The notes beneath the pieces are model-generated. The model saw nothing but the letters and a program-made list of their open reading frames with translations. It was not told where the DNA came from and ran no database searches. Below are positions 1 to 64,000 of a stretch of DNA of 64,000 bases, one piece after another; position 1 is the stretch's first letter; the number at the start of each line of letters is the position of its first letter. Source of the DNA: an uncultured Methylocystaceae bacterium (GTDB taxonomy: Bacteria; Pseudomonadota; Alphaproteobacteria; Rhizobiales; Beijerinckiaceae); assembly GCA_903870245.1 (NCBI GenBank), contig CAIQCB010000043.1, forward strand, positions 1-64,000, given 5' to 3'. A program made the translations under genes and the position numbers.

Positions 1-422
1 ACGCCCGGCAAGAAAGACTAGCCTCTTCGGTAAGCCGACCTTTGGAGGGTCGACAGAGACGAAAAAGCCCGGTCCGTCGTTGCTTTAAGTCGCGATCCTC
101 CGCAGAGACGGAGTTCGCCGGTTCGCCTCCGGCTGCCGGTTTAATTTCGACGTCTTTCCGGCCTCTTGTCCGGAGCCACGCCGACCGACACACGACCACA
201 GGCACGTGCGATTTGGGCAAAAAGGTAGATACGCCTATTCGCGACGATTACAAGATTTTTTTTCAAGTTTGACAAGATTTCTCAAGACGATGCGATCAGC
301 CGAAAAATCGCCGCCGCTTTGCCGTCGTGCGCACATGCGTTCGCCCGCCTTGCGCCACAAAGTCGATGTCGCTAGAGCTTCGCCCCCAGGATTTCCCCAA
401 GGAATAACGCTCGGGTAGGTTC
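1..422. other. Intergenic region upstream of opgG; no gene seen
   Basis: No open frame here looks like a real protein: the short ones are arginine- and serine-rich, as expected of noncoding GC-rich DNA. A TTGACA hexamer lies at 269-274, but no convincing -10 box follows at the right spacing, so I do not call a promoter. A short inverted repeat, CGACC/GGTCG, lies around 37-53 without a T-run. The region probably contains the opgG promoter and the end of whatever lies to the left. Confidence 0.5.
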
Positions 423-1979
423 ATGATCGTCCTGACACGCCGGAAGATTGTTGGCGCAGCCCTTGCCGCGGGCGCAAGCTCGATTCTGCCAGCGCGTTCC
501 CAACCCGCCACTGACGCCCCACGCTTTGGCTTCGATGACGTCGTGCGTCGTGCGCATGATCTTTCTGTCGCGCCATTCGAGGACAAGCCCGCGTCGCCGC
601 CGGCGCCTTTCGATAAGCTGGATTTTGACGCCTGGCGGGACATCAGGTCGAAAAAAGATCAGATATTATTGAACAATGGCGGCGAGTTTCGTCTCGAACC
701 CTTTCACCGAGGTTTTCTGTTTCAGCGCGCCGTAACGATCAATACGATCCGGGACGGCATTGCAGCGCCGATTCCCTACGCCCCGTCACTCTTCGATTAC
801 GGACGCGTCAAGGTAGACCATCCCCCGCCCATCGACATGGGCTTCGCGGGGTTCAGGCTGCTCTATCCATTAAACGATCCGCATGTTCGCGATGAAGTGA
901 TTTCATTTCTCGGGGCAAGCTACTTCCGCTTTCTTGGACGCGACCAGAGTTATGGCCTTTCCGCTCGCGGCCTTGCCGTAGAAACGGGAACCAGCGCCGA
1001 AAGCTTTCCCTTTTTCCGGGAATTCTGGATCGAGGCCCCGCAAGCAGGCGATAATAGAATCACGATTTACGCGCTGCTGGATAGCGAAGCGGCGACCGGC
1101 GCCTACCGTCTGGAGCTTTCCGCCGCGCAAGAGAGCGCCCTCGACATTCAGGTAACGCTCTTCCCGCGGCGCAACGGCGTCAAATTCGGCCTTGCCCCGC
1201 TGACATCGATGTTTCTGAATGGCGAGAATGATCGTCGCGTTCTGGACGGCTACCGGAACGAACTTCATGACTCGGACGGGCTTCTCGTCCACACCGGCGG
1301 GGGCGAATGGCTCTGGAGGCCGATCAGCAACCCTGTTTTTGTGCGCACAAGTTCATTTCTTGACGAAAACACCCGCGGTTTCGGTCTTCTTCAACGCGAT
1401 CGGACTTTTCAGTCTTACCAGGACCTCGACCTGAAATATGAGAAACGCCCCAGTTATTTTGTCGAGCCGGCGGGAGACTGGGGACATGGCCGCGTCGAAT
1501 TGATCGAATTGCCCACAACCGACGAGACCAACGATAATATCGTCGCCAGTTGGACGCCGGCGGCGGCGCCGGAAGCCGGCAAGGCTTTCGTCTACGCCTA
1601 CCGGCTCACGGCGGGGCTCGACATGCCGAGACTGCAGCCCAATGGACAAGCTGTGAACACGTTTCAGGCGCCGGCGCGTTCGCTGGGTTCCTCCGAGCGC
1701 GAGAACCCGAACGCTCGCCGCTTTCTCGTCGATTTCTCCGGCGGCGACCTCGCCTATTATGTCGCCGACCCCGGCAAAATCGAAGCGGTCGTGTCCTCGA
1801 CGCGCGGGACCGTGACCCGCACAAATGTGCAGGCGAACCCCTCTATTAATGGACTGCGCGCGATGTTTGATATTGTGCTCAATCCGGGTGAGACGGCGGA
1901 TTTGCGCTTGTTTCTTCGCGCCGGTGGACGGACTCTCACCGAGACCTGGACATTCCCGTGGACTGCCCCCGTCGGCTAA
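423..1979 (+). CDS. opgG: Periplasmic glucan biosynthesis protein OpgG/MdoG
   Basis: 518 aa, the usual length for the MdoG family, which acts in the periplasm in synthesis of osmoregulated periplasmic glucans. The N-terminus has a twin-arginine-like start (TRRKIVGAALAAG) and ends in an A-R-S-Q processing region near residue 27, so export by Tat is likely. The next ~350 residues match the MdoG beta-sandwich, with family stretches such as FGFDDV, the LLYPLN region and FLGASYFR. The C-terminal ~130 residues form the second, Ig-like domain. The gene normally pairs with the glucosyltransferase opgH, but thiD follows here 18-51 bp downstream, so opgH must lie elsewhere. The family is clear; the choice between OpgG and OpgD is less certain. 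Confidence 0.9.
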   Translation: MIVLTRRKIVGAALAAGASSILPARSQPATDAPRFGFDDVVRRAHDLSVAPFEDKPASPPAPFDKLDFDAWRDIRSKKDQILLNNGGEFRLEPFHRGFLFQRAVTINTIRDGIAAPIPYAPSLFDYGRVKVDHPPPIDMGFAGFRLLYPLNDPHVRDEVISFLGASYFRFLGRDQSYGLSARGLAVETGTSAESFPFFREFWIEAPQAGDNRITIYALLDSEAATGAYRLELSAAQESALDIQVTLFPRRNGVKFGLAPLTSMFLNGENDRRVLDGYRNELHDSDGLLVHTGGGEWLWRPISNPVFVRTSSFLDENTRGFGLLQRDRTFQSYQDLDLKYEKRPSYFVEPAGDWGHGRVELIELPTTDETNDNIVASWTPAAAPEAGKAFVYAYRLTAGLDMPRLQPNGQAVNTFQAPARSLGSSERENPNARRFLVDFSGGDLAYYVADPGKIEAVVSSTRGTVTRTNVQANPSINGLRAMFDIVLNPGETADLRLFLRAGGRTLTETWTFPWTAPVG

Positions 1980-2030
1980 TAGACAATAAATCAGCTTGTG
2001 CGCCGGCGTCACGTGACGGAAACTTTCGGC

Positions 2031-2879
2031 GTGAAGCGTAACCGTCTGCCGAAACTACTCTCGATCGCCGGCTCCGATCCCTCCGGGGGCGCCGGCGTTC
2101 AGGGCGACATGAAAACCTTCGCGGCTTTTGGCGGCTATGGCATGGCCGTCATTACCGCGCTCACCGCCCAGAACACGCACGGGGTGACCGGGGTCTGGCC
2201 GGTGTCCCCTGACGTCGTCGCCGCCCAGATCAATTCTGTGATCAACGATCTGGAGCCTGACGCCATCAAGATCGGCATGGTCGCTACAGCGGCGAACGCG
2301 CATGCAATCGCCGGCGCCATCCGCGACAGGGGGCGCCTTGTCATCTTTGATCCGGTGCTCGTTCCGACCCAGGGCGTGAGCCTCGCGGAAACCGGAGTTG
2401 AGGCCGCTCTCAGGGGTGAATTGCTGCCACTGGCCAATCTCCTGACGCCCAATCTTCACGAAGCCGCAGCGCTCACCGACACGAGACTCGCGTCGTCGCC
2501 CTCCGAGATGGTCGTGCAGGGGCAGGCGCTTCTTGCTTGCGGCGCGCGCGCCGTGCTGGTCAAAGGCGGCGATCTCGCGGGCGCCCCGATTGATGTTCTG
2601 GTCACTGGGGACGAAACCCGCCTCTTCCATGGTCGGCGGATCGCCACGCGACACACACATGGCACAGGCTGCGCGCTCTCTGCTGCGATCACGGCGGAAC
2701 TGGCGCAGGGGGCGCCGATGATCGAGGCCATCGCGACGGCGAAAAGCTGGTTGGAAAATGCACTGGAGGCCGCCGATTCGTTGGCGACGGCGCTGGGCGT
2801 GAGTACGGGCCGTGGCCCGCCCCATCATCTGTATTCAACCCCCCTGAAGACGAGTTCCGCCCCTCAGGATTTACTGTGA
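2031..2879 (+). CDS. thiD: Bifunctional hydroxymethylpyrimidine kinase / phosphomethylpyrimidine kinase
   Basis: This enzyme phosphorylates HMP and then HMP-P in the pyrimidine branch of thiamine diphosphate synthesis. It has the ribokinase-like fold: SIAGSDPSGGAG at residues 11-22 binds HMP, and HTHGTGC ends at residue 214 with the anion-hole GTGC. A GTG at 1998 would add 11 residues, but GTG 2031 puts the family start directly before the first strand and has a weak ACGGA about 10 bp upstream, so I prefer it. No TPP riboswitch fits in the 51-bp gap after opgG; co-transcription with opgG is possible. The stop overlaps the end of the convergent gene at 2871-3128 by 9 bp. Confidence 0.93.
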   Translation: MKRNRLPKLLSIAGSDPSGGAGVQGDMKTFAAFGGYGMAVITALTAQNTHGVTGVWPVSPDVVAAQINSVINDLEPDAIKIGMVATAANAHAIAGAIRDRGRLVIFDPVLVPTQGVSLAETGVEAALRGELLPLANLLTPNLHEAAALTDTRLASSPSEMVVQGQALLACGARAVLVKGGDLAGAPIDVLVTGDETRLFHGRRIATRHTHGTGCALSAAITAELAQGAPMIEAIATAKSWLENALEAADSLATALGVSTGRGPPHHLYSTPLKTSSAPQDLL

Positions 2880-3128
2880 CTTCTGGCGCTTTTTCATTCG
2901 CTTGGCGACCGAAGAACGATCCAGCCCCCATGCCTTGGAAATGGCAGGACCAGCGCTCGCGCCGACGCCCGCGCCGGCGATGAGCCCGACCGGACCGCCA
3001 ATCAGCGCGCCACCCAAACCGCCCAGAACGCCGTCGACCGTGCGGTCGATGACATCGTCGTCCGCCGCGCATGCCGGAGCGACGGCCATCGATAGCGCCA
3101 GAGAAGCGGCGACGAGACATTTTTTCAT
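2871..3128 (-). CDS. Small exported glycine-zipper protein
   Basis: 85 aa. Residues 1-21 form a signal peptide (MKKC, hydrophobic core, AxA site before ADDD). Residues 32-60 are a glycine/alanine-rich zipper with repeated GG and GxxxG spacing, of the kind seen in small outer-membrane or periplasmic glycine-zipper proteins. The tail is strongly basic (KRMKKRQK). No enzymatic motif is present. The end overlaps the thiD stop by 9 bp in the convergent orientation. Function is unknown; an envelope-associated role is an inference from the signal peptide and zipper. Confidence 0.75.
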   Translation of the reverse strand: MKKCLVAASLALSMAVAPACAADDDVIDRTVDGVLGGLGGALIGGPVGLIAGAGVGASAGPAISKAWGLDRSSVAKRMKKRQKSQ

Positions 3129-3202
3129 TTTGCTCTCCTGATCGAAAACCGGGACGAATCACTAAATACGCGGGGAGGCGAAAGTCAGGCTAAAACGTTT
3201 TC

Positions 3203-3652
3203 CTAACCGCTCAGAGCCGCCTTCACCGCCGAACTGGCCTTGGCGAAATCCATGCGGCCGGTGAATTTCGCCTTGAGCGCGGCGACGACCTTGCCCATGT
3301 CCTTGATCGAAGCTGCGCCAACTTCGGCAATTGCCGTTCTAACCGCCTCGGCGACCTCCGCCTCCGTGAGTTGCTGCGGCAGATAGGCTGAGATGACGGC
3401 GATCTCGCCCTTCTCCTTGTCGGCCAGTTCCTGACGACCGGCCTTCTCATAGATATCCACAGACTCCTGACGGCTTTTGATCATCTTCTGCAGCAGGGCG
3501 AGAATATCGTCTTCGGACAGGGACTTTCCGGCGCCTCGGGCTTCGATGTCCTTGTCCTTGAGCGCGGCGTTGATCAGCCTCAGGGCGTCTACCCTGGCGC
3601 GGTCGCCAGCCTTCATGGCGTCTTTGAGGTCCTGGGTGATCTTCTCGCGCAT
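3203..3652 (-). CDS. GatB/YqeY domain protein
   Basis: 149 aa, the standard length of the YqeY family. The fold is an N-terminal helical domain (residues 1-90) followed by the small three-helix GatB/YqeY tail (about 95-147). The family resembles the tRNA-binding tail of the GatB amidotransferase subunit, but its stand-alone function is not established. It is divergent from carA with only 63 bp between the starts, a neighbourhood common in Rhizobiales, so the two genes probably share a promoter region. Confidence 0.92.
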   Translation of the reverse strand: MREKITQDLKDAMKAGDRARVDALRLINAALKDKDIEARGAGKSLSEDDILALLQKMIKSRQESVDIYEKAGRQELADKEKGEIAVISAYLPQQLTEAEVAEAVRTAIAEVGAASIKDMGKVVAALKAKFTGRMDFAKASSAVKAALSG

Positions 3653-3715
3653 TAGATTTCCAATTCGGGGTCGGATGGATTAAATCCAGATAAGGAACAG
3701 GCAATAGAGCGGAAC

Positions 3716-4930
3716 ATGAGCCTCGATCAAGACACAGCCACGGCTTCGAGCATTGAAACGGCCTGGACCAGGCCCGTTCATACCGGCGTTCTGGTTCTCG
3801 CCAGCGGCGAGGTTATCGAAGGTTTCGGCCTTGGCGCCGCCGGGGAAGCGGTTGGCGAGGTCTGCTTTAACACCGCCATGACCGGCTATCAGGAAATCCT
3901 GACCGATCCCTCCTACGCCGCCCAGATCATCACCTTTACCTTTCCGCATGTTGGCAATGTCGGAACAAATGATGAGGATATCGAGACGGTCGATCCAACG
4001 CGCGCCGCCGCCGCCGTCGGGGCGATTTTTGGCGCGCCGGTGACGGAACCATCAAATTTCCGCTCCCGCTCTCACCTCGCCGATTGGCTATCGAAGCGCG
4101 GCGTTATCGCCCTCTGCGGGATCGACACCCGCGCGCTGACCACATTGATTCGCGAAAAGGGCATGCAGAACGCCGTTATCGCCCATGCGCCGGACGGTAA
4201 ATTCGATCTTGACGCGCTCCGCGCCAGGGCGGCGGCGTGGCCGGGGATCGATGGCATGGATCTTGTGCCTGGGGTCGGCGCGAAAAGCGGCTATGACTGG
4301 CGAGAGACAACATGGCGGCTGGGCGAAGGTTACGGCGCGCGCAACGGCTCGGCGAAATTCCGCGTCGTCGCCATCGATTACGGCGTGAAGCGCAACATCC
4401 TGCGACTGCTCGCCGATCAGGGCTGTGAGGTGATCGTTGCGCCGGCGACGGCCAGCTGCGCCGACATTCTGGCGCTGAAGCCCGACGGCGTGTTTCTCTC
4501 CAATGGCCCCGGCGATCCGGCTGAGACCGGCAAATACGCAACGCCGGTGATTCGCGATCTTCTGGCGCATAAGGTGCCCACCTTCGGCATTTGTCTCGGT
4601 CACCAGATGATGGCGCTCGCCGTCGGCGCGAAGACCAGAAAAATGACGCAGGGACATCATGGCGCCAATCATCCGGTAAAGGATTTCACCACCGGCAAGG
4701 TTGAGATCGTTTCGATGAACCATGGCTTCGCGGTCGATAGCGACAGCCTGCCGGTCAACGCCGTCGAGACGCATCGCTCGCTGTTCGACGGCACCAATTG
4801 CGGAATCGCCCTCACCGACCGTCCAGCCTTCTCGGTGCAACACCATCCGGAAGCCTCGCCCGGTCCGCAGGACAGCCATTATCTCTTCCGGCGCTTTGTC
4901 GAGCTGATGGAAAAGTCCAAAGCGGCGTGA
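3716..4930 (+). CDS. carA: Carbamoyl-phosphate synthase small (glutaminase) subunit
   Basis: 404 aa. It hydrolyses glutamine and passes ammonia to CarB for carbamoyl phosphate, which feeds arginine and pyrimidine synthesis. The N-terminal CPSase domain covers residues 22-160. The class I glutamine amidotransferase domain covers residues 215-400, with nucleophile Cys293 in GICLGHQ and catalytic His377 and Glu379 in HHPEASPGP. carB is not adjacent. The ATG at 3716 gives the normal family start. Confidence 0.97.
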   Translation: MSLDQDTATASSIETAWTRPVHTGVLVLASGEVIEGFGLGAAGEAVGEVCFNTAMTGYQEILTDPSYAAQIITFTFPHVGNVGTNDEDIETVDPTRAAAAVGAIFGAPVTEPSNFRSRSHLADWLSKRGVIALCGIDTRALTTLIREKGMQNAVIAHAPDGKFDLDALRARAAAWPGIDGMDLVPGVGAKSGYDWRETTWRLGEGYGARNGSAKFRVVAIDYGVKRNILRLLADQGCEVIVAPATASCADILALKPDGVFLSNGPGDPAETGKYATPVIRDLLAHKVPTFGICLGHQMMALAVGAKTRKMTQGHHGANHPVKDFTTGKVEIVSMNHGFAVDSDSLPVNAVETHRSLFDGTNCGIALTDRPAFSVQHHPEASPGPQDSHYLFRRFVELMEKSKAA

Positions 4931-4974
4931 CTATCGCCCGGCGTCGTCGCGCCAGGTAAACGCCGGCCGGACCA

Positions 4975-5850
4975 ATGCTTCGCTCAATCGCGACCCTCGC
5001 CTTTGCCTTTTTCGCCGCAGCGGCTGTTGCGCTGATCGGGCGGCCGGTCCTGCGCACGGCCATCGTCGCCGCGTGGAACGATCCGGCGAGTTTGCCTGCC
5101 CTGTCGATCGATCCGCGGATTCATCATGAAGCCGCCGCCCGCCCTTGCGCCGAACGGATTGCCGATCTCCTGCCGAAGGCGATGGCGCAGATCGAAAGCG
5201 CGCATAGCCGCCCCTTCAGCAAATCGCCACGAATTGGCGTTTACGCTTCTTATCGCACATACGCCCGAGCCAATGGTCTGGGCGACGCCGGGATCGCCGG
5301 CGTCAGCCGCGCTGGCTGGGCCCTGCTCTCGCCGACGCTCTGCGAAGATGAACATGACCGACTTGCCGGCGTCCTTACTCATGAACTCTCGCATCTCCAT
5401 TTCTTCGGCTGGCGATCCCGCAATGCGGCGCGTCCACCCCCCTGGTTCACAGAGGGTCTGGCCGTCGCCGCTTCCGGCGGCGGCGGCGCGGAGGGCGTTG
5501 ACGACGACGAAGCGCGACTGGCGCTGCGCGCGGACATACGCGTGATCCTCGACGAAGCCGCATGGACTGACTTTTCCGCCATTCGATTTACGAGAGAGCC
5601 CGCTTGCGTCGCGCCCTGCGATCTCTGGACCTATCGCCAGCGTCTCGCCTTCCGGCAGGCAGGGCTGTTCATTTCATGGATGCGGGCGCGCAATCCGGAA
5701 AAATTCACGCTTTTGTTGCGCCGGCTCGAACAGGGCGAGATATTCGACGGCGCCTTCGATGAAATATTCGGCGAAACGCCAAAAAGACTCTGGCGATTCT
5801 TTATTGATGACGTCGCCCGCGTACAACCTGCAAGTCACTTGCCAGAATGA
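4975..5850 (+). CDS. Putative exported zinc metallopeptidase (HExxH, gluzincin-like)
   Basis: 291 aa with a hydrophobic N-terminus (residues 4-25) that could be a signal anchor. Residues 136-140 read HELSH, the HExxH zinc-binding helix, and WFTEGLA places a likely third ligand, Glu160, 20 residues later. This spacing is typical of the peptidase MA-like gluzincin clan. An actual peptidase activity is an inference from these residues. The gene follows carA by 44 bp, and its end overlaps the convergent lipoprotein gene by 16 bp. No closer family name can be given. Confidence 0.75.
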   Translation: MLRSIATLAFAFFAAAAVALIGRPVLRTAIVAAWNDPASLPALSIDPRIHHEAAARPCAERIADLLPKAMAQIESAHSRPFSKSPRIGVYASYRTYARANGLGDAGIAGVSRAGWALLSPTLCEDEHDRLAGVLTHELSHLHFFGWRSRNAARPPPWFTEGLAVAASGGGGAEGVDDDEARLALRADIRVILDEAAWTDFSAIRFTREPACVAPCDLWTYRQRLAFRQAGLFISWMRARNPEKFTLLLRRLEQGEIFDGAFDEIFGETPKRLWRFFIDDVARVQPASHLPE

Positions 5851-6575
5851 ATACTGACGCCGCCATTCAATTTTTTCGGTAATTTTTTAGCCTCTACGCC
5901 GGAAACCTCCGCTCTGCGGGCGACGGCTTCCCCGCCCGCATCGTTTCCAGGGGAATTTTTGTGGGAATTTCTGCAGGCCGCCTCATCGAGAGGAGTTACG
6001 GAATCCGCGAGGTCAAATTCGCGAACATCGACATTCTCATCAAAAAGCACCCAGCCGATTTCGGCGGTCGGATATAAGTAGATATCGACAGTCGTCGACG
6101 CGTCTGGCGGTGGGTGCGACAGACAGATCGCGCGTCCCTTGCGTTGCAAGCGATATGAGTCAACTCCCCTTTCTTCTGTTTCGCCGTCCTCTGTATTTAT
6201 GAGCGTGTTCATTTGACTCTGGAATTTTCGAATCCGCTCAAGTTCCTTGGAGGCAAATTCAAAAATCGAAAGATTATCCACCGCCAGTCCGGCGCGTTGG
6301 ATGGCCACGATATCCTCAGGCCGCTTGACTCTGCGCAGCTGGAAGAGGCCGCTCGTCACCTCGCGACCGGACGGCTGCATGCGGATCGACAACTGGAGAT
6401 CGTCAAGCATTGGCCCCATCCATTCGGGGGCGTTGATAGCAATCCGCACCTGTGACGGCTCCAGAGTCGCCAGATCGATCTTGAGGAGTTTCCAGATCGT
6501 TTGCAGCGATGCTCCATTACAGGCGGCAAGGAACAGGAAAACGAAAAGCGCAAGTGAAAAACGCGCGGCTATCAT
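5835..6575 (-). CDS. Putative lipoprotein of unknown function
   Basis: 246 aa. The N-terminus (MIAARFSLALFVFLFLAAC) is a textbook lipoprotein signal with lipobox LAAC and acceptor Cys19. The rest is soluble, with no recognisable domain. A central segment (residues 50-130) of alternating hydrophobic residues could be a beta domain. The C-terminal ~35 residues, after about residue 210, look disordered and basic. I cannot assign a function. It converges on the metallopeptidase-like gene with a 16-bp overlap. Confidence 0.65.
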   Translation of the reverse strand: MIAARFSLALFVFLFLAACNGASLQTIWKLLKIDLATLEPSQVRIAINAPEWMGPMLDDLQLSIRMQPSGREVTSGLFQLRRVKRPEDIVAIQRAGLAVDNLSIFEFASKELERIRKFQSQMNTLINTEDGETEERGVDSYRLQRKGRAICLSHPPPDASTTVDIYLYPTAEIGWVLFDENVDVREFDLADSVTPLDEAACRNSHKNSPGNDAGGEAVARRAEVSGVEAKKLPKKLNGGVSIHSGK

Positions 6576-6676
6576 GGGTTGCGGTCTCCGGAGAGAAGTC
6601 CTGATCGAAGACTTTCGCGCCGTCGAATTTCAACGTCAGCGCGATTTTTTTTTGCTTCACGGACGAACGCTTACGA

Positions 6677-7387
6677 TCAGTATCCGAAGCGATAACTAAC
6701 GCCTGCCGTGATCAGGCCTTCGGCGCTCAACTGCCGCACGCTTACGAGCGGCGTCCCGACCGGCGTTGTTCTGCCAAAGTTGCCTGTCATAGCGCTTCGC
6801 GCCTCGACATTGACGTTCCAGCGATCATTGACGGCATATTCGATGCCGACGCCCAACGTCGGTCCCACAAATATGACATTTTGTTTGGTTGCGCCGTAAA
6901 TCGAACTCAACTTGTTCTGCGACGAGGCGATGTTCAGGCCGCCAGTCACATAGAGGAGAACGGGATCGAATGCGTAACCGACGCGGCCGCGCACAGACCC
7001 TTGCACGCCGACATGGCTATAGCCATTGATCACTCTTCCGACGGCAAAAGTTGGAACTGTGGTGTTGGCTGACGCGCTCGCGCCGTTGATGTCGCCAAGC
7101 AAACCTGCGACAAAATCACCAAAACGCCAGTCGTAACCAATATGCGCGCCGCCGGCTAAGCCGCCGCCATCGCCCTTTGGACTCGCGTAACGAAAATTGG
7201 TTGGCGCGTAATAGGCGTCGGTCATGCTTGTAAAGCCGAGGTAGCCAGCCTGAACGCCTGCATAAAGCCCCGTGAAAAGCGGTTTCGGCGGCGCCGGAAG
7301 CGGCGCGGATTTACGTGACGGCAGATCAGCGGCGATAGCGGCTGTTGCAGTGAATAACGCTGTTACAACGGTAGATTGGAATTTCAT
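6677..7387 (-). CDS. Outer-membrane beta-barrel protein (Omp25/31-like porin family)
   Basis: 236 aa. A signal peptide (residues 1-19, ending AIAAD) is followed by a proline-rich linker (LPSRKSAPLPAPPKP) typical of Rhizobiales Omp25/Omp31-type proteins. Then come alternating amphipathic strands (GLYAGVQAGYLGF, HIGYDWRFGDF, GRVGYAFDPVLLYVTGG, GVGIEYAVNDRWNVNVEAR). The last residues, SYRFGY, form the C-terminal aromatic signature recognised by the BAM complex. An eight-stranded barrel is likely; any transport specificity is unknown. Confidence 0.88.
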   Translation of the reverse strand: MKFQSTVVTALFTATAAIAADLPSRKSAPLPAPPKPLFTGLYAGVQAGYLGFTSMTDAYYAPTNFRYASPKGDGGGLAGGAHIGYDWRFGDFVAGLLGDINGASASANTTVPTFAVGRVINGYSHVGVQGSVRGRVGYAFDPVLLYVTGGLNIASSQNKLSSIYGATKQNVIFVGPTLGVGIEYAVNDRWNVNVEARSAMTGNFGRTTPVGTPLVSVRQLSAEGLITAGVSYRFGY

Positions 7388-7712
7388 TTGCTGTCTCCAA
7401 ACAGTGTTAACAGTTTCGACTGCGCGGAACGCATGGCTTCCACGCTGACAGTCGGAGGATTTACGGACGTCGTTGCGATTCTTGTCAGGAGGGGGATCGA
7501 ACGGGTTTCGTAACGCGCAGCCCCTAAAGTGGAGGAAGGCATATCGAGCAATTTAATAGACCGTTTTGCGCGATACTTTTAATGTTTGACATGAATTTTT
7601 TAATTTGTCAACGTATGTCAACAGACTATGGTTAATGGCAAATATTTCCCCGGACGGCAGCGTGTAACGGACAAACAGACCGGCACAGGGTCATTCAGGA
7701 AAAATACGGAAG
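7388..7712. promoter_or_regulatory. AT-rich intergenic region with a phased TTGACA/TGTCAA operator-like array
   Basis: This 325-bp region separates the divergent omp and DUF2975 genes. TTGACA lies at 7586-7591, TGTCAA (its inverse) at 7606-7611, and a second TGTCAA at 7616-7621. The starts are 20 and 10 bp apart, so all three half-sites face the same side of the helix. This looks like a binding site for a dimeric regulator, perhaps the HTH protein encoded at 8356, but that link is inference. No sure -10 box was assigned. Confidence 0.4.
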
Positions 7713-8354
7713 ATGCGCCGCTCAGATGCGGCGAACGCCATTCAGGGAGAAGAGCGCTTGGCTTTTAAACCTGCCAATGAAAATCTGATTGGCGCCGACG
7801 ATGAGCGCCTTTCGGCATTGCGCAGGCGCATCGGCTGGATTTGTCACATCTTGCGTTTTGGTGCGCCGATCACTTTTATCTGGGGTGTCAGCGAAGATGT
7901 TATAAACGCCGCCGACACGGCGGCGTTATCGAAAAGCGTCGCCTATCTCTTCGGAGAAAATGTCGTGCAACCCATCGCGGACTGGCAGCGTCTTGCACTT
8001 TTCGCCTGCTCGCTGCCGTCTACAATGGCTCATTTGGCCCTGGCATATAATGCATGGCTTCTTTTTTCCGGCTATCTGGCGGGGCGAATCTTCACGGTTG
8101 ACGCTGCCCGGCTGATTCAGCGTTGCGGCGTTTCCGGCATTGCCAGCGTCATTCTTAATCTGCTGATGCGGCCGCTCGTTGTGCCGATTCTCGCGGCGAC
8201 GCGGCCGGCCGGGGCTCAGTTGGCGGTTTCTTCCATGCCTTATTTAGGCTCAGGCGATCTTCACTCTTTCATCTTTTACCTTGCCCTGATCGGACTTGCG
8301 CATATACAAAAAGTCGCTGCCGAACTTTACAGCGAAAACGGCCAGATCGTCTGA
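7713..8354 (+). CDS. DUF2975 membrane protein
   Basis: 213 aa with about four hydrophobic segments (roughly residues 45-66, 92-118, 138-165 and 182-200). It ends in the family-typical short cytoplasmic tail (E-N-G-Q-I-V). DUF2975 proteins are of unknown function and are usually encoded directly before a small Cro/CI-like regulator, as here, where the stop is one base before the next ATG. The pair probably works as a membrane sensor plus regulator; that role is inference. An operator-like repeat lies about 90 bp upstream. Confidence 0.8.
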   Translation: MRRSDAANAIQGEERLAFKPANENLIGADDERLSALRRRIGWICHILRFGAPITFIWGVSEDVINAADTAALSKSVAYLFGENVVQPIADWQRLALFACSLPSTMAHLALAYNAWLLFSGYLAGRIFTVDAARLIQRCGVSGIASVILNLLMRPLVVPILAATRPAGAQLAVSSMPYLGSGDLHSFIFYLALIGLAHIQKVAAELYSENGQIV

Positions 8355-8355
8355 C

Positions 8356-8619
8356 ATGCCGATAATCGTCAATCTCGACGTCATGATGGCGCGGCGCAAG
8401 ATGCGCTCCCGCGACCTTGCGGCTTTGATCGGCATCGCCGAACAAAACGTCAGCCTGCTGAAGTCGGGAAAAGTGAAAGGCGTGCGCTTCGATACGCTTG
8501 AAAAAATATGCGAAGCGCTTGACTGTCAGCCGGGCGACATTCTCGAATATCGCCCTGAGGAACAGGAAGATGCACCGGCTGTTGCGCCCCTCACGCAACG
8601 CGCGCGACGCAGGGCCTAG
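8356..8619 (+). CDS. Small Cro/CI-type HTH transcriptional regulator (YozG-like)
   Basis: 87 aa. It opens with PIIVNLDVMMARRKM, characteristic of the small HTH regulators paired with DUF2975 proteins. The helix-turn-helix lies at residues 18-45 (LAALIGIAEQNVSLLKSGK). The following conserved stretch FDTLEKICEALDCQPGDILEY is the usual HTH_26 motif. A basic tail (RARRRA) follows. Translation is probably coupled to the DUF2975 gene, since only one base separates stop and start. It probably autoregulates from the repeats at 7586-7621. Confidence 0.88.
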   Translation: MPIIVNLDVMMARRKMRSRDLAALIGIAEQNVSLLKSGKVKGVRFDTLEKICEALDCQPGDILEYRPEEQEDAPAVAPLTQRARRRA

Positions 8620-8625
8620 CGCCGC

Positions 8626-9336
8626 CTACTTCAGGAATACATAGATATCGACATCGACACTGGCGTCGTCGCCGTTGAAATCGCTAAGATATTCCTCGAC
8701 GATGAGGTCTTTGGTGTCGAGACCCTTCTCGTCGAGATAGGCCGCAATGGCCTCATAGGTCGCCTCGATTTCGTCATAGGCGCCGCGATGCTGGAATTTC
8801 AGCGCCTTGCCGGAAGGCGAAGAACCGACCTCGACGCCGTTGGCGAACTTCGCCTTGCCCTCTGGCGCGGCGGCAAGCGGCAGCATCGCCTCGAAACTGA
8901 AACCTGAGTCGTCGGTCTTGGTGAAGACCGTCACCGGACGACCATTGACCGGCAAGCCGGCCTTCGCGGCGGCGTCTTTAAGCTTCTTGAGCGCCTCGGG
9001 GATCAGCTTTTCGGCTTCGTCCCATTTGCCTTGTCCCTTGAGAGCAATGGCTGGCCGCGCCTCGACCGCGACAGCCTGGCTCATGACGCTGGCGGCGGGA
9101 TTGTCGGACCGGGCGGCTGTTGAGGAGTCCGTTTTTTCCTCTCTGGCGCCAAGGGCAGGGCTCATTGAGCCGGTCGGGGCGATGGCGTTCGTCGGCGGGC
9201 CCGCGTCATCCGTGCTGTCGGCAGGGATCGAACGTCGCAGCGCGATCAGGGCTACGGCGCCCATAATCGCCGCGACGATCAACATGACGCGCCAATAACG
9301 ACTGAGGCCATCAATCAGACCGGGTTGCTCTTCCAT
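8626..9336 (-). CDS. Membrane-anchored protein with GyrI-like effector-binding domain
   Basis: 236 aa from the ATG at 9336; an upstream in-frame start would add 21 residues with no family match. Residues ~14-32 are a single membrane segment. A low-complexity linker follows, rich in Ala, Ser, Pro and Thr. The C-terminal ~130 residues match the GyrI-like (AraC effector-binding) fold, ending D-I-Y-V-F-L-K. Such domains bind small hydrophobic or cationic ligands. The membrane anchor suggests that the domain faces the periplasm; that is inference. It converges on the HTH gene with only 6 bp between the stops. Confidence 0.75.
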   Translation of the reverse strand: MEEQPGLIDGLSRYWRVMLIVAAIMGAVALIALRRSIPADSTDDAGPPTNAIAPTGSMSPALGAREEKTDSSTAARSDNPAASVMSQAVAVEARPAIALKGQGKWDEAEKLIPEALKKLKDAAAKAGLPVNGRPVTVFTKTDDSGFSFEAMLPLAAAPEGKAKFANGVEVGSSPSGKALKFQHRGAYDEIEATYEAIAAYLDEKGLDTKDLIVEEYLSDFNGDDASVDVDIYVFLK

Positions 9337-9499
9337 GAATTTTTTCCTAGAAGCCTGAGATAAGGGCCAGAATTTCATGCCTGCGCCAGAGGCCGCCATT
9401 CAACGTCGCGCGCCGAAGGCTCCACCCCTTTTTTCCTTTAATGGTATATATCGGCCCGGAACAGTTCCAGCCTCGACCCATCAATCGCCGCGTGGCCCC

Positions 9500-10360
9500 A
9501 TGACCCATCCGCTCGATAGACGACCGATCTTGCGCATGAATGGCGCCGGAAATGAAATTCTGGTGCTGGACCTGCGCGGTATTGATCACGACCTCAGCCC
9601 GGCCGAGGCGCGCGCTATCGCCGTCCAGCCCGATCTGCGCTTCGATCAACTTATGGTGATAAAAGATCCCCATCGTCCAGGCTATGACGCTTTCTTGCAA
9701 ATCTATAATGTCGACGGTTCGTTGTCCGGCGCATGTGGCAACGGTACGCGGTGCGTCGCCTGGACATTGGCGCGCGAGGGCAAGAACCATCTTCGGCTTG
9801 AAACCGTCTCGGGACGCATCGAGACGCGGCGTGAGGGCGAAGCGCTTTTCACCGTCGATATGGGTCCGCCCCGTCTCGATTGGAAAGAGATCCCGCTTGC
9901 GTGCGCCGCTGACACAAACGCGGTCTCGCTCGACCCGCCTGTCCCGGGCGCGCCTGCGCAATTCAGCGCCGTTAACATGGGCAATCCGCACGCCGTCTTT
10001 TTTGTTGGTGACGTTGCAAGCGTCGACCTTGAAAGTCTGGGATCTGTTATTGAAAACCATCCGCTCTTTCCAAACCGGGTAAATGTCTCCTTCGCCCAGG
10101 TCTGTGCGCCGGACGATGTCCTGCTTCGGGTTTGGGAGCGCGGCGCAGGAGCAACGCAGGCCTGTGGCACGGCCGCATGCGCGACTCTTGTCGCCGGAGC
10201 CCGGAGAGGTCTGACACATCGACGCGCCCGATTGTGTCTTCCGGGCGGAAAGTTGACTATCGACTGGCGCGACGACAATCATGTGACAATGACCGGTCCC
10301 ATTGAATTCGAGTTCGAAACACAGCTCGACGCAACTATTTTCGCTGGTCACGGCGCATGA
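9500..10360 (+). CDS. dapF: Diaminopimelate epimerase
   Basis: 286 aa from the ATG at 9500; the open frame extends to 9377, but the extra residues have no family match. It interconverts LL- and meso-diaminopimelate for lysine and peptidoglycan synthesis. The two catalytic cysteines are Cys79 in GACGNG and Cys222 in QACGTA, and the substrate-binding ERGAG precedes the latter. The N-terminal motif is MNGAGNEI rather than HGxGNDF; I believe this is common in Rhizobiales. The stop overlaps the mtaB start (ATGA), so the two are translationally coupled. Confidence 0.95.
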   Translation: MTHPLDRRPILRMNGAGNEILVLDLRGIDHDLSPAEARAIAVQPDLRFDQLMVIKDPHRPGYDAFLQIYNVDGSLSGACGNGTRCVAWTLAREGKNHLRLETVSGRIETRREGEALFTVDMGPPRLDWKEIPLACAADTNAVSLDPPVPGAPAQFSAVNMGNPHAVFFVGDVASVDLESLGSVIENHPLFPNRVNVSFAQVCAPDDVLLRVWERGAGATQACGTAACATLVAGARRGLTHRRARLCLPGGKLTIDWRDDNHVTMTGPIEFEFETQLDATIFAGHGA

Positions 10361-11586
10361 CAACTGACGCCATGGTAGTGGCCACAAGGCCAGAAGACGC
10401 CAGACCAGAAGACGCCGCGCCACGGGAAATAAGGTCGGAAGTCGAAGTCGTCACCTTCGGCTGCCGCCTCAACAGCGTGGACTCGGAAGTCCTGGCTCAA
10501 GCGTATCAAGGACATGAGCAAACGGTTATTGTCAACACCTGCGCGGTGACTACGGAAGCGACGCGACAGGCGCGACAGGCGATTCGCCGTCTCCATCGGG
10601 AACGGCCTGAAGCCCGGATCGTTGTCGCCGGCTGCGCGGCGCGCATCGATCCGAAAGATTTTTCCTCGCTCGGTGGCGTGGAACAGGTCTTGACCGAACA
10701 CCCCCCGGCGCGAGCGCGTATTGCGACAGAGGGCACACGCGGATACCTGGCCGTGCAGAATGGCTGCGATCATGATTGCACATTTTGCGTTATCCCTCTC
10801 GGTCGCGGAGCGTCGCGCTCCGCCGGGCCAGAGGATGTGATTTCACAGGCGCGAAATCTTATCGCCTCCGGAAAACGGGAAATCGTGCTGACCGGGGTCG
10901 ACCTGACAAGCTATGAAGCCGGCGGGCTCACGCTCGGCGCATTGGTGCGGTTGCTGCTGCGCGAGTGTCCCGACCTTCCGCGTCTCAGGCTCTCCTCCAT
11001 CGACTGCGTGGAGGCTGACGCCGATCTCATCGCCGCCTTCGCCGAAGAAGAGCGTTTGTGTCCACATTTGCATTTGTCCCTGCAATCTGGCGACGATCTG
11101 ATCCTGAAACGCATGAAGCGACGACATCTGCGCGCCGACGCCATCGGCTTTTGCAAGATGATCCGCGCCGTGCGCCCGGATATTGTTTTCGGAGCCGATT
11201 TGATCGTGGGTTTTCCGACAGAATCAGAGGAGATGTTTCAGCAAAGCTGCGCCCTGCTCGATGACTGCGGATTGACCTATATTCACGTCTTTCCATTCTC
11301 CGCACGGCCCGGCGCGCCCGCAGCCCGCATGCCCCAGGTTGCGCGCGGGATCGTAAAGCAACGCGGCGAGCGTCTACGCAACCTCGCTGACAAAACGCTG
11401 GCGCGCCATCTCGACGGGAAAATCGGCTCAACCCTGAGACTATTGACAGAAAAGGGCGGAACGGCGCGCGCCAGTGACTTCACGCTCGCATTGACTCCCG
11501 AGATTGCCGCCGGACGCATGATCGACGGCCGCGTGACGGGACATAACGGTCGAGCTCTTGAGGTTGCGCTCATATCCGGTTCATGA
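10357..11586 (+). CDS. mtaB: tRNA t6A37 methylthiotransferase MtaB
   Basis: 409 aa. This radical-SAM enzyme converts t6A37 to ms2t6A37 in tRNAs reading ANN codons. The N-terminal MTTase domain has Cys36 (FGCRLNS), Cys62 and Cys93, ligands of the auxiliary 4Fe-4S cluster. The radical-SAM motif is Cys137-x3-Cys141-x2-Cys144. The C-terminal ~60 residues have a TRAM-like position. The overlapping start with dapF is typical of alphaproteobacteria. Confidence 0.95.
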   Translation: MTTDAMVVATRPEDARPEDAAPREIRSEVEVVTFGCRLNSVDSEVLAQAYQGHEQTVIVNTCAVTTEATRQARQAIRRLHRERPEARIVVAGCAARIDPKDFSSLGGVEQVLTEHPPARARIATEGTRGYLAVQNGCDHDCTFCVIPLGRGASRSAGPEDVISQARNLIASGKREIVLTGVDLTSYEAGGLTLGALVRLLLRECPDLPRLRLSSIDCVEADADLIAAFAEEERLCPHLHLSLQSGDDLILKRMKRRHLRADAIGFCKMIRAVRPDIVFGADLIVGFPTESEEMFQQSCALLDDCGLTYIHVFPFSARPGAPAARMPQVARGIVKQRGERLRNLADKTLARHLDGKIGSTLRLLTEKGGTARASDFTLALTPEIAAGRMIDGRVTGHNGRALEVALISGS

Positions 11587-11694
11587 ACGGGCTCGTAAGC
11601 GGGCTCTTCGTCCTATGTCCGAAAAGTCGACGGACAGGCTATGAGCTATGACCAAAACGGTATAAAATTAATTCGACGACAGGGGGCCGAACAC

Positions 11695-12705
11695 ATGATG
11701 CGTCGATATTTCTCGCATGGGTCTTTCGCCTTTTGTTTCCTGTTGCTGTCGGCAAGCGCCGCCTTCGCCAATGCCGCCATCAATGCCGCCTCTTCCCCCC
11801 CGCCCCCCTCCCGTCAACCGGAAAAGGGCTGTGAATGGCGCCCTTTCGACAGCCCCTCCCTTGGGGTGAGCATGCTCGTTCAGGACTGTGGCGCTGAAAA
11901 CATGCATTACGTATTTTCAACAAACGGTGACTGGATCGAAGCCCACCGTCCGGCAAATGATGAAACCTTCGGCGGCCCACGCCAGATCAAGGTCTTTCGC
12001 AAGGCGGCGGATCAGCCCATAGAAAACGCGATTCGGGATTTTTTCATCAAAGAACTCCCGCCCGAGCCGGGGGCAAGCTGCGTGGTGCGCGCAATAGAGA
12101 AGAGTCCTGTCATTAATAAGGAAAAGATTATTCTGGAGATCTATCCTACGGGCGATTACGAACGCAAGATCCTGGAAGAATTGAAAAAGGAGCCCCGGGA
12201 TTTTGGCTGCGGCAGATACGGCAAGGGTCAGGGCCTGAGCTATTTCGAATATCACCCTTCCGAAGACCCTACAAAATTTCTGTTTGTCGAATATGGTTTC
12301 GATCCGCCGTTATTCGATGAGAACAGTCTCAAATTATATCAAACGGCTCTGAATGCGGCCGGCGTTGACTGGGTCTTCGTATGGTCAGACGAATTATCCA
12401 AAATCTATTACAATCCTGTCTCAAAGAAGACGCAGGAGAACGACATCGTCTTTCTCGACGTGCTCACCGATTACGATCCGACATCGGGCAGCTGGGAAAA
12501 TTTCAGCAAAAGAACCAATGGTCTTTCGGAAATTGAAAAGGTTTCCTTCGATTGCGAAAACAATAAATTCAGGGGGCTTGGCGGCAAATGGTACGAAGGC
12601 CGTGTCGGACGGGGCGAGATCAAGAGCGCTTATGGCCAAAAGGAGGAGTGGACGAGCGTGCCGGATTATTACGTGAAGGTTTTCGATACGGTCTGCCATC
12701 AATAA
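11695..12705 (+). CDS. Exported protein of unknown function
   Basis: 336 aa from the ATG at 11695 (a second ATG follows immediately). An upstream in-frame ATG at 11641 would spoil the signal peptide. Residues ~1-26 form a clear signal sequence (hydrophobic FCFLLLSASAAFA). A short proline-rich spacer follows, then a soluble body with several cysteines (GCEW, QDCG, SCVV, FGCG, DCEN, VCHQ), suggesting disulfides in the periplasm. No domain is recognised. It stands alone after mtaB and before the peptide transporter. Confidence 0.7.
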   Translation: MMRRYFSHGSFAFCFLLLSASAAFANAAINAASSPPPPSRQPEKGCEWRPFDSPSLGVSMLVQDCGAENMHYVFSTNGDWIEAHRPANDETFGGPRQIKVFRKAADQPIENAIRDFFIKELPPEPGASCVVRAIEKSPVINKEKIILEIYPTGDYERKILEELKKEPRDFGCGRYGKGQGLSYFEYHPSEDPTKFLFVEYGFDPPLFDENSLKLYQTALNAAGVDWVFVWSDELSKIYYNPVSKKTQENDIVFLDVLTDYDPTSGSWENFSKRTNGLSEIEKVSFDCENNKFRGLGGKWYEGRVGRGEIKSAYGQKEEWTSVPDYYVKVFDTVCHQ

Positions 12706-12745
12706 GCTGCGGCAGCCTGCCCCGCCGCCCGGATCGCCGCCATGA

Positions 12746-14128
12746 ATGCTCCACAAGATGAATGCTCCACATAAAGAGGCGCCGCGACTTTTTGGTCATC
12801 CCAGAGGATTAACCATTCTGTTTTCAACAGAGATGTGGGAGCGTTTTTCCTATTACGGCATGCGCGCCCTGCTTGTTCTGTATATGGTCGATTATCTTTT
12901 GCGCCCCGAACGACTGGACATCGCTTTCGGCTTGCGCGATCTGAAATCTTTCCTTGAGAAATTTTTTGGCCCGCTTGATGTCCAGCCTTTTGCTTCACAA
13001 ATCTACGGCCTCTACACCAGCCTCGTATACCTGACGCCGATCCTCGGCGGCTTTATCGCCGACCGATGGTTGGGACGCACAAAGACTATTGTCATTGGCG
13101 CGATGTTGATGCTCATCGGTCATTTCCTGATGGCGAGCGAATATTGCTTTCTACCGGCGCTGCTCTTGCTGATCCTGGGCGTTGGCGCTTTCAAGCCGAA
13201 TATCTCGACACAGGTCGGAGAACTCTACGCCGTTCAGGATCGTCAACGCGACCGCGCCTATTCGATTTTCTATGTTGGAATCAACATCGGAGCCTGTCTC
13301 GCGCCACTCATCGCCGGAACATTGGGGGAGCGACTGGGATGGCATTATGGTTTTGCTTGCGCCGGCGTCGGCATGGCGATCGGACTTGCAATCTATCTCT
13401 GGGGGCTCTCTGATCTGCCGGAGTCCAGTTCGCCTGTGTCCCGACAGCCATTTCCGCATGAAGAAAAGACAATCGTCGATGATGCCTATGCGGAACATGG
13501 TCGTTACTGGTTAATTTTGCTTTTTGCGCCCTCCGTTCTTTTCTGGGCCTCGTTCGAACAACAGGGCAACACGATCGTTCTGTGGACGGAAAGTTTCACC
13601 AATCGCGACGTTTCATTTTTCGGTCGTCATTTCGAGATACCGACAACATGGTTTCAGGCCTTGAATCCGATGATGATTTTTTTATTCACGCCGCCGCTTG
13701 TCGCACTCTGGAGTCGCATGGCTCAATCTGATCGAGAGCCTCAAACCATCACAAAACTTACCGCCGGATGTTTCGGGGTTTCCTTGAGTTATCTGGTTAT
13801 GACAATCGCTGCCTGGACCAGCGACGAGGCTCGTGTCAGCCCTTTGTGGCTGTTACTCTACTTCATCCTGATTACAGTATCGGAATTATTGTTTTCGCCG
13901 ATTATTCTCTCTCTTGCGTCCCGAGTCGCCCCGCGCGACTCTCGTGGATTGACGATGGGTGTATGGTTTCTGACGATCTTCCTCGGCAATTTGCTTTCAG
14001 GCTGGATTGGCGGCTTGTGGTCGACACTGTCTCCCGCATCTTTCTTCGCACTGATTGGTCTGATGCCTGCGTTTGGAGGACTGATGATACTTATTTCACG
14101 TCTCTGGCAAGATGACGCCCTGGACTGA
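12746..14128 (+). CDS. POT/PTR-family proton-coupled peptide transporter
   Basis: 460 aa with 12 or more hydrophobic helices. The POT signature ExxERFxYYG is present near the N-terminus (TEMWERFSYYGMRALLVLYM region), followed by the PTR2 motif GGFIADRWLGRTKTI and FYVGINIGA. It imports di- and tripeptides with protons across the inner membrane. The start is ambiguous: the near-duplicated ATGAATGCTCCACA sequence gives in-frame ATGs at 12746 and 12758, neither with a strong ribosome site. Confidence 0.93.
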   Translation: MLHKMNAPHKEAPRLFGHPRGLTILFSTEMWERFSYYGMRALLVLYMVDYLLRPERLDIAFGLRDLKSFLEKFFGPLDVQPFASQIYGLYTSLVYLTPILGGFIADRWLGRTKTIVIGAMLMLIGHFLMASEYCFLPALLLLILGVGAFKPNISTQVGELYAVQDRQRDRAYSIFYVGINIGACLAPLIAGTLGERLGWHYGFACAGVGMAIGLAIYLWGLSDLPESSSPVSRQPFPHEEKTIVDDAYAEHGRYWLILLFAPSVLFWASFEQQGNTIVLWTESFTNRDVSFFGRHFEIPTTWFQALNPMMIFLFTPPLVALWSRMAQSDREPQTITKLTAGCFGVSLSYLVMTIAAWTSDEARVSPLWLLLYFILITVSELLFSPIILSLASRVAPRDSRGLTMGVWFLTIFLGNLLSGWIGGLWSTLSPASFFALIGLMPAFGGLMILISRLWQDDALD

Positions 14129-14541
14129 AAAGCTTATAGAAGACGATTTGGATAAAGGTTATTTTTCATTCAATGAATGAAAAACAAGTTCGTCAAAAGC
14201 TCTCGGGTTGATTGCGTCCCGGATCGCATATTCGCTACAGCCTGATTATGATAGACATCCTCCGTTGGCGAGTCGCGTAATCCCAACCATAAAGGCAATT
14301 CTGGACGCAGGGTCCACGCCATGACCAGGTTCCGGCCCCGTGGCTCAGGCGAAAGGCCCAACCGCCGCGACGGACCGGAGCAGCGCCAAACACCACAAGA
14401 GCGGCAGGGAGGGAAACCAATTCGGTTTCTTTGTCGCCTCCTTGATCTTCGCATAGTTGAGCGCGCGTCTGTCTGGCAAGATCCGCACGTATCCTCTGAG
14501 AGGCTCTGTTTGGTAAGCGGCTTGAGACCGTAAAAAGGCGA
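14129..14541. other. Intergenic region between convergent genes; no intact gene
   Basis: About 410 bp separate the transporter stop from the convergent hydroxyacid dehydrogenase. Apart from the palindrome at 14162-14184 I see no promoter and no gene with a credible start. A minus-strand open stretch (14170-14454) has somewhat protein-like composition in its C-terminal half (runs such as LPLWLGLRDSPTEDVY), but it begins with an Arg/Ser-rich stretch and has no ribosome site. It may be a decayed gene fragment. Confidence 0.4.
14162..14184. repeat. Near-perfect AT-rich palindrome downstream of the peptide transporter
   Basis: Two 11-base arms, TTTTTCATTCA at 14162-14172 and TGAATGAAAAA at 14174-14184, are exact reverse complements around a single A. 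As RNA it could fold with 9-bp arms and a 5-nt loop, followed by A-rich sequence in either direction. It starts 34 bp after the transporter stop. It may be a weak bidirectional terminator or a protein-binding site. Confidence 0.4.
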
Positions 14542-15690
14542 TTATAATTTTTCGGCTTCGAATAAGATATCGCGTCCGACGGATTCGATATCCGTTTGGC
14601 CGCAAAATCCCATGGTCAGACTGAGTTCCTGTTCGATAATCCTGAGACACTGGCTGACCCCGACCTCGCCCATCGCGCCTAGACCATAAACATAGGCCCG
14701 CCCGAGCAGCACGCCACGCGCCCCAAACGCCACAGCGCGCAAAACATCCTGACCGGTGCGCACCCCCCCATCGAACAAGACCTCGATCCGGTCTCCGACT
14801 GCCTCAACGATCGAGGGTAAAACCTCAATCGTCGCCGGTGCGCCATCGAGTTGGCGCCCGCCATGATTGGACACGACGATCGCATCCGCTCCGACCTCCA
14901 TCGCGCGTCGCGCATCTTCCTGATCCATGACCCCCTTGAGGATCAGTGGCCCGCTCCAGAGCTTACGAATCCAGACAAGATCCTCCCAAGTCATGGTCGG
15001 ATCAAACTGACTATTGGTCCACGCTGATAATGAGCGCATGTCCGAGACGCCCGCGACATGGCCCGCGATATTGCCAAACCTGCGACGTGAGGTTTTCAAC
15101 ATCGACAAACACCAGCGTGGCCTGATCAACAAATCGCACACCGTGCGCGGTGTCATTTTCGGAGGCGTCGAAAGGCCATTCCGAGCGTCCTTATGTCGAT
15201 CGCCGATGATCTGGAGATCGAGCGTGACGACCAGCGCGGAACAATGCGCCGAGCGCGCGCGATCAATAAGACGCGCGACGAATTGACGATCACGCATTAC
15301 ATAAAGCTGGAACCAGAAGGGTTTGGTCGTGCTGGCGGCGACATCCTCAATCGAACAAATGCTCATCGTCGAGAGACAAAACGGCACGCCAAAGGCTTCT
15401 GCGGCGCGGGCAGCGAGTATTTCACCGTCGGCGTGTTGCATGCCACACATACCAATGGGCGCCAGGGCTACGGGCATCGCCACTTTGTGACCAACCATCT
15501 CCGTAGCCAGTTTACGTGTTTCAATATTGACGCCAACGCGCTGGCGAAATCGAATTTTCTCCAAAGCTGATTGATTTGCGCGATAGGTGCTCTCACTCCA
15601 CGAACCGCCGTCGGCGTAGTCGTAAAACATCTTTGGCACACGCCTTCTGGCCAGAAGACGCAGATCCTCGATACGAGCGATGTGCGTCAT
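14542..15690 (-). CDS. FMN-dependent alpha-hydroxy-acid dehydrogenase (LldD family)
   Basis: 382 aa, full length for the family that oxidises L-2-hydroxyacids (lactate, glycolate, mandelate) to 2-oxoacids. The active-site signature SNHGGRQLDGAPAT contains the catalytic His and the substrate-binding Arg. The N-terminal FMN motif (YDYADGGSWSE, then LAPIGMCGMQH) and the phosphate-binding FDGGVRTGQDVLRA are present. The substrate cannot be told from sequence; L-lactate is the most common. The protein is probably associated with the inner membrane and feeds electrons to quinone. Confidence 0.9.
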   Translation of the reverse strand: MTHIARIEDLRLLARRRVPKMFYDYADGGSWSESTYRANQSALEKIRFRQRVGVNIETRKLATEMVGHKVAMPVALAPIGMCGMQHADGEILAARAAEAFGVPFCLSTMSICSIEDVAASTTKPFWFQLYVMRDRQFVARLIDRARSAHCSALVVTLDLQIIGDRHKDARNGLSTPPKMTPRTVCDLLIRPRWCLSMLKTSRRRFGNIAGHVAGVSDMRSLSAWTNSQFDPTMTWEDLVWIRKLWSGPLILKGVMDQEDARRAMEVGADAIVVSNHGGRQLDGAPATIEVLPSIVEAVGDRIEVLFDGGVRTGQDVLRAVAFGARGVLLGRAYVYGLGAMGEVGVSQCLRIIEQELSLTMGFCGQTDIESVGRDILFEAEKL

Positions 15691-15728
15691 CGGCCAGTCC
15701 GTCGATTTACAACTTTCGACGACATCGC

Positions 15729-16178
15729 TCAGGTCCGTTTGTGATTAAGACGGGCGTGGCCGCCGCCAGACTTGTGACCGAGTTTCATTTTCACGGCCAG
15801 GCTCGAGCGCTTCCTTGCGTAATTGGGCGCGACCATCGGATAATCCGGAGAGAGGTTCCACCGCGTGCGATAATCCTCCGGAGACATGCCATAGGCTGCG
15901 CGCAAATGTCTTTTCAGCGATTTGAATTTTTTACCGTCTTCCAGACAAATCAGAAAATCGGGCGTGATAGATTTCTTGATCGATACAGCCGGAACGCGGT
16001 TCGGAGCTTGAATGCTGACGGTTTCACCGGCTCCGAGCCGTCCGAGCGTTACGTAGACAGTTTGCAAAAGGGCTGGCAATTCCGCGGCGGCAATCGTGTT
16101 ATTCGACACATAGGCCGACACGATCTGAGCCGCATGGGACAGCAATTCATCAGCGCCCGGATGCGCCGGTTCGGTCAT
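15729..16178 (-). CDS. mucR: MucR/Ros-family transcriptional regulator
   Basis: 149 aa. The C-terminal half is the MucR DNA-binding domain: CLEDGKKFKSLKRHL followed by the SPEDYRTRWNLSPDYPMVAPNYA block, which is nearly invariant in the family. The second Cys of the classical Ros zinc finger is replaced by Asp, as in many MucR proteins. MucR is a global heterochromatin-like regulator of exopolysaccharide, motility and cell-cycle genes in Alphaproteobacteria. A strong ribosome site, GGAGG, lies 6 bases before the ATG at 16178. The flagellar genes at 48-58 kb are plausible targets; this is inference. Confidence 0.93.
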   Translation of the reverse strand: MTEPAHPGADELLSHAAQIVSAYVSNNTIAAAELPALLQTVYVTLGRLGAGETVSIQAPNRVPAVSIKKSITPDFLICLEDGKKFKSLKRHLRAAYGMSPEDYRTRWNLSPDYPMVAPNYARKRSSLAVKMKLGHKSGGGHARLNHKRT

Positions 16179-16601
16179 CTTGCGCCTCCGCCGGCGTTCG
16201 ATTCGTCAAGACATTCATTTCATAAACGATTTTGTTCGCGTTCCGAAATCCGCCTTGTCAATCGATCTCTCTGGATTGCGGCATCATAGAGGATCGCCGT
16301 CCATTTATCATGGTTCTCTTTTGGAGCGCCGGGCGCAGCGATCGCTTGAAATCAACATCTCTGGCTCAGGTTGAAATAGAACGTATCATGAACAATCTTT
16401 CAAAAATTCTCTATCTTTCGAAATATCCGCAACTAAACCACTCAAAGCCCTTACCCCGGTTTCGTCAAATACCGCCGATTTACGCCAGATTTCTCGCTCT
16501 TTCGCTTCCTGTGTGCTTCCTGAAAAAGCTCAAAAAGTAGCAGCGCCAATTATGCCGCCACCAACTCACATCTTGATTTGAAGGCGCCGATAAAAAAGCG
16601 G
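16179..16601. other. Upstream region of mucR; no gene seen
   Basis: The 423 bp between mucR and the end of the amidohydrolase gene are more AT-rich than the genes around them. They hold no frame with a convincing start and composition. The part nearest 16178 must contain the mucR promoter, and MucR usually binds AT-rich DNA with T-A steps in its own promoter. I could not place -35 and -10 boxes with confidence. Confidence 0.4.
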
Positions 16602-18443
16602 CTAACTGACGGGCAGAACGCGTCCCTCGTGAACAGTGCCCCAGACGGAGATATCTTTTATTTTCCCCGCATCAACGGTCAGAGGATTTCCATCCAGGAT
16701 ACTAAAATTCGCAAGCTTGCCGGGCACAATACTGCCCAAGTCTTTTTCCATTCGCAATGAATGAGCTGCGTCGAGCGTTACTCCCCTGAGCGCCCCCAGT
16801 CTTGAGCAACGCTGATCAGGCCCAGCCGTCCGTCCCGAGACTGTAGTACGGTTAACTGCACAATGCATCAGGAACAGAGGCTGACCGGGCGCCATCGGCA
16901 TGTCCGAGTGAAGAGAAAAGGAAATGCCGGCTCGTTCAATATCACCCAGTCTCACCATATTGTCGGCCCGTGTGGGCCCAAGGCCCTCCTTGGCGTAGGC
17001 GTCAGCCAGTGCGTGGACATAGTATGGGTTTCCGCTGACGATCACGCCAAGCCGCCTCATACGTTTGACTTGATCCTTTTGCGAAACAGCAAGGTGGATA
17101 GCAACAGTGCGGTGATCAGCACGCGGGTGACGACGCATGTTAGTTTCTACATTTGCGAGAACCATGTCCAGACCGGCGTCGCCATTCACATGGACGTGTA
17201 TTTGGTAATCAGCGTCCCAGTAGGTCTTAAAAGCGCGTGCAAAGAATTCCGGATCCATGATCCATTCGCCATGGCCCCCGCCGAGATACGGTTCCCGGAC
17301 CTGCATCGCTAGAGAATAGATGGCGCCGTCAGCGAAAAGCTTGACTGCTTGAGGTATCATGGCCGTCATGCCCTCGCCCCAACCGAGCACCTTCTCTGTC
17401 TCGCGGATCGTAGTTTTCGGGAAAGCCGCATTGATCGATTTCCCGTCAGGAATGAAATAGAAACGAAAAGGATTGTCGCGCCGGGACAGGACGGCGTTTT
17501 GAGCATCCTGCAGCTCTTTCGAAAATAATCCGCCAGGTTCGCATCCAAGTGTAACCCCATTGGCGTGATAATAGCGAACCACAAATTCAAGGCCGCGCCT
17601 GAGCCGATCGGGTGTGGCGATTGCAGGCAGCAGTTTAGGAATTACGCCGAACATCCCTCCTTCCCAAAAATGACCCTCTTCGAGGTTGCATTGCTTTTGG
17701 GCGGCGTCAGATAGGGTGGCGATGAAGGCTGCATCGATACCATAAGACTCTAGAGCCCTGGTGTTGACTGTGAACTCATGGGCGGATCTGTGCCAAACGA
17801 TTATGGGGCGGGCACTACTGATACGATCAAGATCGGCGCGGGTTAGCGAGCCATGGAACACAGGGTGATAGCCCCATGTAATCAACAATTCTGAAGAATC
17901 TTTTAGCCTCGCATTGGCGTCTGCAAGCCTCTTGCGATATTCGCCGGAGTTATTCGCAGCTGGAATAACGCCCGACGGCAAAACCCAATTTTCGATGGCG
18001 ATGATCTCCGAAACCATCGTCAAGCCTGTCAGCAGCGGGTGATCATGCTGTGCGATCAAGCCAGGCGTGATTACTTTTCCCGAGAACGTCTCGTCAATCA
18101 CGTAAGGTTGGCTGCCGACCAATGCTTTTAAATCGTCAATGGAGCCAACGGCGAATATACGCTCTCCAACAACTGCGACGGCTGTGGCGGAAGGTCGATC
18201 GGGGTCGAGGGTGATAATTTCTCGCGCTCGATAGATCGTGATTAGCGGAGGCTTCTTCTGATCCAGCTTGTCAGCAAGATCCTGGAGCGATTCTGCCTTA
18301 CCAAGCGCGGGGGAGGAACCCACAGCCTCGCAGATCAGAGCGCCAGCAGTCGCGGTAGCCGCAGATTTCAATATCTGGCGGCGAGAGGGAAAGGTGTAAT
18401 TCCGGAAAGCTGCCGCAAACGCCGGGTTGCACACGATACACAT
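16602..18443 (-). CDS. Exported metal-dependent amidohydrolase (YtcJ/Amidohydro_3 type)
   Basis: 613 aa from the ATG at 18443, chosen because GGAGG lies 7-8 bases upstream; a longer frame starts at 18512. The N-terminus reads MCIVC, then a twin-arginine signal (SRRQILKSAATATAGA), so the protein is probably exported folded. The amidohydrolase body shows metal ligands in QHDHPLL, HVHVNGDAG and HSDMPM, and ends with the GSIVPGKLANFSIL composite-domain strand. The family hydrolyses C-N bonds of varied substrates; the actual substrate is unknown. The gene stands alone. Confidence 0.85.
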   Translation of the reverse strand: MCIVCNPAFAAAFRNYTFPSRRQILKSAATATAGALICEAVGSSPALGKAESLQDLADKLDQKKPPLITIYRAREIITLDPDRPSATAVAVVGERIFAVGSIDDLKALVGSQPYVIDETFSGKVITPGLIAQHDHPLLTGLTMVSEIIAIENWVLPSGVIPAANNSGEYRKRLADANARLKDSSELLITWGYHPVFHGSLTRADLDRISSARPIIVWHRSAHEFTVNTRALESYGIDAAFIATLSDAAQKQCNLEEGHFWEGGMFGVIPKLLPAIATPDRLRRGLEFVVRYYHANGVTLGCEPGGLFSKELQDAQNAVLSRRDNPFRFYFIPDGKSINAAFPKTTIRETEKVLGWGEGMTAMIPQAVKLFADGAIYSLAMQVREPYLGGGHGEWIMDPEFFARAFKTYWDADYQIHVHVNGDAGLDMVLANVETNMRRHPRADHRTVAIHLAVSQKDQVKRMRRLGVIVSGNPYYVHALADAYAKEGLGPTRADNMVRLGDIERAGISFSLHSDMPMAPGQPLFLMHCAVNRTTVSGRTAGPDQRCSRLGALRGVTLDAAHSLRMEKDLGSIVPGKLANFSILDGNPLTVDAGKIKDISVWGTVHEGRVLPVS

Positions 18444-18770
18444 ATCACTTGCCTCCGATATTGACTGGCGCATCGCGGGACAGTTTCCCCAAAACGATAC
18501 TCCCATCGGCATTTACTGCATCGAACGATGTCAGGTCCCTTCCTACAACAGGTCACCACTGTCGACCGCCAGGCAAACAACCTCAAGGTCTGGCAACTCA
18601 ATCCGTGTCTTATCAGAAACTTAAGAAAGCCCCCTAAAAATCAGGAAGCAAGCAGGAAGCGTTTGTTAGAAAAGCGGCGAAATCCTAGAGTTTTATGAAC
18701 AAACAGGGCGCTGATAATGGCTACTCAGCTTTTCTGACCAACGCTCACGACCACACTGATTTTCGCCCAG
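18444..18770. other. Intergenic region with the amidohydrolase promoter; no gene
   Basis: 327 bp between the GNAT gene stop and the amidohydrolase start. The only clear element is the amidohydrolase ribosome site (GCCTCC on the plus strand at about 18452). An inverted pair, AGAAAAGC and GCTTTTCT, lies near 18668 and 18728, about 50 bp apart, too far for a simple terminator. Nothing else is supported. Confidence 0.35.
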
Positions 18771-19958
18771 CTATTCTAAAGTAGTGAGTCTTCGAAATGG
18801 CAGAGCCTCCCGGGCAGTCTCGATGCCGGCTTCCACGGCCCGGGTCTCAGCGGTGAGATAATCGGCAACCGCGGCATGCAGCGCGGGATCGGCGAAAGCA
18901 TGCGCGGAATAGGTCTGGACTGGCTCGTAGCCGCGCAAAAGCTTGTGTTCGCCCTGGGCTCCAGCCTCGACGCGACGATATCCGCGCTGAATGGCGTAGT
19001 CGATCGCCTGATAATAACAAACCTCGAAATGCAAAAATGGTCGATCCTCAATCGCGCCCCAATTGCGGCCGTAGATGGCGTCATCCCCGAGAAAATTGAT
19101 CGCTCCGGCAATATAATTTTCGTCGCGTCTCGCCAGTATCAGCAGGATGCGGTCAGCCATTGTTGTCCCAACGCAATCAAAAAAACTTCGGGTCAGATAG
19201 GGGCGGCCCCATTTGCGCTCGGCCGTCGAGAGGTAAAATTGATAAAAGGCGTCCCAGTGCCGCTTTTGCAGATCGGCGCCGGTAAGAACATCAATTTCAA
19301 TATCCTCGCCCAAAGCTGCGCGGCGTTCGCGCCGGATCGCCTTGCGTTTGCGCGCCGAGAGGCGATCGAGAAAATCCTCGAAATCCCGATAGCCCGGGTT
19401 CAGGAAGTGGAACTGTTCGCCCACGCGGCGCAGGAAACCGTCCGTCTCCAGACCCTCGATTTCTAGCCGCGTTGGAAAATTGATGTGGATCGACGACGCG
19501 CCGACGGCCTCGCGCAGGCGACGCAGGGACTGGATCAACGTCTCCCGGGCGCCCTCCGGCGCATCGGCCGCCAGCAACAAACGGCGCCCCGTCGCCGGCG
19601 TAAAGGGGGCCGCGACCAGCAGTTTGGGATAATATTGGCCTCCCGCCCGTTGGTAGGCGTCAGCCCAGCCATGGTCGAAGACATATTCCCCCATGCTGTG
19701 GGCCTTGAGGTAGGTTGGCGATGCAGCGACGAGCCGACCCTTCGTTGTCTCGACCAACACATGCGCCGGACGCCAGCCTGTGCCGGGTCCAACACTGCCG
19801 GACGTCTCAAGCGCCGATAGAAATTGATGAGAAACAAAGGGGTTATATCCTTCGCCGGCATTAGCGCCCGAGGTTGGATTGGCGCATGCGTTCCAGGCCT
19901 CGGGAGATATGGCCGCGAGGGAGGGCGCGAAACGCATGTTGAGGGAGCTGGAGGACAT
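18771..19958 (-). CDS. GNAT/FemAB-like peptidoglycan-related acetyltransferase (COG3146)
   Basis: 395 aa from the ATG at 19958, with GAGAG just upstream; a longer in-frame start exists at 20090 but adds non-family sequence and overlaps the 20062 gene. The sequence matches the widespread proteobacterial GNAT family protein that is distantly related to FemAB aminoacyltransferases: FVSHQFLSALE near the N-terminus, FHFLNPGYRDFEDFLDRLSARKRK in the middle, and EAGAQGEHKLLRGY near the C-terminus. Its biochemical role is not established. Confidence 0.88.
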   Translation of the reverse strand: MSSSSLNMRFAPSLAAISPEAWNACANPTSGANAGEGYNPFVSHQFLSALETSGSVGPGTGWRPAHVLVETTKGRLVAASPTYLKAHSMGEYVFDHGWADAYQRAGGQYYPKLLVAAPFTPATGRRLLLAADAPEGARETLIQSLRRLREAVGASSIHINFPTRLEIEGLETDGFLRRVGEQFHFLNPGYRDFEDFLDRLSARKRKAIRRERRAALGEDIEIDVLTGADLQKRHWDAFYQFYLSTAERKWGRPYLTRSFFDCVGTTMADRILLILARRDENYIAGAINFLGDDAIYGRNWGAIEDRPFLHFEVCYYQAIDYAIQRGYRRVEAGAQGEHKLLRGYEPVQTYSAHAFADPALHAAVADYLTAETRAVEAGIETAREALPFRRLTTLE

Positions 19959-20061
19959 GTCTCTCGTATAAAAAGAGCGCGCAGAGACTTTGAACAGGTT
20001 GAGAAAGCCGATCCCCGCCCGATGTTCGAAGTAGGAGCCGCTGACCGAGGGAGTTTTCGTC

Positions 20062-20271
20062 TTGCCCCAGGAACTTGGTAAAAAAGTCACCCAGAATCAG
20101 GAACGAAGCCAAAAGCCCTTGTGGTTTGCAATCGCCGGACTTGTGGTGAGCGTGTTCAGCTACAGCATGAGCGACCTTATGGTCGGGGATGTGGTGTTCT
20201 GGATCGGGCTTTGCTTCGCCGCTATCGCGCTGATTTACTGGTTTGTGAACCCGCGCCACGGACTAATGTGA
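20062..20271 (+). CDS. Small two-helix membrane protein (TTG start)
   Basis: 69 aa. A TTG start is preceded by GAGGGAG about 8 bases upstream. After a polar head (residues 1-18) come two hydrophobic helices (about 20-39 and 41-62) and a basic end (NPRHGLM), giving a likely N-in/C-in hairpin. It is divergent from the GNAT gene and lies about 85 bp before dsbA on the same strand, so it may be transcribed with dsbA. Function unknown. Confidence 0.55.
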   Translation: MPQELGKKVTQNQERSQKPLWFAIAGLVVSVFSYSMSDLMVGDVVFWIGLCFAAIALIYWFVNPRHGLM

Positions 20272-20356
20272 GCCCAGGGCGCTCGCCTCTCTTGTTTGGC
20301 GACAGGGACGAAACACATTAATGTCTCCTGTCCCCAGACCAGGAGATGGATCTGAC

Positions 20357-21016
20357 ATGGCTTTTTTTGTTTCCGAAATCACCCGTCGCAGCCTGCTGGC
20401 CACCGCCATGGGCGTCCTGGCCCTCTCTATTGGTCCCGCCCGGGCCGAGAAGGCCGGATCGGGGTCTTTTCCCATCGCCGAGTTGATGGCGCCCAACGCC
20501 TTGCCGGACATCGCCGAGGGCAAGGCGGACGCGCCTGTGACGATCATCGAATACGCCTCGATGACCTGCACCCACTGCGCGGCCTTCCACCAGAATGTCT
20601 TTGGAGATTTGAAGAAAAATTACATCGATACCGGCAAGGTCCGCTTTATATTGCGCGAATTTCCGCTGGACCCGCTCGCCACCGCCGCCTTCATGCTGGC
20701 GCGCGAGCTGGGCGAGGATAAACGCGACGCTGCGGTCAATCTTCTCTTCTCTCAACAGAAAAACTGGGCTTTCGTCGACAAGCCGCTCGATGGTCTGGCG
20801 AATGTCCTGAAACAAGCGGGTATGGGCCAGGAACGTTTCGAGGCGATCCTCAAGGATCAGGCGCTTTATGAAAAGGTGAACAAGGTTCGAGACAGGGCCG
20901 CCGAGAAATTCGGCGTTAATTCGACGCCGACCTTCTTCGTTAATGGCGAGAAATATACGGGCGAGGTCTCTCTCGCTGACATCGACAAAATCATCGCGGC
21001 CAGGACAGGCAAGTAA
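20357..21016 (+). CDS. DsbA-family thiol:disulfide oxidoreductase
   Basis: 219 aa from the ATG at 20357, which has AGGAGA about 10 bases upstream. Residues 1-30 form an export signal with a twin-arginine look (ITRRSLLATAMG) ending ARA. The thioredoxin fold has the active site Cys71-Thr-His-Cys74 and the cis-proline loop NSTPTFFVNG. It belongs to the DsbA/Com1-like group common in Alphaproteobacteria and should introduce or isomerise disulfides in periplasmic proteins. It ends 26 bp before a strong terminator. Confidence 0.93.
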   Translation: MAFFVSEITRRSLLATAMGVLALSIGPARAEKAGSGSFPIAELMAPNALPDIAEGKADAPVTIIEYASMTCTHCAAFHQNVFGDLKKNYIDTGKVRFILREFPLDPLATAAFMLARELGEDKRDAAVNLLFSQQKNWAFVDKPLDGLANVLKQAGMGQERFEAILKDQALYEKVNKVRDRAAEKFGVNSTPTFFVNGEKYTGEVSLADIDKIIAARTGK

Positions 21017-21041
21017 ATTCGCTTTATCGGCTGCGCAGGCG

Positions 21042-21072
21042 AATTGGCCGGGCCCGTCCCGGCCAATTTCTT
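21042..21072 (+). terminator. Strong intrinsic-type hairpin between dsbA-like gene and recR
   Basis: AATTGGCCGGG at 21042-21052 pairs perfectly with CCCGGCCAATT at 21058-21068 around a 5-base loop, followed by TTCTT. It lies between convergent genes and, being nearly symmetric (AATT on both sides), could stop transcription from both directions. Confidence 0.75.
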
Positions 21073-21090
21073 ATGAACATCATCGACGCA

Positions 21091-21696
21091 TTAAAAGCTG
21101 CTTCGCCTCTCCAGCGCCGCCGCCAGCGTGCCTTCGTCGAGATAATCGAGTTCCCCGCCGACCGGCACGCCATGCGCCAGTCGCGTTACTTTCACGCCAT
21201 GCGGTTGCAGCAAGTCGGCGATATAATGCGCTGTCGTCTGGCCATCGACTGTAGCGTTGACCGCGAGCACCACCTCGCCGACCGCGCCGGCGCGCAAACG
21301 CTCGATCAGCGCGGCGATCGTCAAATCGTCGGGGCCGACGCCATCGAGCGGCGAGAGCACGCCGCCCAACACATGATAACGCGCATTGAGCAGTCCTGCC
21401 CGCTCCAGAGCCCAGAGGTCAGCGACGGTCTCGACGACCACGAGTATCGAGGCGTCGCGTCGGGGGTCGCGACAGATCGTGCAGGGATCGCTGGTGTCGA
21501 TGTTGCCGCAGGTCGAACAGATCAGGATACGCTCACGCGCCGCCAGCATGGCGTCAGCCAGCGGCGCCAGCAATTCTTCGCGCTTTCGAATCAGATGCAG
21601 CGTCGCCCGACGCGCCGATCGCGGCCCGAGCCCCGGCAATCGGGCCAGCAATTGAACGAGCCGTTCGATTTCCGGTCCGGCGACACGGTCCGCCAT
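21091..21696 (-). CDS. recR: Recombination mediator protein RecR
   Basis: 201 aa, standard length. It acts with RecO and RecF to load RecA at gaps. Visible domains: an N-terminal helix-hairpin-helix ([16 protein letters not shown]), the four-Cys zinc finger [13 protein letters not shown]-x2-C, and the Toprim domain ([15 protein letters not shown]) with a Walker-B-like C-terminal loop. It is third in the operon dnaX-ybaB-recR, starting 1 bp after ybaB ends. Confidence 0.97.
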
Positions 21697-21697
21697 G

Positions 21698-22024
21698 TCA
21701 GCCGAACGGCAGCTTGAAGCCCGGCGGCAATTGCAGCCCGCCAGTCAATTCCTTCATTTTCTCGGCCATCGCCTCTTCCGCCTTGCCGCGGGCCTGCAAA
21801 TGCGCGCTGACAATCAGATCTTCGAGGATTTCCTTTTGGTCCGGCGCCAACAGGCCCGGATCGATCTCGACGGCCTTGAGCGCCCCCTTGGCGGTGAGGC
21901 GCAGCTTCACCAGTCCGCCGCCGGCCGCGCCTTCCACTTCTATATTGTCAAGTTCTAGCTGGGTTTCGGCCATTTTGGCCTGCATCTGCTGCGCCTGTTT
22001 CATCAGGCCCATGAAATCCATCAT
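21698..22024 (-). CDS. YbaB/EbfC nucleoid-associated protein
   Basis: 108 aa, a small dimeric DNA-binding protein. It opens [20 protein letters not shown], the usual amphipathic helix of the family, and continues with the [13 protein letters not shown] beta-hairpin. It sits between dnaX (11 bp gap) and recR (1 bp gap), the conserved dnaX-ybaB-recR order. Confidence 0.95.
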
Positions 22025-22035
22025 TTCAATGCTCC

Positions 22036-23898
22036 TCAGTCCTCTTCGATGGGGCTCGGGTCGTCCCAGACCTCGTCCTCCGCCGGCGTGACGACCCCCG
22101 ACATTTCGGCGCCATCGGCGCGGCTGCGCACGGCGATGATCTGCGCTCCGGGGAAATGCGCCAGCACGGCGGCGACCATCGGATCGGCTTCGAGGCTCGA
22201 TCGGCGCGCCTGCTCTTCGGCGGCGCGGCGCTCCTTCAGCGTCGGCGCGCCGCCAGCGGCGACAATGGACACGACCCAGCGCTCATTCGTCCAGGCCTGC
22301 AATTTTTGGGTCAGCGTCGAGGCAAGGTCGCGCGCCCCGCCCGGAGCCAGTTCGAATTCGATGCGGCCGGACTCAAAGCGCACGAGTCGCACATCGGAGT
22401 CGAGCGCCAGCTTCAGGCGCATGTCACGCTTCTCCTCCGCCAGCGCAACCAGCGCCTCGAAACTGGAGATCGTCGTTGTCTTCGCGACCGGCTCCGCGAT
22501 GACTGTCGCCGGTAGCGTCGCCAGTTGCGCGCGCGGCGCGGATGACGCGATACGCCCCGTCGTGGTTCCCCCGCCCGTGCGCGGAGACACGCTGGCCGGG
22601 GACGATGATCCGGTCGCAACCGTCGGGCCACTGGTCAGCATGAGTTGCTTCAAGGCCTCGCCCGGGGTCGGCAGGTCGGCGGCGTAGGCGAGCCGCACCA
22701 AAACCATGTCAGCAGCCTGTAAGGGGCGCTGCGAAGCGCGCAGCTCGTCGACGCCCTTCATCAAAATTTGCCAGGCGCGGTTCAGCGCCGGGATAGAGAG
22801 CTTCTCAGCCGCCGCACGGCCGCGTGTTTTTTCCTCAGGCGTCAACGCCGACGACTCCGCCGTTTCCGGAGCCAGCTTGAAACGTGTTGCGAGATGCGCG
22901 AATTCCGCCATTTCGATCAGCGCCTGCGCCGGATCGGCGCCGCCATTGTATTGGTCCTCCAGCAGGGCGATGGCGGTCGCTACATCGCCGGCCATCGTCG
23001 CCTCGAACAGGTCGATTACGCGCGCCTTGTCGGCGACGCCGAGCATCAAGCGCAAATCATTCGCGACAATCGAGCCGTCCTGGCCATGCGCTGCGCCAAA
23101 GGCGATGGCCTGATCAAGCAGGGATAACGCATCGCGAACCGACCCCTCAGCCGCTCTCGCGATCATCGCAAGCGCATCTGGCTCGATCATCACCTGTTCG
23201 GCTTCGCAGATCCTGCGCAAATGGTCGGCCAGCAAACCGGCGTCGATGCGCCGTAGATCAAAGCGCTGACATCGCGATCGCACGGTCACCGGGACCTTGT
23301 CGATTTCCGTCGTCGCAAAGATAAATTTCACATGTTCCGGTGGTTCCTCAAGGGTCTTCAACAGGCCATTGAAAGCAGCCTTGGAGAGCATGTGCACTTC
23401 ATCGACGATGTAGACCTTGGTTCGCGCCATGACAGGGCGGTAGCGCGCATTGTCGATAATTTCGCGCACGTCGTCGATGCCGGTATGCGAGGCCGCGTCC
23501 ATTTCAAGGACATCGACATGCCGCGAGTCGATAATCGCCTGACAATGCACGCCCAGCGCCGGCATATGGATTGTCGGCCGGTTGATCGCGGCCTGCCCCT
23601 CAGACGCCGGCAATTCGTAATTGAAAGCCCGTGCGAGAATGCGCGCGGTCGTCGTCTTGCCGACGCCGCGCACGCCGGTCAAAAGATAGGCTTGGTGAAT
23701 TCGGCCCAGGTCGAAAGCGTTTTCCAGCGTCCGAACCATCGGCTCCTGGCCGATAAGATCCGCGAAACTGGAAGGTCGATATTTGCGGGCCAGCACCCGG
23801 TAGGCGGGCGCTTCGCCTGCCGAAAACAGGACGGGAGTCTCCGCGGGCGGAATCGTTGAGCCCGGCGGGTCGTGCTCATGGTCCATGCTGCTGGTCAA
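22036..23898 (-). CDS. dnaX: DNA polymerase III subunit gamma/tau
   Basis: 620 aa. The clamp-loader ATPase has Walker A GVRGVGKTT (residues 75-83), the Walker B motif DEVH (166-169), and the sensor-1 region ATTEIDKVPVTVRSRC. The zinc-module region that in E. coli carries four Cys keeps only Cys119 (GVHCQAI), as I recall for other alphaproteobacteria. The C-terminal third is a variable linker plus tau-like domain. No slippery A6G sequence is seen at the gamma-length position, so a short gamma form by frameshifting is not predicted. A second possible start lies four codons in (23886). Confidence 0.96.
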   Translation of the reverse strand: MTSSMDHEHDPPGSTIPPAETPVLFSAGEAPAYRVLARKYRPSSFADLIGQEPMVRTLENAFDLGRIHQAYLLTGVRGVGKTTTARILARAFNYELPASEGQAAINRPTIHMPALGVHCQAIIDSRHVDVLEMDAASHTGIDDVREIIDNARYRPVMARTKVYIVDEVHMLSKAAFNGLLKTLEEPPEHVKFIFATTEIDKVPVTVRSRCQRFDLRRIDAGLLADHLRRICEAEQVMIEPDALAMIARAAEGSVRDALSLLDQAIAFGAAHGQDGSIVANDLRLMLGVADKARVIDLFEATMAGDVATAIALLEDQYNGGADPAQALIEMAEFAHLATRFKLAPETAESSALTPEEKTRGRAAAEKLSIPALNRAWQILMKGVDELRASQRPLQAADMVLVRLAYAADLPTPGEALKQLMLTSGPTVATGSSSPASVSPRTGGGTTTGRIASSAPRAQLATLPATVIAEPVAKTTTISSFEALVALAEEKRDMRLKLALDSDVRLVRFESGRIEFELAPGGARDLASTLTQKLQAWTNERWVVSIVAAGGAPTLKERRAAEEQARRSSLEADPMVAAVLAHFPGAQIIAVRSRADGAEMSGVVTPAEDEVWDDPSPIEED

Positions 23899-23979
23899 TG
23901 GCGATCCGCGATCGGTCCGCGCCGGGCGGTCGACGCGGTCGGATGAACCGACCGCCGCCGCCTGCCGATGGCAAGGAAA

Positions 23980-24077
23980 GTGGGAGGCTGAACGAAGACC
24001 CGCCCAAGCTCGTTAGGGCTGCTTCCTTCCGGACCTGACCCGGTTGGCGAGTGAAGCGTCCACCGCCAACCTCCCAC
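23980..24077 (-). ncRNA. ffs: Signal recognition particle RNA (small 4.5S type)
   Basis: On the minus strand the sequence contains the near-universal SRP RNA core GGTCAGGTCCGGAAGGAAG followed by CAGCC, including the GGAA tetraloop and asymmetric loop that bind Ffh. The ends pair: GTGGGAGG (plus strand 23980-23987) with CCTCCCAC (24070-24077), giving a ~98-nt hairpin. It lies just upstream of dnaX on the same strand, its usual place in Rhizobiales. The RNA forms SRP with Ffh for co-translational membrane targeting. Confidence 0.95.
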
Positions 24078-24243
24078 TCTCTATCTGGCAGAGGCCGGGC
24101 CGGGTGGCAAGGGGGGCCAAACAGAGCCCGGGATGATGGCTTCGACGGCGTTAATGTTTTTGAGGCGGGAAGCGCGCGGGAGGATTTTGAAAAAGCGTCC
24201 GTTTGATAGATGGCGGGACTGAAAAACCAACACCCAGAATTGG

Positions 24244-24870
24244 CTAGGCGTGTCCTACGCCGGCGGACAGTCGGGCCGGATCGACGCCAATCGAGCGCAG
24301 GGCGCGATCATATTTTGTGTCGAGGCTTGAGTCGAACAATAGAGAAGGATCGGCCGGACAATGCAGCCAGCCATTGTGCTGCATTTCGTCTTCAAGCTGA
24401 CCGGCGTCCCATCCGGCGTATCCCAGCGCCAGCAGGGCCCGATTGGGCCCTCTGCCGGCGGCGATGGCGCGCAGGATGTCTATGGTCGCGGTCAGCGACA
24501 CCCTCTCGTCGATAGGCATGGTCGAGTTGTCGAGATGGAAATCCGGCGAGTGAAGGACAAAGCCGCGATCGGTCTGGACCGGCCCGCCCGTGAGAACCTG
24601 AATATTTTCGGCGCGGCGCGGGAGGCGAATGAGATCGTCGGGGGAAATGACGTTGAGCTGCACCAGCAGCTCGGGAAAGTTTTTGACGCGCGAGGGTTGA
24701 TTAACGACGATACCCATCGCGCCTTCATCGGAATGGGCGCAAAGATAGATCACCGATCGGGCGAAACGTTCGTCGCTTATGCCCGGCATCGCCACGAGCA
24801 GCTGACCGTCGAGAAAACTACTTTCCCGCGCAGGACGATCAGACGCTTGTGTGTGCTTCGAGCCGTGCAT
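24244..24870 (-). CDS. YqgE/AlgH family protein (UPF0301)
   Basis: 208 aa. It matches the YqgE/AlgH family throughout: [57 protein letters not shown] and [18 protein letters not shown]. The family is of unknown biochemical function, although AlgH has been linked to alginate regulation in Pseudomonas. It stands alone, upstream of the SRP RNA gene on the same strand. Confidence 0.95.
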
Positions 24871-24950
24871 AGATTTATGCTACGCCCGATGAACTCACGC
24901 CACAAGCCGCAAGGGCGTTATAATTTTTTGAAAACGCTGCCAGGTGCGAC

Positions 24951-25808
24951 GTGATCGATTTACACTCCCGACAGGCCACGTTGGCCCCCGCAAGGGCCCT
25001 GCTGATCGCATCCCTCACGCTGACGATGGCGCTGGTTGGCGGAGCCGCCTGCGCGGCGCCAGCAGGCGCGCCGGAAGCCGCTACAGACGAATTCTCTTCG
25101 CCGCCATCGCGGGCGGCGGGCTCCTCGGCGCGTCTGTTGTCCAGCGGCCCGGCGACCGATGGGTTTTACCGCGCCGGGGTTGAGGTAGACCTCGATCCCG
25201 GGACCATCACCTATTGGCGATCCCCCGGTGAAGCCGGCGCGCCGCCGGTTTTCGATTTTTCCGGCTCCACCAATGTCGCGGCGGTCGATGTCGTCTATCC
25301 GGCGCCGAAACGCATTGAGGAGCAGGGAATTGTTGTCGCGGGTTACGACGCACAAGTCATCTTCCCGCTGAAAGTCGCGCCGCGCGATCCGAAGGCCCCG
25401 GTGAGCTTGAGCCTTTCCCTGCGCTATTCCGCGTGCGGCAAAATCTGTCTGCCGGCGCGCGCCGCTCTGTCGCTGGTTTTGCCTCAAACGGGCGTTTCGC
25501 CCTATGCCGCCGACATCGCCGAGGCGGCTCGCCGCGCCCCGCTACGCCTTGATCCGGCGCAATCGGAACAGGCCATCGCGCTCGACAAATCGGCATCGGA
25601 CCGCTGGCGACTTGTCTGGCGCGGCCATGGCAAGGCGGAGGCGGTTTTCCTTGAGGTTGCGGATCCGCTTTTCGTTGAGAGCGTTCCACGCGATGGCGGC
25701 TTCGACCTCAGGCTTTACGCCGGCGGCGCGGCCCCCGCCCCTGTTGCGGCGAGGGTAACGGTTTTGACCGATGGCGACGCCTATGAAGCAACGGTAACGC
25801 TTCGATAG
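24951..25808 (+). CDS. Stand-alone DsbD N-terminal (alpha) domain protein
   Basis: 285 aa starting GTG. A signal sequence covers residues ~10-36. The body matches the DsbD alpha-type immunoglobulin-like domain: DPGTITYWRSPGEAGAPPVFDFSGS, then LRYSACGKICLPA, whose CGKIC holds the cysteine pair that accepts electrons from a membrane partner. The membrane and thioredoxin domains of full DsbD are absent, so a separate CcdA/ScsB-like partner is expected elsewhere. It probably delivers reducing power to a periplasmic target. Confidence 0.85.
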   Translation: MIDLHSRQATLAPARALLIASLTLTMALVGGAACAAPAGAPEAATDEFSSPPSRAAGSSARLLSSGPATDGFYRAGVEVDLDPGTITYWRSPGEAGAPPVFDFSGSTNVAAVDVVYPAPKRIEEQGIVVAGYDAQVIFPLKVAPRDPKAPVSLSLSLRYSACGKICLPARAALSLVLPQTGVSPYAADIAEAARRAPLRLDPAQSEQAIALDKSASDRWRLVWRGHGKAEAVFLEVADPLFVESVPRDGGFDLRLYAGGAAPAPVAARVTVLTDGDAYEATVTLR

Positions 25809-25812
25809 AAAA

Positions 25813-27165
25813 TTATTCCGCTTCGGCTTCCGCCGTCTCGTTTTCCCTGTCGAGTTTGGGCGTGCGTTTAAAGGTCGATTTTCGGCCGCGAAGCGTTTGC
25901 AGAATTTTCGCGCCATTGGCGAAGGCCAGATAGATCATCAGCGGCGGCACCGAGGCCATGGTCTTAACATAGTCTGCGAGGGAGCCGCGCGCGAGAGCGA
26001 AATAGGGCGGCATCGTAAAGCCGATCACCACCAGCGCCGTCATGATCGCGACGAGTTGCACCACGCCCGAATAGGCGTCGAGAGAGCCGTGGAGGAATAC
26101 GCCGATCACGCCAGCGACAATGCCGATGGCCGCCGCTGGAAAGAAAATCTGATGCGCAATAAGCGAGATAGCTGTGAGACGTTTTTCCAGCGGCCAGTGG
26201 GAGTTCCAGATCGGTAATATGGTTTTCTGAGCCACCTGGACAAAGCCATTGGACCAGCGGCGTTGCTGACGTCGGTAATCCCGTATTTCTTCCGGAACCT
26301 GACCGGGAATTGGCGGCTCCGATACAAACAGGCCGTGCCAGTCGCGCAATTCGGCGCGCACGGTGAGATCGAGATCTTCGGTCAGCGAATAATCCGACCA
26401 GCCGCCGGCGTCCTCCACCGTCGCGCGCCGCCAGATGCCGCCGGTGCCGTTGAACTGGAAGAGCCAGCCGGCAAGGGCGCGGCTGCGCTGCTCAACAAGA
26501 TAATGGCCGTCCTGCACCAGCCCCTGCGCTCGCGTCAGCCAGTTGGTCCTGTAGTTCTGGAACTCGCAGCGCGACTGAACGAAACCGGCGCGCGGGTCGC
26601 TCAAAAACAAAGGCACGGTGCGCTTCAGCCATTCCGGCGGCGGCCGAAAGTCAGCGTCGAGCATGGCGATAAAGGGTTCGTCAGTGATCGAGAGGCCATG
26701 CGCGCACGCCCCGGCCTTGAAACCGGAGCGGTCGGTGCGGCGAACATGATCGATAAGGGCGCCCGCGGCTCTGAGTTCGACAATCACGGCGGCGGCCCGT
26801 TCAGTCGTTTCGTCGGTCGAGTCGTCGAGGAGCTGGATGCGCAGCTTGTCTTTCGGCCAGTCGATCTGGGCGACGCAGCGTAACGCCTGCTCGGTGACCA
26901 TAGGTTCGTTGAACACAGGAATCTGGAGCAGAACCCTTGGCAAATCGGCGTCGGCGGGAACCGGGGACTGCGGATCCCGCGCGCCCCGCAGAAGGTCGTA
27001 AAAATAACGGCCGATGATAATCAGCAGGCCGAGGCCGATCGCCACAAGCGTGAGAACGGAGAGATAGACGACCGCATCGATCAGAAACCGGAGGATTGCG
27101 AGCAACAGCCTACCCTTCTTGTTCAGGCGCCGATGGCGGAGCGGCGCGGACGCGCACCCTGCCAT
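25813..27165 (-). CDS. GT2 glycosyltransferase, processive CslA/cellulose-synthase-like
   Basis: 450 aa. An N-terminal membrane helix (residues ~20-58) is followed by a GT2 catalytic domain: QIPVFNE, the first Asp pair LLDDS (residue ~114), DAD at 170-172, TED at 262-264 and QQRRW at 300-304. Three or more C-terminal helices follow (about 315-425). This full D,D,D,QxxRW set is typical of glycosyltransferases that make polymers or transfer sugar to lipids at the inner membrane. It is the last gene of the seven-gene lipid operon and overlaps the GT21 gene by up to 56 bp; the true start may be somewhat further in. Confidence 0.88.
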   Translation of the reverse strand: MAGCASAPLRHRRLNKKGRLLLAILRFLIDAVVYLSVLTLVAIGLGLLIIIGRYFYDLLRGARDPQSPVPADADLPRVLLQIPVFNEPMVTEQALRCVAQIDWPKDKLRIQLLDDSTDETTERAAAVIVELRAAGALIDHVRRTDRSGFKAGACAHGLSITDEPFIAMLDADFRPPPEWLKRTVPLFLSDPRAGFVQSRCEFQNYRTNWLTRAQGLVQDGHYLVEQRSRALAGWLFQFNGTGGIWRRATVEDAGGWSDYSLTEDLDLTVRAELRDWHGLFVSEPPIPGQVPEEIRDYRRQQRRWSNGFVQVAQKTILPIWNSHWPLEKRLTAISLIAHQIFFPAAAIGIVAGVIGVFLHGSLDAYSGVVQLVAIMTALVVIGFTMPPYFALARGSLADYVKTMASVPPLMIYLAFANGAKILQTLRGRKSTFKRTPKLDRENETAEAEAE

Positions 27166-28267
27166 TCGCCCAGACGACTTCTTCGGTTATCCAGGCGTTC
27201 ACCCAGACGACCATGACGAGCGCCTCGCGCACGAGGAGGACCAGCGGCGCGGCGAGTGATAATTGCCATCCTTTGGCTATGGAAAGCAATGTCTCCGCCC
27301 CCAGCCAGAGGCCAAAGGTCGACACGACGGCCGTCGCCGGCGCCATTCCGGCCAGAGGGGCCGCCAACCCTGCGGCGACAACCGCCGGAAGCGCCTGACA
27401 GATCGGTTCGGCCAGGAAAGAAAGCAATTCTTCCTTGCGGCGGATGACGCTCCAGCGCATTTGACGCTGATATACATCAATAAAACTGCGCCGACCCAGG
27501 ATCTGGCGGACGGGACGGTGGGAAAAGACGGCCTTCTTGCCAATACGACTCATTGCCTTGGCCATGGCGTTGTCCTCGCCGACTGTGTGGTCGATCGCCG
27601 AAAAACCCCCGGCGCGCTCGAAATCCGAGCGTCTGAACAACATGATCTTTCCGACTCCATGACCCTGACCCAGCGCCGAGGCAAGGTAGAGCATTCGCGC
27701 ATGGGAGTTATTGATGATCGCCGATTCTACCTGCGCAGCAAAATTATCGAGCCGATCGCAATATGGAATGCCGCAAACGAGGCCGACGTCGTCATTGAGT
27801 TGGCGCATATGTTCGGCGAGAGCGTCGGGTTCAAGCAAAACATTGGCGTCCTTCATCAGGATCGTGTCGTTCGCGGCCTGTGTGAAGGGTGCGAAGAGAT
27901 TATCGACTTTCGGGCTGGCGGCGAATTTCGCTGTAGAGTGCAGGATTCGTGACGGAACCTCGGGGCGCCGGGCAAAGATCGCCCGGATATGGTCGAGCGC
28001 GGGCGAAGCGGTCTCCTGCGCCGCCGCCGTCACGTCAATCTGCGGATAGTTTTGTGTGAATGCCGACTCCTGAGTCTCATCGAAGCCGTCCTCCATCGTT
28101 TTCAACGGCAAGACGATGGACACCGGCGGTTGATCCATGCGCCGCGCGCGCCTTTCGGCGAGCCATGGCTGAACGAGGGCGGCGGCGACCGACAGCAGCA
28201 GCAGCGCAATCGAGACGCACCAGAACGCAGCGGCGATCCAGCCGATGAGAGCATCTCCCGCGCTCAC
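27110..28267 (-). CDS. GT21 glycosyltransferase (ceramide glucosyltransferase / HpnI-like)
   Basis: 385 aa. There is one N-terminal membrane helix (residues 8-36). The catalytic domain follows the ceramide glucosyltransferase pattern: VSIVLPLK, KDAN (139-142), GED (230-232) and RQMRW (268-272, the (Q/R)xxRW motif). C-terminal hydrophobic segments lie at ~285-365. The family moves glucose or a related sugar to ceramide-like lipids or, as HpnI, to hopanoids. No hopanoid genes are nearby, so a glycolipid carrying the chain handled by this operon is more likely. Overlaps the SDR gene by 4 bp. Confidence 0.85.
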   Translation of the reverse strand: MSAGDALIGWIAAAFWCVSIALLLLSVAAALVQPWLAERRARRMDQPPVSIVLPLKTMEDGFDETQESAFTQNYPQIDVTAAAQETASPALDHIRAIFARRPEVPSRILHSTAKFAASPKVDNLFAPFTQAANDTILMKDANVLLEPDALAEHMRQLNDDVGLVCGIPYCDRLDNFAAQVESAIINNSHARMLYLASALGQGHGVGKIMLFRRSDFERAGGFSAIDHTVGEDNAMAKAMSRIGKKAVFSHRPVRQILGRRSFIDVYQRQMRWSVIRRKEELLSFLAEPICQALPAVVAAGLAAPLAGMAPATAVVSTFGLWLGAETLLSIAKGWQLSLAAPLVLLVREALVMVVWVNAWITEEVVWANGRVRVRAAPPSAPEQEG

Positions 28268-29055
28268 GGACTTTCGCCGCGCTCGCGGGTTTCCAGCACT
28301 GCGACATCGAAACGCCGCATGACGCTATCGACAACGCCCGACGGTAGAAAGCTGAACAGCCGCATCGCGGCATACATGTAATAGGGGAAAGCGATGACTC
28401 CGCGCCGGCGATCCAGTCCGCGCTTGACGATCCGCGCCGCCTCCGAATCGCTGATCGCGCCCGGTTGCCAGGCCTTGAGCGGCGCGTTCATCGGGGTTTT
28501 GACGAAGCCCGGCACAATCAGGCTGACCGCAACGCCGTAGGGCGCAAGCGATCCGCGCAGACAATCCGCCCACATGTGAACGGCGGATTTCGCTGCGCAG
28601 TAGGCGGGCGAGTAGGGCAGAGCGCGCACGCCGGCCATGGACCCGACAATGGCGATCTGTCCCCGGCGCCGACCGCTCATCGCCGGAATCAGAGGCTCCA
28701 CGGTGTTGAAAACCCCGGCGACATTGATCGCCATCATCGCGCGCACAGCCTCGGGCGTCTCCTGAATCTGCCCCGACGAGAGTCCGGTGGCGACGCCGGC
28801 GTTGGCGACAAGAATATCAATAGGCCCCCGCCCGTCCGCCGCCATCAGCAGCTGCGCCATCTTTTCCCGGTTCCGCACATCGGCGACATGAGTTTCGACA
28901 TTTTTTGCGCCGGCCTCGCGGCAGGCTTGCGCGGATTTCTCCAAACGCTCGGCGTCACGGCCAAAAAGCACGAGATCAGCGCCGTCCGCCGCATAGGCCG
29001 CCGCCAGAGCGCGACCGATGCCGCTCGATGCGCCGGTGATCAGAACCCGCTTCAT
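28264..29055 (-). CDS. SDR-family ketoreductase in the lipid operon
   Basis: 263 aa, classical short-chain dehydrogenase. Cofactor motif TGASSGIG (residues 7-14), NAG (85-87), catalytic Ser139, Tyr152 and Lys156 (YCAAK). The R33-D34 pair after the second strand favours NADP(H). The hydrophobic C-terminal tail (about 225-250, with FPYYMYAAMRLFSFLP) resembles 3-ketosphinganine-reductase/DltE-like SDRs and suggests membrane association. In this operon it is best read as the step reducing the keto product of the neighbouring ketosynthase. Confidence 0.88.
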   Translation of the reverse strand: MKRVLITGASSGIGRALAAAYAADGADLVLFGRDAERLEKSAQACREAGAKNVETHVADVRNREKMAQLLMAADGRGPIDILVANAGVATGLSSGQIQETPEAVRAMMAINVAGVFNTVEPLIPAMSGRRRGQIAIVGSMAGVRALPYSPAYCAAKSAVHMWADCLRGSLAPYGVAVSLIVPGFVKTPMNAPLKAWQPGAISDSEAARIVKRGLDRRRGVIAFPYYMYAAMRLFSFLPSGVVDSVMRRFDVAVLETRERGESP

Positions 29056-29465
29056 GCGCCGCCCCGGGCGGCGCGCGGACGCAACGTCGCTTCGCCGATA
29101 ACGCCCGGCAATCGCGCTGAACCATGCGCAAAAAGGCGAACGAACACTTCCTCGTCGGAAGCGCGAAGCACCCGACCCGACAGGATGATTTTCTCGCCGC
29201 GCAGAATCGGCTGCACGAATTTGCCGGACAGGGTTACGATGGCGAGATCGCTGCGCCAGTTGGCGAGCATCGGCTCGAAGGCGGCGAGCATTTTCATGCC
29301 ATGAACCGGCGGCGCCGCAAAACCGACGCCCGCCGCCAGCGCCTCATCAAGATGCAGCGGGTTGGCGTCGCCCGAGACTTCCGCATAGCGCGCGAGCGCA
29401 GGCGCGTCGAAGGGGCCGATAATGGTTTCCGGCAGTTTATCGCCGATAGCGGCAAGCGCGCTCAT
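29052..29465 (-). CDS. MaoC-like hydroxyacyl dehydratase/hydratase
   Basis: 137 aa, single hot-dog fold. The hydratase motif is complete: Asp33 and His38 in SGDANPLHLD, then PPVHGM, as in R-specific enoyl hydratases and HadB-type dehydratases. It would interconvert 3-hydroxyacyl and 2-enoyl thioesters carried by the operon's ACP. It overlaps both neighbours by 4 bp. Confidence 0.88.
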   Translation of the reverse strand: MSALAAIGDKLPETIIGPFDAPALARYAEVSGDANPLHLDEALAAGVGFAAPPVHGMKMLAAFEPMLANWRSDLAIVTLSGKFVQPILRGEKIILSGRVLRASDEEVFVRLFAHGSARLPGVIGEATLRPRAARGGA

Positions 29466-29908
29466 GACGCGCCTCCCAAGGCCGTTTCCCGACCGTCAGC
29501 GCCTTTTGAACCGTCAACGCCTTTTGAGAATGCGTCGCGCGGCACGAGCCGCAGCATGGTCTCGATCCTGCCGACGGGCGCGCCGTCCGTCGTCGCGATC
29601 ACCGCATCGGCGATCAGGCGCGGCGGCGTCTCTTCACGGCGGAGCGTCACCGTGAGATCGTAGCTTTCGCCGGCGGTCAACGATGTTTCATAGGCGAACG
29701 CCTGAGACTCATGCACTGGCACGACAGCAAGCGTTTCGCAGACCTCGGACACCACTTTGGACAAAGCGGGCTCGGAGAGCCAGACCGCAGGATAGGCGAG
29801 CGGAACGCGCCCGTCGTCGGCGCCGATTTCGCGCGCATAGGCCCCCGCGCGAACGGGGTCGACTGTCAGGCGCAGGGGGCCAACAGCCAGGGGGACGTTA
29901 ATTTGCAT
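29462..29908 (-). CDS. Hot-dog-fold partner protein lacking the dehydratase motif (HadA-like?)
   Basis: 148 aa. It looks like a degenerate MaoC/FAS1-type hot-dog domain: YAREIGADDGRVPLAYP sits where the active-site helix would be, but the Asp-x4-His pair is absent. Placed directly before a catalytically complete MaoC protein with a 4-bp overlap, it is probably the non-catalytic subunit of a heterodimeric dehydratase, by analogy with mycobacterial HadA-HadB. It overlaps the ketosynthase end by 11 bp. The family assignment is tentative. Confidence 0.65.
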   Translation of the reverse strand: MQINVPLAVGPLRLTVDPVRAGAYAREIGADDGRVPLAYPAVWLSEPALSKVVSEVCETLAVVPVHESQAFAYETSLTAGESYDLTVTLRREETPPRLIADAVIATTDGAPVGRIETMLRLVPRDAFSKGVDGSKGADGRETALGGAS

Positions 29909-31133
29909 GGGTGATGATTAGCACGGCGTTGATGCCGCCAAAAGCGAATGAGTTCGACATGACGGCCTTGATTTCGCATTGTTTCGCAACGTTGGGCACG
30001 GCGTTGATGGGGCAACGCGGGTCCGGCTCAAGAAAATTGATCGTCGGCGGCGCGATCTGTTCACGAAGCGCCGATATGGCGACGGACAGTTCGAGCCCCC
30101 CGCTGGCGCCCAGCGCATGACCATGGATCGGCTTGGTCGAGGAAACCGGCACCTGCGCGCCGTAATCGCCAAAAACACGCAGGAGCGCCTCCGACTCGGT
30201 AATGTCATTGGCGTGAGTCGCCGTGCCATGCGCGTTAACGTAACCGATCTCGCGCGCGGTCAGACCCGCATCCTCCAGCGCCTGCGCGATTGCCCTCGAC
30301 GCGCCGTCAAGGTCCGGGCGGACGGGATCTTTGGCGTCGCTGGTCGTGCCGTAGCCGGCGAGTTCGCACAACGGCGCATGACCGCGCGCCTGAGCTGAGT
30401 CATAGGTCTCCAGCACGAAAATCGCAGCGCCCTCGCCCAGCGTCATGCCATTGCGGCCGCTGGAAAAAGGTCGGCACAGACCGGGCGTCAACACCCGCAA
30501 GCTTTCCCACGCCCGCATCGAGGAATTTATGATGCAGGCTTCAGCGCCGCCGACAATAGCCTTGTCGACCATCCCCGAGCGGACCATCTGCATGCCGACG
30601 CCCAGCGCCTGCGTCGCCGACGAGCAGGCGCTACCGATCGAAAAGGTCGGTCCCAGGCAAGAAAAGCGCATGCCGAGCGTCGCCGGCGCGGCGCTTGAAA
30701 TGAGTTTCGGCACGCTCAGCATCGCCGGGCGCTGACCCTCGACGTAATAATGATAAATGCCATCCTCGATCGTCGTCATGCCGCCAATGCCGGTGCCGAT
30801 GACCACGGCGGCTCCCGGGCCAGCGACGCCATTGCGGTCAAAACCGGCCTGGGCCATCGCCTCGTCGGCGGCGATTACGGCGAATTGGGAAAAACGATCG
30901 CAGAAGGGCAACACCTCGCGCTCGATGTGCGCGGCGGGATCAAATTCCGGCGCCTGGGCAGCAAACTTGATGCGTCCATCATAGGGGCGCTCGGTTTTCA
31001 GCGGCCGGATTTGCCCGACGCCGTCACGGGCGGCGGTCCAGAGACGGTCAGCGCCAAAACCTGCGGCGCTGACGACGCCCATCCCGGATACGACGACGCG
31101 GCGTCCCGCAGCTCGCCCGCGCGAGACGGTCAT
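29898..31133 (-). CDS. Beta-ketoacyl-ACP synthase (FabF/KAS II family)
   Basis: 411 aa. The thiolase-fold condensing enzyme has an intact triad: Cys170 in GSACSSAT, His302 in NAHGTATHAND and His337 in the KPIHGHALGASGG block, with Lys334. GSAC-SS replaces the usual TAC-ATG around the nucleophile, showing it is not the housekeeping FabF. It should extend an acyl chain on the dedicated ACP, whose gene ends one base before this start. Confidence 0.92.
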   Translation of the reverse strand: MTVSRGRAAGRRVVVSGMGVVSAAGFGADRLWTAARDGVGQIRPLKTERPYDGRIKFAAQAPEFDPAAHIEREVLPFCDRFSQFAVIAADEAMAQAGFDRNGVAGPGAAVVIGTGIGGMTTIEDGIYHYYVEGQRPAMLSVPKLISSAAPATLGMRFSCLGPTFSIGSACSSATQALGVGMQMVRSGMVDKAIVGGAEACIINSSMRAWESLRVLTPGLCRPFSSGRNGMTLGEGAAIFVLETYDSAQARGHAPLCELAGYGTTSDAKDPVRPDLDGASRAIAQALEDAGLTAREIGYVNAHGTATHANDITESEALLRVFGDYGAQVPVSSTKPIHGHALGASGGLELSVAISALREQIAPPTINFLEPDPRCPINAVPNVAKQCEIKAVMSNSFAFGGINAVLIITHAN

Positions 31134-31397
31134 TTACTGCTTCTCGCGTTCTTTCTGGATGTGATCCGCCAGAGCTTCCATGAGGCTCTTGACGTCCTTG
31201 GCCTCCTGAAGGGAGCCGTCCATCGGGATGTAGACGTTGAATTTTTCCTCCAGGGCGGTGAGGATCATCACAATGTCCACCGATTTCAGGTCGAGACTTT
31301 CGATCGTCGCATCGGGAGTGATCTTGGAGATGTCGATCATCCCTTCCGTAGCGATAACCTCTTTAATTTGTTCAATGAGTTCGGCCGTATCGGTCAC
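31134..31397 (-). CDS. Dedicated acyl carrier protein
   Basis: 87 aa, acidic four-helix ACP. The phosphopantetheine Ser is Ser39, in LDLKSVDIV, which differs from the DSLD of the housekeeping AcpP and marks a specialised carrier. It is first in the operon and directly abuts the ketosynthase gene. A promoter must lie in 31398-31645, shared with the divergent mutA. Confidence 0.9.
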   Translation of the reverse strand: MTDTAELIEQIKEVIATEGMIDISKITPDATIESLDLKSVDIVMILTALEEKFNVYIPMDGSLQEAKDVKSLMEALADHIQKEREKQ

Positions 31398-31645
31398 TCA
31401 AGCCTCCGTTCAGATGAGCCCGCCTTGACTATGCGACGGGCGCGTCGCCGTCGCCGCGCAACGCGCTCTGGCCCGCCACTTGCGGCGGCGCGCATAACAG
31501 GATGCGCCGGCGCCGGTCGGTTCGACTTGGTTAAGGGGTTTAGGGGGGAAAAGCAAAGGGCGCGGCCTTGTGATGCGGATTTCATGTGGCCGAAGACGGC
31601 GCTTCGTGCGAAAAGGCGCGAGAAACAAGGGGGATTGAGATAATT

Positions 31646-33508
31646 ATGACAGCGCATGAGACAGCCATCGCCGGAGTTTTTCCACAGCCCCGGGAAGAGC
31701 AATGGCGAAAACTCGTCGATCGGGCCCTTAAGGGCGCGTCTTTCGAGACGCTGGTTTCAAGGGCTTATGGCGCTGTCGCCGTTGCGCCGATCTATCCTCG
31801 GGCCGCCGCTGCGCCGAAAACTCTGCGCCGAACGCCCGGCCGCTGGTCGATCCTCGGCCGGGTCGATTATGCGCCGCCTGAACCCGCCAACCGCCTGGCC
31901 CTCGACGATCTCGAAGGCGGCGCCGATGGCCTTCATCTTGTCTTCGCCGGCTCTCAGGGCGCGTGGGGCGGCGGCCTCGTTGATGATGACGAAGCGGCGT
32001 TGACCAAGGTCTTTGATAACATTCGGCTGGATTACGGCATCCCGGTCATCATCGAGGCTTCCCCGCGCGCCCCCCGCGCAGCGTCGACGGTGATCCGTCT
32101 GCTCGACAGCCAGCATATCGATCCCTCAATCACGCGCATCGCTTTCGGCCTCGATCCTCTGGGCTTGCAGGCGCTGCACGGCTTTGCGGCCGGTCCATGG
32201 CCGGAGGTCGCCAAAGCCTTCGCGGCGCAAGCAAAGGAGATTCTGCGGGCCGGTTTTTCCATCGGCGCGGTCGCGGCCGACGCCCGGGTGGTTCATGCCG
32301 CCGGCGGGTCTGAGACGCAGGAGTTGGCGTTTGCGCTCTCCGCCGCCGTCGCCTATTTGCGCGCCCTCGCCGATCATGGCGTCGATATCGAGACCGCGCG
32401 GTCATCGATATCTTTCCGACTCGCCGCCGACGCCGACGAATTTCTGGGCGTCGCCAAATTCCGGGCCATTCGCCGGCTATGGGCCCGGGTCGAGGAAGCC
32501 TGCGGGCTGACGCCGAAACCGACTCTGATCTCTGCCGAAACCGCCTGGCGGATGATGTCCCGGCGCGATCCATGGAATAATATTTTGCGCGGAACCCTGG
32601 CGACCTTCTCGGCGGCCGTTGGCGGCGCCGATACGGTGACGGTCCTGCCCTTCACGCTTCCGTTAGGCGTGCCGGATCCTTTCGCCCGACGCCTCGCCCG
32701 CGACACTCAACTCGTGTTGCAGGACGAATCGCATATCGAAGCCGTCGACGATCCTGCTGCGGGGTCGGGCGGCTTTGAGGCGTTGACACAGGCCCTTTGC
32801 GAAGAAGCCTGGGCGGCGTTCCAGAAAATCGAGGCCACAGGCGGACTCGCCGCGGCGCTCGAAAAGGGAGTCTTCCAGGGCGAAGTCGCTGAAATCGCCG
32901 GCTTGCGCGCCAAAAACATTGCCCGTGCAAAAGAGAAAATCACAGGCGCCAACCAGTTCCCCGACATCGCCGAGAAGCCTCTCGACGTACTCGCTCCCGC
33001 CGCCGCCTCAAACGATGCTTTCGCCCCGCCGGCTGAAGGGCTGAAGACTCCGCCGCTTGCGCCTCGTCGGCTCGCCGAGCCCTTCGAGCGCCTGCGCGAC
33101 CTTTCCGACGCCATGCTGGCGAAAACAGCTCAACGGCCGAAAGTCTTCCTGGCCAACATTGGCCCGGTCGCCGCCTTCACCACTCGCGCCAACTTCGCCA
33201 AAAATTTCTTCGAGGCTGGCGGCGTTGAAGCCGTGTTCGGTCCCGAAGCCGAAACGACAGCGCAAATCCTGGAAGCCTTCCGCGCCTCCGGCGCGAAACT
33301 TGCGTGCCTATGCTCGACAGATCTCATTTACGTCGACGCCGCAGAGTCATTGGCGCTTGCTCTGAAGGGCGCGGGCAGCGAGCTCTACCTCGCCGGGCGT
33401 CCCGGCGATCTGGAGGAGACATTGCGCAAAGCCGGCGTCGCCGAGTTCATATATGCGGGTTGCGACATGCACAATGTGCTGCAAAGAGCTCTGGAGGCGG
33501 CGGGTTGA
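31646..33508 (+). CDS. mutA: Methylmalonyl-CoA mutase small (beta) subunit
   Basis: 620 aa from the ATG at 31646, preceded by a purine-rich GGGGGATTGAGA; the open frame begins at a GTG at 31586. It is the non-catalytic partner in the B12-dependent conversion of methylmalonyl-CoA to succinyl-CoA. The TIM-barrel-like domain spans residues ~20-430 and the degenerate cobalamin-binding domain ~490-620. The catalytic subunit gene mutB is not adjacent; a small secreted protein follows instead, overlapping the stop. Confidence 0.93.
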   Translation: MTAHETAIAGVFPQPREEQWRKLVDRALKGASFETLVSRAYGAVAVAPIYPRAAAAPKTLRRTPGRWSILGRVDYAPPEPANRLALDDLEGGADGLHLVFAGSQGAWGGGLVDDDEAALTKVFDNIRLDYGIPVIIEASPRAPRAASTVIRLLDSQHIDPSITRIAFGLDPLGLQALHGFAAGPWPEVAKAFAAQAKEILRAGFSIGAVAADARVVHAAGGSETQELAFALSAAVAYLRALADHGVDIETARSSISFRLAADADEFLGVAKFRAIRRLWARVEEACGLTPKPTLISAETAWRMMSRRDPWNNILRGTLATFSAAVGGADTVTVLPFTLPLGVPDPFARRLARDTQLVLQDESHIEAVDDPAAGSGGFEALTQALCEEAWAAFQKIEATGGLAAALEKGVFQGEVAEIAGLRAKNIARAKEKITGANQFPDIAEKPLDVLAPAAASNDAFAPPAEGLKTPPLAPRRLAEPFERLRDLSDAMLAKTAQRPKVFLANIGPVAAFTTRANFAKNFFEAGGVEAVFGPEAETTAQILEAFRASGAKLACLCSTDLIYVDAAESLALALKGAGSELYLAGRPGDLEETLRKAGVAEFIYAGCDMHNVLQRALEAAG

Positions 33509-33906
33509 AACGCGCCGCCCCTGTGCTCGCGATTTTTCTGACGACGACGGGCGCTGTCGCCGGGTCCGGCCGGCATCCGGGTATCGCCGGTAAGCCGGGC
33601 GTAACGGGAGCCGTCCAAAATCCCGACGGCGAGTGGCGCGTAGAATCGTCGACGACTGTCGGGTCCTGCGACGCGCCGATCCCGGGCGGCCTTACCATCG
33701 CTGACCGCAGGATATCCGGCGCCTCGGGGGCCCGGGCGACCAGTTGGGGCTATGTGGACGAAAGCGGGCAAATGATCGCCCGCTTCACCGGATCGGGCGG
33801 GCGCGTTGTCCGCTTGAGCGGACAGCTCATCGGCGCGACAGGATCGGGCGCCTGGTCTTCGTCCACCGATCTATGCGGCGGGGTCTGGCGAGCAATGCGC
33901 GACTGA
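33505..33906 (+). CDS. Small exported protein of unknown function (TTG start)
   Basis: 133 aa starting at a TTG that overlaps the mutA stop (TTGA), so it is probably translationally coupled. Residues 1-18 form a signal peptide (LKRAAPVLAIFLTTTGAVAG). The mature part is glycine- and serine-rich, with two cysteines (SCDAP and LCGGVW), and alternates like a small beta-sheet domain. No family is recognised. Confidence 0.6.
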   Translation: MKRAAPVLAIFLTTTGAVAGSGRHPGIAGKPGVTGAVQNPDGEWRVESSTTVGSCDAPIPGGLTIADRRISGASGARATSWGYVDESGQMIARFTGSGGRVVRLSGQLIGATGSGAWSSSTDLCGGVWRAMRD

Positions 33907-33949
33907 CGCCGATGTTTTTTACGGCGGCGGGCGGCGGTCTCGCGACGTC

Positions 33950-35236
33950 TCAGTTTTCGTTATCATCGCGGACGCTGGCGGCCGTGGCCGCCGGCGTGGA
34001 CGGGGTCATATCCGACGCCCGCGCCGCCCCAAGCCCGTCGCGCTGATAGATATCGTCACGAAACTGCGTGACGCCGTCAGGGGCTCCCCAGGCCGTGACA
34101 TAGACCCAATAGACCGGCACCGCGGGCGTGATTTTTACGTCGACGCGTTCGCCTGAGGCGATCACCTGATCGATGTGATCGCGGTCCCAGCCAGGCGTTT
34201 CGCGGAGCAGGAAGGCGACATAGTCACGCACGTTTTGAAGGCGAATGCAGCCGGAAGATACGAACCGGAAATCGTCGCCGAACACGCCTTTGGCCGGGGT
34301 GTCGTGCATGTAAACGCCATAGGGATTGGCGATATCGATGCGCACCACGCCCAGCGAGTTGAAGTCGCCGCCGATGTCCTGACGAAATTTGTAGTTAAGC
34401 GCGTCGAGCGAACGCCAGTTGATTTGCTCGGGCTGCAACTCCTGCCCGTCCTTGTCGTAAACGCGGATATGATTGTCGTGCAGGTAATTCGGATCGGCCT
34501 GCATTTTTGGAATCAAATCCTTGCGAATGACAGACGCCGGCACCGTCCAGAAGGGATTGAAATTGACCTGGATCGCTCTGGTCTGCATGACCGGCGACTG
34601 ACGGTCGATCTTGCCGACGCCGGCGATATGATGGGTGACGACGGCGCCGTTCTCCACGGTTTCGACCTGCGCGGCCGGGATATTCGCCGTGACATAGCGA
34701 TTGCCGAGATCCTTTGAGAAACTGCGCAGCCGCACGAGGTTCGTCTCGAGCTGACGCAGCCGAGTTTCAGCCGGAACATTCAGCGCGGCGACCGTCTGTT
34801 GGTTAACGACGCCGGTTTCAATGATCCCGTGGCGGGCCTGAAAACGGCGCACAGCCGCTTCGACGTAGGAATCGAACACCTGACTGGCGCCTGTCTCCGG
34901 GCCGATGTCGCCAGAAACAATCAGACGCTTGCGCAGGATCGACACCGCCGGGCTGTTGGTCCCAAGCTTCAACTGATGGCCGCCCGGCACCTGCGGCCAG
35001 CCGCCATTGGCCACGATTTCCTGGAAATGTTCGATCGCGGACTCGGTCGCGGCCACGGTCGCCTCGGAGAGAATCGGCGTCGTCGAGCGGGAGACCGTCA
35101 GCCGCGCATCCGCGTCGTAACGTTGCGCCCATTCGGCCTGACCGGTTTCCTGGGCCTCCGCCGACATCCCCGCCAATGCCCCCGCGCCCGCAAGGGCGAT
35201 TGCAAGGCCAGATTTCCACACAGGAAAGTTGCGCAA
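33950..35236 (-). CDS. L,D-transpeptidase with peptidoglycan-binding domain (YcbB-like)
   Basis: 428 aa. Signal peptide (1-28). A PG_binding_1 domain lies at ~95-150 (RFQARHGI and VNQQTVAALN). The YkuD catalytic domain (~180-345) has His311 in MHDTPAK and the nucleophile Cys330 in SSGCIRLQN. These enzymes form 3-3 cross-links in peptidoglycan or attach proteins to it in the periplasm. The ~45-residue tail is low-complexity. It converges with the small secreted gene at 33505. Confidence 0.94.
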   Translation of the reverse strand: MRNFPVWKSGLAIALAGAGALAGMSAEAQETGQAEWAQRYDADARLTVSRSTTPILSEATVAATESAIEHFQEIVANGGWPQVPGGHQLKLGTNSPAVSILRKRLIVSGDIGPETGASQVFDSYVEAAVRRFQARHGIIETGVVNQQTVAALNVPAETRLRQLETNLVRLRSFSKDLGNRYVTANIPAAQVETVENGAVVTHHIAGVGKIDRQSPVMQTRAIQVNFNPFWTVPASVIRKDLIPKMQADPNYLHDNHIRVYDKDGQELQPEQINWRSLDALNYKFRQDIGGDFNSLGVVRIDIANPYGVYMHDTPAKGVFGDDFRFVSSGCIRLQNVRDYVAFLLRETPGWDRDHIDQVIASGERVDVKITPAVPVYWVYVTAWGAPDGVTQFRDDIYQRDGLGAARASDMTPSTPAATAASVRDDNEN

Positions 35237-35373
35237 TGGCGACTCCAGTCATTTCGCCGCCGATCTGACGGCGATACGCCGGAAGCATACGCTGACCCAG
35301 GGCCTGCGGCGTCTTCCGGCGATGGCGTTGATTCAAGAACGTCACAAACTCCGATAGTCCGGCTATTTTATGA

Positions 35374-35943
35374 CTACACCGCCTCGCCGCCGGTTTCCGG
35401 CAGGGCCTCGGGGCCGATTTCTTGGCTCATGGAGTGAATCGCCCGCTGCGCGTAGCGCAGACGCGCCGCCAACCAGTCGCCGGGAAAGTTTTTCCTGACC
35501 CTGTTGTAGCTATTGACAAAGTTTGCGGACTGTTCGCGCGCAGCAACGATATCTTCCTGATTCTGAGCGATTTGAGAGCTCAATTCAGCGAAGACGGAGG
35601 AGTTTCGCAGAACCGGGGAGGTTTCCGCCAGCAACAGCAGCCTGCGCACCTCCCGGTCGAGCCTCGTCTCCGCCTGGAGTCGCGCGTCCGGCGTTGCGGC
35701 GCGAATGGCGGCGGCCCGGACGATCGACACGCTTTCTACGGCTTCACGGGCGTCGAGCGAGAAGGCGCGCAAGGCCTTGAGCAGGTCGAGCAACAGAGCA
35801 TGGCGGCGAGCGTTGTGCGCGTAGAGCGTGGCGTTCGCCCACTCGCACAGCGCATCGAGTTCGGAAAGGCGCAGTAAATGCAGCCAGAGAATGCAGGCGA
35901 GGCCTAAAAGGCCAAGAATGAGAATGCTGGACTCTATCGACAT
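35374..35943 (-). CDS. LemA-family-like membrane-anchored helical protein
   Basis: 189 aa. One N-terminal membrane helix (residues 6-23) is followed by a long helical coiled domain. The order L-x-L-L-x-A-L-R-A-F (about 50-60), A-R-E-Q-S-A-N-F-V-N-S-Y-N-R-V (about 138-152) and FPGDWLAARL matches the LemA bundle, in which A-R-x2-Y-N-x2-V-x2-Y-N is conserved. Function of the family is poorly known. The assignment is by pattern and moderately sure. Confidence 0.65.
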   Translation of the reverse strand: MSIESSILILGLLGLACILWLHLLRLSELDALCEWANATLYAHNARRHALLLDLLKALRAFSLDAREAVESVSIVRAAAIRAATPDARLQAETRLDREVRRLLLLAETSPVLRNSSVFAELSSQIAQNQEDIVAAREQSANFVNSYNRVRKNFPGDWLAARLRYAQRAIHSMSQEIGPEALPETGGEAV

Positions 35944-36041
35944 GACGCGGCACCTTTTTTTCAGGACGTCGCCAGTGTCGCGCCAGTTTTTTGAAAGATG
36001 GTTACTATCTGCTAAATTTTGCCATTATGGTTAGCAGTTGG

Positions 36042-36788
36042 TTAACGCGGCGACGGCGCCAGCGTCCAGCCTGCTGGGCCCAGTCGCTCCTGGGGCTGAA
36101 ACCTCGCCTTATAGTTCATTTTGCGCGATCCCTCGACCCAATAGCCAAGATAAAGATGCGGCAGAGCCAGCGAGCGGGCATGCGCGAGATGATCGAGGAT
36201 CATGAAAGAGCCGGGCGAGCGGGATTCCAGTTCAGGCTGGTAAAAGGAATAGACCATCGACAGGCCATCGCTGAGTCGGTCAGTAAGACAACAGGCGACA
36301 AGTTCGCCGGCTTTCCCACCTTCGGCGTCGACAACAAGGCGATATTCAACCATTTGCGTATCGACATGGGTGTCCTCGATCATCATCTGGAAGTCCATCA
36401 TGCTCATATCGGCCATACCGCCGTCAGCATGGCGGGCTTCCACATAGCGTCGGAACAGATCGAATTGCTCGGGCGTTGCTCTGGGCGGCCTGGGCGCGCT
36501 GCGAATATCCTGATTGCGTCGCTGAATTCGGCGCAGGTTGCGTGAGAGATCGAATTCATTGACGCACACGCGCACCGATACGCAGGCGCGACAATCCTCG
36601 CAGGCTGGACGATAAGCGATGGTCTGAGAACGACGGAAACCCGACAGGGTCAGCGCGTCGTTCAGGGCCGGAGCCCGAAGGCCGATCAGATGCGTAAACA
36701 CCTTTCTCTCCTGCCGCCCCGGCAAATAGGGGCAGGACGATGGCGACGTAAGATAAAATTGCGGCGCACTTCTCGGTTCTTGAGTCAC
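36042..36788 (-). CDS. bpt: Leucyl/arginyl-tRNA-protein transferase
   Basis: 248 aa from the GTG at 36788, which restores the usual family start ([14 protein letters not shown]); an in-frame ATG upstream at 36860 adds unrelated residues. It adds an amino acid (Leu for Bpt, Arg for Ate) to N-terminal Asp/Glu, marking proteins for ClpS-ClpAP. Motifs: CPYLPG[10 protein letters not shown] near residue 20, [11 protein letters not shown] (the Cys cluster) and [20 protein letters not shown]. The organism class favours Bpt. Confidence 0.93.
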
Positions 36789-36837
36789 GCGCGGTTTATT
36801 CCCCTTGACATTGTCCCGATCGACAACCTCGCCGACA

Positions 36838-37299
36838 TCAGACCGTCCGGCGCAAGACAATCACATCCGACAGCATATCATGCAGGCAGCGCTTGTCATG
36901 GGCGAAAAGAGACACAATCAGGATGGGCGGAAACAGCCAGCTCACATAGAACAGGACGGCATGAACGGCGGCCTGAAGAAACTCGACCGGGGCCCCGGCC
37001 ATTGTACGCATCTCGAGATCCATCAAAGCCATGCCGGGCGTGGCCATGCGCGACCCGGAAACTGTGAGCCCATTGTAAAAAAAGGCGACCAGCGGCAGCA
37101 AAGGCGGCAGCAGAAGCGCCGACATACCGAAACTGAGCACAAACAGGCCGACGAAAATCGCCGCTGACATCATGGACACGAGAAAAAAATCGAGGCCGAC
37201 AGCGATGACGCGACGGTAACGAACGCCCTCCAGAGCGGCGGCGGAAAAGCCTGGCGCCGATCTGACGGTTTGCGGGAGAGGAAAATCGCCTTCGGTCAT
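36838..37299 (-). CDS. RDD-family membrane protein
   Basis: 153 aa from the ATG at 37299; the open frame extends upstream to 37545, but that part has the look of noncoding sequence. RDD signature: [13 protein letters not shown] in the first helix, GLTVSG-x2[13 protein letters not shown] in the middle, and three hydrophobic helices. The family is of uncertain function, sometimes linked to ion transport. It lies 50 bp upstream of bpt on the same strand, a common pairing. Confidence 0.9.
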
Positions 37300-37515
37300 G
37301 CCAGTCGCTCCGCGGAAAACCCCTGTCCCGTCGAAATTAGAGATGTCGTTCGCCGGCGCGGAGCTTTCAAGAGATTTATCCGGGAGGCGGCAGGATGGAT
37401 AGCGGGGATTACTGCCTCCGTCGCCTTGACGAAAGCGCCGCCTGTGCCGCAAAGCCGCACCCTGAGCCGCCGCTCCGGTCCCGACGCCGGCTGATCCCAC
37501 CCATGAGGCCTTCGC

Positions 37516-37758
37516 ATGAACAGCAACGCCGTAGATGGCGGCCATCTCAACGCCTTTATCGAGCGGATCGAAAAACTCGAGGAGGAGAAGCGCGCCATTT
37601 CAGATGATATCAAGGATGTCTATGGCGAGGCGAAAGCTACTGGCTTCGATCCGAAAATCATGCGTAAGATCGTTTCTATCCGCAAACAAGACAAGCATAA
37701 GCGGCAGGAGGAAGAGGAGATCCTGGATCTCTATCTGTCGGCGCTGGGCATGGAGTAA
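37516..37758 (+). CDS. gapR: GapR (DUF2312) nucleoid-associated protein
   Basis: 80 aa. Matches GapR throughout: [35 protein letters not shown], then [27 protein letters not shown]. In Caulobacter GapR encircles overtwisted AT-rich DNA ahead of replication forks and transcription. It is a short coiled-coil with no other domain and sits divergent from the RDD gene. Confidence 0.96.
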
Positions 37759-37865
37759 AGAGGCGCTTTTTCGCGTGCTCAATTCTTGCCTTGGTCCGGC
37801 GGTCGGCGCTCCTGTTTTTCAGTGAAAGATCGTAGCCCTCAACCGGACGCCGAAAGCATGTCGCC

Positions 37866-40502
37866 ATGACGGTCGACGCAAGCACTGTGAAGAACTCCGC
37901 CGCAGCGCAGGACGCAGCGGTGAAAGACTGGCTACTCTCTGCGGCATGGCGAGATCCGGATCAACTGCTGAGCGATCTTGAGACCTCCAATGAGGGTTTG
38001 ACCAATGTGCAAGCGGCGCTACGCCGGGAAATATATGGACCGAACCGTCTGGCGACGGATGCGCGCGGCGGGCCCTGGCACGAATTCGCCAGGAAACTGC
38101 TGACGCCGCTCAACGGGCTGTTGCTTGCGCTCTCGGTCCTATCCTTCATGTTGGGAGATCAACACTCGGCAGGCGTGATTGCGACAATCGTCTTGCTCAG
38201 CGTGTTGCTTGCTTTTGTGCAGGAACACCGCTCCTGCGCGGCGGCGGAGGAATTGCGCGCCATGGTGCGCATTCACGCCAGCGTGCGGCGTCCAGAGGCG
38301 GAAGACGTCGATGAAGGCTTCGTCGAGACCAACATTGAGGATCTGGCCCCCGGAGACATAATTCGCTTGTCCGCCGGCGATATGATTCCTGCCGATGTTC
38401 GTCTGATCGAAGCAAGGGACTTATTCGTCAACCAGTCGACGCTGACGGGCGAGTCCCTGCCTGTTGAGAAATTCGCTCACGCAGTTGACGCGCCACCGGA
38501 GCCGATGGCCGCCCCCACCCTAGCCTTTATGGGCTCCAATGTGGTGAGCGGCTATGGACGCGCGGTTGTCGTTTTGACAGGCGGCCAGACTTTTTTCGGG
38601 GCCGTGGCCCGGGAACTTGCCGATCGGGACGACGAGACGGCGTTTGACGAGAGCATCCGAAAATTCAGCCTGCTGATGATACGCTTCATGCTGATCATGG
38701 CGCCGGCGGTGTTCCTGATCAATGGCTATCTGAAAGGCGACTGGTATACGGCGTTGTTGTTTGCGATTTCGGTCGCAGTCGGTTTGACGCCTGAAATGTT
38801 GCCGATGATCGTGACCGTCAATCTGGCGAAAGGCGCGCTGGCGATCTCGCGCGAGAAAGTCATAGTGAAACATCTCGACGCCATCGAGAATTTTGGCGCG
38901 ATGGATGTGCTCTGCACGGACAAGACCGGTACGCTGACCCAGGACCGGATCATCCTGAAATGGCACCTCGATATCTTCGGAGATGACTCGACGTCTGTTC
39001 TGGAGTTTGCTTACCTGAACAGCCATTTTCAGTCAGGCTTGCGCAACCTGCTCGATGCTGCGGTGCTGGAGCACGTCGAGATTGAAGAACGTCTCAGGCC
39101 GCAACACGGTTTTAGCAAGATCGATGAGATTCCTTTCGATTTCGAACGTCGGCGCCTGTCTGTTGTCGTCGAGCGCGAGGATGGGCGACGATATTTAATC
39201 TGCAAGGGGGCCGTCGAGGAGATGTTCGCCGCCGCCTCGCGCTACGAGGCGGTCAAGGGCGAGGGCGCGCTGGACCCCGCGCATCTCGAGGTGGCGATGC
39301 GCGAGACTGCGGCCCTGAACGCCGACGGATTCCGGGTCGTTGCCGTCGCCTACAGGGAGGTGTCGAGGGATCAACAGGTCTTCTCGGCGTCAGACGAATG
39401 CGATCTAACGCTTCTGGGCTACATCGCCTTTCTTGATCCGCCGAAGGATAGCGCCGCCCTTGCGCTCGCTGATCTCATGGCGTCCGGCGTCACAGTGAAA
39501 ATCTTGACTGGAGACAATGAGATTGTCACCCGAAAGATTTGTCGGGATGTGGGGCTAGAGGTCGAAGAGGTTCTGCTTGGCGCTGATATCGATCAACTTG
39601 ATGACGACGAACTTGCCGATTTTGCCGGCGCGGTGACGGTGTTCGCCAAGCTCACGCCGGCGCAGAAGGCGCGCGTCGTGAGGGCGTTGCGCGCCCGAGG
39701 TCATATCGTCGGATACCTGGGGGATGGCGTCAACGACGCCCCGGCGTTGAAAGCAGCCGATGTCGGCATATCCGTCGACGGAGCTGTGGATATTGCGCGG
39801 GAATCCGCCGATCTGATTCTGCTCGAGAAAAGTCTCGCGGTGCTCAATGATGGCGTGATGGAAGGACGTAAGGTTTTCGCCAATATTCTAAAATACGTGC
39901 GCATGGGCGCCAGCTCGAACTTCGGGAATATGTTCAGCGTTCTGGGCGTCAGCGTTTTATTACCCTTCTTGCCGATGACGCCGATCCAGATCCTGACCAA
40001 CAGCCTGCTCTACGATTTCTCCCAGACCGCGATCCCGACCGACTCCGTCGATGCCGAAATGCTGGCGCGGCCGCGCAAATGGGATATTGGCGGCATCGCC
40101 AAATTTATGCTCGTCGTCGGCCCTGTCAGTTCCGTGTTCGATTATGCGACCTTCATTCTTATGCTTGGTTTTTACGATGCATGGGACAAGCCGGCGCTAT
40201 TTCAGACCGGCTGGTTCGTCGAGTCTCTTCTGACCCAGACGATGATCATCCACATCATCCGCACCAATCGCATTCCGTTCTTTCAAAGTCATGCGAGCAG
40301 CGGACTAATGGCGACGACCCTCATCGCCTGCCTGATCGGCGCCGCCTTGCCCTATTCGCCTCTGGCGCAGATCCTCGGCTTTACGCCCCTGCCCGCTTCC
40401 TACTGGCCGGTGATCGGCGGATTTGTTGTCGCCTATGCCTGCCTGGCGTATGTCGTTAAAAGCGCCTTCGTCTCTCGCGAACAGGAAAACAGTACGGAAT
40501 GA
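37866..40502 (+). CDS. mgtA: Magnesium-translocating P-type ATPase
   Basis: 878 aa. Type IIIB P-type ATPase: TGES at 194-197 (actuator), phospho-acceptor Asp352 in CTDKTGTLTQ, KGAVEEMF in the nucleotide domain, GDGVNDAPALK in the hinge, and about ten membrane helices. It imports Mg2+ across the inner membrane. No leader structure is seen in the 107 bp upstream, so regulation by a Mg2+ riboswitch is unlikely. The stop overlaps the next gene by 4 bp. Confidence 0.95.
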   Translation: MTVDASTVKNSAAAQDAAVKDWLLSAAWRDPDQLLSDLETSNEGLTNVQAALRREIYGPNRLATDARGGPWHEFARKLLTPLNGLLLALSVLSFMLGDQHSAGVIATIVLLSVLLAFVQEHRSCAAAEELRAMVRIHASVRRPEAEDVDEGFVETNIEDLAPGDIIRLSAGDMIPADVRLIEARDLFVNQSTLTGESLPVEKFAHAVDAPPEPMAAPTLAFMGSNVVSGYGRAVVVLTGGQTFFGAVARELADRDDETAFDESIRKFSLLMIRFMLIMAPAVFLINGYLKGDWYTALLFAISVAVGLTPEMLPMIVTVNLAKGALAISREKVIVKHLDAIENFGAMDVLCTDKTGTLTQDRIILKWHLDIFGDDSTSVLEFAYLNSHFQSGLRNLLDAAVLEHVEIEERLRPQHGFSKIDEIPFDFERRRLSVVVEREDGRRYLICKGAVEEMFAAASRYEAVKGEGALDPAHLEVAMRETAALNADGFRVVAVAYREVSRDQQVFSASDECDLTLLGYIAFLDPPKDSAALALADLMASGVTVKILTGDNEIVTRKICRDVGLEVEEVLLGADIDQLDDDELADFAGAVTVFAKLTPAQKARVVRALRARGHIVGYLGDGVNDAPALKAADVGISVDGAVDIARESADLILLEKSLAVLNDGVMEGRKVFANILKYVRMGASSNFGNMFSVLGVSVLLPFLPMTPIQILTNSLLYDFSQTAIPTDSVDAEMLARPRKWDIGGIAKFMLVVGPVSSVFDYATFILMLGFYDAWDKPALFQTGWFVESLLTQTMIIHIIRTNRIPFFQSHASSGLMATTLIACLIGAALPYSPLAQILGFTPLPASYWPVIGGFVVAYACLAYVVKSAFVSREQENSTE

Positions 40503-41971
40503 GTGATTTTGGCGGGCGGCGGGAGCTTGTCGAATTCCTGATCGCGCAGGACGGCGGCCCGTGCGACATCGCCACGACCCATATTTCGATCGTGGTGCTT
40601 GGCGCTAGATTTGCCTATAAAATCAAGAGACCAGTGCGCTTTCCATATCTCGATTTCTCGACGCCTGAATTACGGTTCGAGATATGCCAGCGTGAGATGA
40701 CGCTCAATCGTCTATACGCGCCCGAGCTATATGTCGACGTTCGCCGGATTACGCGTGCGTATGAGGGACGCCTTGCATTTAATGGCCCCGGCGCACTCGT
40801 TGATGGCGTTGTCGTGATGCGTCGTTTTCCAGACGACATGCTTTTTGATCGTATGGCGCGGGAAGATCGCCTGACACCGGACATGATTGAACGACTGGCG
40901 CATCGTATTGCTTCCTTTCACGATGTTGCAGCTCCTGATTTCCTGCGCGGCGGCGCAGCGGCGCTCCGGCACAGTCTGGATCGCGCCATTGAGGCGCTGC
41001 GTCAGAGCGGATTGGCGCCTGAGGCAGACATCGCCATTCTGGCGAGGAGGTTGACCGAGGCTTTTGAATCAAATCAAACGCTGATGGAAAGCCGGAGACA
41101 GGCCGGCGCAGTGCGACTTTGCCATGGCGATCTGTCGCTTCGCAATATCTGCCTTTACGGGGGGACGCCTACGCCCTTCGATTGTCTTGAGTTTTCCGAC
41201 GACATCGCGACCATCGATGTTCTCTATGATCTGGCGTTCCTGTTGATGGACCTCTGGCGCGCGGACCTGGCCCCTTTAGCGAACACCGCCTTCAATCGCT
41301 ATCTGGACATGCGCGACGAAACGGATGGTCTGCGCCTGCTGCCGTTTTTTCAGTCGTTTCGTGCAACTATTCGCGCCCATGTCGAGGCGTCCCAGGGACA
41401 CGAAGGGATGGCGAAAGATTATCTCACGCTGGCGCACAGGCTTTTGGCGCCGCCCAGCCCGAGGCTCGTTGCAGTCGGCGGCTTGAGCGGATCGGGTAAA
41501 TCAAGCCTGGCGGCAGCGTTGGCGCCGCGTCTGGGCGTAGCGCCGGGCGCTCGGGTTTTGAACACCGACCGCATACGAAAACGAATGTATGATAGTGCGC
41601 CGACGGCGCGCTTGCCGGCCGCCGCCTACGCCCGGGAGGTTTCCGAGGAGGTCTATCGGCGCTTGTTCAATGCCGCCGGCGAGACGCTTGCAAGGGGCTG
41701 GCCGGTAATTGTCGATGCCGTGTTCGACCGGGAGCCGGATCGCGAAGAAATCGAAAGGCTCGCCAGGAGACTTGATGTTCCTTTCCAGGGAGTCTGGCTT
41801 GATGCCGATTTCGATCAACGCGCCGCGCGCGTCGATCGGCGCTTCGACGATGTCTCCGACGCGACCCGGGATGTTTTGGCGCTTCAAATGGAAAAACCGA
41901 TTGGCGAAATTGGTTGGCGTCTTCTCGATGCGACACAGGACGCATCGGCGCTAGCCTCTGGAATTTCTTAA
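40499..41971 (+). CDS. APH-type kinase fused to a P-loop kinase
   Basis: 490 aa, two domains. The N-terminal domain (1-315) is aminoglycoside-phosphotransferase-like, with CHGDLSLRN (209-211 HGD) and FDCLEFSDDIATIDVLYDLAFLLMDL. The C-terminal domain (from ~322) is a zeta-toxin/AAA-like kinase with P-loop GGLSGSGKSS (327-336). The fused family is widespread in Proteobacteria and has no known substrate; antibiotic resistance should not be assumed. Overlaps mgtA by 4 bp (ATGA), hence coupled. Confidence 0.9.
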   Translation: MSDFGGRRELVEFLIAQDGGPCDIATTHISIVVLGARFAYKIKRPVRFPYLDFSTPELRFEICQREMTLNRLYAPELYVDVRRITRAYEGRLAFNGPGALVDGVVVMRRFPDDMLFDRMAREDRLTPDMIERLAHRIASFHDVAAPDFLRGGAAALRHSLDRAIEALRQSGLAPEADIAILARRLTEAFESNQTLMESRRQAGAVRLCHGDLSLRNICLYGGTPTPFDCLEFSDDIATIDVLYDLAFLLMDLWRADLAPLANTAFNRYLDMRDETDGLRLLPFFQSFRATIRAHVEASQGHEGMAKDYLTLAHRLLAPPSPRLVAVGGLSGSGKSSLAAALAPRLGVAPGARVLNTDRIRKRMYDSAPTARLPAAAYAREVSEEVYRRLFNAAGETLARGWPVIVDAVFDREPDREEIERLARRLDVPFQGVWLDADFDQRAARVDRRFDDVSDATRDVLALQMEKPIGEIGWRLLDATQDASALASGIS

Positions 41972-41983
41972 CCCGCAACTGGA

Positions 41984-42994
41984 TCAGGGGATCAACACTG
42001 CTGCGCCCCGGACGCGGCCGGCGCGCAGATCGGCGAGCGCTTCATTCGCCTGCTCCAGCGGATACGGCGTCGTGTGTATTTTCAAGGGTAGCGTTGAAGC
42101 AAGCGCCAGAAATTCATGCGCATCGTCGCGAGTGAGATTGGCGACCGAAAGCAGGCGGCGCTCCTCCCAGAGCAGCGCATAGGGGAAGGCGGGAATGTCG
42201 CTCATGTGAATGCCCCCGCAGACAACGGCGCCGGCTTTTTTCACTGCCGCCAGGGCGCGGGGCACGAGCGAGCCGACAGGCGCAAAGATGAGCGCTGCGT
42301 CAAGGGGTTCGGGTGTAGGCTCGTCCGAGTCCTGCGCCGTGGCGACCCCGAGAGTGAGGGCAAAAGCAATGGCCTCTCGATCGCCGGGCCGCACGAAGGC
42401 GTGTACGCGCCGACCCTGCAGCAGCGCAACCTGCGCAATGATATGAGCGGCGGCGCCAAAGCCATAAATCCCGATGGTTTGCGCAGGCCCAGCGAGTTTC
42501 AAGGCGCGCCAGCCGATCAATCCGGCGCAGAGCAGCGGTGCGAGTTCTGTGGCGTCCGTTGTTTCAGGCAACGGAAAACAATACGAAGCGTTGGCGATGG
42601 CGTGCGTCGCGTAGCCGCCGTCACGGGTGTAGCCGGTAAAGAGCGGATTGTCGCAGAGGTTTTCGCGCGCGCTGACACAATAGGCGCAGTGACCGCAAGT
42701 GTGTCCAAGCCAGGGAACGCCGACGCGTTGATCGGGCAGGAAGCCCGTAACTTCCGCGCCAGCCTCCTCGACCCGCCCGACGATTTCGTGTCCCGGCACA
42801 ATCGGGCGTATCGGGTCGGTCAATTCTCCGTCGACGACATGCAGATCGGTGCGACAGACGCCGCAGGCCTCGACCCTCAGCCGGATTTCGCCTGGGCCGG
42901 GCGCTGGCAGGGGGCGCGTCTCTTGCACGAGCGGCGTCCCTGGCGCGTAAAGCGCCATCGCCATCATTGTCCTGGAGGGGGCTGACGCGCTCAT
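41984..42994 (-). CDS. Zinc-dependent alcohol dehydrogenase (MDR family)
   Basis: 336 aa. The catalytic zinc site is in ACGVCRTDLH and PGHE, the structural zinc site is CGHCAYCVSARENLC, and the Rossmann motif is GIYGFGAAAH. This is the AdhA/AdhP-like class oxidising primary alcohols or reducing aldehydes with NAD(P). The product is cytosolic. The upstream GNAT gene overlaps its start by 4 bp, suggesting a two-gene operon. Confidence 0.92.
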   Translation of the reverse strand: MSASAPSRTMMAMALYAPGTPLVQETRPLPAPGPGEIRLRVEACGVCRTDLHVVDGELTDPIRPIVPGHEIVGRVEEAGAEVTGFLPDQRVGVPWLGHTCGHCAYCVSARENLCDNPLFTGYTRDGGYATHAIANASYCFPLPETTDATELAPLLCAGLIGWRALKLAGPAQTIGIYGFGAAAHIIAQVALLQGRRVHAFVRPGDREAIAFALTLGVATAQDSDEPTPEPLDAALIFAPVGSLVPRALAAVKKAGAVVCGGIHMSDIPAFPYALLWEERRLLSVANLTRDDAHEFLALASTLPLKIHTTPYPLEQANEALADLRAGRVRGAAVLIP

Positions 42995-43422
42995 GAGAGA
43001 GTTTTGCTCAAATAGATGCGTTGGCCGCCGGGTGGAAAACCGATGATCTCACCGGCGCGCGAAAAACCTTCTCCTTCGTAATAGAGAGCGATACGGGAAT
43101 CAAAGGTGTCGATATACACGCCGACGCAATTGCGCGAGCGGGCCTGTGCTTCTGCGGCCGCGATCAACCGTCGACCGAGACCGTCCCCGCGTGCGGTCGT
43201 CGCCACCCAGAGGTGACGAATATAGAGCCAGCGCCAGTGCACGACGCCGTTCAGTCCGCCGACAAGCTCCCCTTCGACGCTGCGCGCGAGAATAGAGAAA
43301 GGCGTCTCGTCGCGCTGCCCGAATTGCGCGGCGATCTCCGCGCCAAGCCGCGCCGCGATTTCGGTGGACTCACCTGCTTCGGTGTCCAGCTTCGGCTTTT
43401 CTTTGGACGAAATTTTCATCAT
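42991..43422 (-). CDS. GNAT-family N-acetyltransferase
   Basis: 143 aa. The GNAT core is visible: LWVATTARGDGLGRRLI binds acetyl-CoA (R/Q-x2-G-x-G/A), and the C-terminal YYEGEGF strand completes the fold. The substrate is unknown. It overlaps the alcohol dehydrogenase by 4 bp and is divergent from the deacetylase gene, 9 bp away. Confidence 0.9.
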   Translation of the reverse strand: MMKISSKEKPKLDTEAGESTEIAARLGAEIAAQFGQRDETPFSILARSVEGELVGGLNGVVHWRWLYIRHLWVATTARGDGLGRRLIAAAEAQARSRNCVGVYIDTFDSRIALYYEGEGFSRAGEIIGFPPGGQRIYLSKTLS

Positions 43423-43431
43423 AAGCGCAGC

Positions 43432-44388
43432 ATGAAACGGTGTCTCATTTTATGGGCATTTTGCGCGAGCCTCGCCGCTCCGGCAATGGCGGGGGAGTCC
43501 TGCGCGCCGCCACGCCTGTCCGGCGCAGACGGCGTCGCCCGGATTCACGATTATACGCCGGTGTTTCTGACCTGTTCTGCGGAGAGCGGGGCCCGTCTTG
43601 CGACCCGGCGCATGAGCGTCGATGGCGACGATCTTCTTCTGACCGTCGATCCGCAAAGCCTCGAAACCAGCCTTGACCGCGCCGCCTGCCTGACCTGCGC
43701 CGAAACGACCGACGCCGCGCAGACGACGACGCGATTTATCCATGCGCTTGAGGCTGCGCCCGATCCCACCCGCCCGCCGGCGTTGGTCAACGCCGGTCTG
43801 ATTCATGGCGCGGCGGGCGGCGTTTACGTCACCGGCGACCTTTGTCCGACCGCCAAGCCGCTGGATCGCGCATTTATTGAGGAGATCGCGGCCCATGCGC
43901 CGGGCGCGCCGTTGACGCTGGCGATTTCCGGCTCGTGGCTGGCGCATCACGCGGCCGATTTCACCTGGCTTCAGGAAAAAATCAACAGCGGCGCGATCGC
44001 CGTCACCTGGGCGAATCACTCCTATTCGCATCCCTACATCGTTGGCCTCGAAGACCGTCGTAATTACCTGCTGCGGCCAGGCGTCGATTTTGATCGGGAA
44101 ATTTTCGAGACCGAGAAACTGCTGATCGCCCATGGCGAGACGCCGTCGGTTTTCTTCCGCTTTCCGGGGTTGGTCGCCGATACGGCCTTGTTGACGAAAT
44201 TGCGCGAAAGGCATCTGATTGCTCTCGGGGCCGACGCATGGCTGGCGCTGGGCCCCGCGCCGCGCGACGGCTCGATTGTTCTTGTTCACCCCAATGGCAA
44301 CGAGCCGGGCGGGCTGAAACTATTCTCGAAATATCTCGCCGCCGGGAAATTGCCGCAGCCATTTCGGCCGATCACGGCGGCGCCTTAA
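43432..44388 (+). CDS. Exported polysaccharide deacetylase (NodB-like)
   Basis: 318 aa from the ATG at 43432; the open frame runs further upstream but the signal peptide (MKRCLILWAFCASLAAPAMAG) begins here. The NodB-like domain occupies the C-terminal two-thirds: the metal Asp in VTGDLCPT, the HSxxH motif in NHSYSH, FFRFPG (motif 3) and VLVHPNG near the end. The N-terminal ~100 residues contain several cysteines. It probably deacetylates an envelope or extracellular polysaccharide; the substrate is unknown. Confidence 0.85.
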   Translation: MKRCLILWAFCASLAAPAMAGESCAPPRLSGADGVARIHDYTPVFLTCSAESGARLATRRMSVDGDDLLLTVDPQSLETSLDRAACLTCAETTDAAQTTTRFIHALEAAPDPTRPPALVNAGLIHGAAGGVYVTGDLCPTAKPLDRAFIEEIAAHAPGAPLTLAISGSWLAHHAADFTWLQEKINSGAIAVTWANHSYSHPYIVGLEDRRNYLLRPGVDFDREIFETEKLLIAHGETPSVFFRFPGLVADTALLTKLRERHLIALGADAWLALGPAPRDGSIVLVHPNGNEPGGLKLFSKYLAAGKLPQPFRPITAAP

Positions 44389-44423
44389 GAGTAGCGATAG
44401 CCGCCGCAGCGAAACTCCTTGCA

Positions 44424-44451
44424 TTGACAAGGTTTGCGGCGCCTCTTATCT
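44424..44451 (+). promoter_or_regulatory. Putative sigma-70 promoter of secA
   Basis: TTGACA at 44424-44429 and TTATCT at 44446-44451, spaced 16 bp, give a good sigma-70-type promoter ~165 bp before the secA ATG. The long leader contains a GC-rich palindrome (CCGCC...GGCGG near 44560-44574) that could affect translation, but no SecM-like regulator is encoded. Confidence 0.5.
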
Positions 44452-44615
44452 CTCCGGCGGAAAGACCGCGCCGAGAACGCGCCCGGCTGCCGGGATTCGT
44501 CGCAACCTTATGTTTTTCCATCACATAACGGAATATTCCGATCGCGCGTCCCTGTGACGGCCGCCCCCGGGCGGTTCTGGGCGACCGGTAATTTCATTCG
44601 GGAAGGGTTTGCGGG

Positions 44616-47435
44616 ATGATCGGCGCGCTCGCCAAGAAGATTTTCGGCACGGCCAACGACCGCCGGCTCAAGACCTATGCGCCGAAAGTCAAGGCGATCA
44701 ATGCGCTTGAACCGCAGCTCGAGGCCCTGAGCGACGACGAACTGCGCGCCCGTACGCAGATGTTCCGCGACGAACTCGCCGCAGGCAAAAGCCTCGACGA
44801 TTTGCTCGTCCCCGCCTTCGCCACCGTGCGCGAGGCCGCCAAGCGCACGCTTGGCCAGCGTCACTTTGACGTCCAGTTGATCGGCGGGATGGTGCTGCAT
44901 GAAGGCGCCATCTCCGAGATGCGCACCGGCGAGGGCAAGACTCTCGTGGCGACGCTCGCCGTCTATCTCAACGCTCTTTCCGGCAAGGGCGTGCATGTCG
45001 TGACCGTTAACGACTATCTCGCCCGCCGCGACAGCGAGTGGATGGGCCAGATCTATCGCTTTCTCGGCATGACCGTGGGCGTCGTGGTGCACGATGTTTC
45101 CGACGAGGAGCGCGCCAAGGCCTACGCCTGCGACATCACCTACGGCACAAATAACGAATACGGCTTCGATTATCTTCGCGACAATATGAAATACGAATTC
45201 GCGCAGATGGTACAGCGCGGACATAATTTTGCGATCGTCGACGAAGTTGACTCGATCCTGATCGACGAGGCCAGAACGCCGCTGATCATTTCCGGTCCCG
45301 TAGACGACAAGTCCGATCTTTACAATACGATCGACAGGCTGATGCCGAAACTCGCGCCGGAGGATTTCGAACTCGACGAAAAGCAGCGCACCATTCACCT
45401 GACTGACGCCGGCAATGAGCACATGGAGCAATTGCTGATCGAGGTTGGCGCATTGACAGAAGGCGCGCTCTACGAAGCGCACAATGTGACGCTGGTCCAT
45501 CACGTCAATCAGGCGCTACGGGCGCACAAACTCTTCCACAAGGACAAGGATTATATCGTCCGGAAGGGCGAGGTGGTGATCATCGACGAATTCACCGGCC
45601 GCATGATGCCGGGCCGCCGCTATTCGGAAGGCCTGCATCAGGCGCTGGAGGCGAAGGAGCATGTGCAGGTTCAGCCTGAAAACGTGACGCTGGCCTCGAT
45701 TACCTTCCAGAATTACTTCCGCCTGTATGACAAGCTCGCCGGCATGACAGGAACGGCCTCCACGGAGGCGAACGAATTCGCTGAAATCTACAGGCTCGAC
45801 GTGGTCGAGATTCCGACCAATCGCGTCGTACAGCGCATCGACGACGACGACGAGGTCTATCGTACGTCCAAAGAAAAACTGCACGCCATCGAGCAGGAGA
45901 TTCAAGCGGCGAGCGAGCGGATGCAGCCATTGCTGGTCGGCACCACCTCGATCGAGAAATCCGAGCAACTGGCGGAATTTCTGGTCTCGAAGGGCTACAG
46001 TATGATCGATTTCGCCGATCCGAAGGGATTGTCGAAGCTCTATGCTGCGGCGCGAGAGGGCAAGCCATCGAAAATGTTCGCGGTGCTCAATGCGCGCTTC
46101 CACGAACAGGAGGCCTATATCGTCGCCGAGGCCGGCGTGCCGGGCGCCGTCACCATCGCCACCAACATGGCGGGCCGCGGCACCGACATTCAGCTTGGCG
46201 GCAATCTCGATATGCGCATCGCCCAGGAGTGCGGCAACCTGGAAGGCGACGCACGCGCGACGAAAGAAGCCGAGATCCGCGCCGAGATCGCCGATTTCAA
46301 GGAAAAGGCAATCGCCGCCGGCGGTCTTTACATCATCGGCACAGAGCGTCACGAGAGCCGCCGAATTGACAACCAGTTGCGCGGTCGCTCAGGCCGTCAG
46401 GGCGATCCCGGCCGCTCGAAGTTCTTCCTGTCCCTGCAAGACGATCTGATGCGCATCTTCGGCTCCGAACGCCTCGATACGATGCTCGTCAAGCTCGGCC
46501 TTCAGGAGGGCGAGGCCATCGTTCATCCCTGGATCAACAAGGCGATCGAGAAGGCGCAGCACAAGGTCGAGGCGCGCAATTTCGATATCCGCAAGAACAT
46601 CCTCAAATTCGACAATGTGATGAATGACCAGCGCAAGGTCATTTTCGAGCGTCGGCGCGAGATTATGGGCGAGGAAAGCGTCGAGGAGCAGGTCTCCGAT
46701 ATGCGCGCCGAAGTAATCGAGGCGATGGTCTCTCGTCATATTCCGCCCGACGCCTATGCCGAGGCGTGGGATGTCGAAGGGCTCGAACATGAGGTACGCG
46801 AGAAACTCAATCTCGATTTGCCCGTCGCCGACTGGGCGAAGGAAGAAGGCATCGCCGACGAGGAAATCCGCGAGCGTCTGCTGGAGGCCGCCGATGCGGA
46901 TTACGCCGAACGAGTCGAGCGCAACACAGCGCCAATGTCGCGTTTGATCGAGAAACAGGTGGTTCTGCAGGCGCTTGACACATTATGGCGCGAACACCTT
47001 GTCGCGCTCGATCATTTGCGTCAGGTCATCGGCTGGCGCGGGCTGGCCCAGCGCGATCCGCTCAACGAATATAAATCCGAGGCGCTGGAGCTGTTCCGCA
47101 GCCTGATGACGCATTGGGATGAGGCGGTGATCTCGCAAATGAGCCGCGTCGAGGTGAGTTTCGAGGCGCCGCCGGCGCCGCAGGCCTTGCCGCCGATGGA
47201 GATGCTGCACCCTGATCCGGTCTCGGCGACGGCGCATGCAAGCGCCGAACTGACGGCGCTGGACGATCTCAACGCCCGTCTGGCCGCGACCGATTTCTCC
47301 CCGCAGTCCTTGGCCGTGCCCGAAACGCAGCGCGATCCTGAAAACCCCGAGACCTGGGGCAAAATCGGCCGAAACGAGGCCTGTCCCTGCGGCTCTGGCA
47401 AGAAATATAAGCACTGCCACGGGCAGCTGGTGTAG
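44616..47435 (+). CDS. secA: Preprotein translocase ATPase SecA
   Basis: 939 aa, full length. It drives protein export through SecYEG. Motifs: Walker A RTGEGKTL (GEGKT at 105-109), [20 protein letters not shown], the preprotein-crosslinking domain, the second ATPase domain with [14 protein letters not shown] and [18 protein letters not shown], and the C-terminal zinc-binding [13 protein letters not shown] beginning at residue 923, which binds SecB. It marks the right end of the GC-rich block before the low-GC flagellar segment. Confidence 0.98.
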
Positions 47436-47631
47436 TGCTTTTCCTGCTCTGATGGAAACGAGACCAAGGCTCTGGTCCTGCTGAATTTATCACGCTTACT
47501 TTGCGCCCAACCTGTCACAAGATTGGCGTAAACAGCTCCGGACACGAACTCGCGCACCAGCAGTTGACGAGACCTGCCCGGCCGCGCCCTGTCGGACGAC
47601 ACGAGGCGCCCAGACTTTGCTTGGCCAAGGC

Positions 47632-48087
47632 TCAAAATTGAGCGATCAACCCCTTCGTTGTCTGGACCATCCATCGGCCGTCTCTCCACTGGATGACCAG
47701 CACCCTGCCGCAGCCGGGCAGAAAAGAGCCGGGGGAGACGCGCAGGATGCGTCCGTGCGAAGTGCGAATCGTCGCAACGGCGGATGTCGCGTCGATCAGA
47801 TCGAAATCCAACAACAGAGCGTTCGATCGCACGGCAGTCAGACTTCCGATAGGCGTAAAATCTATCCCCTTCGCAATGGAAGAGCGGCGCGCATCGAGTG
47901 GCGGCTTTTTGGGTTTTGCATAAATTGATAAAAATTCACGGCCATTGATGACCGGCTCTGGCGAGGACGCCAGGGTCATGCGAATGGCAAGATATAGGCT
48001 GCCGCCAGCTAGACCGATACCAGCCAGCCTCAGAAGAAAATCAATGAATTTGGTCGGGGCAAGCAAATCGCACTCACAGCGTTGCAA
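47632..48087 (-). CDS. Membrane-anchored protein of unknown function
   Basis: About 151 aa from a TTG; TTG at 48066 is another possible start. A hydrophobic helix (residues ~15-36) is followed by a soluble domain whose second half contains PIGSLTAVRSNALLLDFDLIDA and RILRVSPGSFLPGCGRVLVIQW, alternating like a small beta domain. No family is recognised. It converges with secA and lies at the edge of the low-GC flagellar segment; a flagellar role cannot be shown. Confidence 0.5.
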   Translation of the reverse strand: MQRCECDLLAPTKFIDFLLRLAGIGLAGGSLYLAIRMTLASSPEPVINGREFLSIYAKPKKPPLDARRSSIAKGIDFTPIGSLTAVRSNALLLDFDLIDATSAVATIRTSHGRILRVSPGSFLPGCGRVLVIQWRDGRWMVQTTKGLIAQF

Positions 48088-48229
48088 ATTGTGATTGGCC
48101 GCAGATAGCCGCCAGAGCCTGTTTCATACTTGCGGAATATATAGATTGGGGCGAACGCTCAGATCTTGCGGCAGCTTCGAGAAAGCATAACCGCCTAATG
48201 ATGGAGAGATACGAAACACGGAGAGCGCC

Positions 48230-48493
48230 ATGACTCATATGAATAGATTGGAAGAAATGCGTCACCAGATGATCGAAGAATTAACCCAAATCCCCCAATA
48301 CCGCGCCCTAAAATTGATGGAGCGGTTCATCGGCGAACTGAACTCGATTTACGAAGAACCTGCAACAACAGAAGTAGAGGTATTAACTAACACGGAAACA
48401 AAAATTGCGCAGGCGATCGAAAAGCATATCCGATCAGAGTCCCCTTTGATTGTAAAAAACGCCTCAAGCTCTGGCGTTCAGAGAGTCGCCTGA
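48230..48493 (+). CDS. Small conserved-looking protein, function unknown
   Basis: 87 aa with a good ribosome site (GGAGAG about 5-8 bases before the ATG). The N-terminal half is a helix of the type RHQMIEELTQIPQYRALKLMERFIGEL, which recurs in short Rhizobiales hypothetical proteins; the rest is polar. No catalytic motif. It is convergent with the flagellar cluster and in AT-rich DNA. Confidence 0.6.
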   Translation: MTHMNRLEEMRHQMIEELTQIPQYRALKLMERFIGELNSIYEEPATTEVEVLTNTETKIAQAIEKHIRSESPLIVKNASSSGVQRVA

Positions 48494-48535
48494 TCGCAGT
48501 GCAGATAACGCCGCTGGGGGCGATCCAGAAAACGA

Positions 48536-48991
48536 CTAATTAAATGCTTGCTCGCGCGGCACATAATGGAAGCCGCGAACATGAACATCCTGTATCGCCT
48601 CTCGATTGAGACGTGTGTTGACGCGTAATTTGATATCGGCTGTCAATCGATTGAGATCGGTTTTTTGAATGGCTTGAAAATCTAAGCCATTATCCGCGTA
48701 AATAAGACGATAGGCCTCATCAAGAACATAGCTATCGATCTCAGGATTTTCCTGGTGCGGATTGATTTCAGCGGCAATTATTGAAAATTCGGCGGAGACA
48801 TATCCCCTGATATGACCATCCCGTATCATGGGCACGGTAATTGTTTTGAGTTCCCGGGCTTTGGACTGTTGTACTGGCGTCGCGGCCGCTGAAGGGGTGG
48901 GTCGCGTACGATAATAAAATCCACCGTAGGTTGAAGCAAGAGCAGTAAGGCATGTCATCACGCCAATAATGAGGAGTGGCGCCATCGTCAT
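48536..48991 (-). CDS. FliL-like single-helix protein at the end of the flagellar operon
   Basis: 151 aa. An N-terminal membrane helix (residues 4-22) and a C-terminal domain ending LTADIKLRVNTRLNREAIQDVHVRGF, resembling the FliL pattern of a short periplasmic domain that ends with I-x-D-V-x-F-x-x-F. It overlaps the FlgN-like gene by 4 bp and so belongs to the flagellar operon. FliL helps stator function; the assignment is by pattern only. Confidence 0.5.
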   Translation of the reverse strand: MTMAPLLIIGVMTCLTALASTYGGFYYRTRPTPSAAATPVQQSKARELKTITVPMIRDGHIRGYVSAEFSIIAAEINPHQENPEIDSYVLDEAYRLIYADNGLDFQAIQKTDLNRLTADIKLRVNTRLNREAIQDVHVRGFHYVPREQAFN

Positions 48992-49386
48992 GGCTCAGTC
49001 ATACGAGCAGTAACCGGTCGCGCATATGTGCCATCGGAGTCTTCTCTGCGTAAGAAATCCAGAATCATTCGGTTGAGGTCTTCCACTGCCCGAAGATATA
49101 TTCCGAGCGCTTCGAAATTACGCTCGGCCTTACGACGACATGAAGCGAGTCGATTGTCGAGTTCATTGGAATATGCTGGAGCGACACCGGGAGAGAGGTG
49201 GGCGAATTCCGCAAGCAAATGCGTTTTACGTATATTTACACGTTCGAGTTCATTGAGAGCTCCTTGATCGATAAAACGTATTTCCTCATCAAGAAGTTCT
49301 TCGATACGATGAACACAACTTAATATAGTATCTGAAATATATGAAGAATTCTCACTAGGGGACGCAACAGTGTGCAAAATGTTCAT
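48988..49386 (-). CDS. FlgN-like flagellar export chaperone (putative)
   Basis: 132 aa from the ATG at 49386 with AAGGA upstream; a longer frame to 49446 adds a non-family head. The protein is a helical coiled-coil with the FlgN-like layout RIEELLDEEIRFIDQGALNELERVNIRKTHLLAEF near the N-terminus. FlgN keeps the hook-associated proteins FlgK and FlgL soluble before export; both are encoded upstream in this cluster. Sequence similarity is weak, so this is partly a context call. Confidence 0.5.
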   Translation of the reverse strand: MNILHTVASPSENSSYISDTILSCVHRIEELLDEEIRFIDQGALNELERVNIRKTHLLAEFAHLSPGVAPAYSNELDNRLASCRRKAERNFEALGIYLRAVEDLNRMILDFLRREDSDGTYARPVTARMTEP

Positions 49387-49420
49387 GACAGGTGGTTCCT
49401 TGGCTGGAGAAGGGTAGAAA

Positions 49421-49921
49421 TCATGATTTATCCCTGCTAGAAACAAAATCGATCCTGTTTATAAATGACTCTCCATCGTTATTATCGACGCCATGACGCG
49501 CCAGCCTCTCGATTCCTAGAGAATCATTTTTTGATAGTTGCTCACCAAGCTGTTCGGCCATTAATGAACGCCATATGCCGCTGGCCTGATCATGACCGTA
49601 GGCGCAAAAGCCAGCTTTAGGCAGCAGAATTTCAAGCCATGTCTGAAGGATAAAAGCCTCAAATTTCCTGAAGGCGGTGACATGGGCGTCTTGACGTTCA
49701 GGAGATGCGCTTGTCGGCATCGACTGGTTTGATTTCGAGACTTGAAAATTTGTAGGATTGCTTCTGGCAACAGGTGGCATTAACGAAGCGCCCGAGATCG
49801 ATGCAGGTACGCCGGAGGGTAAGGAAAGTCGTTCGAGGCGCGTGATGGCCCCAGCCTTCCTGACAGGATCCGCAGCACGCCCGACATCAAGAACCAGATC
49901 ATTCGCGGGAAAAATGGACAT
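49421..49921 (-). CDS. Rod-binding FlgJ/CheL-like flagellar protein
   Basis: 166 aa. The C-terminal ~70 residues match the FlgJ N-terminal/CheL rod-binding domain: FRKFEAFILQTWLEILLPK, then SGIWRSLMAEQLGEQL. The first ~75 residues are a variable linker. In Rhizobiales this short protein replaces the rod-capping half of FlgJ. It sits between the FliJ-like and FlgN-like genes. Confidence 0.82.
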   Translation of the reverse strand: MSIFPANDLVLDVGRAADPVRKAGAITRLERLSLPSGVPASISGASLMPPVARSNPTNFQVSKSNQSMPTSASPERQDAHVTAFRKFEAFILQTWLEILLPKAGFCAYGHDQASGIWRSLMAEQLGEQLSKNDSLGIERLARHGVDNNDGESFINRIDFVSSRDKS

Positions 49922-49986
49922 GTAAAGGTGCTACAAGATTATCCTTGCGGCGAACTTGCGTAGAAGCTCCCTCACTTACTTAATAT

Positions 49987-50289
49987 TTATTTTTCTATTC
50001 TGGAGAGCAGTTTTTCGATGCGTTTGAGTTGAAGCCCAGAAATTCTTGCTTTGGATGAAGCGAGCGATATATTTTCAGTCAAAAGGATGCGTTGATAACG
50101 CAAAATTTCAAACCTGGATAAAATAAATTGATAAGGCATATTTGAGGAATAATGATCAATGAGCTTTGATTCCACCCTATCGAGATCCTTTAGTCTATTT
50201 TCGAGCACTAAAACTTGACCTAGCCGAAACCGCCATAAATGATCAATGGCTTTATGAATACGCGACAGCCTAGTAATACGATTAGTCAT
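49987..50289 (-). CDS. FliJ-like coiled-coil flagellar protein (putative)
   Basis: 100 aa, entirely helical and charged (heptad pattern in FRLGQVLVLENRLKDLDRVESKL and the C-terminal third). It lies directly behind fliR (stop/start adjacent), where Rhizobiales clusters often carry a poorly conserved FliJ-like export protein. FliJ stimulates the export ATPase and binds FlhA. The match is by size, fold and position, not by motif. Confidence 0.45.
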   Translation of the reverse strand: MTNRITRLSRIHKAIDHLWRFRLGQVLVLENRLKDLDRVESKLIDHYSSNMPYQFILSRFEILRYQRILLTENISLASSKARISGLQLKRIEKLLSRIEK

Positions 50290-51039
50290 TCAGGACTTTA
50301 CAATGAGCTGGCGAAGAGAAAGAATAAGGGATGACAGGAATTCATTTGATGAATTTTTGAAGAAAGTCAGTCCTAGAAAGACAACAATTGGTCCAGATAT
50401 AAAATAAATTGGAAAATTGGGGGAAAGCCTCGAGAAGAAAGCGAAAGAAAAATTAATTATGATCGCATATATCAGAAATGGGCTCGACAATCTCAAAACC
50501 ACCAAATATGATTGAGATATTGCGCGAACAATGTCATTGAGAGCTGATGACAAATGTATATTTCCACCAAAAGAAACCATGCTATACGAGTGAACAATTC
50601 CTTGAATGAGGACATGATGAAGATCCGTGATAAATAACAACTGAATGGATGCAAGAATGACAAAGGTGGAGAGCGCCGGCGACGCATCATGCTCTAATAA
50701 TTCTGAGGTAAATATATTTGAAAGTCCGATTGTATAACAAAACAATGTGATTAAACTCTCAATAGCAAATATAAACACCCGACTTATAAATCCCAAAATA
50801 AGTCCTGCAAAAACTTCATGGACAATCAATGCGGCCAGGATAATCTGGCTATATGCTCCTAAGGGCACAGAGGAATTATCCTCCAGGGTAAAGCCAATAA
50901 TCAATGAAAGAGAAATTGATAAGTAAAGACGAGAATGTCGAGGAACTCTTTCACTGGAAAAACCAGGCGCCATGAGGAAAAAAATACCTACGCGACAGAA
51001 GACCAAGAAATAGGCTATTACCGCACTATGCAAAGTCAT
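50290..51039 (-). CDS. fliR: Flagellar export apparatus protein FliR
   Basis: 249 aa with six to seven hydrophobic helices, as in FliR/SpaR-family proteins. The N-terminus ([17 protein letters not shown]) is the usual opening FxRxxxFLxxAP. FliR forms the export gate with FliP and FliQ in the inner membrane. It overlaps flhA by 4 bp. Composition is strongly AT-rich. Confidence 0.93.
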
Positions 51040-53123
51040 GAGATAGAGCCAATATAATTAATTTTAACTCCAGTGCTAATCTCGATATGCGATAATACAG
51101 CCTGGCCCGGATGTATACGACCAATAATTAAACGAACGTATGAACGCGCATCCGGGGATGTAAGAATTATAAAAGCTTCGCCGCGATCCATATGGCGACG
51201 TATCACAAATGAACTCTCGTTTGAAAATAATTCAATCATACCTGGCTCTGCGTCAAATCCTACTATATCTCCTTTGATATCCCTTTTAATGGATTCATGA
51301 AAAAATTGATCCCATCTGGAACCCAACCGAAGAATATGTAGTGACCCGTCAACAGATAGATCACTGCAAATCTGAGAGGCGAGCCGTATTCGAACATGTT
51401 CAACAATTGATTCAGGCTTTCTTGCAAAAGGCGCAATTTCAGCGATTGATTCTATAATAATCTCAAGATTACGTATAGATACCCTCTCCGACAGTAAATG
51501 CTTTAAAACAGTATGTAGTGTGGAGTAGGAAAGGTGACTTGGTATGATTTCATCGATCAATCGTCGATATTCAGGATCGAGTCTATCAATCAAACCTTTC
51601 ATGCCCTTGTAGGTAAGCAGAACAGATAGATGATTGCGTAATGTTTCGGAGAGATGTGTCAGGAGTATTGTGATTGGATCAACCGGGATATATCCAGCCA
51701 TACGAGCTTCTTCAACAATTGACTCCGATATCCATAAGGATTTCATTCCAAAAGCAGGATCTATGGAGTCTTCGCCGATAATATCTGGTTTTTCGGCTGA
51801 ACCATAAATAATGAGTTGACGACGGAGCTGTATTTCGTATCCAGAAACATAGGCTCCCTGAAGATAAATATGATATGATCTTGGAGGTATATCGATACTA
51901 TCGGTAAGTCGAATATCAGGGAATATAAATCCGTATTGGACTGCGAAGTTCCTCCTCATTTTATGAACACGATCAATTAATTCGGATCGATTCGATGACA
52001 TGCCAGCCCATAGTTGTTTTCCAAGAATAATTTCAACAAGAGATGTTCGCAGGAGATGATCCGGTGAATCTTGAATTTCCTGATGAATTCTTTGATCAAT
52101 GAGTTTTTGCTTTTCAAGATTTGAATTTTCAATTTTGCGAGCCTGTAAAGGTATAAGATAGGCGATAAGGCCCATGCTTGCCCCCAGTGAAAAAAAGGGC
52201 GCAAAAGGCAACCCGGGCATTAGTCCCAGAATTACGAGCAACCCAGAGGAAACAGATAATGCTCTGGGATACATTCCAAATTGGCGCAGTATATTTTGTT
52301 CAGCAGAACCTCGCATTCCCCCTTTTGATACAAGCATGCCAGCCGATAGCGATACAATCAAAGCTGGAATTTGTGAGACCAGACCATCGCCAACCGACAA
52401 TTTTGTATACACATCAGCAGCGACTTCTAATGACATATTATGTCGTGTTACACCTATTATAATCCCTCCGAATATATTGACGGCCAGAATTATTAATCCA
52501 GCAATCGCGTCCCCGCGAACAAATTTGGATGCTCCATCCATAGAACCGAAAAATGCGCTTTCTTCTTCCAGCTCTCGACGCCTAAATTGGGCCTGACCTT
52601 CGTCAATAAGACCAGCTGACAAATCAGCATCTATAGCCATTTGTTTCCCAGGTATAGCGTCCAAGGTGAATCTGGCCCCAACCTCGGCAATTCGGGTGGC
52701 TCCTTTGGTAATTACAAGGAAATTAACAGTTATAATAATTGCAAAAACAGTGAGACCAATTACAAAATCACCACTCATAATCATCCTGGAAAATCCAGCT
52801 ATAATATAACCTGCCGCTGCCTCTCCCTCAGATCCTTGAGATAGTATAAGACGTGTAGTAGCAATGTTAAGAGCAAGTCTTAAAATCGTAGCAAATAGTA
52901 GAACAGTCGGAAAAGATGAAAATTCCAACGGTTTCTGTATCCATAATCCGACCATTAGTACAACAACAGAAATGGCTATGGAAAAAGCAATGCCTATATC
53001 GAGCATGAATGGAGGAATAGGCAGAAAGAAAACACATAGTATAAATACGATTAATAACGCTAATCCGATATCTTTTGAATGATAATGTGATTGATTGCTT
53101 GGCTGCGCATTGGAAGAATACAT
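51036..53123 (-). CDS. flhA: Flagellar export protein FlhA
   Basis: 695 aa, full length for FlhA. The N-terminal membrane domain has eight helices, and the FHIPEP region [18 protein letters not shown] is intact. The C-terminal half is the cytoplasmic nonameric ring. FlhA converts proton motive force into export of rod, hook and filament proteins. In these genes ATA and AGA codons are frequent, unlike those of secA. Confidence 0.96.
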
Positions 53124-53165
53124 AGTTCGCTAACTAGGCTCCATTAAATTTCCAATTGAATGAAA

Positions 53166-53432
53166 TCAGAAACCGGTAGCAATGCGAGAGTAGACGTAAT
53201 TTGATAGTGAATTGATTATAGAACCAATAAAGGTTGAAGATAGTATTAAGGCCACCAGCATTGCTATCATTTTTGGGACAAATGTAATCGTCATTTCCTG
53301 AACCTGTGTAAGAGCCTGAATGAGCGCTACAATAACGCCGGCGAACATGGCTGCCAAAACCATTGGAGCCGAAACAATCACAACAACGGCAATTACACGA
53401 TGAACGATGTCTAATGCATCCGCCTCATTCAT
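53166..53432 (-). CDS. fliQ: Flagellar export protein FliQ
   Basis: 88 aa with two membrane helices. MNEADALDIVHRVIAVVVIVSAPMVLAAMFAG and ALTQVQEMTITFVPKMIA are the standard FliQ strings. Part of the FliPQR gate. In Rhizobiales fliQ is encoded apart from fliP, as here. Confidence 0.95.
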   Translation of the reverse strand: MNEADALDIVHRVIAVVVIVSAPMVLAAMFAGVIVALIQALTQVQEMTITFVPKMIAMLVALILSSTFIGSIINSLSNYVYSRIATGF

Positions 53433-53550
53433 CGGTAAATAGAGTAGTATACGCTGAGGGAATTACCATATGCATTCCAGACTTAGTAATTTGATTTCAG
53501 GATAAACAGAACTATGATACACTTTTATCCTCACCCAACAGTTTCACATG

Positions 53551-53844
53551 TCAATAGGGTAACTGATTCCCGGCAAGTGAAGTAGATTGGTTTTTGGATG
53601 AAATATCGACCAGTTTGGAAAGGAGAATATTTGTTTTAATCGCCTGCTCTACCGTCGAAAAGGTTGCCAACTGCGTGACGATCTGCGTCGGTTCAAGGGG
53701 CTTTAACGGATCCTGATTCTTTAATTCCGTCGTTAAAAGCTTAATAAAATTATTATAATTAGAATTCTCCTTTGCATATTCATTCCCTTGGGGACTTATA
53801 GTAGCATTTCCACTCATCATTGTTGATTGAGTTGATAATATCAT
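53551..53844 (-). CDS. flgD: Short FlgD hook-capping protein
   Basis: 97 aa, shorter than Rhizobiales FlgD (typically about 130-140) and less than half the E. coli protein. The hook-capping core is present: FIKLLTTELKNQDPLKPLEPTQIVTQLATFSTVEQA. The C-terminal domains are absent: the protein ends soon after the core. It caps the growing hook during FlgE assembly. Not obviously a frameshift: no matching extension appears after the stop. Confidence 0.88.
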   Translation of the reverse strand: MILSTQSTMMSGNATISPQGNEYAKENSNYNNFIKLLTTELKNQDPLKPLEPTQIVTQLATFSTVEQAIKTNILLSKLVDISSKNQSTSLAGNQLPY

Positions 53845-53856
53845 TTTGACTTCTCC

Positions 53857-54267
53857 TTATTTACAGCCAATGCCGAGTAGTTCATCCCATTTTTTGGCGC
53901 GGTCCGATTGATCCTGAAAGATATTTCGCAGGATTTTTAATGCATCATAATACCGACTAGATGTAATATTATTACGAACATCTATCAAATATTTGATGAG
54001 ATCTTTATCCTCAGAGATGACTATAAAGTTACTAATTAAACCTAAGCACACAAGCACCGCGCCATCACTTTTCGTCGGCGCCATCAGGATAGTTTGTATC
54101 GCAAGATACAGTTGTTTAAGTGGTGAAATTGCCTGCTCTGGATGGATAATGTGGTTTTCTAGCAAAAATGTTGCATCATTCATCAATTCAATACTTACCT
54201 TGCGATCGACCCGTAGAACAGCTCCATTGATATAAACTCGCTCACCGCGTCTAAGCGATAGGTGCAT
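53857..54267 (-). CDS. flbT: Flagellar biosynthesis repressor FlbT
   Basis: 136 aa. Begins MHLSLRRGERVYINGAVLRVDRKVSIELMN, the FlbT signature. FlbT is a post-transcriptional regulator of flagellin mRNA, usually repressing (Caulobacter) or activating (Brucella). Its partner flaF is 3 bp upstream. No flagellin gene lies in this window. Confidence 0.95.
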   Translation of the reverse strand: MHLSLRRGERVYINGAVLRVDRKVSIELMNDATFLLENHIIHPEQAISPLKQLYLAIQTILMAPTKSDGAVLVCLGLISNFIVISEDKDLIKYLIDVRNNITSSRYYDALKILRNIFQDQSDRAKKWDELLGIGCK

Positions 54268-54270
54268 GAT

Positions 54271-54621
54271 TCAGGCCAATCCATCCGCAATAATCTGATT
54301 TATCTCTATCAAACCCTTGAAATTCATCGACTTCCCTTCAGAAAGGTCTTTTAATTCCCGCTGAATCCAGACACCTATCGAAATAAGATTCGCTCGCAAA
54401 TCATTTGGAAGATGATTATCATCATTGATAGCCTCAGCCAGAAATATTGACCAAATATTCTGGATTAATGCACATGCTTTTACGGTCTCTACACTATCGG
54501 GCCCTACTTCAAGACCTTTTTGCAAATCACTAATTGCGCGCGATATCACATATTTCTCTATTTCACGGCAATGGCGCTGAGAGTTAATGGCGATGTCATG
54601 ATAATATTTTTGATACATCAT
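54271..54621 (-). CDS. flaF: Flagellar biosynthesis regulator FlaF
   Basis: 116 aa. Small helical protein with the FlaF pattern ALIQNIWSIFLAEAI and LRANLISIGVWIQRELKDL. It acts with FlbT on flagellin translation in Alphaproteobacteria and lies between flgL and flbT as usual. Confidence 0.93.
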   Translation of the reverse strand: MMYQKYYHDIAINSQRHCREIEKYVISRAISDLQKGLEVGPDSVETVKACALIQNIWSIFLAEAINDDNHLPNDLRANLISIGVWIQRELKDLSEGKSMNFKGLIEINQIIADGLA

Positions 54622-54639
54622 TAGTCTCCTATTGATTAT

Positions 54640-55698
54640 TCATAGAAATCTGGCGAGAGATAGATTTGATATTCTGGATGCTAGTGTCATAGTTGCTTCT
54701 ATTCTTGAGAGCAGATCAGCTGTTATTGTCGCCATTTCAGTCTGATCAACGCCCTCAATTTCATTTATATTAATCTCTAATATATTTGATTGCTTCTGTA
54801 ATGAAATATTCGTTTCATCAATAGTTTGTTGCATGACTCCAATCCTTGACCGGGTCGAATTTAAAAGCTTAAGCCCCTCATCAAGAATTTCTGTGGCCTT
54901 ACGAGAGAGGGTTTGATAAGTTGTCGCGTTCATATTTTCAGCCCCAAGATTACATCCAATAACATATGCCATAGCGATCTTGCGCATAGCTGGTTCATTT
55001 GTTGTCGTTGAAGTATCAATTAGATGTCCTGGCGATATCATGTTTTTTAAAGGTTGATTACTTGCGCTTGACCAACTTTTTGACCACTCATTTGCAGTGA
55101 ATAACTGACTCAGGGACCCATTTATGAAATTCTCTAACTGCTCTGGCGATATGGTAGGCACCAATGATGAGGTCTGGGAAAACCCGAACCCAATCGGCGG
55201 GTTTCTTGAGAAAGCATCGTTAATGGCTAATTTTATTGGAGACGCTTGTTCAGAAAGAAATTCGTTTAAAGGAGGAATATCTGTTCTCTCTCCTCCAAAA
55301 ATGTATTTGTTGTCGAATGAACTGTTAAGTGATGAAGTAAATAAATCAAGTTTTTGTTTTGCCATTGCAACAATAATCTTTTGATCTCTCGCATCATTGG
55401 CCGCCATCATCAGTGATGATCTATAATCATCTGCGTTTTCATAGATATTCGACAAGCATGTTTGCGTAATTTGAAGCCTTGATTTCACGATATTATTATA
55501 TTCTCGATATTTGTTGCAGCTATTCAATAGTGAATGTGCATTCAAGCTCCGTCTCATTCCCGCACCAAGACTCAGCGCCAAATCTGATTTTCGACCCGAC
55601 GCGATTTCACTTTGCCGAATATTCAATTGGTTTTTTTGAGCTTCTATTATCCTTAAGATGTCAAACCTCTGCGAATAGGTTGAAGCGATATTCGTCAT
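54640..55698 (-). CDS. flgL: Hook-filament junction protein FlgL (flagellin-fold)
   Basis: 352 aa from the ATG at 55698; the open frame runs to 55791 but the extra head is unlike the family. The N-terminal coiled-coil (QLNIRQSEIASGRKSDLALSLGAGM) and the matching C-terminal helix are typical of the flagellin/FlgL fold. It joins hook to filament with FlgK. 7 bp downstream of flgK. Confidence 0.92.
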   Translation of the reverse strand: MTNIASTYSQRFDILRIIEAQKNQLNIRQSEIASGRKSDLALSLGAGMRRSLNAHSLLNSCNKYREYNNIVKSRLQITQTCLSNIYENADDYRSSLMMAANDARDQKIIVAMAKQKLDLFTSSLNSSFDNKYIFGGERTDIPPLNEFLSEQASPIKLAINDAFSRNPPIGFGFSQTSSLVPTISPEQLENFINGSLSQLFTANEWSKSWSSASNQPLKNMISPGHLIDTSTTTNEPAMRKIAMAYVIGCNLGAENMNATTYQTLSRKATEILDEGLKLLNSTRSRIGVMQQTIDETNISLQKQSNILEININEIEGVDQTEMATITADLLSRIEATMTLASRISNLSLARFL

Positions 55699-55705
55699 AA
55701 CAAGT

Positions 55706-57181
55706 TCACCGATTGATAGCAGCAAACAGAGAATCGTAAACTGAGTTGATCGTCTGGAGTAATTTAGCTGATGCCTGAAAAGCATTTTCAAGCGTCAGCA
55801 TTTGCGTCATTTGCTCGTCAATATTCACGCCTGTTGTATCGGAAAGCGTTGTCGATGTTTGTGAATGAATAGCATTCTGATATGTTTTTTCCCGTAGAGC
55901 GTTTTGTCGCTGCGCACTGATCCAGCTTGTTGAACCTTCCGTGAAGCTCTGTAGAGATCCATTCGTATCAAGGCCAGCTCGTGCATCAAAGCTCAGTTTA
56001 AGGGATATGTTACCTGAAAGTTCGAGTAGTCTTTTATTATATCCTTGCAGATGATCCCTGTTATACATATAGTCTGAGTTATCTGATATTCCACCATCTC
56101 TCAGCAGAGTAGCATCTCCGCCCTGATCAGGATCAACTGAAGGATTGATCATGATTTGATCAGCGAGGCCAGAGATCAGTATCGTATTCGGAACTGAAGT
56201 CGCTCCGGCAAAAGTGAACAGGCCAGGCAATGGCGATGCTCCGGAACCTGTTTGATCTTGTTCTGCAAAGGCAACAATCAACCCACGCGCTATTTCGTCG
56301 AGTTGAGCCTGGTAGGCTACCGTCAAATTATCACGAACATTTACATCTCCTGCAATTGACCCGGATTTGACAGGAAATGGCGCACCAGCTCCTGTCGCCT
56401 GAAGGCGATCAATATAGACTGAGTCGCCAGCAATCCCGGCCGATAAATTATCAGTTTTCTTAAAAGAAACATACCTAGGCGTTGTTTCAAAAAGTGTTGC
56501 GCCATTATCTGCATAAATCACGATATCCTGATTGGGTCTCAGGACAGTTTTGATCCCGATATGTTTTGATAATTCCCGCACAAGACTGTCACGTCGATCA
56601 AGCATATCGCTTGTTTCTATTCCCGAAGCATTTATAGAAACAATTTCTTTATTGACGCTACTTAATTTCAATAACAACCCATTTATTTCCTCTACACTAT
56701 TTGAGATATTTTGATCCGCTTCTGTTCTTATTTTATTTATTAATTCAGAACCATTCTGAATGGATTTCAATACATCTCGTGCAGCCTGCACACATAATTC
56801 AGCCGATAATCTGTCGTCAGGATTTGTGCTATAATTCAACAATGAATCAGATAGCTTTGATATCTGCAAAGATGGCGCTCGGCTTTCGCCAGGATTTGAT
56901 AAATTCAGGAAAATGTCTATATTATCGAGAGCATCAACTATTTTTGTGCTTCGTTCGAGATCAGAACTTGTCGAAAGCCAATACTTAAAAATTGATAGGT
57001 TTGTTTCTCTTTTTATCCCCCTGAATGAGCATGCGCCATTTGGATCTGTCGCCAGGATCGCTGTTTTCTTGGTTGCTTCATCCGAACCAGCTCCCGATAG
57101 ATTCCGGGAAACGAGGTTTATTTGACTGGTAATCGTCCCAAGCGATTGCGACGCTATCATCAGCGCATTGGATAGACTCAT
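55706..57181 (-). CDS. flgK: Hook-associated protein FlgK
   Basis: 491 aa. The N-terminus MSLSNALMIASQSLGTITSQINLVSRNLSGAGS and the C-terminus VNIDEQMTQMLTLENAFQASAKLLQTINSVYDSLFAAI are the paired terminal helices of FlgK. The middle is the variable domain. First hook-filament junction ring. Confidence 0.95.
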   Translation of the reverse strand: MSLSNALMIASQSLGTITSQINLVSRNLSGAGSDEATKKTAILATDPNGACSFRGIKRETNLSIFKYWLSTSSDLERSTKIVDALDNIDIFLNLSNPGESRAPSLQISKLSDSLLNYSTNPDDRLSAELCVQAARDVLKSIQNGSELINKIRTEADQNISNSVEEINGLLLKLSSVNKEIVSINASGIETSDMLDRRDSLVRELSKHIGIKTVLRPNQDIVIYADNGATLFETTPRYVSFKKTDNLSAGIAGDSVYIDRLQATGAGAPFPVKSGSIAGDVNVRDNLTVAYQAQLDEIARGLIVAFAEQDQTGSGASPLPGLFTFAGATSVPNTILISGLADQIMINPSVDPDQGGDATLLRDGGISDNSDYMYNRDHLQGYNKRLLELSGNISLKLSFDARAGLDTNGSLQSFTEGSTSWISAQRQNALREKTYQNAIHSQTSTTLSDTTGVNIDEQMTQMLTLENAFQASAKLLQTINSVYDSLFAAINR

Positions 57182-57196
57182 TTTTCACCCCCACCT

Positions 57197-58450
57197 TCAT
57201 TTCAGATTGTTCAGAATTTGTAGAATTTCTGATGCAACCTGGAATGATTGGGAATTAGCGGCGAACGATCGCTGGGCGATGATCATAGAAGACAGTTCGG
57301 TCGCAAGATCGACCGTTGATGCTTCCAGGCTTGATGATTGAATTAAACCTAACCCGCCTTTTCCCGGTTCACCTATCATCATTTGGCCAGATTCGCTGTT
57401 CGTAATAAATGCATTCCCTGTATAATTTTTTAGCCTTGAGGGAGCGTTAACCGTCGCCAACCCGAGCTTGTAGGCGTTGATGGATTGTCCATTATCAAGA
57501 CGATAAGCCATCACACCGTCTTCGCCTATTTCAACCTCTTTGACCCCAGCCGGCGCATTGCCATTAAAATTAAGATTATTCACCTCAAATGAAGAACCAA
57601 GTTGAGTTGTTTGACTGACATCAACTACAACTGATTGACCATTTGGGATCGAAAAGTTGATCGGAGAACCATTTATTATTTCGCCATTGTTTGGACTAAA
57701 GGATAAAGCCTGGACGCCCAGGGCTGCGCTAGCGTAAGGGAAACCTCCAGAGGTGGCGTCCGCCGAATTATATATAGATGCTTCCCATGTATTTGCTGCC
57801 GATTTTGCATAATATATGTCGAGATCGACCTTCTGACCCAGATTGTCGTAGACGGATACTGATGTCTTTATAGTTGCGTTCGCGCCTGGATTGTTAGTCG
57901 ATGGAAGCAGGGCAGGCCCCACTATCGATGCTCCGGCCGGAAGGTTGACTGAAATGACGCCATTCGTGGTCGGATTCGAATAAAGTTTGTTTTCTTGTAT
58001 CGCCACCTCAGTCAAGTTTCCGGACGTCATATTGGCTGCCGATATATTCTCATTTGAATTTACAGAGAATCCCATAAGAGTATAACCTGCCGAGTTGACA
58101 AGTTTTCCGTTCACATCCGGGTTGAAGGACCCGGCTCGTGTCAGAAATATGTTACCGCTATTGTCCTGAACGACGAAGAAACCATCTCCTTGTATCGCCA
58201 GATCTGTTGATGAATTGGTGGAAATTAACGCCCCTTTTCCTTCAACATCGTATCGTGTGTATGTTGATACGCCGCCGCCAGCCTGTTGTGGACCCTGAAA
58301 TCCACTCAAGATTGTTTGAAAATGCGTTGTCGCTCTTTTGAATCCGACTGTATTATTATTAGCAATGTTTTCGGAAATATTCGCCAGAGCGTCCGTTTGT
58401 GCGCTCATACCCATCACGGCCGTATTAAACAGTTGAAAATTCGAGCTCAC
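57197..58450 (-). CDS. flgE: Flagellar hook protein FlgE
   Basis: 417 aa. N-terminus FNTAVMGMSAQTDALANISENIANNNTVGFKRA and C-terminus AQRSFAANSQSFQVASEILQILNNL are the conserved flagellar rod/hook terminal motifs; FVVQDNSGNIFLTRAGSFNPDVNG is the D1 loop. First gene of the minus-strand cluster, so its promoter lies in 58451-58750. Its GC content is closer to background than that of flhA. Confidence 0.96.
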   Translation of the reverse strand: MSSNFQLFNTAVMGMSAQTDALANISENIANNNTVGFKRATTHFQTILSGFQGPQQAGGGVSTYTRYDVEGKGALISTNSSTDLAIQGDGFFVVQDNSGNIFLTRAGSFNPDVNGKLVNSAGYTLMGFSVNSNENISAANMTSGNLTEVAIQENKLYSNPTTNGVISVNLPAGASIVGPALLPSTNNPGANATIKTSVSVYDNLGQKVDLDIYYAKSAANTWEASIYNSADATSGGFPYASAALGVQALSFSPNNGEIINGSPINFSIPNGQSVVVDVSQTTQLGSSFEVNNLNFNGNAPAGVKEVEIGEDGVMAYRLDNGQSINAYKLGLATVNAPSRLKNYTGNAFITNSESGQMMIGEPGKGGLGLIQSSSLEASTVDLATELSSMIIAQRSFAANSQSFQVASEILQILNNLK

Positions 58451-58750
58451 ATCTATCTCCGGGCCAATTCTATGGGCTGATTACACCGGATCAATCTTGT
58501 GTGAAGCTTGCTTTATGCCGTGGTCATTCAAAACGGCTCTAAATTTCATTGCCCCGAGTGGCAATTTATTTTAGCCTACATCATCGTTAAATATCGTTAT
58601 TGATACGATTCTTGGTTGCTTTTTATAGTGAGACGCTTGTCAAAGTATCATTTTTTATACATTCTACTTTGATAAATTCTCATATTTTCATCGCCGAAGC
58701 CTTGCTCTTAACAGAAAGCATCACTTCATTTTTTCCAGAGGAGATCTGAA
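58451..58750. promoter_or_regulatory. Regulatory region between flgE and PilZ gene with two inverted repeats
   Basis: Very AT-rich. A palindrome ATTGCC-ccgagt-GGCAAT lies at 58548-58565, followed by T-rich sequence, which could be a hairpin. A second inverted pair, TCAAAGTA at 58640-58647 and TACTTTGA at 58665-58672, is exact with a 17-bp spacer, like an operator. The divergent arrangement suggests control of flgE and the PilZ gene. No sigma-factor site was identified surely. Confidence 0.4.
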
Positions 58751-59101
58751 ATGCCTCTTGATGATTTAATAGACCGGGCTGATAAGCGCGTCTACGAGCG
58801 TCGCGGTCAGAAACGTCGGATATATCGTCTCAATTGGGGTAAACTGTTATCTCTCGAACGTGAATTTCTTAGCGAAGCTATAATGGCTAATTTCTCAACA
58901 AATGGCGCGTGTTTGCGCATTGCCCGGCGTATCGTTATTCCTCCTTTTTTTCTGCTTTATAACGATAATTCGGGGGATATCTTCGAAGGTGAAGTTATCT
59001 GGAGAATGGGATCTGATCTGGGCGCCAGGTTGGCGACAACGACACACCGAGATCGGAGTGCTGTCGCCAGACGTATGCGTGAGAAGTTTTATATTCTATG
59101 A
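58751..59101 (+). CDS. PilZ-like c-di-GMP-binding domain protein
   Basis: 116 aa. RxxxR-type motif in the run YERRGQKRR (residues 15-23) and NFSTNGACLRI at 47-57, the (D/N)xSxxG motif, form the c-di-GMP-binding signature of PilZ; the rest is a beta barrel. Divergent from flgE, it is well placed to link c-di-GMP to motility. The canonical Asp is Asn, which still may bind. Confidence 0.72.
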   Translation: MPLDDLIDRADKRVYERRGQKRRIYRLNWGKLLSLEREFLSEAIMANFSTNGACLRIARRIVIPPFFLLYNDNSGDIFEGEVIWRMGSDLGARLATTTHRDRSAVARRMREKFYIL

Positions 59102-59222
59102 ACGGTGTTCCAGACGAGTATTCCTAATTCGCTCCTCACCACTGCGCCTTGCAAAATTCATTCTTTATCCACTCAATCGCAAGGCATTGGATGATTGAGC
59201 GACCAGACCTGGCTAATATTGT

Positions 59223-59546
59223 TCACAGCGCCTGTCTCGATTGACGATTATTTATCCAGATGGCGACGTTATTTGCGCGAGCAAGAAATGCGCCTATATC
59301 GATTCGACCATAGCTATGACTATTTATCCCAGTGAGCGTTGCGGCGATGGAGAGCAGCACTGTCGAAGACGCATATGAAAATTTGGTTTCATCACCGCCT
59401 GATTGTATCGTTTTGGCGCTCATCCGTGCGACAATGCTTCTGATTTCATCGTCGAGACTTTGCAGATCGGATCTCATCCTAGAATCTATGCGACGACAGT
59501 CTTCAATCGTGGCTATTCCTTTAAAATTATCACGAACATCACTCAT
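59223..59546 (-). CDS. Small protein of unknown function near the flagellar cluster
   Basis: 107 aa from the ATG at 59546 (a slightly longer frame starts at 59564). Mostly helical and polar in the first half (KGIATIEDCRRIDSRMRSDLQSLDDEIRSIVARM), then a mildly hydrophobic SSTVLLSIAATLTGI. No family recognised; AT-rich like its neighbours. Confidence 0.5.
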   Translation of the reverse strand: MSDVRDNFKGIATIEDCRRIDSRMRSDLQSLDDEIRSIVARMSAKTIQSGGDETKFSYASSTVLLSIAATLTGINSHSYGRIDIGAFLARANNVAIWINNRQSRQAL

Positions 59547-59652
59547 AATACAGCCCTCCAACACTTTACTGTTGATACAGATTGCATGTCCATCATGTGT
59601 TAAAAGCGGTTTCTTGCGCGAAACCGAATTGATTTATGCTTTGCTCGTCTTG

Positions 59653-60042
59653 CTAATATTTTGGTAAGGCTACAACTCCGGTGTTGTTGAACGCGATACA
59701 CCCTGAGTGCTGTAGTTGTGTATTGATCACCAGTGAGTCTGCTTTTGTCTGCGCCGTTTTTGGCGCCTGATTATCGTCGAAGAGGGAAGCCATGGGCGTG
59801 GGAACGCCGAAGGTTCGCGTTCGGTCGTCGTCATATTGCCTATCCTGCGACAGCTCAGCATATATTCTATCGCGTTGCGACTTCATTTTCATATCGTCGA
59901 GTTCGCGACAGGTCGCTGTCTCATAGGCGTAGGGATTCATGATTGCCGGCATGATCTGGCTTGCGCGCGGTGCGCATGCGGCCTGGGCGAACGCCAGAAT
60001 TCCGCAGTTGATTGCCATGATCCGCCATTTGCAACGACGCAT
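59653..60042 (-). CDS. Putative small lipoprotein
   Basis: 129 aa. Lipoprotein-type signal with cysteine in AQAACAP (residue ~23); an internal ATG gives a shorter signal. The mature part has YAYETATCRELDDMKMKSQRDRIYAELSQDRQ and a terminal HSGC, a layout seen in small Rhizobiales lipoproteins with two conserved cysteines. Unknown function. Confidence 0.55.
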   Translation of the reverse strand: MRRCKWRIMAINCGILAFAQAACAPRASQIMPAIMNPYAYETATCRELDDMKMKSQRDRIYAELSQDRQYDDDRTRTFGVPTPMASLFDDNQAPKTAQTKADSLVINTQLQHSGCIAFNNTGVVALPKY

Positions 60043-60338
60043 ATTCTCTCCAGCCCCGCCGCCAGCCGGGAAGCGGCGGCTTCAGCAAAGCGCGTGAGCC
60101 TTATGCGAAGCCTGCCCGAGCGTCGGGGCGCGACATCTTGACCATGGGCGAGTTGAGCCCCCGGAATTACTAAATATTTGAAAATAAAAGATTAATTATC
60201 GAAAACTTCCTGGCGATGGTTACCCCGGACGGGTTTATTCCCTGCGATCAAGCGTGTAAATCATATGCAGACTGAAGAGCTGCGGGCATCCGGTTTTCGC
60301 CGTCGCGGCGTCTTTGTGAGACTGGAGCAGGACTGCAT
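60043..60338. other. Upstream region of phaC; no gene seen
   Basis: 296 bp between the divergent lipoprotein gene and phaC. The only supported element is a purine-rich GGAGCAGGA shortly before the phaC ATG. An AT-rich tract (60167-60205) may contain the promoter; no certain -35/-10 pair. Confidence 0.4.
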
Positions 60339-62417
60339 ATGACCGCTGATCGTGAGTCTCCATTGACCGCCTCCCCCGGGAAAAAGCGCAATAAACGCAA
60401 GACGAAATCGATCGCAGGCGGCGGCAAAACAATGGCCTCGCCGTCGAGTGGTTCGAAGGAAAACCCTGCCCCTGTCGCGTCCCACCGCGGCAAAAACCCC
60501 TCCGCTCCAAAACTTTCCGGCGTTGAGAAGAGCGAATCCAAAAAGACTCCTGGCGACAAGAGAGCGCCAGCATCCGCGAGCGCCGCCGAAAAACCTGTTG
60601 AGAAACCTCCCTCAGCAAGTTCTGACCCGTTGAAGACCCCCTTAATGGCCGGTGCGGATTTCACCATGATGGCCGAGAACATGGCGGAACTTGTCGATCA
60701 GGGTCGTAAAGCGCTGGCCGTCGCCATCGGCGGTGTTGACGCCGGGGATACGCGCAGCGAACTCGCCGCTAGCGTCGCCGACGCCACCAGAACTCTGGGT
60801 CATGTTGCAGAATATTGGCTTGCCAAACCTGATCAGGTCGCTTTGGCGCAGGCGGAGCTTTACGGTGGCCTGTCCGAAATCTGGCGTCAGACCATGCTGC
60901 GCTATGTGGGAGAAGATGCGCCGCCCATCATCCCGCAGGATCCTTCAGATAAGAGGTTCGCAGCATCGGAGTGGCGGGATATCCCTTTTTTTGACTGGTT
61001 ACGGCAGTCCTATCTCTTCACTGCGCGCTGGGCGGGAGATCTCATCGACAGGACGGAGGGACTGGATCCGCAAATGCGGAACAAGGCGGCGTTTTACACC
61101 CGTTTGATCTCAAGCGCCGTGTCGCCGTCGAATTTCGTGCCGACCAATCCCGAATTGTTGCGCGCCACTATCGAAGCCAAGGGCGAGAATCTTGTGCGGG
61201 GTCTCAAAATGCTGGCGGAAGACATATCCGCCGGACACGGGATGCTGAAAATACGTCAGACCTCCGATCAAAAATTTGAGCTGGGCGTCAATATGGCGAC
61301 GACTCCCGGCAAGGTGATCTGGCGTAATGACGTCATGGAGTTAATCCAGTATTCGCCCACATCCGATGAAGTCTACGCCCGGCCCCTGCTGATTACGCCG
61401 CCATGGATCAATAAATTCTATGTCCTCGACCTCAATGCGGAAAAAAGCTTTGTGCGCTGGGCGGTTGAGCAGGGTTTGACGGTCTTTATCATCTCCTGGA
61501 TCAATCCCGACGAGAGCAAGGCTGAGAAAGGATTTGAGGCCTACATGCATGAGGGCGTGCTGACGGCCCTCGATGTCATCGAAAAAGCCACCGGCCAGCG
61601 CAAGGTCACGGCTGCAGGCTATTGCGTCGGCGGCACTCTGCTCGCCGTGACGCTGGCCTATATGGCCGCGACCGGCGACGACCGGATCGATAGCGTCACT
61701 TTTTTTGCGACACAGGTCGATTTTTCCGACGCTGGCGAATTGCAGATTTTCTTCGATGAAGATCATCTTGCTGCGCTCGAAGAGAGCATGGCGAAGACAG
61801 GTTATCTCGAAGGCGTTAAAATGGCCAACGCCTTTAACATGCTGCGGCCCAACGAACTGATCTGGACCTATGTGGTTGATAATTACATGAAGGGCGTCGA
61901 GCCGGCGGCGTTCGACCTTCTGGCGTGGAATTCAGATTGCACGCGCATTCCTCGCGCCAATCATTCGTTTTACACGCGCAGTTGTTATGTCGAAAACAGA
62001 CTCGCACGCGGCGAAATGCTCATCGACGGCGTCAAGCTCGATCTCGGGAAGATAACGATACCAATCTATGAATTGGCGACGAGGGAAGATCACATTGCGC
62101 CGGCGCAGTCTGTGTTTCGCGGGGCCAAGCTTTATGGCGGCGAGGTAACATTCGTGCTTGGCGGCGCCGGACATATCGCCGGGGTTATCAATCCGCCTTC
62201 CAAGGGAAAATACCAATATCTAACCAATGGTCCCGTCGTCGGCTCCTATGAGGACTGGGTCGCCGGGGCAACCGAGACAATGGGGTCCTGGTGGCCGGAT
62301 TGGCTGAAATGGGTGACGGCTCAGGCTCCGGAAAAGGTTCCGGCCCGTCAGCCCGGCGACGGCAAGGTGAAGCCAATCTGTGATGCGCCGGGGGAGTATG
62401 TGCGGGTAAAAAGTTAA
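60339..62417 (+). CDS. phaC: Class I poly(3-hydroxyalkanoate) synthase with Lys-rich extension
   Basis: 692 aa, longer than the ~590 of typical class I PhaC. Residues 1-100 are low-complexity and rich in Lys, Ala, Pro and Ser; the synthase N-domain begins near 105. The catalytic domain has the lipase-like box GYCVGG with Cys429, plus Asp584 and His612 (GGAGHIAGV). It polymerises hydroxyacyl-CoA into storage granules. No phaA, phaB or phasin is nearby. Confidence 0.95.
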   Translation: MTADRESPLTASPGKKRNKRKTKSIAGGGKTMASPSSGSKENPAPVASHRGKNPSAPKLSGVEKSESKKTPGDKRAPASASAAEKPVEKPPSASSDPLKTPLMAGADFTMMAENMAELVDQGRKALAVAIGGVDAGDTRSELAASVADATRTLGHVAEYWLAKPDQVALAQAELYGGLSEIWRQTMLRYVGEDAPPIIPQDPSDKRFAASEWRDIPFFDWLRQSYLFTARWAGDLIDRTEGLDPQMRNKAAFYTRLISSAVSPSNFVPTNPELLRATIEAKGENLVRGLKMLAEDISAGHGMLKIRQTSDQKFELGVNMATTPGKVIWRNDVMELIQYSPTSDEVYARPLLITPPWINKFYVLDLNAEKSFVRWAVEQGLTVFIISWINPDESKAEKGFEAYMHEGVLTALDVIEKATGQRKVTAAGYCVGGTLLAVTLAYMAATGDDRIDSVTFFATQVDFSDAGELQIFFDEDHLAALEESMAKTGYLEGVKMANAFNMLRPNELIWTYVVDNYMKGVEPAAFDLLAWNSDCTRIPRANHSFYTRSCYVENRLARGEMLIDGVKLDLGKITIPIYELATREDHIAPAQSVFRGAKLYGGEVTFVLGGAGHIAGVINPPSKGKYQYLTNGPVVGSYEDWVAGATETMGSWWPDWLKWVTAQAPEKVPARQPGDGKVKPICDAPGEYVRVKS

Positions 62418-62427
62418 CAGTCTCCGG

Positions 62428-62454
62428 TTCGCGGCGCCAGTCGCGCGCTGCGAA
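62428..62454 (+). terminator. Possible phaC terminator hairpin
   Basis: TTCGCGGCGC at 62428-62437 pairs with GCGCTGCGAA at 62445-62454 with one G-T pair and a 7-base loop, 11 bp after the phaC stop. It lacks a long T-run, and the DUF4239 gene ends convergent just after it. Confidence 0.4.
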
Positions 62455-62465
62455 TCTTGCGCCGG

Positions 62466-63236
62466 TTATCGCTTTTCGATCCTGTCGATTACGTCAATCA
62501 GCGGCTGCGGACTGATGGCGTTGGGTGGGGAGAAGGGCTGTTCGATGGAGGCGACCAGCGAAATCGCCGTCACCGCGCCGGCGCCGAACACAAGCTGCGC
62601 AAGCAGTTGCGCGCGTATGCGGTCAAGATGAGTGGCCGCAAGGCTCATTTGCGTAAAGAGGCATAGTAAAATGACCGCCAGCCATTTGCGGTCATCTGGA
62701 AAATCGTTGGCGATGGCGAGACGTCTTTCTCGTGCGGCGCGCAGTTTCATCGCCGTATCGAACACCGCCTGGGCCAGACGCGGCTCGACCGGCGCCTCAG
62801 CAGCAAGGCGTGTCAAGTCGTCCAGCGCCATCTCGGCTTGCGGCGCGCCCAGACCATTCTCCATGCTCGGCCATTCGTAGGTAACGACCGCCTGAACATA
62901 ATTTCGAACCGCCGCCCGCAAATTTTCGTCGGAGCCGCCCGGAACCTCATCCAGGGCCAGCATTGTGACCAGTTGTTCATGCTCCACGCCAAGACTGCGT
63001 TTGGCCTGGCGATTCGCCTCCCAGATATCCTGAGAGAGAAAGGTCAGCATCAAACCGAACAGGGTGGCGCCGATGTTGACGAAAGGCGGCACGACGCCAG
63101 CAGCGTGTTGAATGGCGGGAGCATAGCGCGACGCAAAGCAGAGCCAGGCCAGCAGGGTGGCGAAACCGCCAAAGAGCAAAGCCAGCGTGATGATTGTGGC
63201 GGTTACGTTGAGGGAAAGCCAGAGAGACAATAGCAC
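62466..63236 (-). CDS. DUF4239 (bestrophin-like) membrane protein
   Basis: 256 aa starting GTG. Four hydrophobic helices (about 8-36, 48-66, 188-208 and 213-232) enclose a cytoplasmic-type helical region. The pattern GATLFGLMLTFLSQDIWEANRQAKRSLGVEHEQLVTM matches DUF4239, a bestrophin-like family of unknown function. Convergent with phaC. Confidence 0.75.
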   Translation of the reverse strand: MLLSLWLSLNVTATIITLALLFGGFATLLAWLCFASRYAPAIQHAAGVVPPFVNIGATLFGLMLTFLSQDIWEANRQAKRSLGVEHEQLVTMLALDEVPGGSDENLRAAVRNYVQAVVTYEWPSMENGLGAPQAEMALDDLTRLAAEAPVEPRLAQAVFDTAMKLRAARERRLAIANDFPDDRKWLAVILLCLFTQMSLAATHLDRIRAQLLAQLVFGAGAVTAISLVASIEQPFSPPNAISPQPLIDVIDRIEKR

Positions 63237-63536
63237 CGCGTGGCTCCGTGGTCCGGTTGGGAGGGTTAGTTATTTGGCGACGGCGTCTGGTGGAGAGGAT
63301 TGAGTATGAGTCGCCTGGGCTCCCCGGTCCAGAGCTTTCAGATAAATTCCTGATGCCGTAGGGCCCATAATCACCTTCGAACAGCGAGCAAGGTATTATG
63401 GAGCAACGACATCGGCGCGATGCGTTTTGCAGTTGTCCTACAGCGATCCCTGCCACTTGCTGGATAAGTTTGCGCTAAGCCCAGAGATCAACGCCCCGGG
63501 CCCGAACTCAATCAAGGCATTGATTGAGATTTCAGC
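63237..63536. other. Intergenic region; no gene or clear signal
   Basis: 300 bp between the DUF4239 start and the aldo/keto reductase end, both on the minus strand. A minus-strand frame running through this region continues into the DUF4239 gene in another frame and has no ribosome site. The DUF4239 promoter should lie here. Confidence 0.35.
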
Positions 63537-64000
63537 CTAGGGCGCGGGATTACTGTGCAGCTGATGGATCTCGTCGATCCGGCGTTCAATTTCCGGCGTG
63601 ATGACAAGATCGCAGGAATCGATGTCCGTTTTCAGCTGCGACATTGTTGTCGCGCCGATGATGTTAGAGGTCACGAAGGGGCGGGAGGTTACAAACGCTA
63701 GCGCCAGTTGCGCCGGATCGACGCCCAGATCGCGCGCCAGCCGCAGATAGGCGTCGATCGCCGCCTCTACGCCCGGTTTCTCGTAGCGCTGGCCCCTTTC
63801 GAACAACGTCGTGCGCGCGCCTGGCGGCCGGGCGCCGCGCTGATACTTGCCGGTGAGATAGCCCTGCGCCAGTGGTGAATAGGCCAAAAGGCCGACCTGA
63901 TCGCGTTCGGCGAATTCGGCGAGACCAATTTCGAAGGTGCGGTTGAGAAAATGATAGGCGTTCTGGATCGAGACGATGCGGGGCCCGTGCCCCATCTCGG
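63537..64000 (-). CDS. Aldo/keto reductase, C-terminal part (cut by window edge)
   Basis: At least 153 aa, open to the right edge, so the N-terminal half with the catalytic Tyr/Lys is outside. The visible part has the AKR stretch VSIQNAYHFLNR (barrel strand 6), LLAYSPLAQGYLTGKY, and the NADPH-binding IIGATTMSQLKTDIDS. The family reduces carbonyls with NADPH. Confidence 0.92.
   Translation of the reverse strand, partial: EMGHGPRIVSIQNAYHFLNRTFEIGLAEFAERDQVGLLAYSPLAQGYLTGKYQRGARPPGARTTLFERGQRYEKPGVEAAIDAYLRLARDLGVDPAQLALAFVTSRPFVTSNIIGATTMSQLKTDIDSCDLVITPEIERRIDEIHQLHSNPAP

Follow-up and report, generated by a model that had tools for sequence, protein, structure and literature searches.

Three described systems come close to the locus studied here. 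In the sphingolipid pathway of Caulobacter and E. coli B, the genes are spt, acpR, aasR, cerR and cerS (PMC9386255, PMC11324152 and PMC11087976), and AasR feeds SPT in Rhodobacteria (PMC9386255). In Pseudomonas fluorescens, SgaAB combines a type I PKS with an alpha-oxoamine synthase (AOS) and is accompanied by the KDSR-like SDR SgaC, so that the type I PKS as a sphingolipid chain supplier is already published (PMC12134224). Finally, the mycobacterial HadAB and HadBC dehydratases consist of two adjacent hot-dog subunits, one of them with a catalytic D/H motif.

The locus that we describe, from an uncultured Methylocystaceae bacterium, shares with the Caulobacter/E. coli B pathway an AOS, a ceramide synthase homologue (CerS) and a dedicated acyl carrier protein (ACP). 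It differs from it in that searches of the methanotroph genome gave no AasR match at E 1e-15 and no canonical NDUFA9-like CerR (the only match, of 75 bits, covers residues 4-201 of 323), whereas a cassette of beta-ketoacyl-ACP synthase (KAS) and HadAB-type proteins is present, together with an SDR. The AOS belongs to another clade than the Caulobacter/E. coli B SPT, and the glycosyltransferases are GT21 and GT2 enzymes, unlike the GT4-type Sgt1 and Sgt2 of the Caulobacter-type pathway (PMC6445935). With SgaAB the methanotroph has in common an AOS of the clade that includes those encoded beside type I PKS/FAS genes, dedicated condensing enzymes that would build the chain, and an SDR as likely keto reductase. 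Unlike SgaAB, it has discrete ACP, KAS, HadA and HadB proteins and no detectable type I PKS (KAS matches in its genome fall in frames of 411-441 aa, with two weak ones in frames of 421 and 505 aa), as well as a ceramide synthase, a desaturase and the GT21/GT2 pair. The paired hot-dog subunits recall mycobacterial HadAB/HadBC, but the cassette has a bacterial sphingolipid context and its HadA is about 15% identical to the mycobacterial one. In our view this operon probably encodes, in type II methanotrophs, that half of a glycosphingolipid pathway which builds the chain and adds the sugars.

The operon has the order ACP-KAS-HadA-HadB-SDR-GT21-GT2 (Table 1) and lies in a window of 64,000 nucleotides, that is, the whole stretch of DNA analysed. 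All seven ORFs were recovered on the minus strand, in line with the original prediction of a single-strand operon of abutting or overlapping genes: ACP and KAS abut, KAS and HadA overlap by 11 bases, HadA/HadB, HadB/SDR and SDR/GT21 by 4 each, and GT21/GT2 by 56 if the longest GT2 start is used. A promoter/terminator scan came out at chance level. As also predicted, Pfam and NCBIfam scans found no enoyl reductase among the seven proteins.

Table 1. Genes of the operon (window positions 25813-31397), in order of reading
Product	Coordinates	Strand	Evidence
Dedicated acyl carrier protein (ACP), 87 aa, GTG start, serine motif LDLKSVD	31134..31397	(-)	PF00550 28.8 bits
Beta-ketoacyl-ACP synthase (KAS), FabF-like, 411 aa	29898..31133	(-)	PF00109/PF02801
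HadA-like non-catalytic hot-dog subunit, putative (3R)-hydroxyacyl-ACP dehydratase, 148 aa	29462..29908	(-)	profile and AlphaFold match
HadB-like catalytic MaoC subunit, 137 aa	29052..29465	(-)	PF01575 8e-12
SDR, candidate 3-keto-sphingoid or keto-ceramide reductase, 263 aa	28264..29055	(-)	PF00106 1.6e-49
GT21, candidate ceramide glycosyltransferase, 385 aa, GTG start	27110..28267	(-)	PF13506 2.8e-46
CslA/PgaC-like GT2, candidate second sugar transferase, 450 aa	25813..27165	(-)	PF13632/PF13641

The operon is conserved in Methylocystis; locus L083 of the cultured strain Methylocystis rosea SV97, for example, has it complete and in order. The full seven-gene order on one strand recurs in 23/23 further loci of the genus, which is far beyond chance, and in 24 of the 31 named loci, so that the gene order can hardly be called sporadic in Hyphomicrobiales. 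The ACP is 79-98% identical across these 23 loci and 47-75% identical to nine other cassette ACPs (69-191 bits). An AcpR-type identity found no backing, the scores against E. coli AcpR and the AcpRs of the order being at most 31 bits (29.5 bits with the genome's own AcpP), and an AcpXL identity was rejected at 29.7 bits against the cut-off of 83 of NF005079, which we take to be the AcpXL model; the claim that this is not an acpXL cluster is thus borne out for the ACP. The acpXL/lipid A very-long-chain cluster of alphaproteobacteria does have a specialised ACP, a KAS and a dehydratase, but the present operon carries glycosyltransferases and an SDR in addition, and its ACP is far below NF005079. 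An aryl polyene cluster was rejected on operon gene content only.

The KAS shows the motifs ACSS and HGTATHAN, with KPIHGH identified by eye, and is 32% identical to both the FabF and the FabB of its own genome, as assigned by eye from gene neighbours; a housekeeping KAS was rejected on this ground. The SDR is 29% identical to the genome's own FabG, 41-44% to those close to a ceramide synthase in loci L210 and L212, and 34-36% to SDRs of PKS-AOS clusters of Pseudomonas, S. meliloti and Shinella. The reservation that KAS and SDR might be housekeeping paralogues therefore fails on their identities to FabF/FabB and FabG. A stand-alone KAS paralogue, 64% identical, is present elsewhere in the genome.

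The HadA-like gene has zero Pfam or NCBIfam matches. In the PDB, profile A2 retrieves HtdX (9.5e-7) and, weakly, HadA (0.015), and an AlphaFold model of the protein (m243ab0eca042, pLDDT 88) has as its top-ranking structural match (E 1.6e-6) the HadA subunit of M. tuberculosis HadAB. Its neighbour matches HadB-type structures (4rv2_B, 2e-10; 5zy8_B, 2.5e-9) and has the catalytic residues D-x-NP-x-H at 33-38 and HGM at 55. The arrangement is thus of HadAB type, with a catalytic MaoC subunit and a non-catalytic hot-dog partner encoded by adjacent genes and forming a putative heterodimer. Since HadA of HadAB is the best structural match of the model, the reading of these two genes as a dehydratase pair was right.

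Elsewhere in the genome, contig C59 carries in one run an SPT-like AOS, CerS, a desaturase and an FA_hydroxylase, and the window's own contig (C43) gave no AOS match, in agreement with the original remark that serine palmitoyltransferase is not in the window. The proposed search for spt and cerR elsewhere has accordingly succeeded for an SPT-like gene, but not for canonical CerR. CerS (403 aa) aligns at 36% identity over 381 aa with YghO of E. coli BL21 (2.7e-80), the "aca" gene of PMC9386255, and the desaturase is of the sphingolipid delta-4-desaturase type (PF08557, 36.6 bits, cut-off 23). The AOS is 32% identical to the proven E. coli SPT, no closer than HemA or BioF, so that serine is only its putative substrate; it scores 293 bits with SerpalmtaseBetaP (cut-off 500) and 332 with bioF. 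In our tree it stands apart from canonical SPT (support 100/99) and falls, in a sister group, with five AOSs whose genes adjoin type I PKS/FAS genes (99/96). The analysis does not include SgaB, and because BioF and HemA form long branches and the root was placed at the midpoint, each of the two AOS groups is to be read as one side of a branch.

HadA was found in 27/397 genomes of the order, in six families only, and the genome counts that follow are therefore not independent. The HadA and CerS surveys are one 397-genome draw, judged from equal counts and shared handles. The class-wide HadA search returned the own genome and three weak matches (21-29 bits), a viral-contig scan found no HadA relatives, and plasmid searches with two HadA proteins gave no match. 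CerS is present in 23/27 HadA-positive against 67/370 HadA-negative genomes (p 1e-12), some of the 90 CerS genomes being counted on weak matches, the weakest at E 9e-4 (G350), and HadA and CerS are at most 7.5 kb apart in 20 of the 23 genomes with both. In the genus both occur in 24/25 genomes, the remaining one (G022, 89% complete) lacking both; they lie 40-929 kb apart in the 13 genus genomes that have the two loci on one contig, and on different contigs (C43 and C59) in the own genome.

AasR and CerR were searched for in 80 of the 117 genomes of interest, namely the 27 HadA-positive and 53/67 HadA-negative CerS genomes, with 14 HadA-negative CerS genomes and 23 further genus genomes outside the counts. 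AasR is present in 2/23 HadA-positive CerS genomes against 40/53 HadA-negative ones (p 7e-8), if presence is defined, by a threshold of our own, as a match that spans the full length and scores 457 bits or more (39/53) plus a 71%-identical fragment (G102); the cassette and AasR occur together in genome G074. CerR, for which our own threshold was 121 bits with one partial match (G038) included, is present in 1/27 HadA-positive against 29/53 HadA-negative CerS genomes. Its loss is not specific to the cassette, since eleven f35 genomes lack both.

Flanks were examined for 20 of the 25 HadA-positive genomes outside the genus. The run AOS-CerS-desaturase adjoins the cassette in loci L107 and L102. 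In family f20, SPT directly adjoins HadB in 7/9 loci examined, and the clusters carry LptF/G-like permeases comparable to LptF2/G2 of Caulobacter. In the f49 and f50 loci examined, CerS-ACP-KAS-HadA-HadB are colinear. The cassette pairs with two AOS lineages, canonical SPT (f20, f50) and the clade shared with the PKS/FAS-side AOSs.

In the pathway that we favour, the dedicated ACP would carry an acyl chain for elongation by KAS, each cycle being completed by housekeeping FabG or the SDR as ketoreductase, by the HadAB dehydratase and by a housekeeping enoyl reductase. The acyl-ACP would then pass to the SPT-like AOS of C59, replacing the acyl-AcpR made by AasR in Caulobacter and E. coli B, CerS would attach the amide chain, and the SDR would reduce the 3-keto group in CerR's place. 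The C59 desaturase and hydroxylase may modify the chains, after which GT21 would transfer a first sugar to the ceramide and GT2 would add at least one more.

It could be argued that the cassette makes instead the amide-linked chain for CerS (e.g. a longer or 2-hydroxylated one) in the same pathway, with the SPT-like enzyme using acyl-CoA or housekeeping acyl-ACP. In the loci examined from f49 and f50, CerS does indeed immediately precede ACP in the same run, and a fatty-acid hydroxylase is located with CerS in the own genome. We nevertheless consider this rather unlikely, since alone it leaves the absence of AasR from 21/23 HadA-positive CerS genomes unexplained, and in f20 it is most often SPT, not CerS, that lies beside HadB. 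(The f49/f50 gene run, which has CerS and not SPT, also fits the supply of an amide chain.) Less probable still, in our opinion, is that several membrane-lipid pathways, sphingolipids being the commonest user, have recruited the cassette as a portable elongation module of general use, and that its association with AasR loss reflects the shared ancestry of a few families. The neighbours do differ among f1/f50, f20, f49, f42 and f38, and the confinement of HadA to six families would agree with it. In L123 and L124 (f42) and L118 (f38) the genes found close to the cassette are PlsC and Frag1 instead, the first two loci being those examined among four f42 HadA-positive genomes without CerS, so that the module is not exclusive to sphingolipids. 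Against the general-module view stand the pairing with two separate AOS lineages and the f22 locus L219, where ACP, KAS and a HadB-like gene lie beside CerS with no AasR match. The L219 ORF in the place of HadA has no BLAST or profile similarity to it, and its reading as a diverged HadA was rejected.

The original prediction of a chain attached to a sugar, if taken to mean direct joining in a glycolipid unrelated to sphingolipids, seems to us very improbable. Other lipids can be substrates of HpnI-like enzymes, and in L118, L123 and L124 no sphingolipid genes are linked to the cassette. However, elsewhere it co-occurs and is linked with CerS and SPT, in L212 SDR-GT21-GT2 follow immediately 3' of a ceramide synthase, and the Pfam scan found no acyltransferase domain in the operon. 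The hint at a specialised, ceramide-type glycolipid was therefore well taken, but direct attachment of the acyl chain to sugar is probably wrong, a sphingoid base or its amide being the more likely destination.

Returning to the glycosphingolipid pathway, we see an even chance that ACP-KAS-HadA-HadB, a portable cassette resembling a type II fatty-acid synthase, replaced AasR as acyl source on two or more occasions, with canonical SPT in f20 and f50, and with the PKS-associated AOS in type II methanotrophs and their relatives. If so, the long-chain base could be reached by a third route in addition to AasR loading and the type I PKS, and the Methylocystis route would end in delta-4-desaturated glycosphingolipids. 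In a group of Hyphomicrobiales, CerS is accompanied by SPT or an SPT-like AOS, no AasR is detectable, and a chain-building cassette is present instead, which makes the origin of the acyl chain in bacterial sphingolipids directly testable. Type II methanotrophs are environmentally important and have stacked internal membranes. They are predicted to make glycosphingolipids, which may contain a double bond of the sphingosine type, and the operon genes could serve as markers for this lipid class. Literature queries (at most the best 20 matches each, with few subscription papers) found neither a KAS-HadAB cassette tied to sphingolipids nor a Methylocystis ceramide. The word ceramide is absent from the accessible text of a study on the lipids of Methylosinus trichosporium OB3b (PMC9239053), which counts against the glycosphingolipid reading.

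As to the glycosyltransferases themselves, the identification of GT21 as the hopanoid enzyme HpnI was rejected, its score with TIGR03472 being 168.7 bits for an equivalog cut-off of 310. The GT2, 69-91% identical across the 23 loci of the genus, is CelA/PgaC-like and far under both cut-offs (107.8 bits with CelA, cut-off 699). A second HpnI-like GT21, likewise under the HpnI cut-off, is encoded on contig C44.

The seven genes of the original prediction are all present on the minus strand, in the order ACP, KAS, HadA, HadB, SDR, GT21 and GT2, and they abut or overlap by 4-11 bases, except at the GT21-GT2 junction, where the overlap is 56 bases with the longest start of GT2. The supposed dehydratase pair is borne out by structural comparison. 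Gene 3 (HadA-like, 148 aa) matches no model in a Pfam and NCBIfam scan; a PDB search with a profile of its relatives finds HtdX dehydratase at 9.5e-7 and HadA, as a weak match, at 0.015, and the top structural match of its AlphaFold model (pLDDT 88) is HadA of the M. tuberculosis HadAB dimer. For gene 4 the matches are to HadB-type structures, and it carries D-x-NP-x-H and HGM motifs. The KAS has the motifs ACSS and HGTATHAN and, by eye, KPIHGH. Neither KAS nor SDR appears to be a housekeeping paralogue, the concern attached to the original prediction: KASs of the four-gene cassette (ACP-KAS-HadA-HadB) form a group apart from the FabF- and FabB-like genes of the same genome (32% identity), and the SDR is 29% identical to its FabG. 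A stand-alone KAS on the same contig (see table), with neither an ACP nor a dehydratase beside it, has probably arisen by duplication and moved out of the cassette.

Coordinates of the features discussed (C43, contig of the window; C44 and C59, other contigs of the same genome; L, locus stretches)
Feature	Location	Strand	Remark
Seven-gene operon	window 25813-31397	-	
Methylmalonyl-CoA mutase small subunit	window 31586-33508	+	divergent neighbour of the operon
Stand-alone KAS	C43:99039-100352 (L227 9040-10353)	-	64% identical to window KAS, inside cassette KAS clade
Fourth AOS	C59:43.7-45.1 kb		
Delta-4-desaturase-type protein (PF08557) and fatty-acid hydroxylase	C59:46340-48005 (L147 12341-14006)	+	
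Second GT21/HpnI-like glycosyltransferase	C44:8049-9188 (L143)		176 bits (cut-off 310)
Type I PKS/FAS and AOS cluster of G229 (family f16)	L210 1-11540		PKS/FAS frame cut by locus edge

The named relatives comprise Methylocystis, Methylosinus, Methylocapsa, a Rhodoblastus MAG and other Beijerinckiaceae/Methylocystaceae, which places the window in a type II methanotroph of the Methylocystis kind. The gene order, which it had been proposed to check, holds in all 23 same-genus loci fetched and in 24 of the 31 named loci, and HadA is present in 24 of 25 genomes of the genus, that of the window included. Among the seven named loci with an incomplete set, five are short (4.0-11.6 kb) and truncated by contig ends; the two not so cut are L102 (a Methylocapsa MAG), without GT21, and L105, without HadB, SDR and both glycosyltransferases. 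Within the genus the flanks are less constant than the operon itself: none of the window's downstream neighbours was found in L041, L047 or L051, and none on either side in L052. In 22 of the 23 same-genus loci the divergent neighbour is the mutase small subunit, which also adjoins the cassette in Methylosinus (L099, L101); it was not observed next to the cassette of L102 or of L107 (G278, another genus of the family), and this adjacency is probably synteny only.

Across 397 genomes of the order, HadA occurs in 27 and a ceramide synthase (CerS) homologue in 90, the latter in 23 of the 27 HadA-positive genomes versus 67 of the 370 others (odds ratio 26, p 1e-12, a value that overstates independence since the genomes come from few families). 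The four HadA-positive genomes without CerS all belong to f42/g93, and the two genes lie at most 7.5 kb apart in 20 of the 23 genomes that have both. Within the genus, CerS is found in 24 of 25 genomes, the sole exception (G022, 89% complete) being also the sole one without HadA; of the 13 genomes with both on one contig, 11 have them separated by 40-80 kb and the other two by 168 and 929 kb. A class-wide search for HadA outside the order (385 genomes) gave, besides the genome of the window, just three weak matches.

In L107 and L102, AOS-CerS-desaturase adjoins, and is convergent with, ACP-KAS-HadA-HadB-SDR-(GT21)-GT2, the hydroxylase and GT21 being both in L107 only. The five loci of family f50 read CerS-ACP-KAS-HadA-HadB-SDR-GT21-GT2-GT2 (GT21 undetected in L117), and a serine palmitoyltransferase (SPT) was seen nearby in four of them (L110, L114, L116, L117) but not within the L108 stretch; the two of f49 read CerS-ACP-KAS-HadA-HadB. 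In f20 (nine of twelve HadA-positive genomes examined) an SPT directly adjoins HadB in seven (L111, L113, L115, L119-L122) and lies about 1.5-1.6 kb off in L125 and L126, with CerS on the opposite side of the cassette. The wider f20 cluster holds LptF/LptG-like permeases, a Gly_transf_sug protein, PgpA, DUF4833 and an inositol-phosphate-synthase gene (Pfam, L111 and L113). The proximity of SPT, CerS and the cassette to the permeases, PgpA, DUF4833 and inositol-1-phosphate synthase in L111, L113 and other f20/g26 loci hints at a ceramide of phosphoinositol type that has a dedicated export system. A 6.6-kb contig, L212, carries CerS-SDR-GT21-GT2-hydroxylase.

The search for SPT outside the window, also proposed originally, yielded four strongly matching alpha-oxoamine synthases (AOSs), none on C43. 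Two are HemA, and one scores highest for bioF and adjoins a BioD-like gene (by eye). The fourth, on C59, is followed by a 403-aa protein, an FA_desaturase and an FA_hydroxylase. No Pfam model matches the 403-aa protein; it shares 36% identity across 381 aa with E. coli BL21 YghO, which PMC9386255 lists among acyl-CoA N-acyltransferases for ceramide, and it is named CerS here. The desaturase has the sphingolipid delta-4-desaturase domain (36.6 bits, cut-off 23). Such a protein with a fatty-acid hydroxylase is found here in a methanotroph genome, and a desaturase adjoins AOS-CerS in L107 and L102 too.

The Caulobacter-type cluster occurs in other families; L206 combines SPT and CerS with acyl-ACP synthetase (AasR), CerR and AcpR, and also has a DAG-kinase-like gene and two LptF/G-like genes, of which Pfam confirms one. 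With the AasR of L206 as query against 80 genomes (27 HadA-positive, 53 HadA-negative with CerS), full-length orthologues were found in 2 of 27 versus 39 of 53 (40 counting one fragment); among genomes with CerS the figures are 2 of 23 versus 40 of 53 (p 7e-8), and canonical CerR is in 1 of 27 versus 29 of 53, with the same caution that few families are sampled. The two HadA-positive exceptions are G061, where the cassette is unlinked to CerS and AasR-CerR-CerS lies on a separate contig, and G074, where AasR is 3.3 Mb from the cassette. Among the 13 HadA-negative genomes with CerS and without AasR, six have weak CerS matches only (<=103 bits), three are MAGs 67-86% complete, G091 (L219) has CerS next to an ACP, a KAS and a HadB-like gene, and in G229 a type I PKS/FAS lies immediately upstream of the AOS; none of these features accounts for G096 and G113. 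Loss of CerR is not specific, as eleven f35 genomes have AasR and neither canonical CerR nor the cassette. Neither AasR nor canonical CerR was detected in the genome of the window.

Its AOS stands apart from canonical SPTs in the tree. It and the other cassette AOSs of its lineage group with that of Acidisoma (99/98), which has no PKS annotation within 10 kb, and are joined (99/96) by a sister group (92/89) of AOSs beside type I PKS/FAS genes, annotated as type I polyketide synthases in Pseudomonas, Caballeronia and Shinella and matching mycocerosic acid synthase and other type I PKS/FAS structures in Sinorhizobium and G229. In f20 and f50 the partners of the cassette are SPTs, of which four were compared with the E. 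coli enzyme and share 41-46% identity with it; the cassette is therefore paired with two AOS lineages. The G229 frame exceeds 1800 aa, and with the CerS and an SDR 41% identical to that of the window, L210 is a PKS-fed ceramide cluster within the same order. Identity of the window SDR falls from other cassette SDRs (50-56%) through those near CerS in L210 and L212 (41-44%) and in PKS-AOS clusters (34-36%) to that of the Acidisoma cluster (33%), with FabG lowest; this ranking favours it as a candidate keto-sphingoid reductase, like SgaC of PMC12134224.

We propose that KAS and HadAB, together with housekeeping reductases, would build an acyl chain on the dedicated ACP, that this chain would be passed to the AOS, that the SDR would reduce the keto group, and that GT21 and then GT2 would act as ceramide glycosyltransferases. 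The chain might instead go to CerS, which shares the gene run of the cassette in f49 and f50, and we keep this as a rival; the AOS is favoured as acceptor since in the known pathway it is SPT that AasR supplies. Loading of AcpR by AasR (PMC9386255) and the supply of an SPT-active AOS by a type I PKS (PMC12134224) are already published, and we found no dissociated ACP-KAS-HadAB feeder for sphingolipids in the open-access literature searched. We therefore treat the proposed pathway as a variant form of sphingolipid synthesis in bacteria, so far undescribed in that literature, and place it outside the Caulobacter type, since the tests for AasR, AcpR and CerR were negative.

An exclusive sphingolipid role is argued against by f42 (L123 and L124, two of four genomes examined) and f38 (L118), where the cassette lies near PlsC-like acyltransferase and Frag1 genes and no sphingolipid genes are linked to it; the module can therefore serve other lipids, and another lipid seems to use it there. 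L118 also has CDP-alcohol transferases and an FGGY kinase nearby. The second GT21/HpnI-like gene, on C44, has a GT4-type glycosyltransferase gene in its vicinity.
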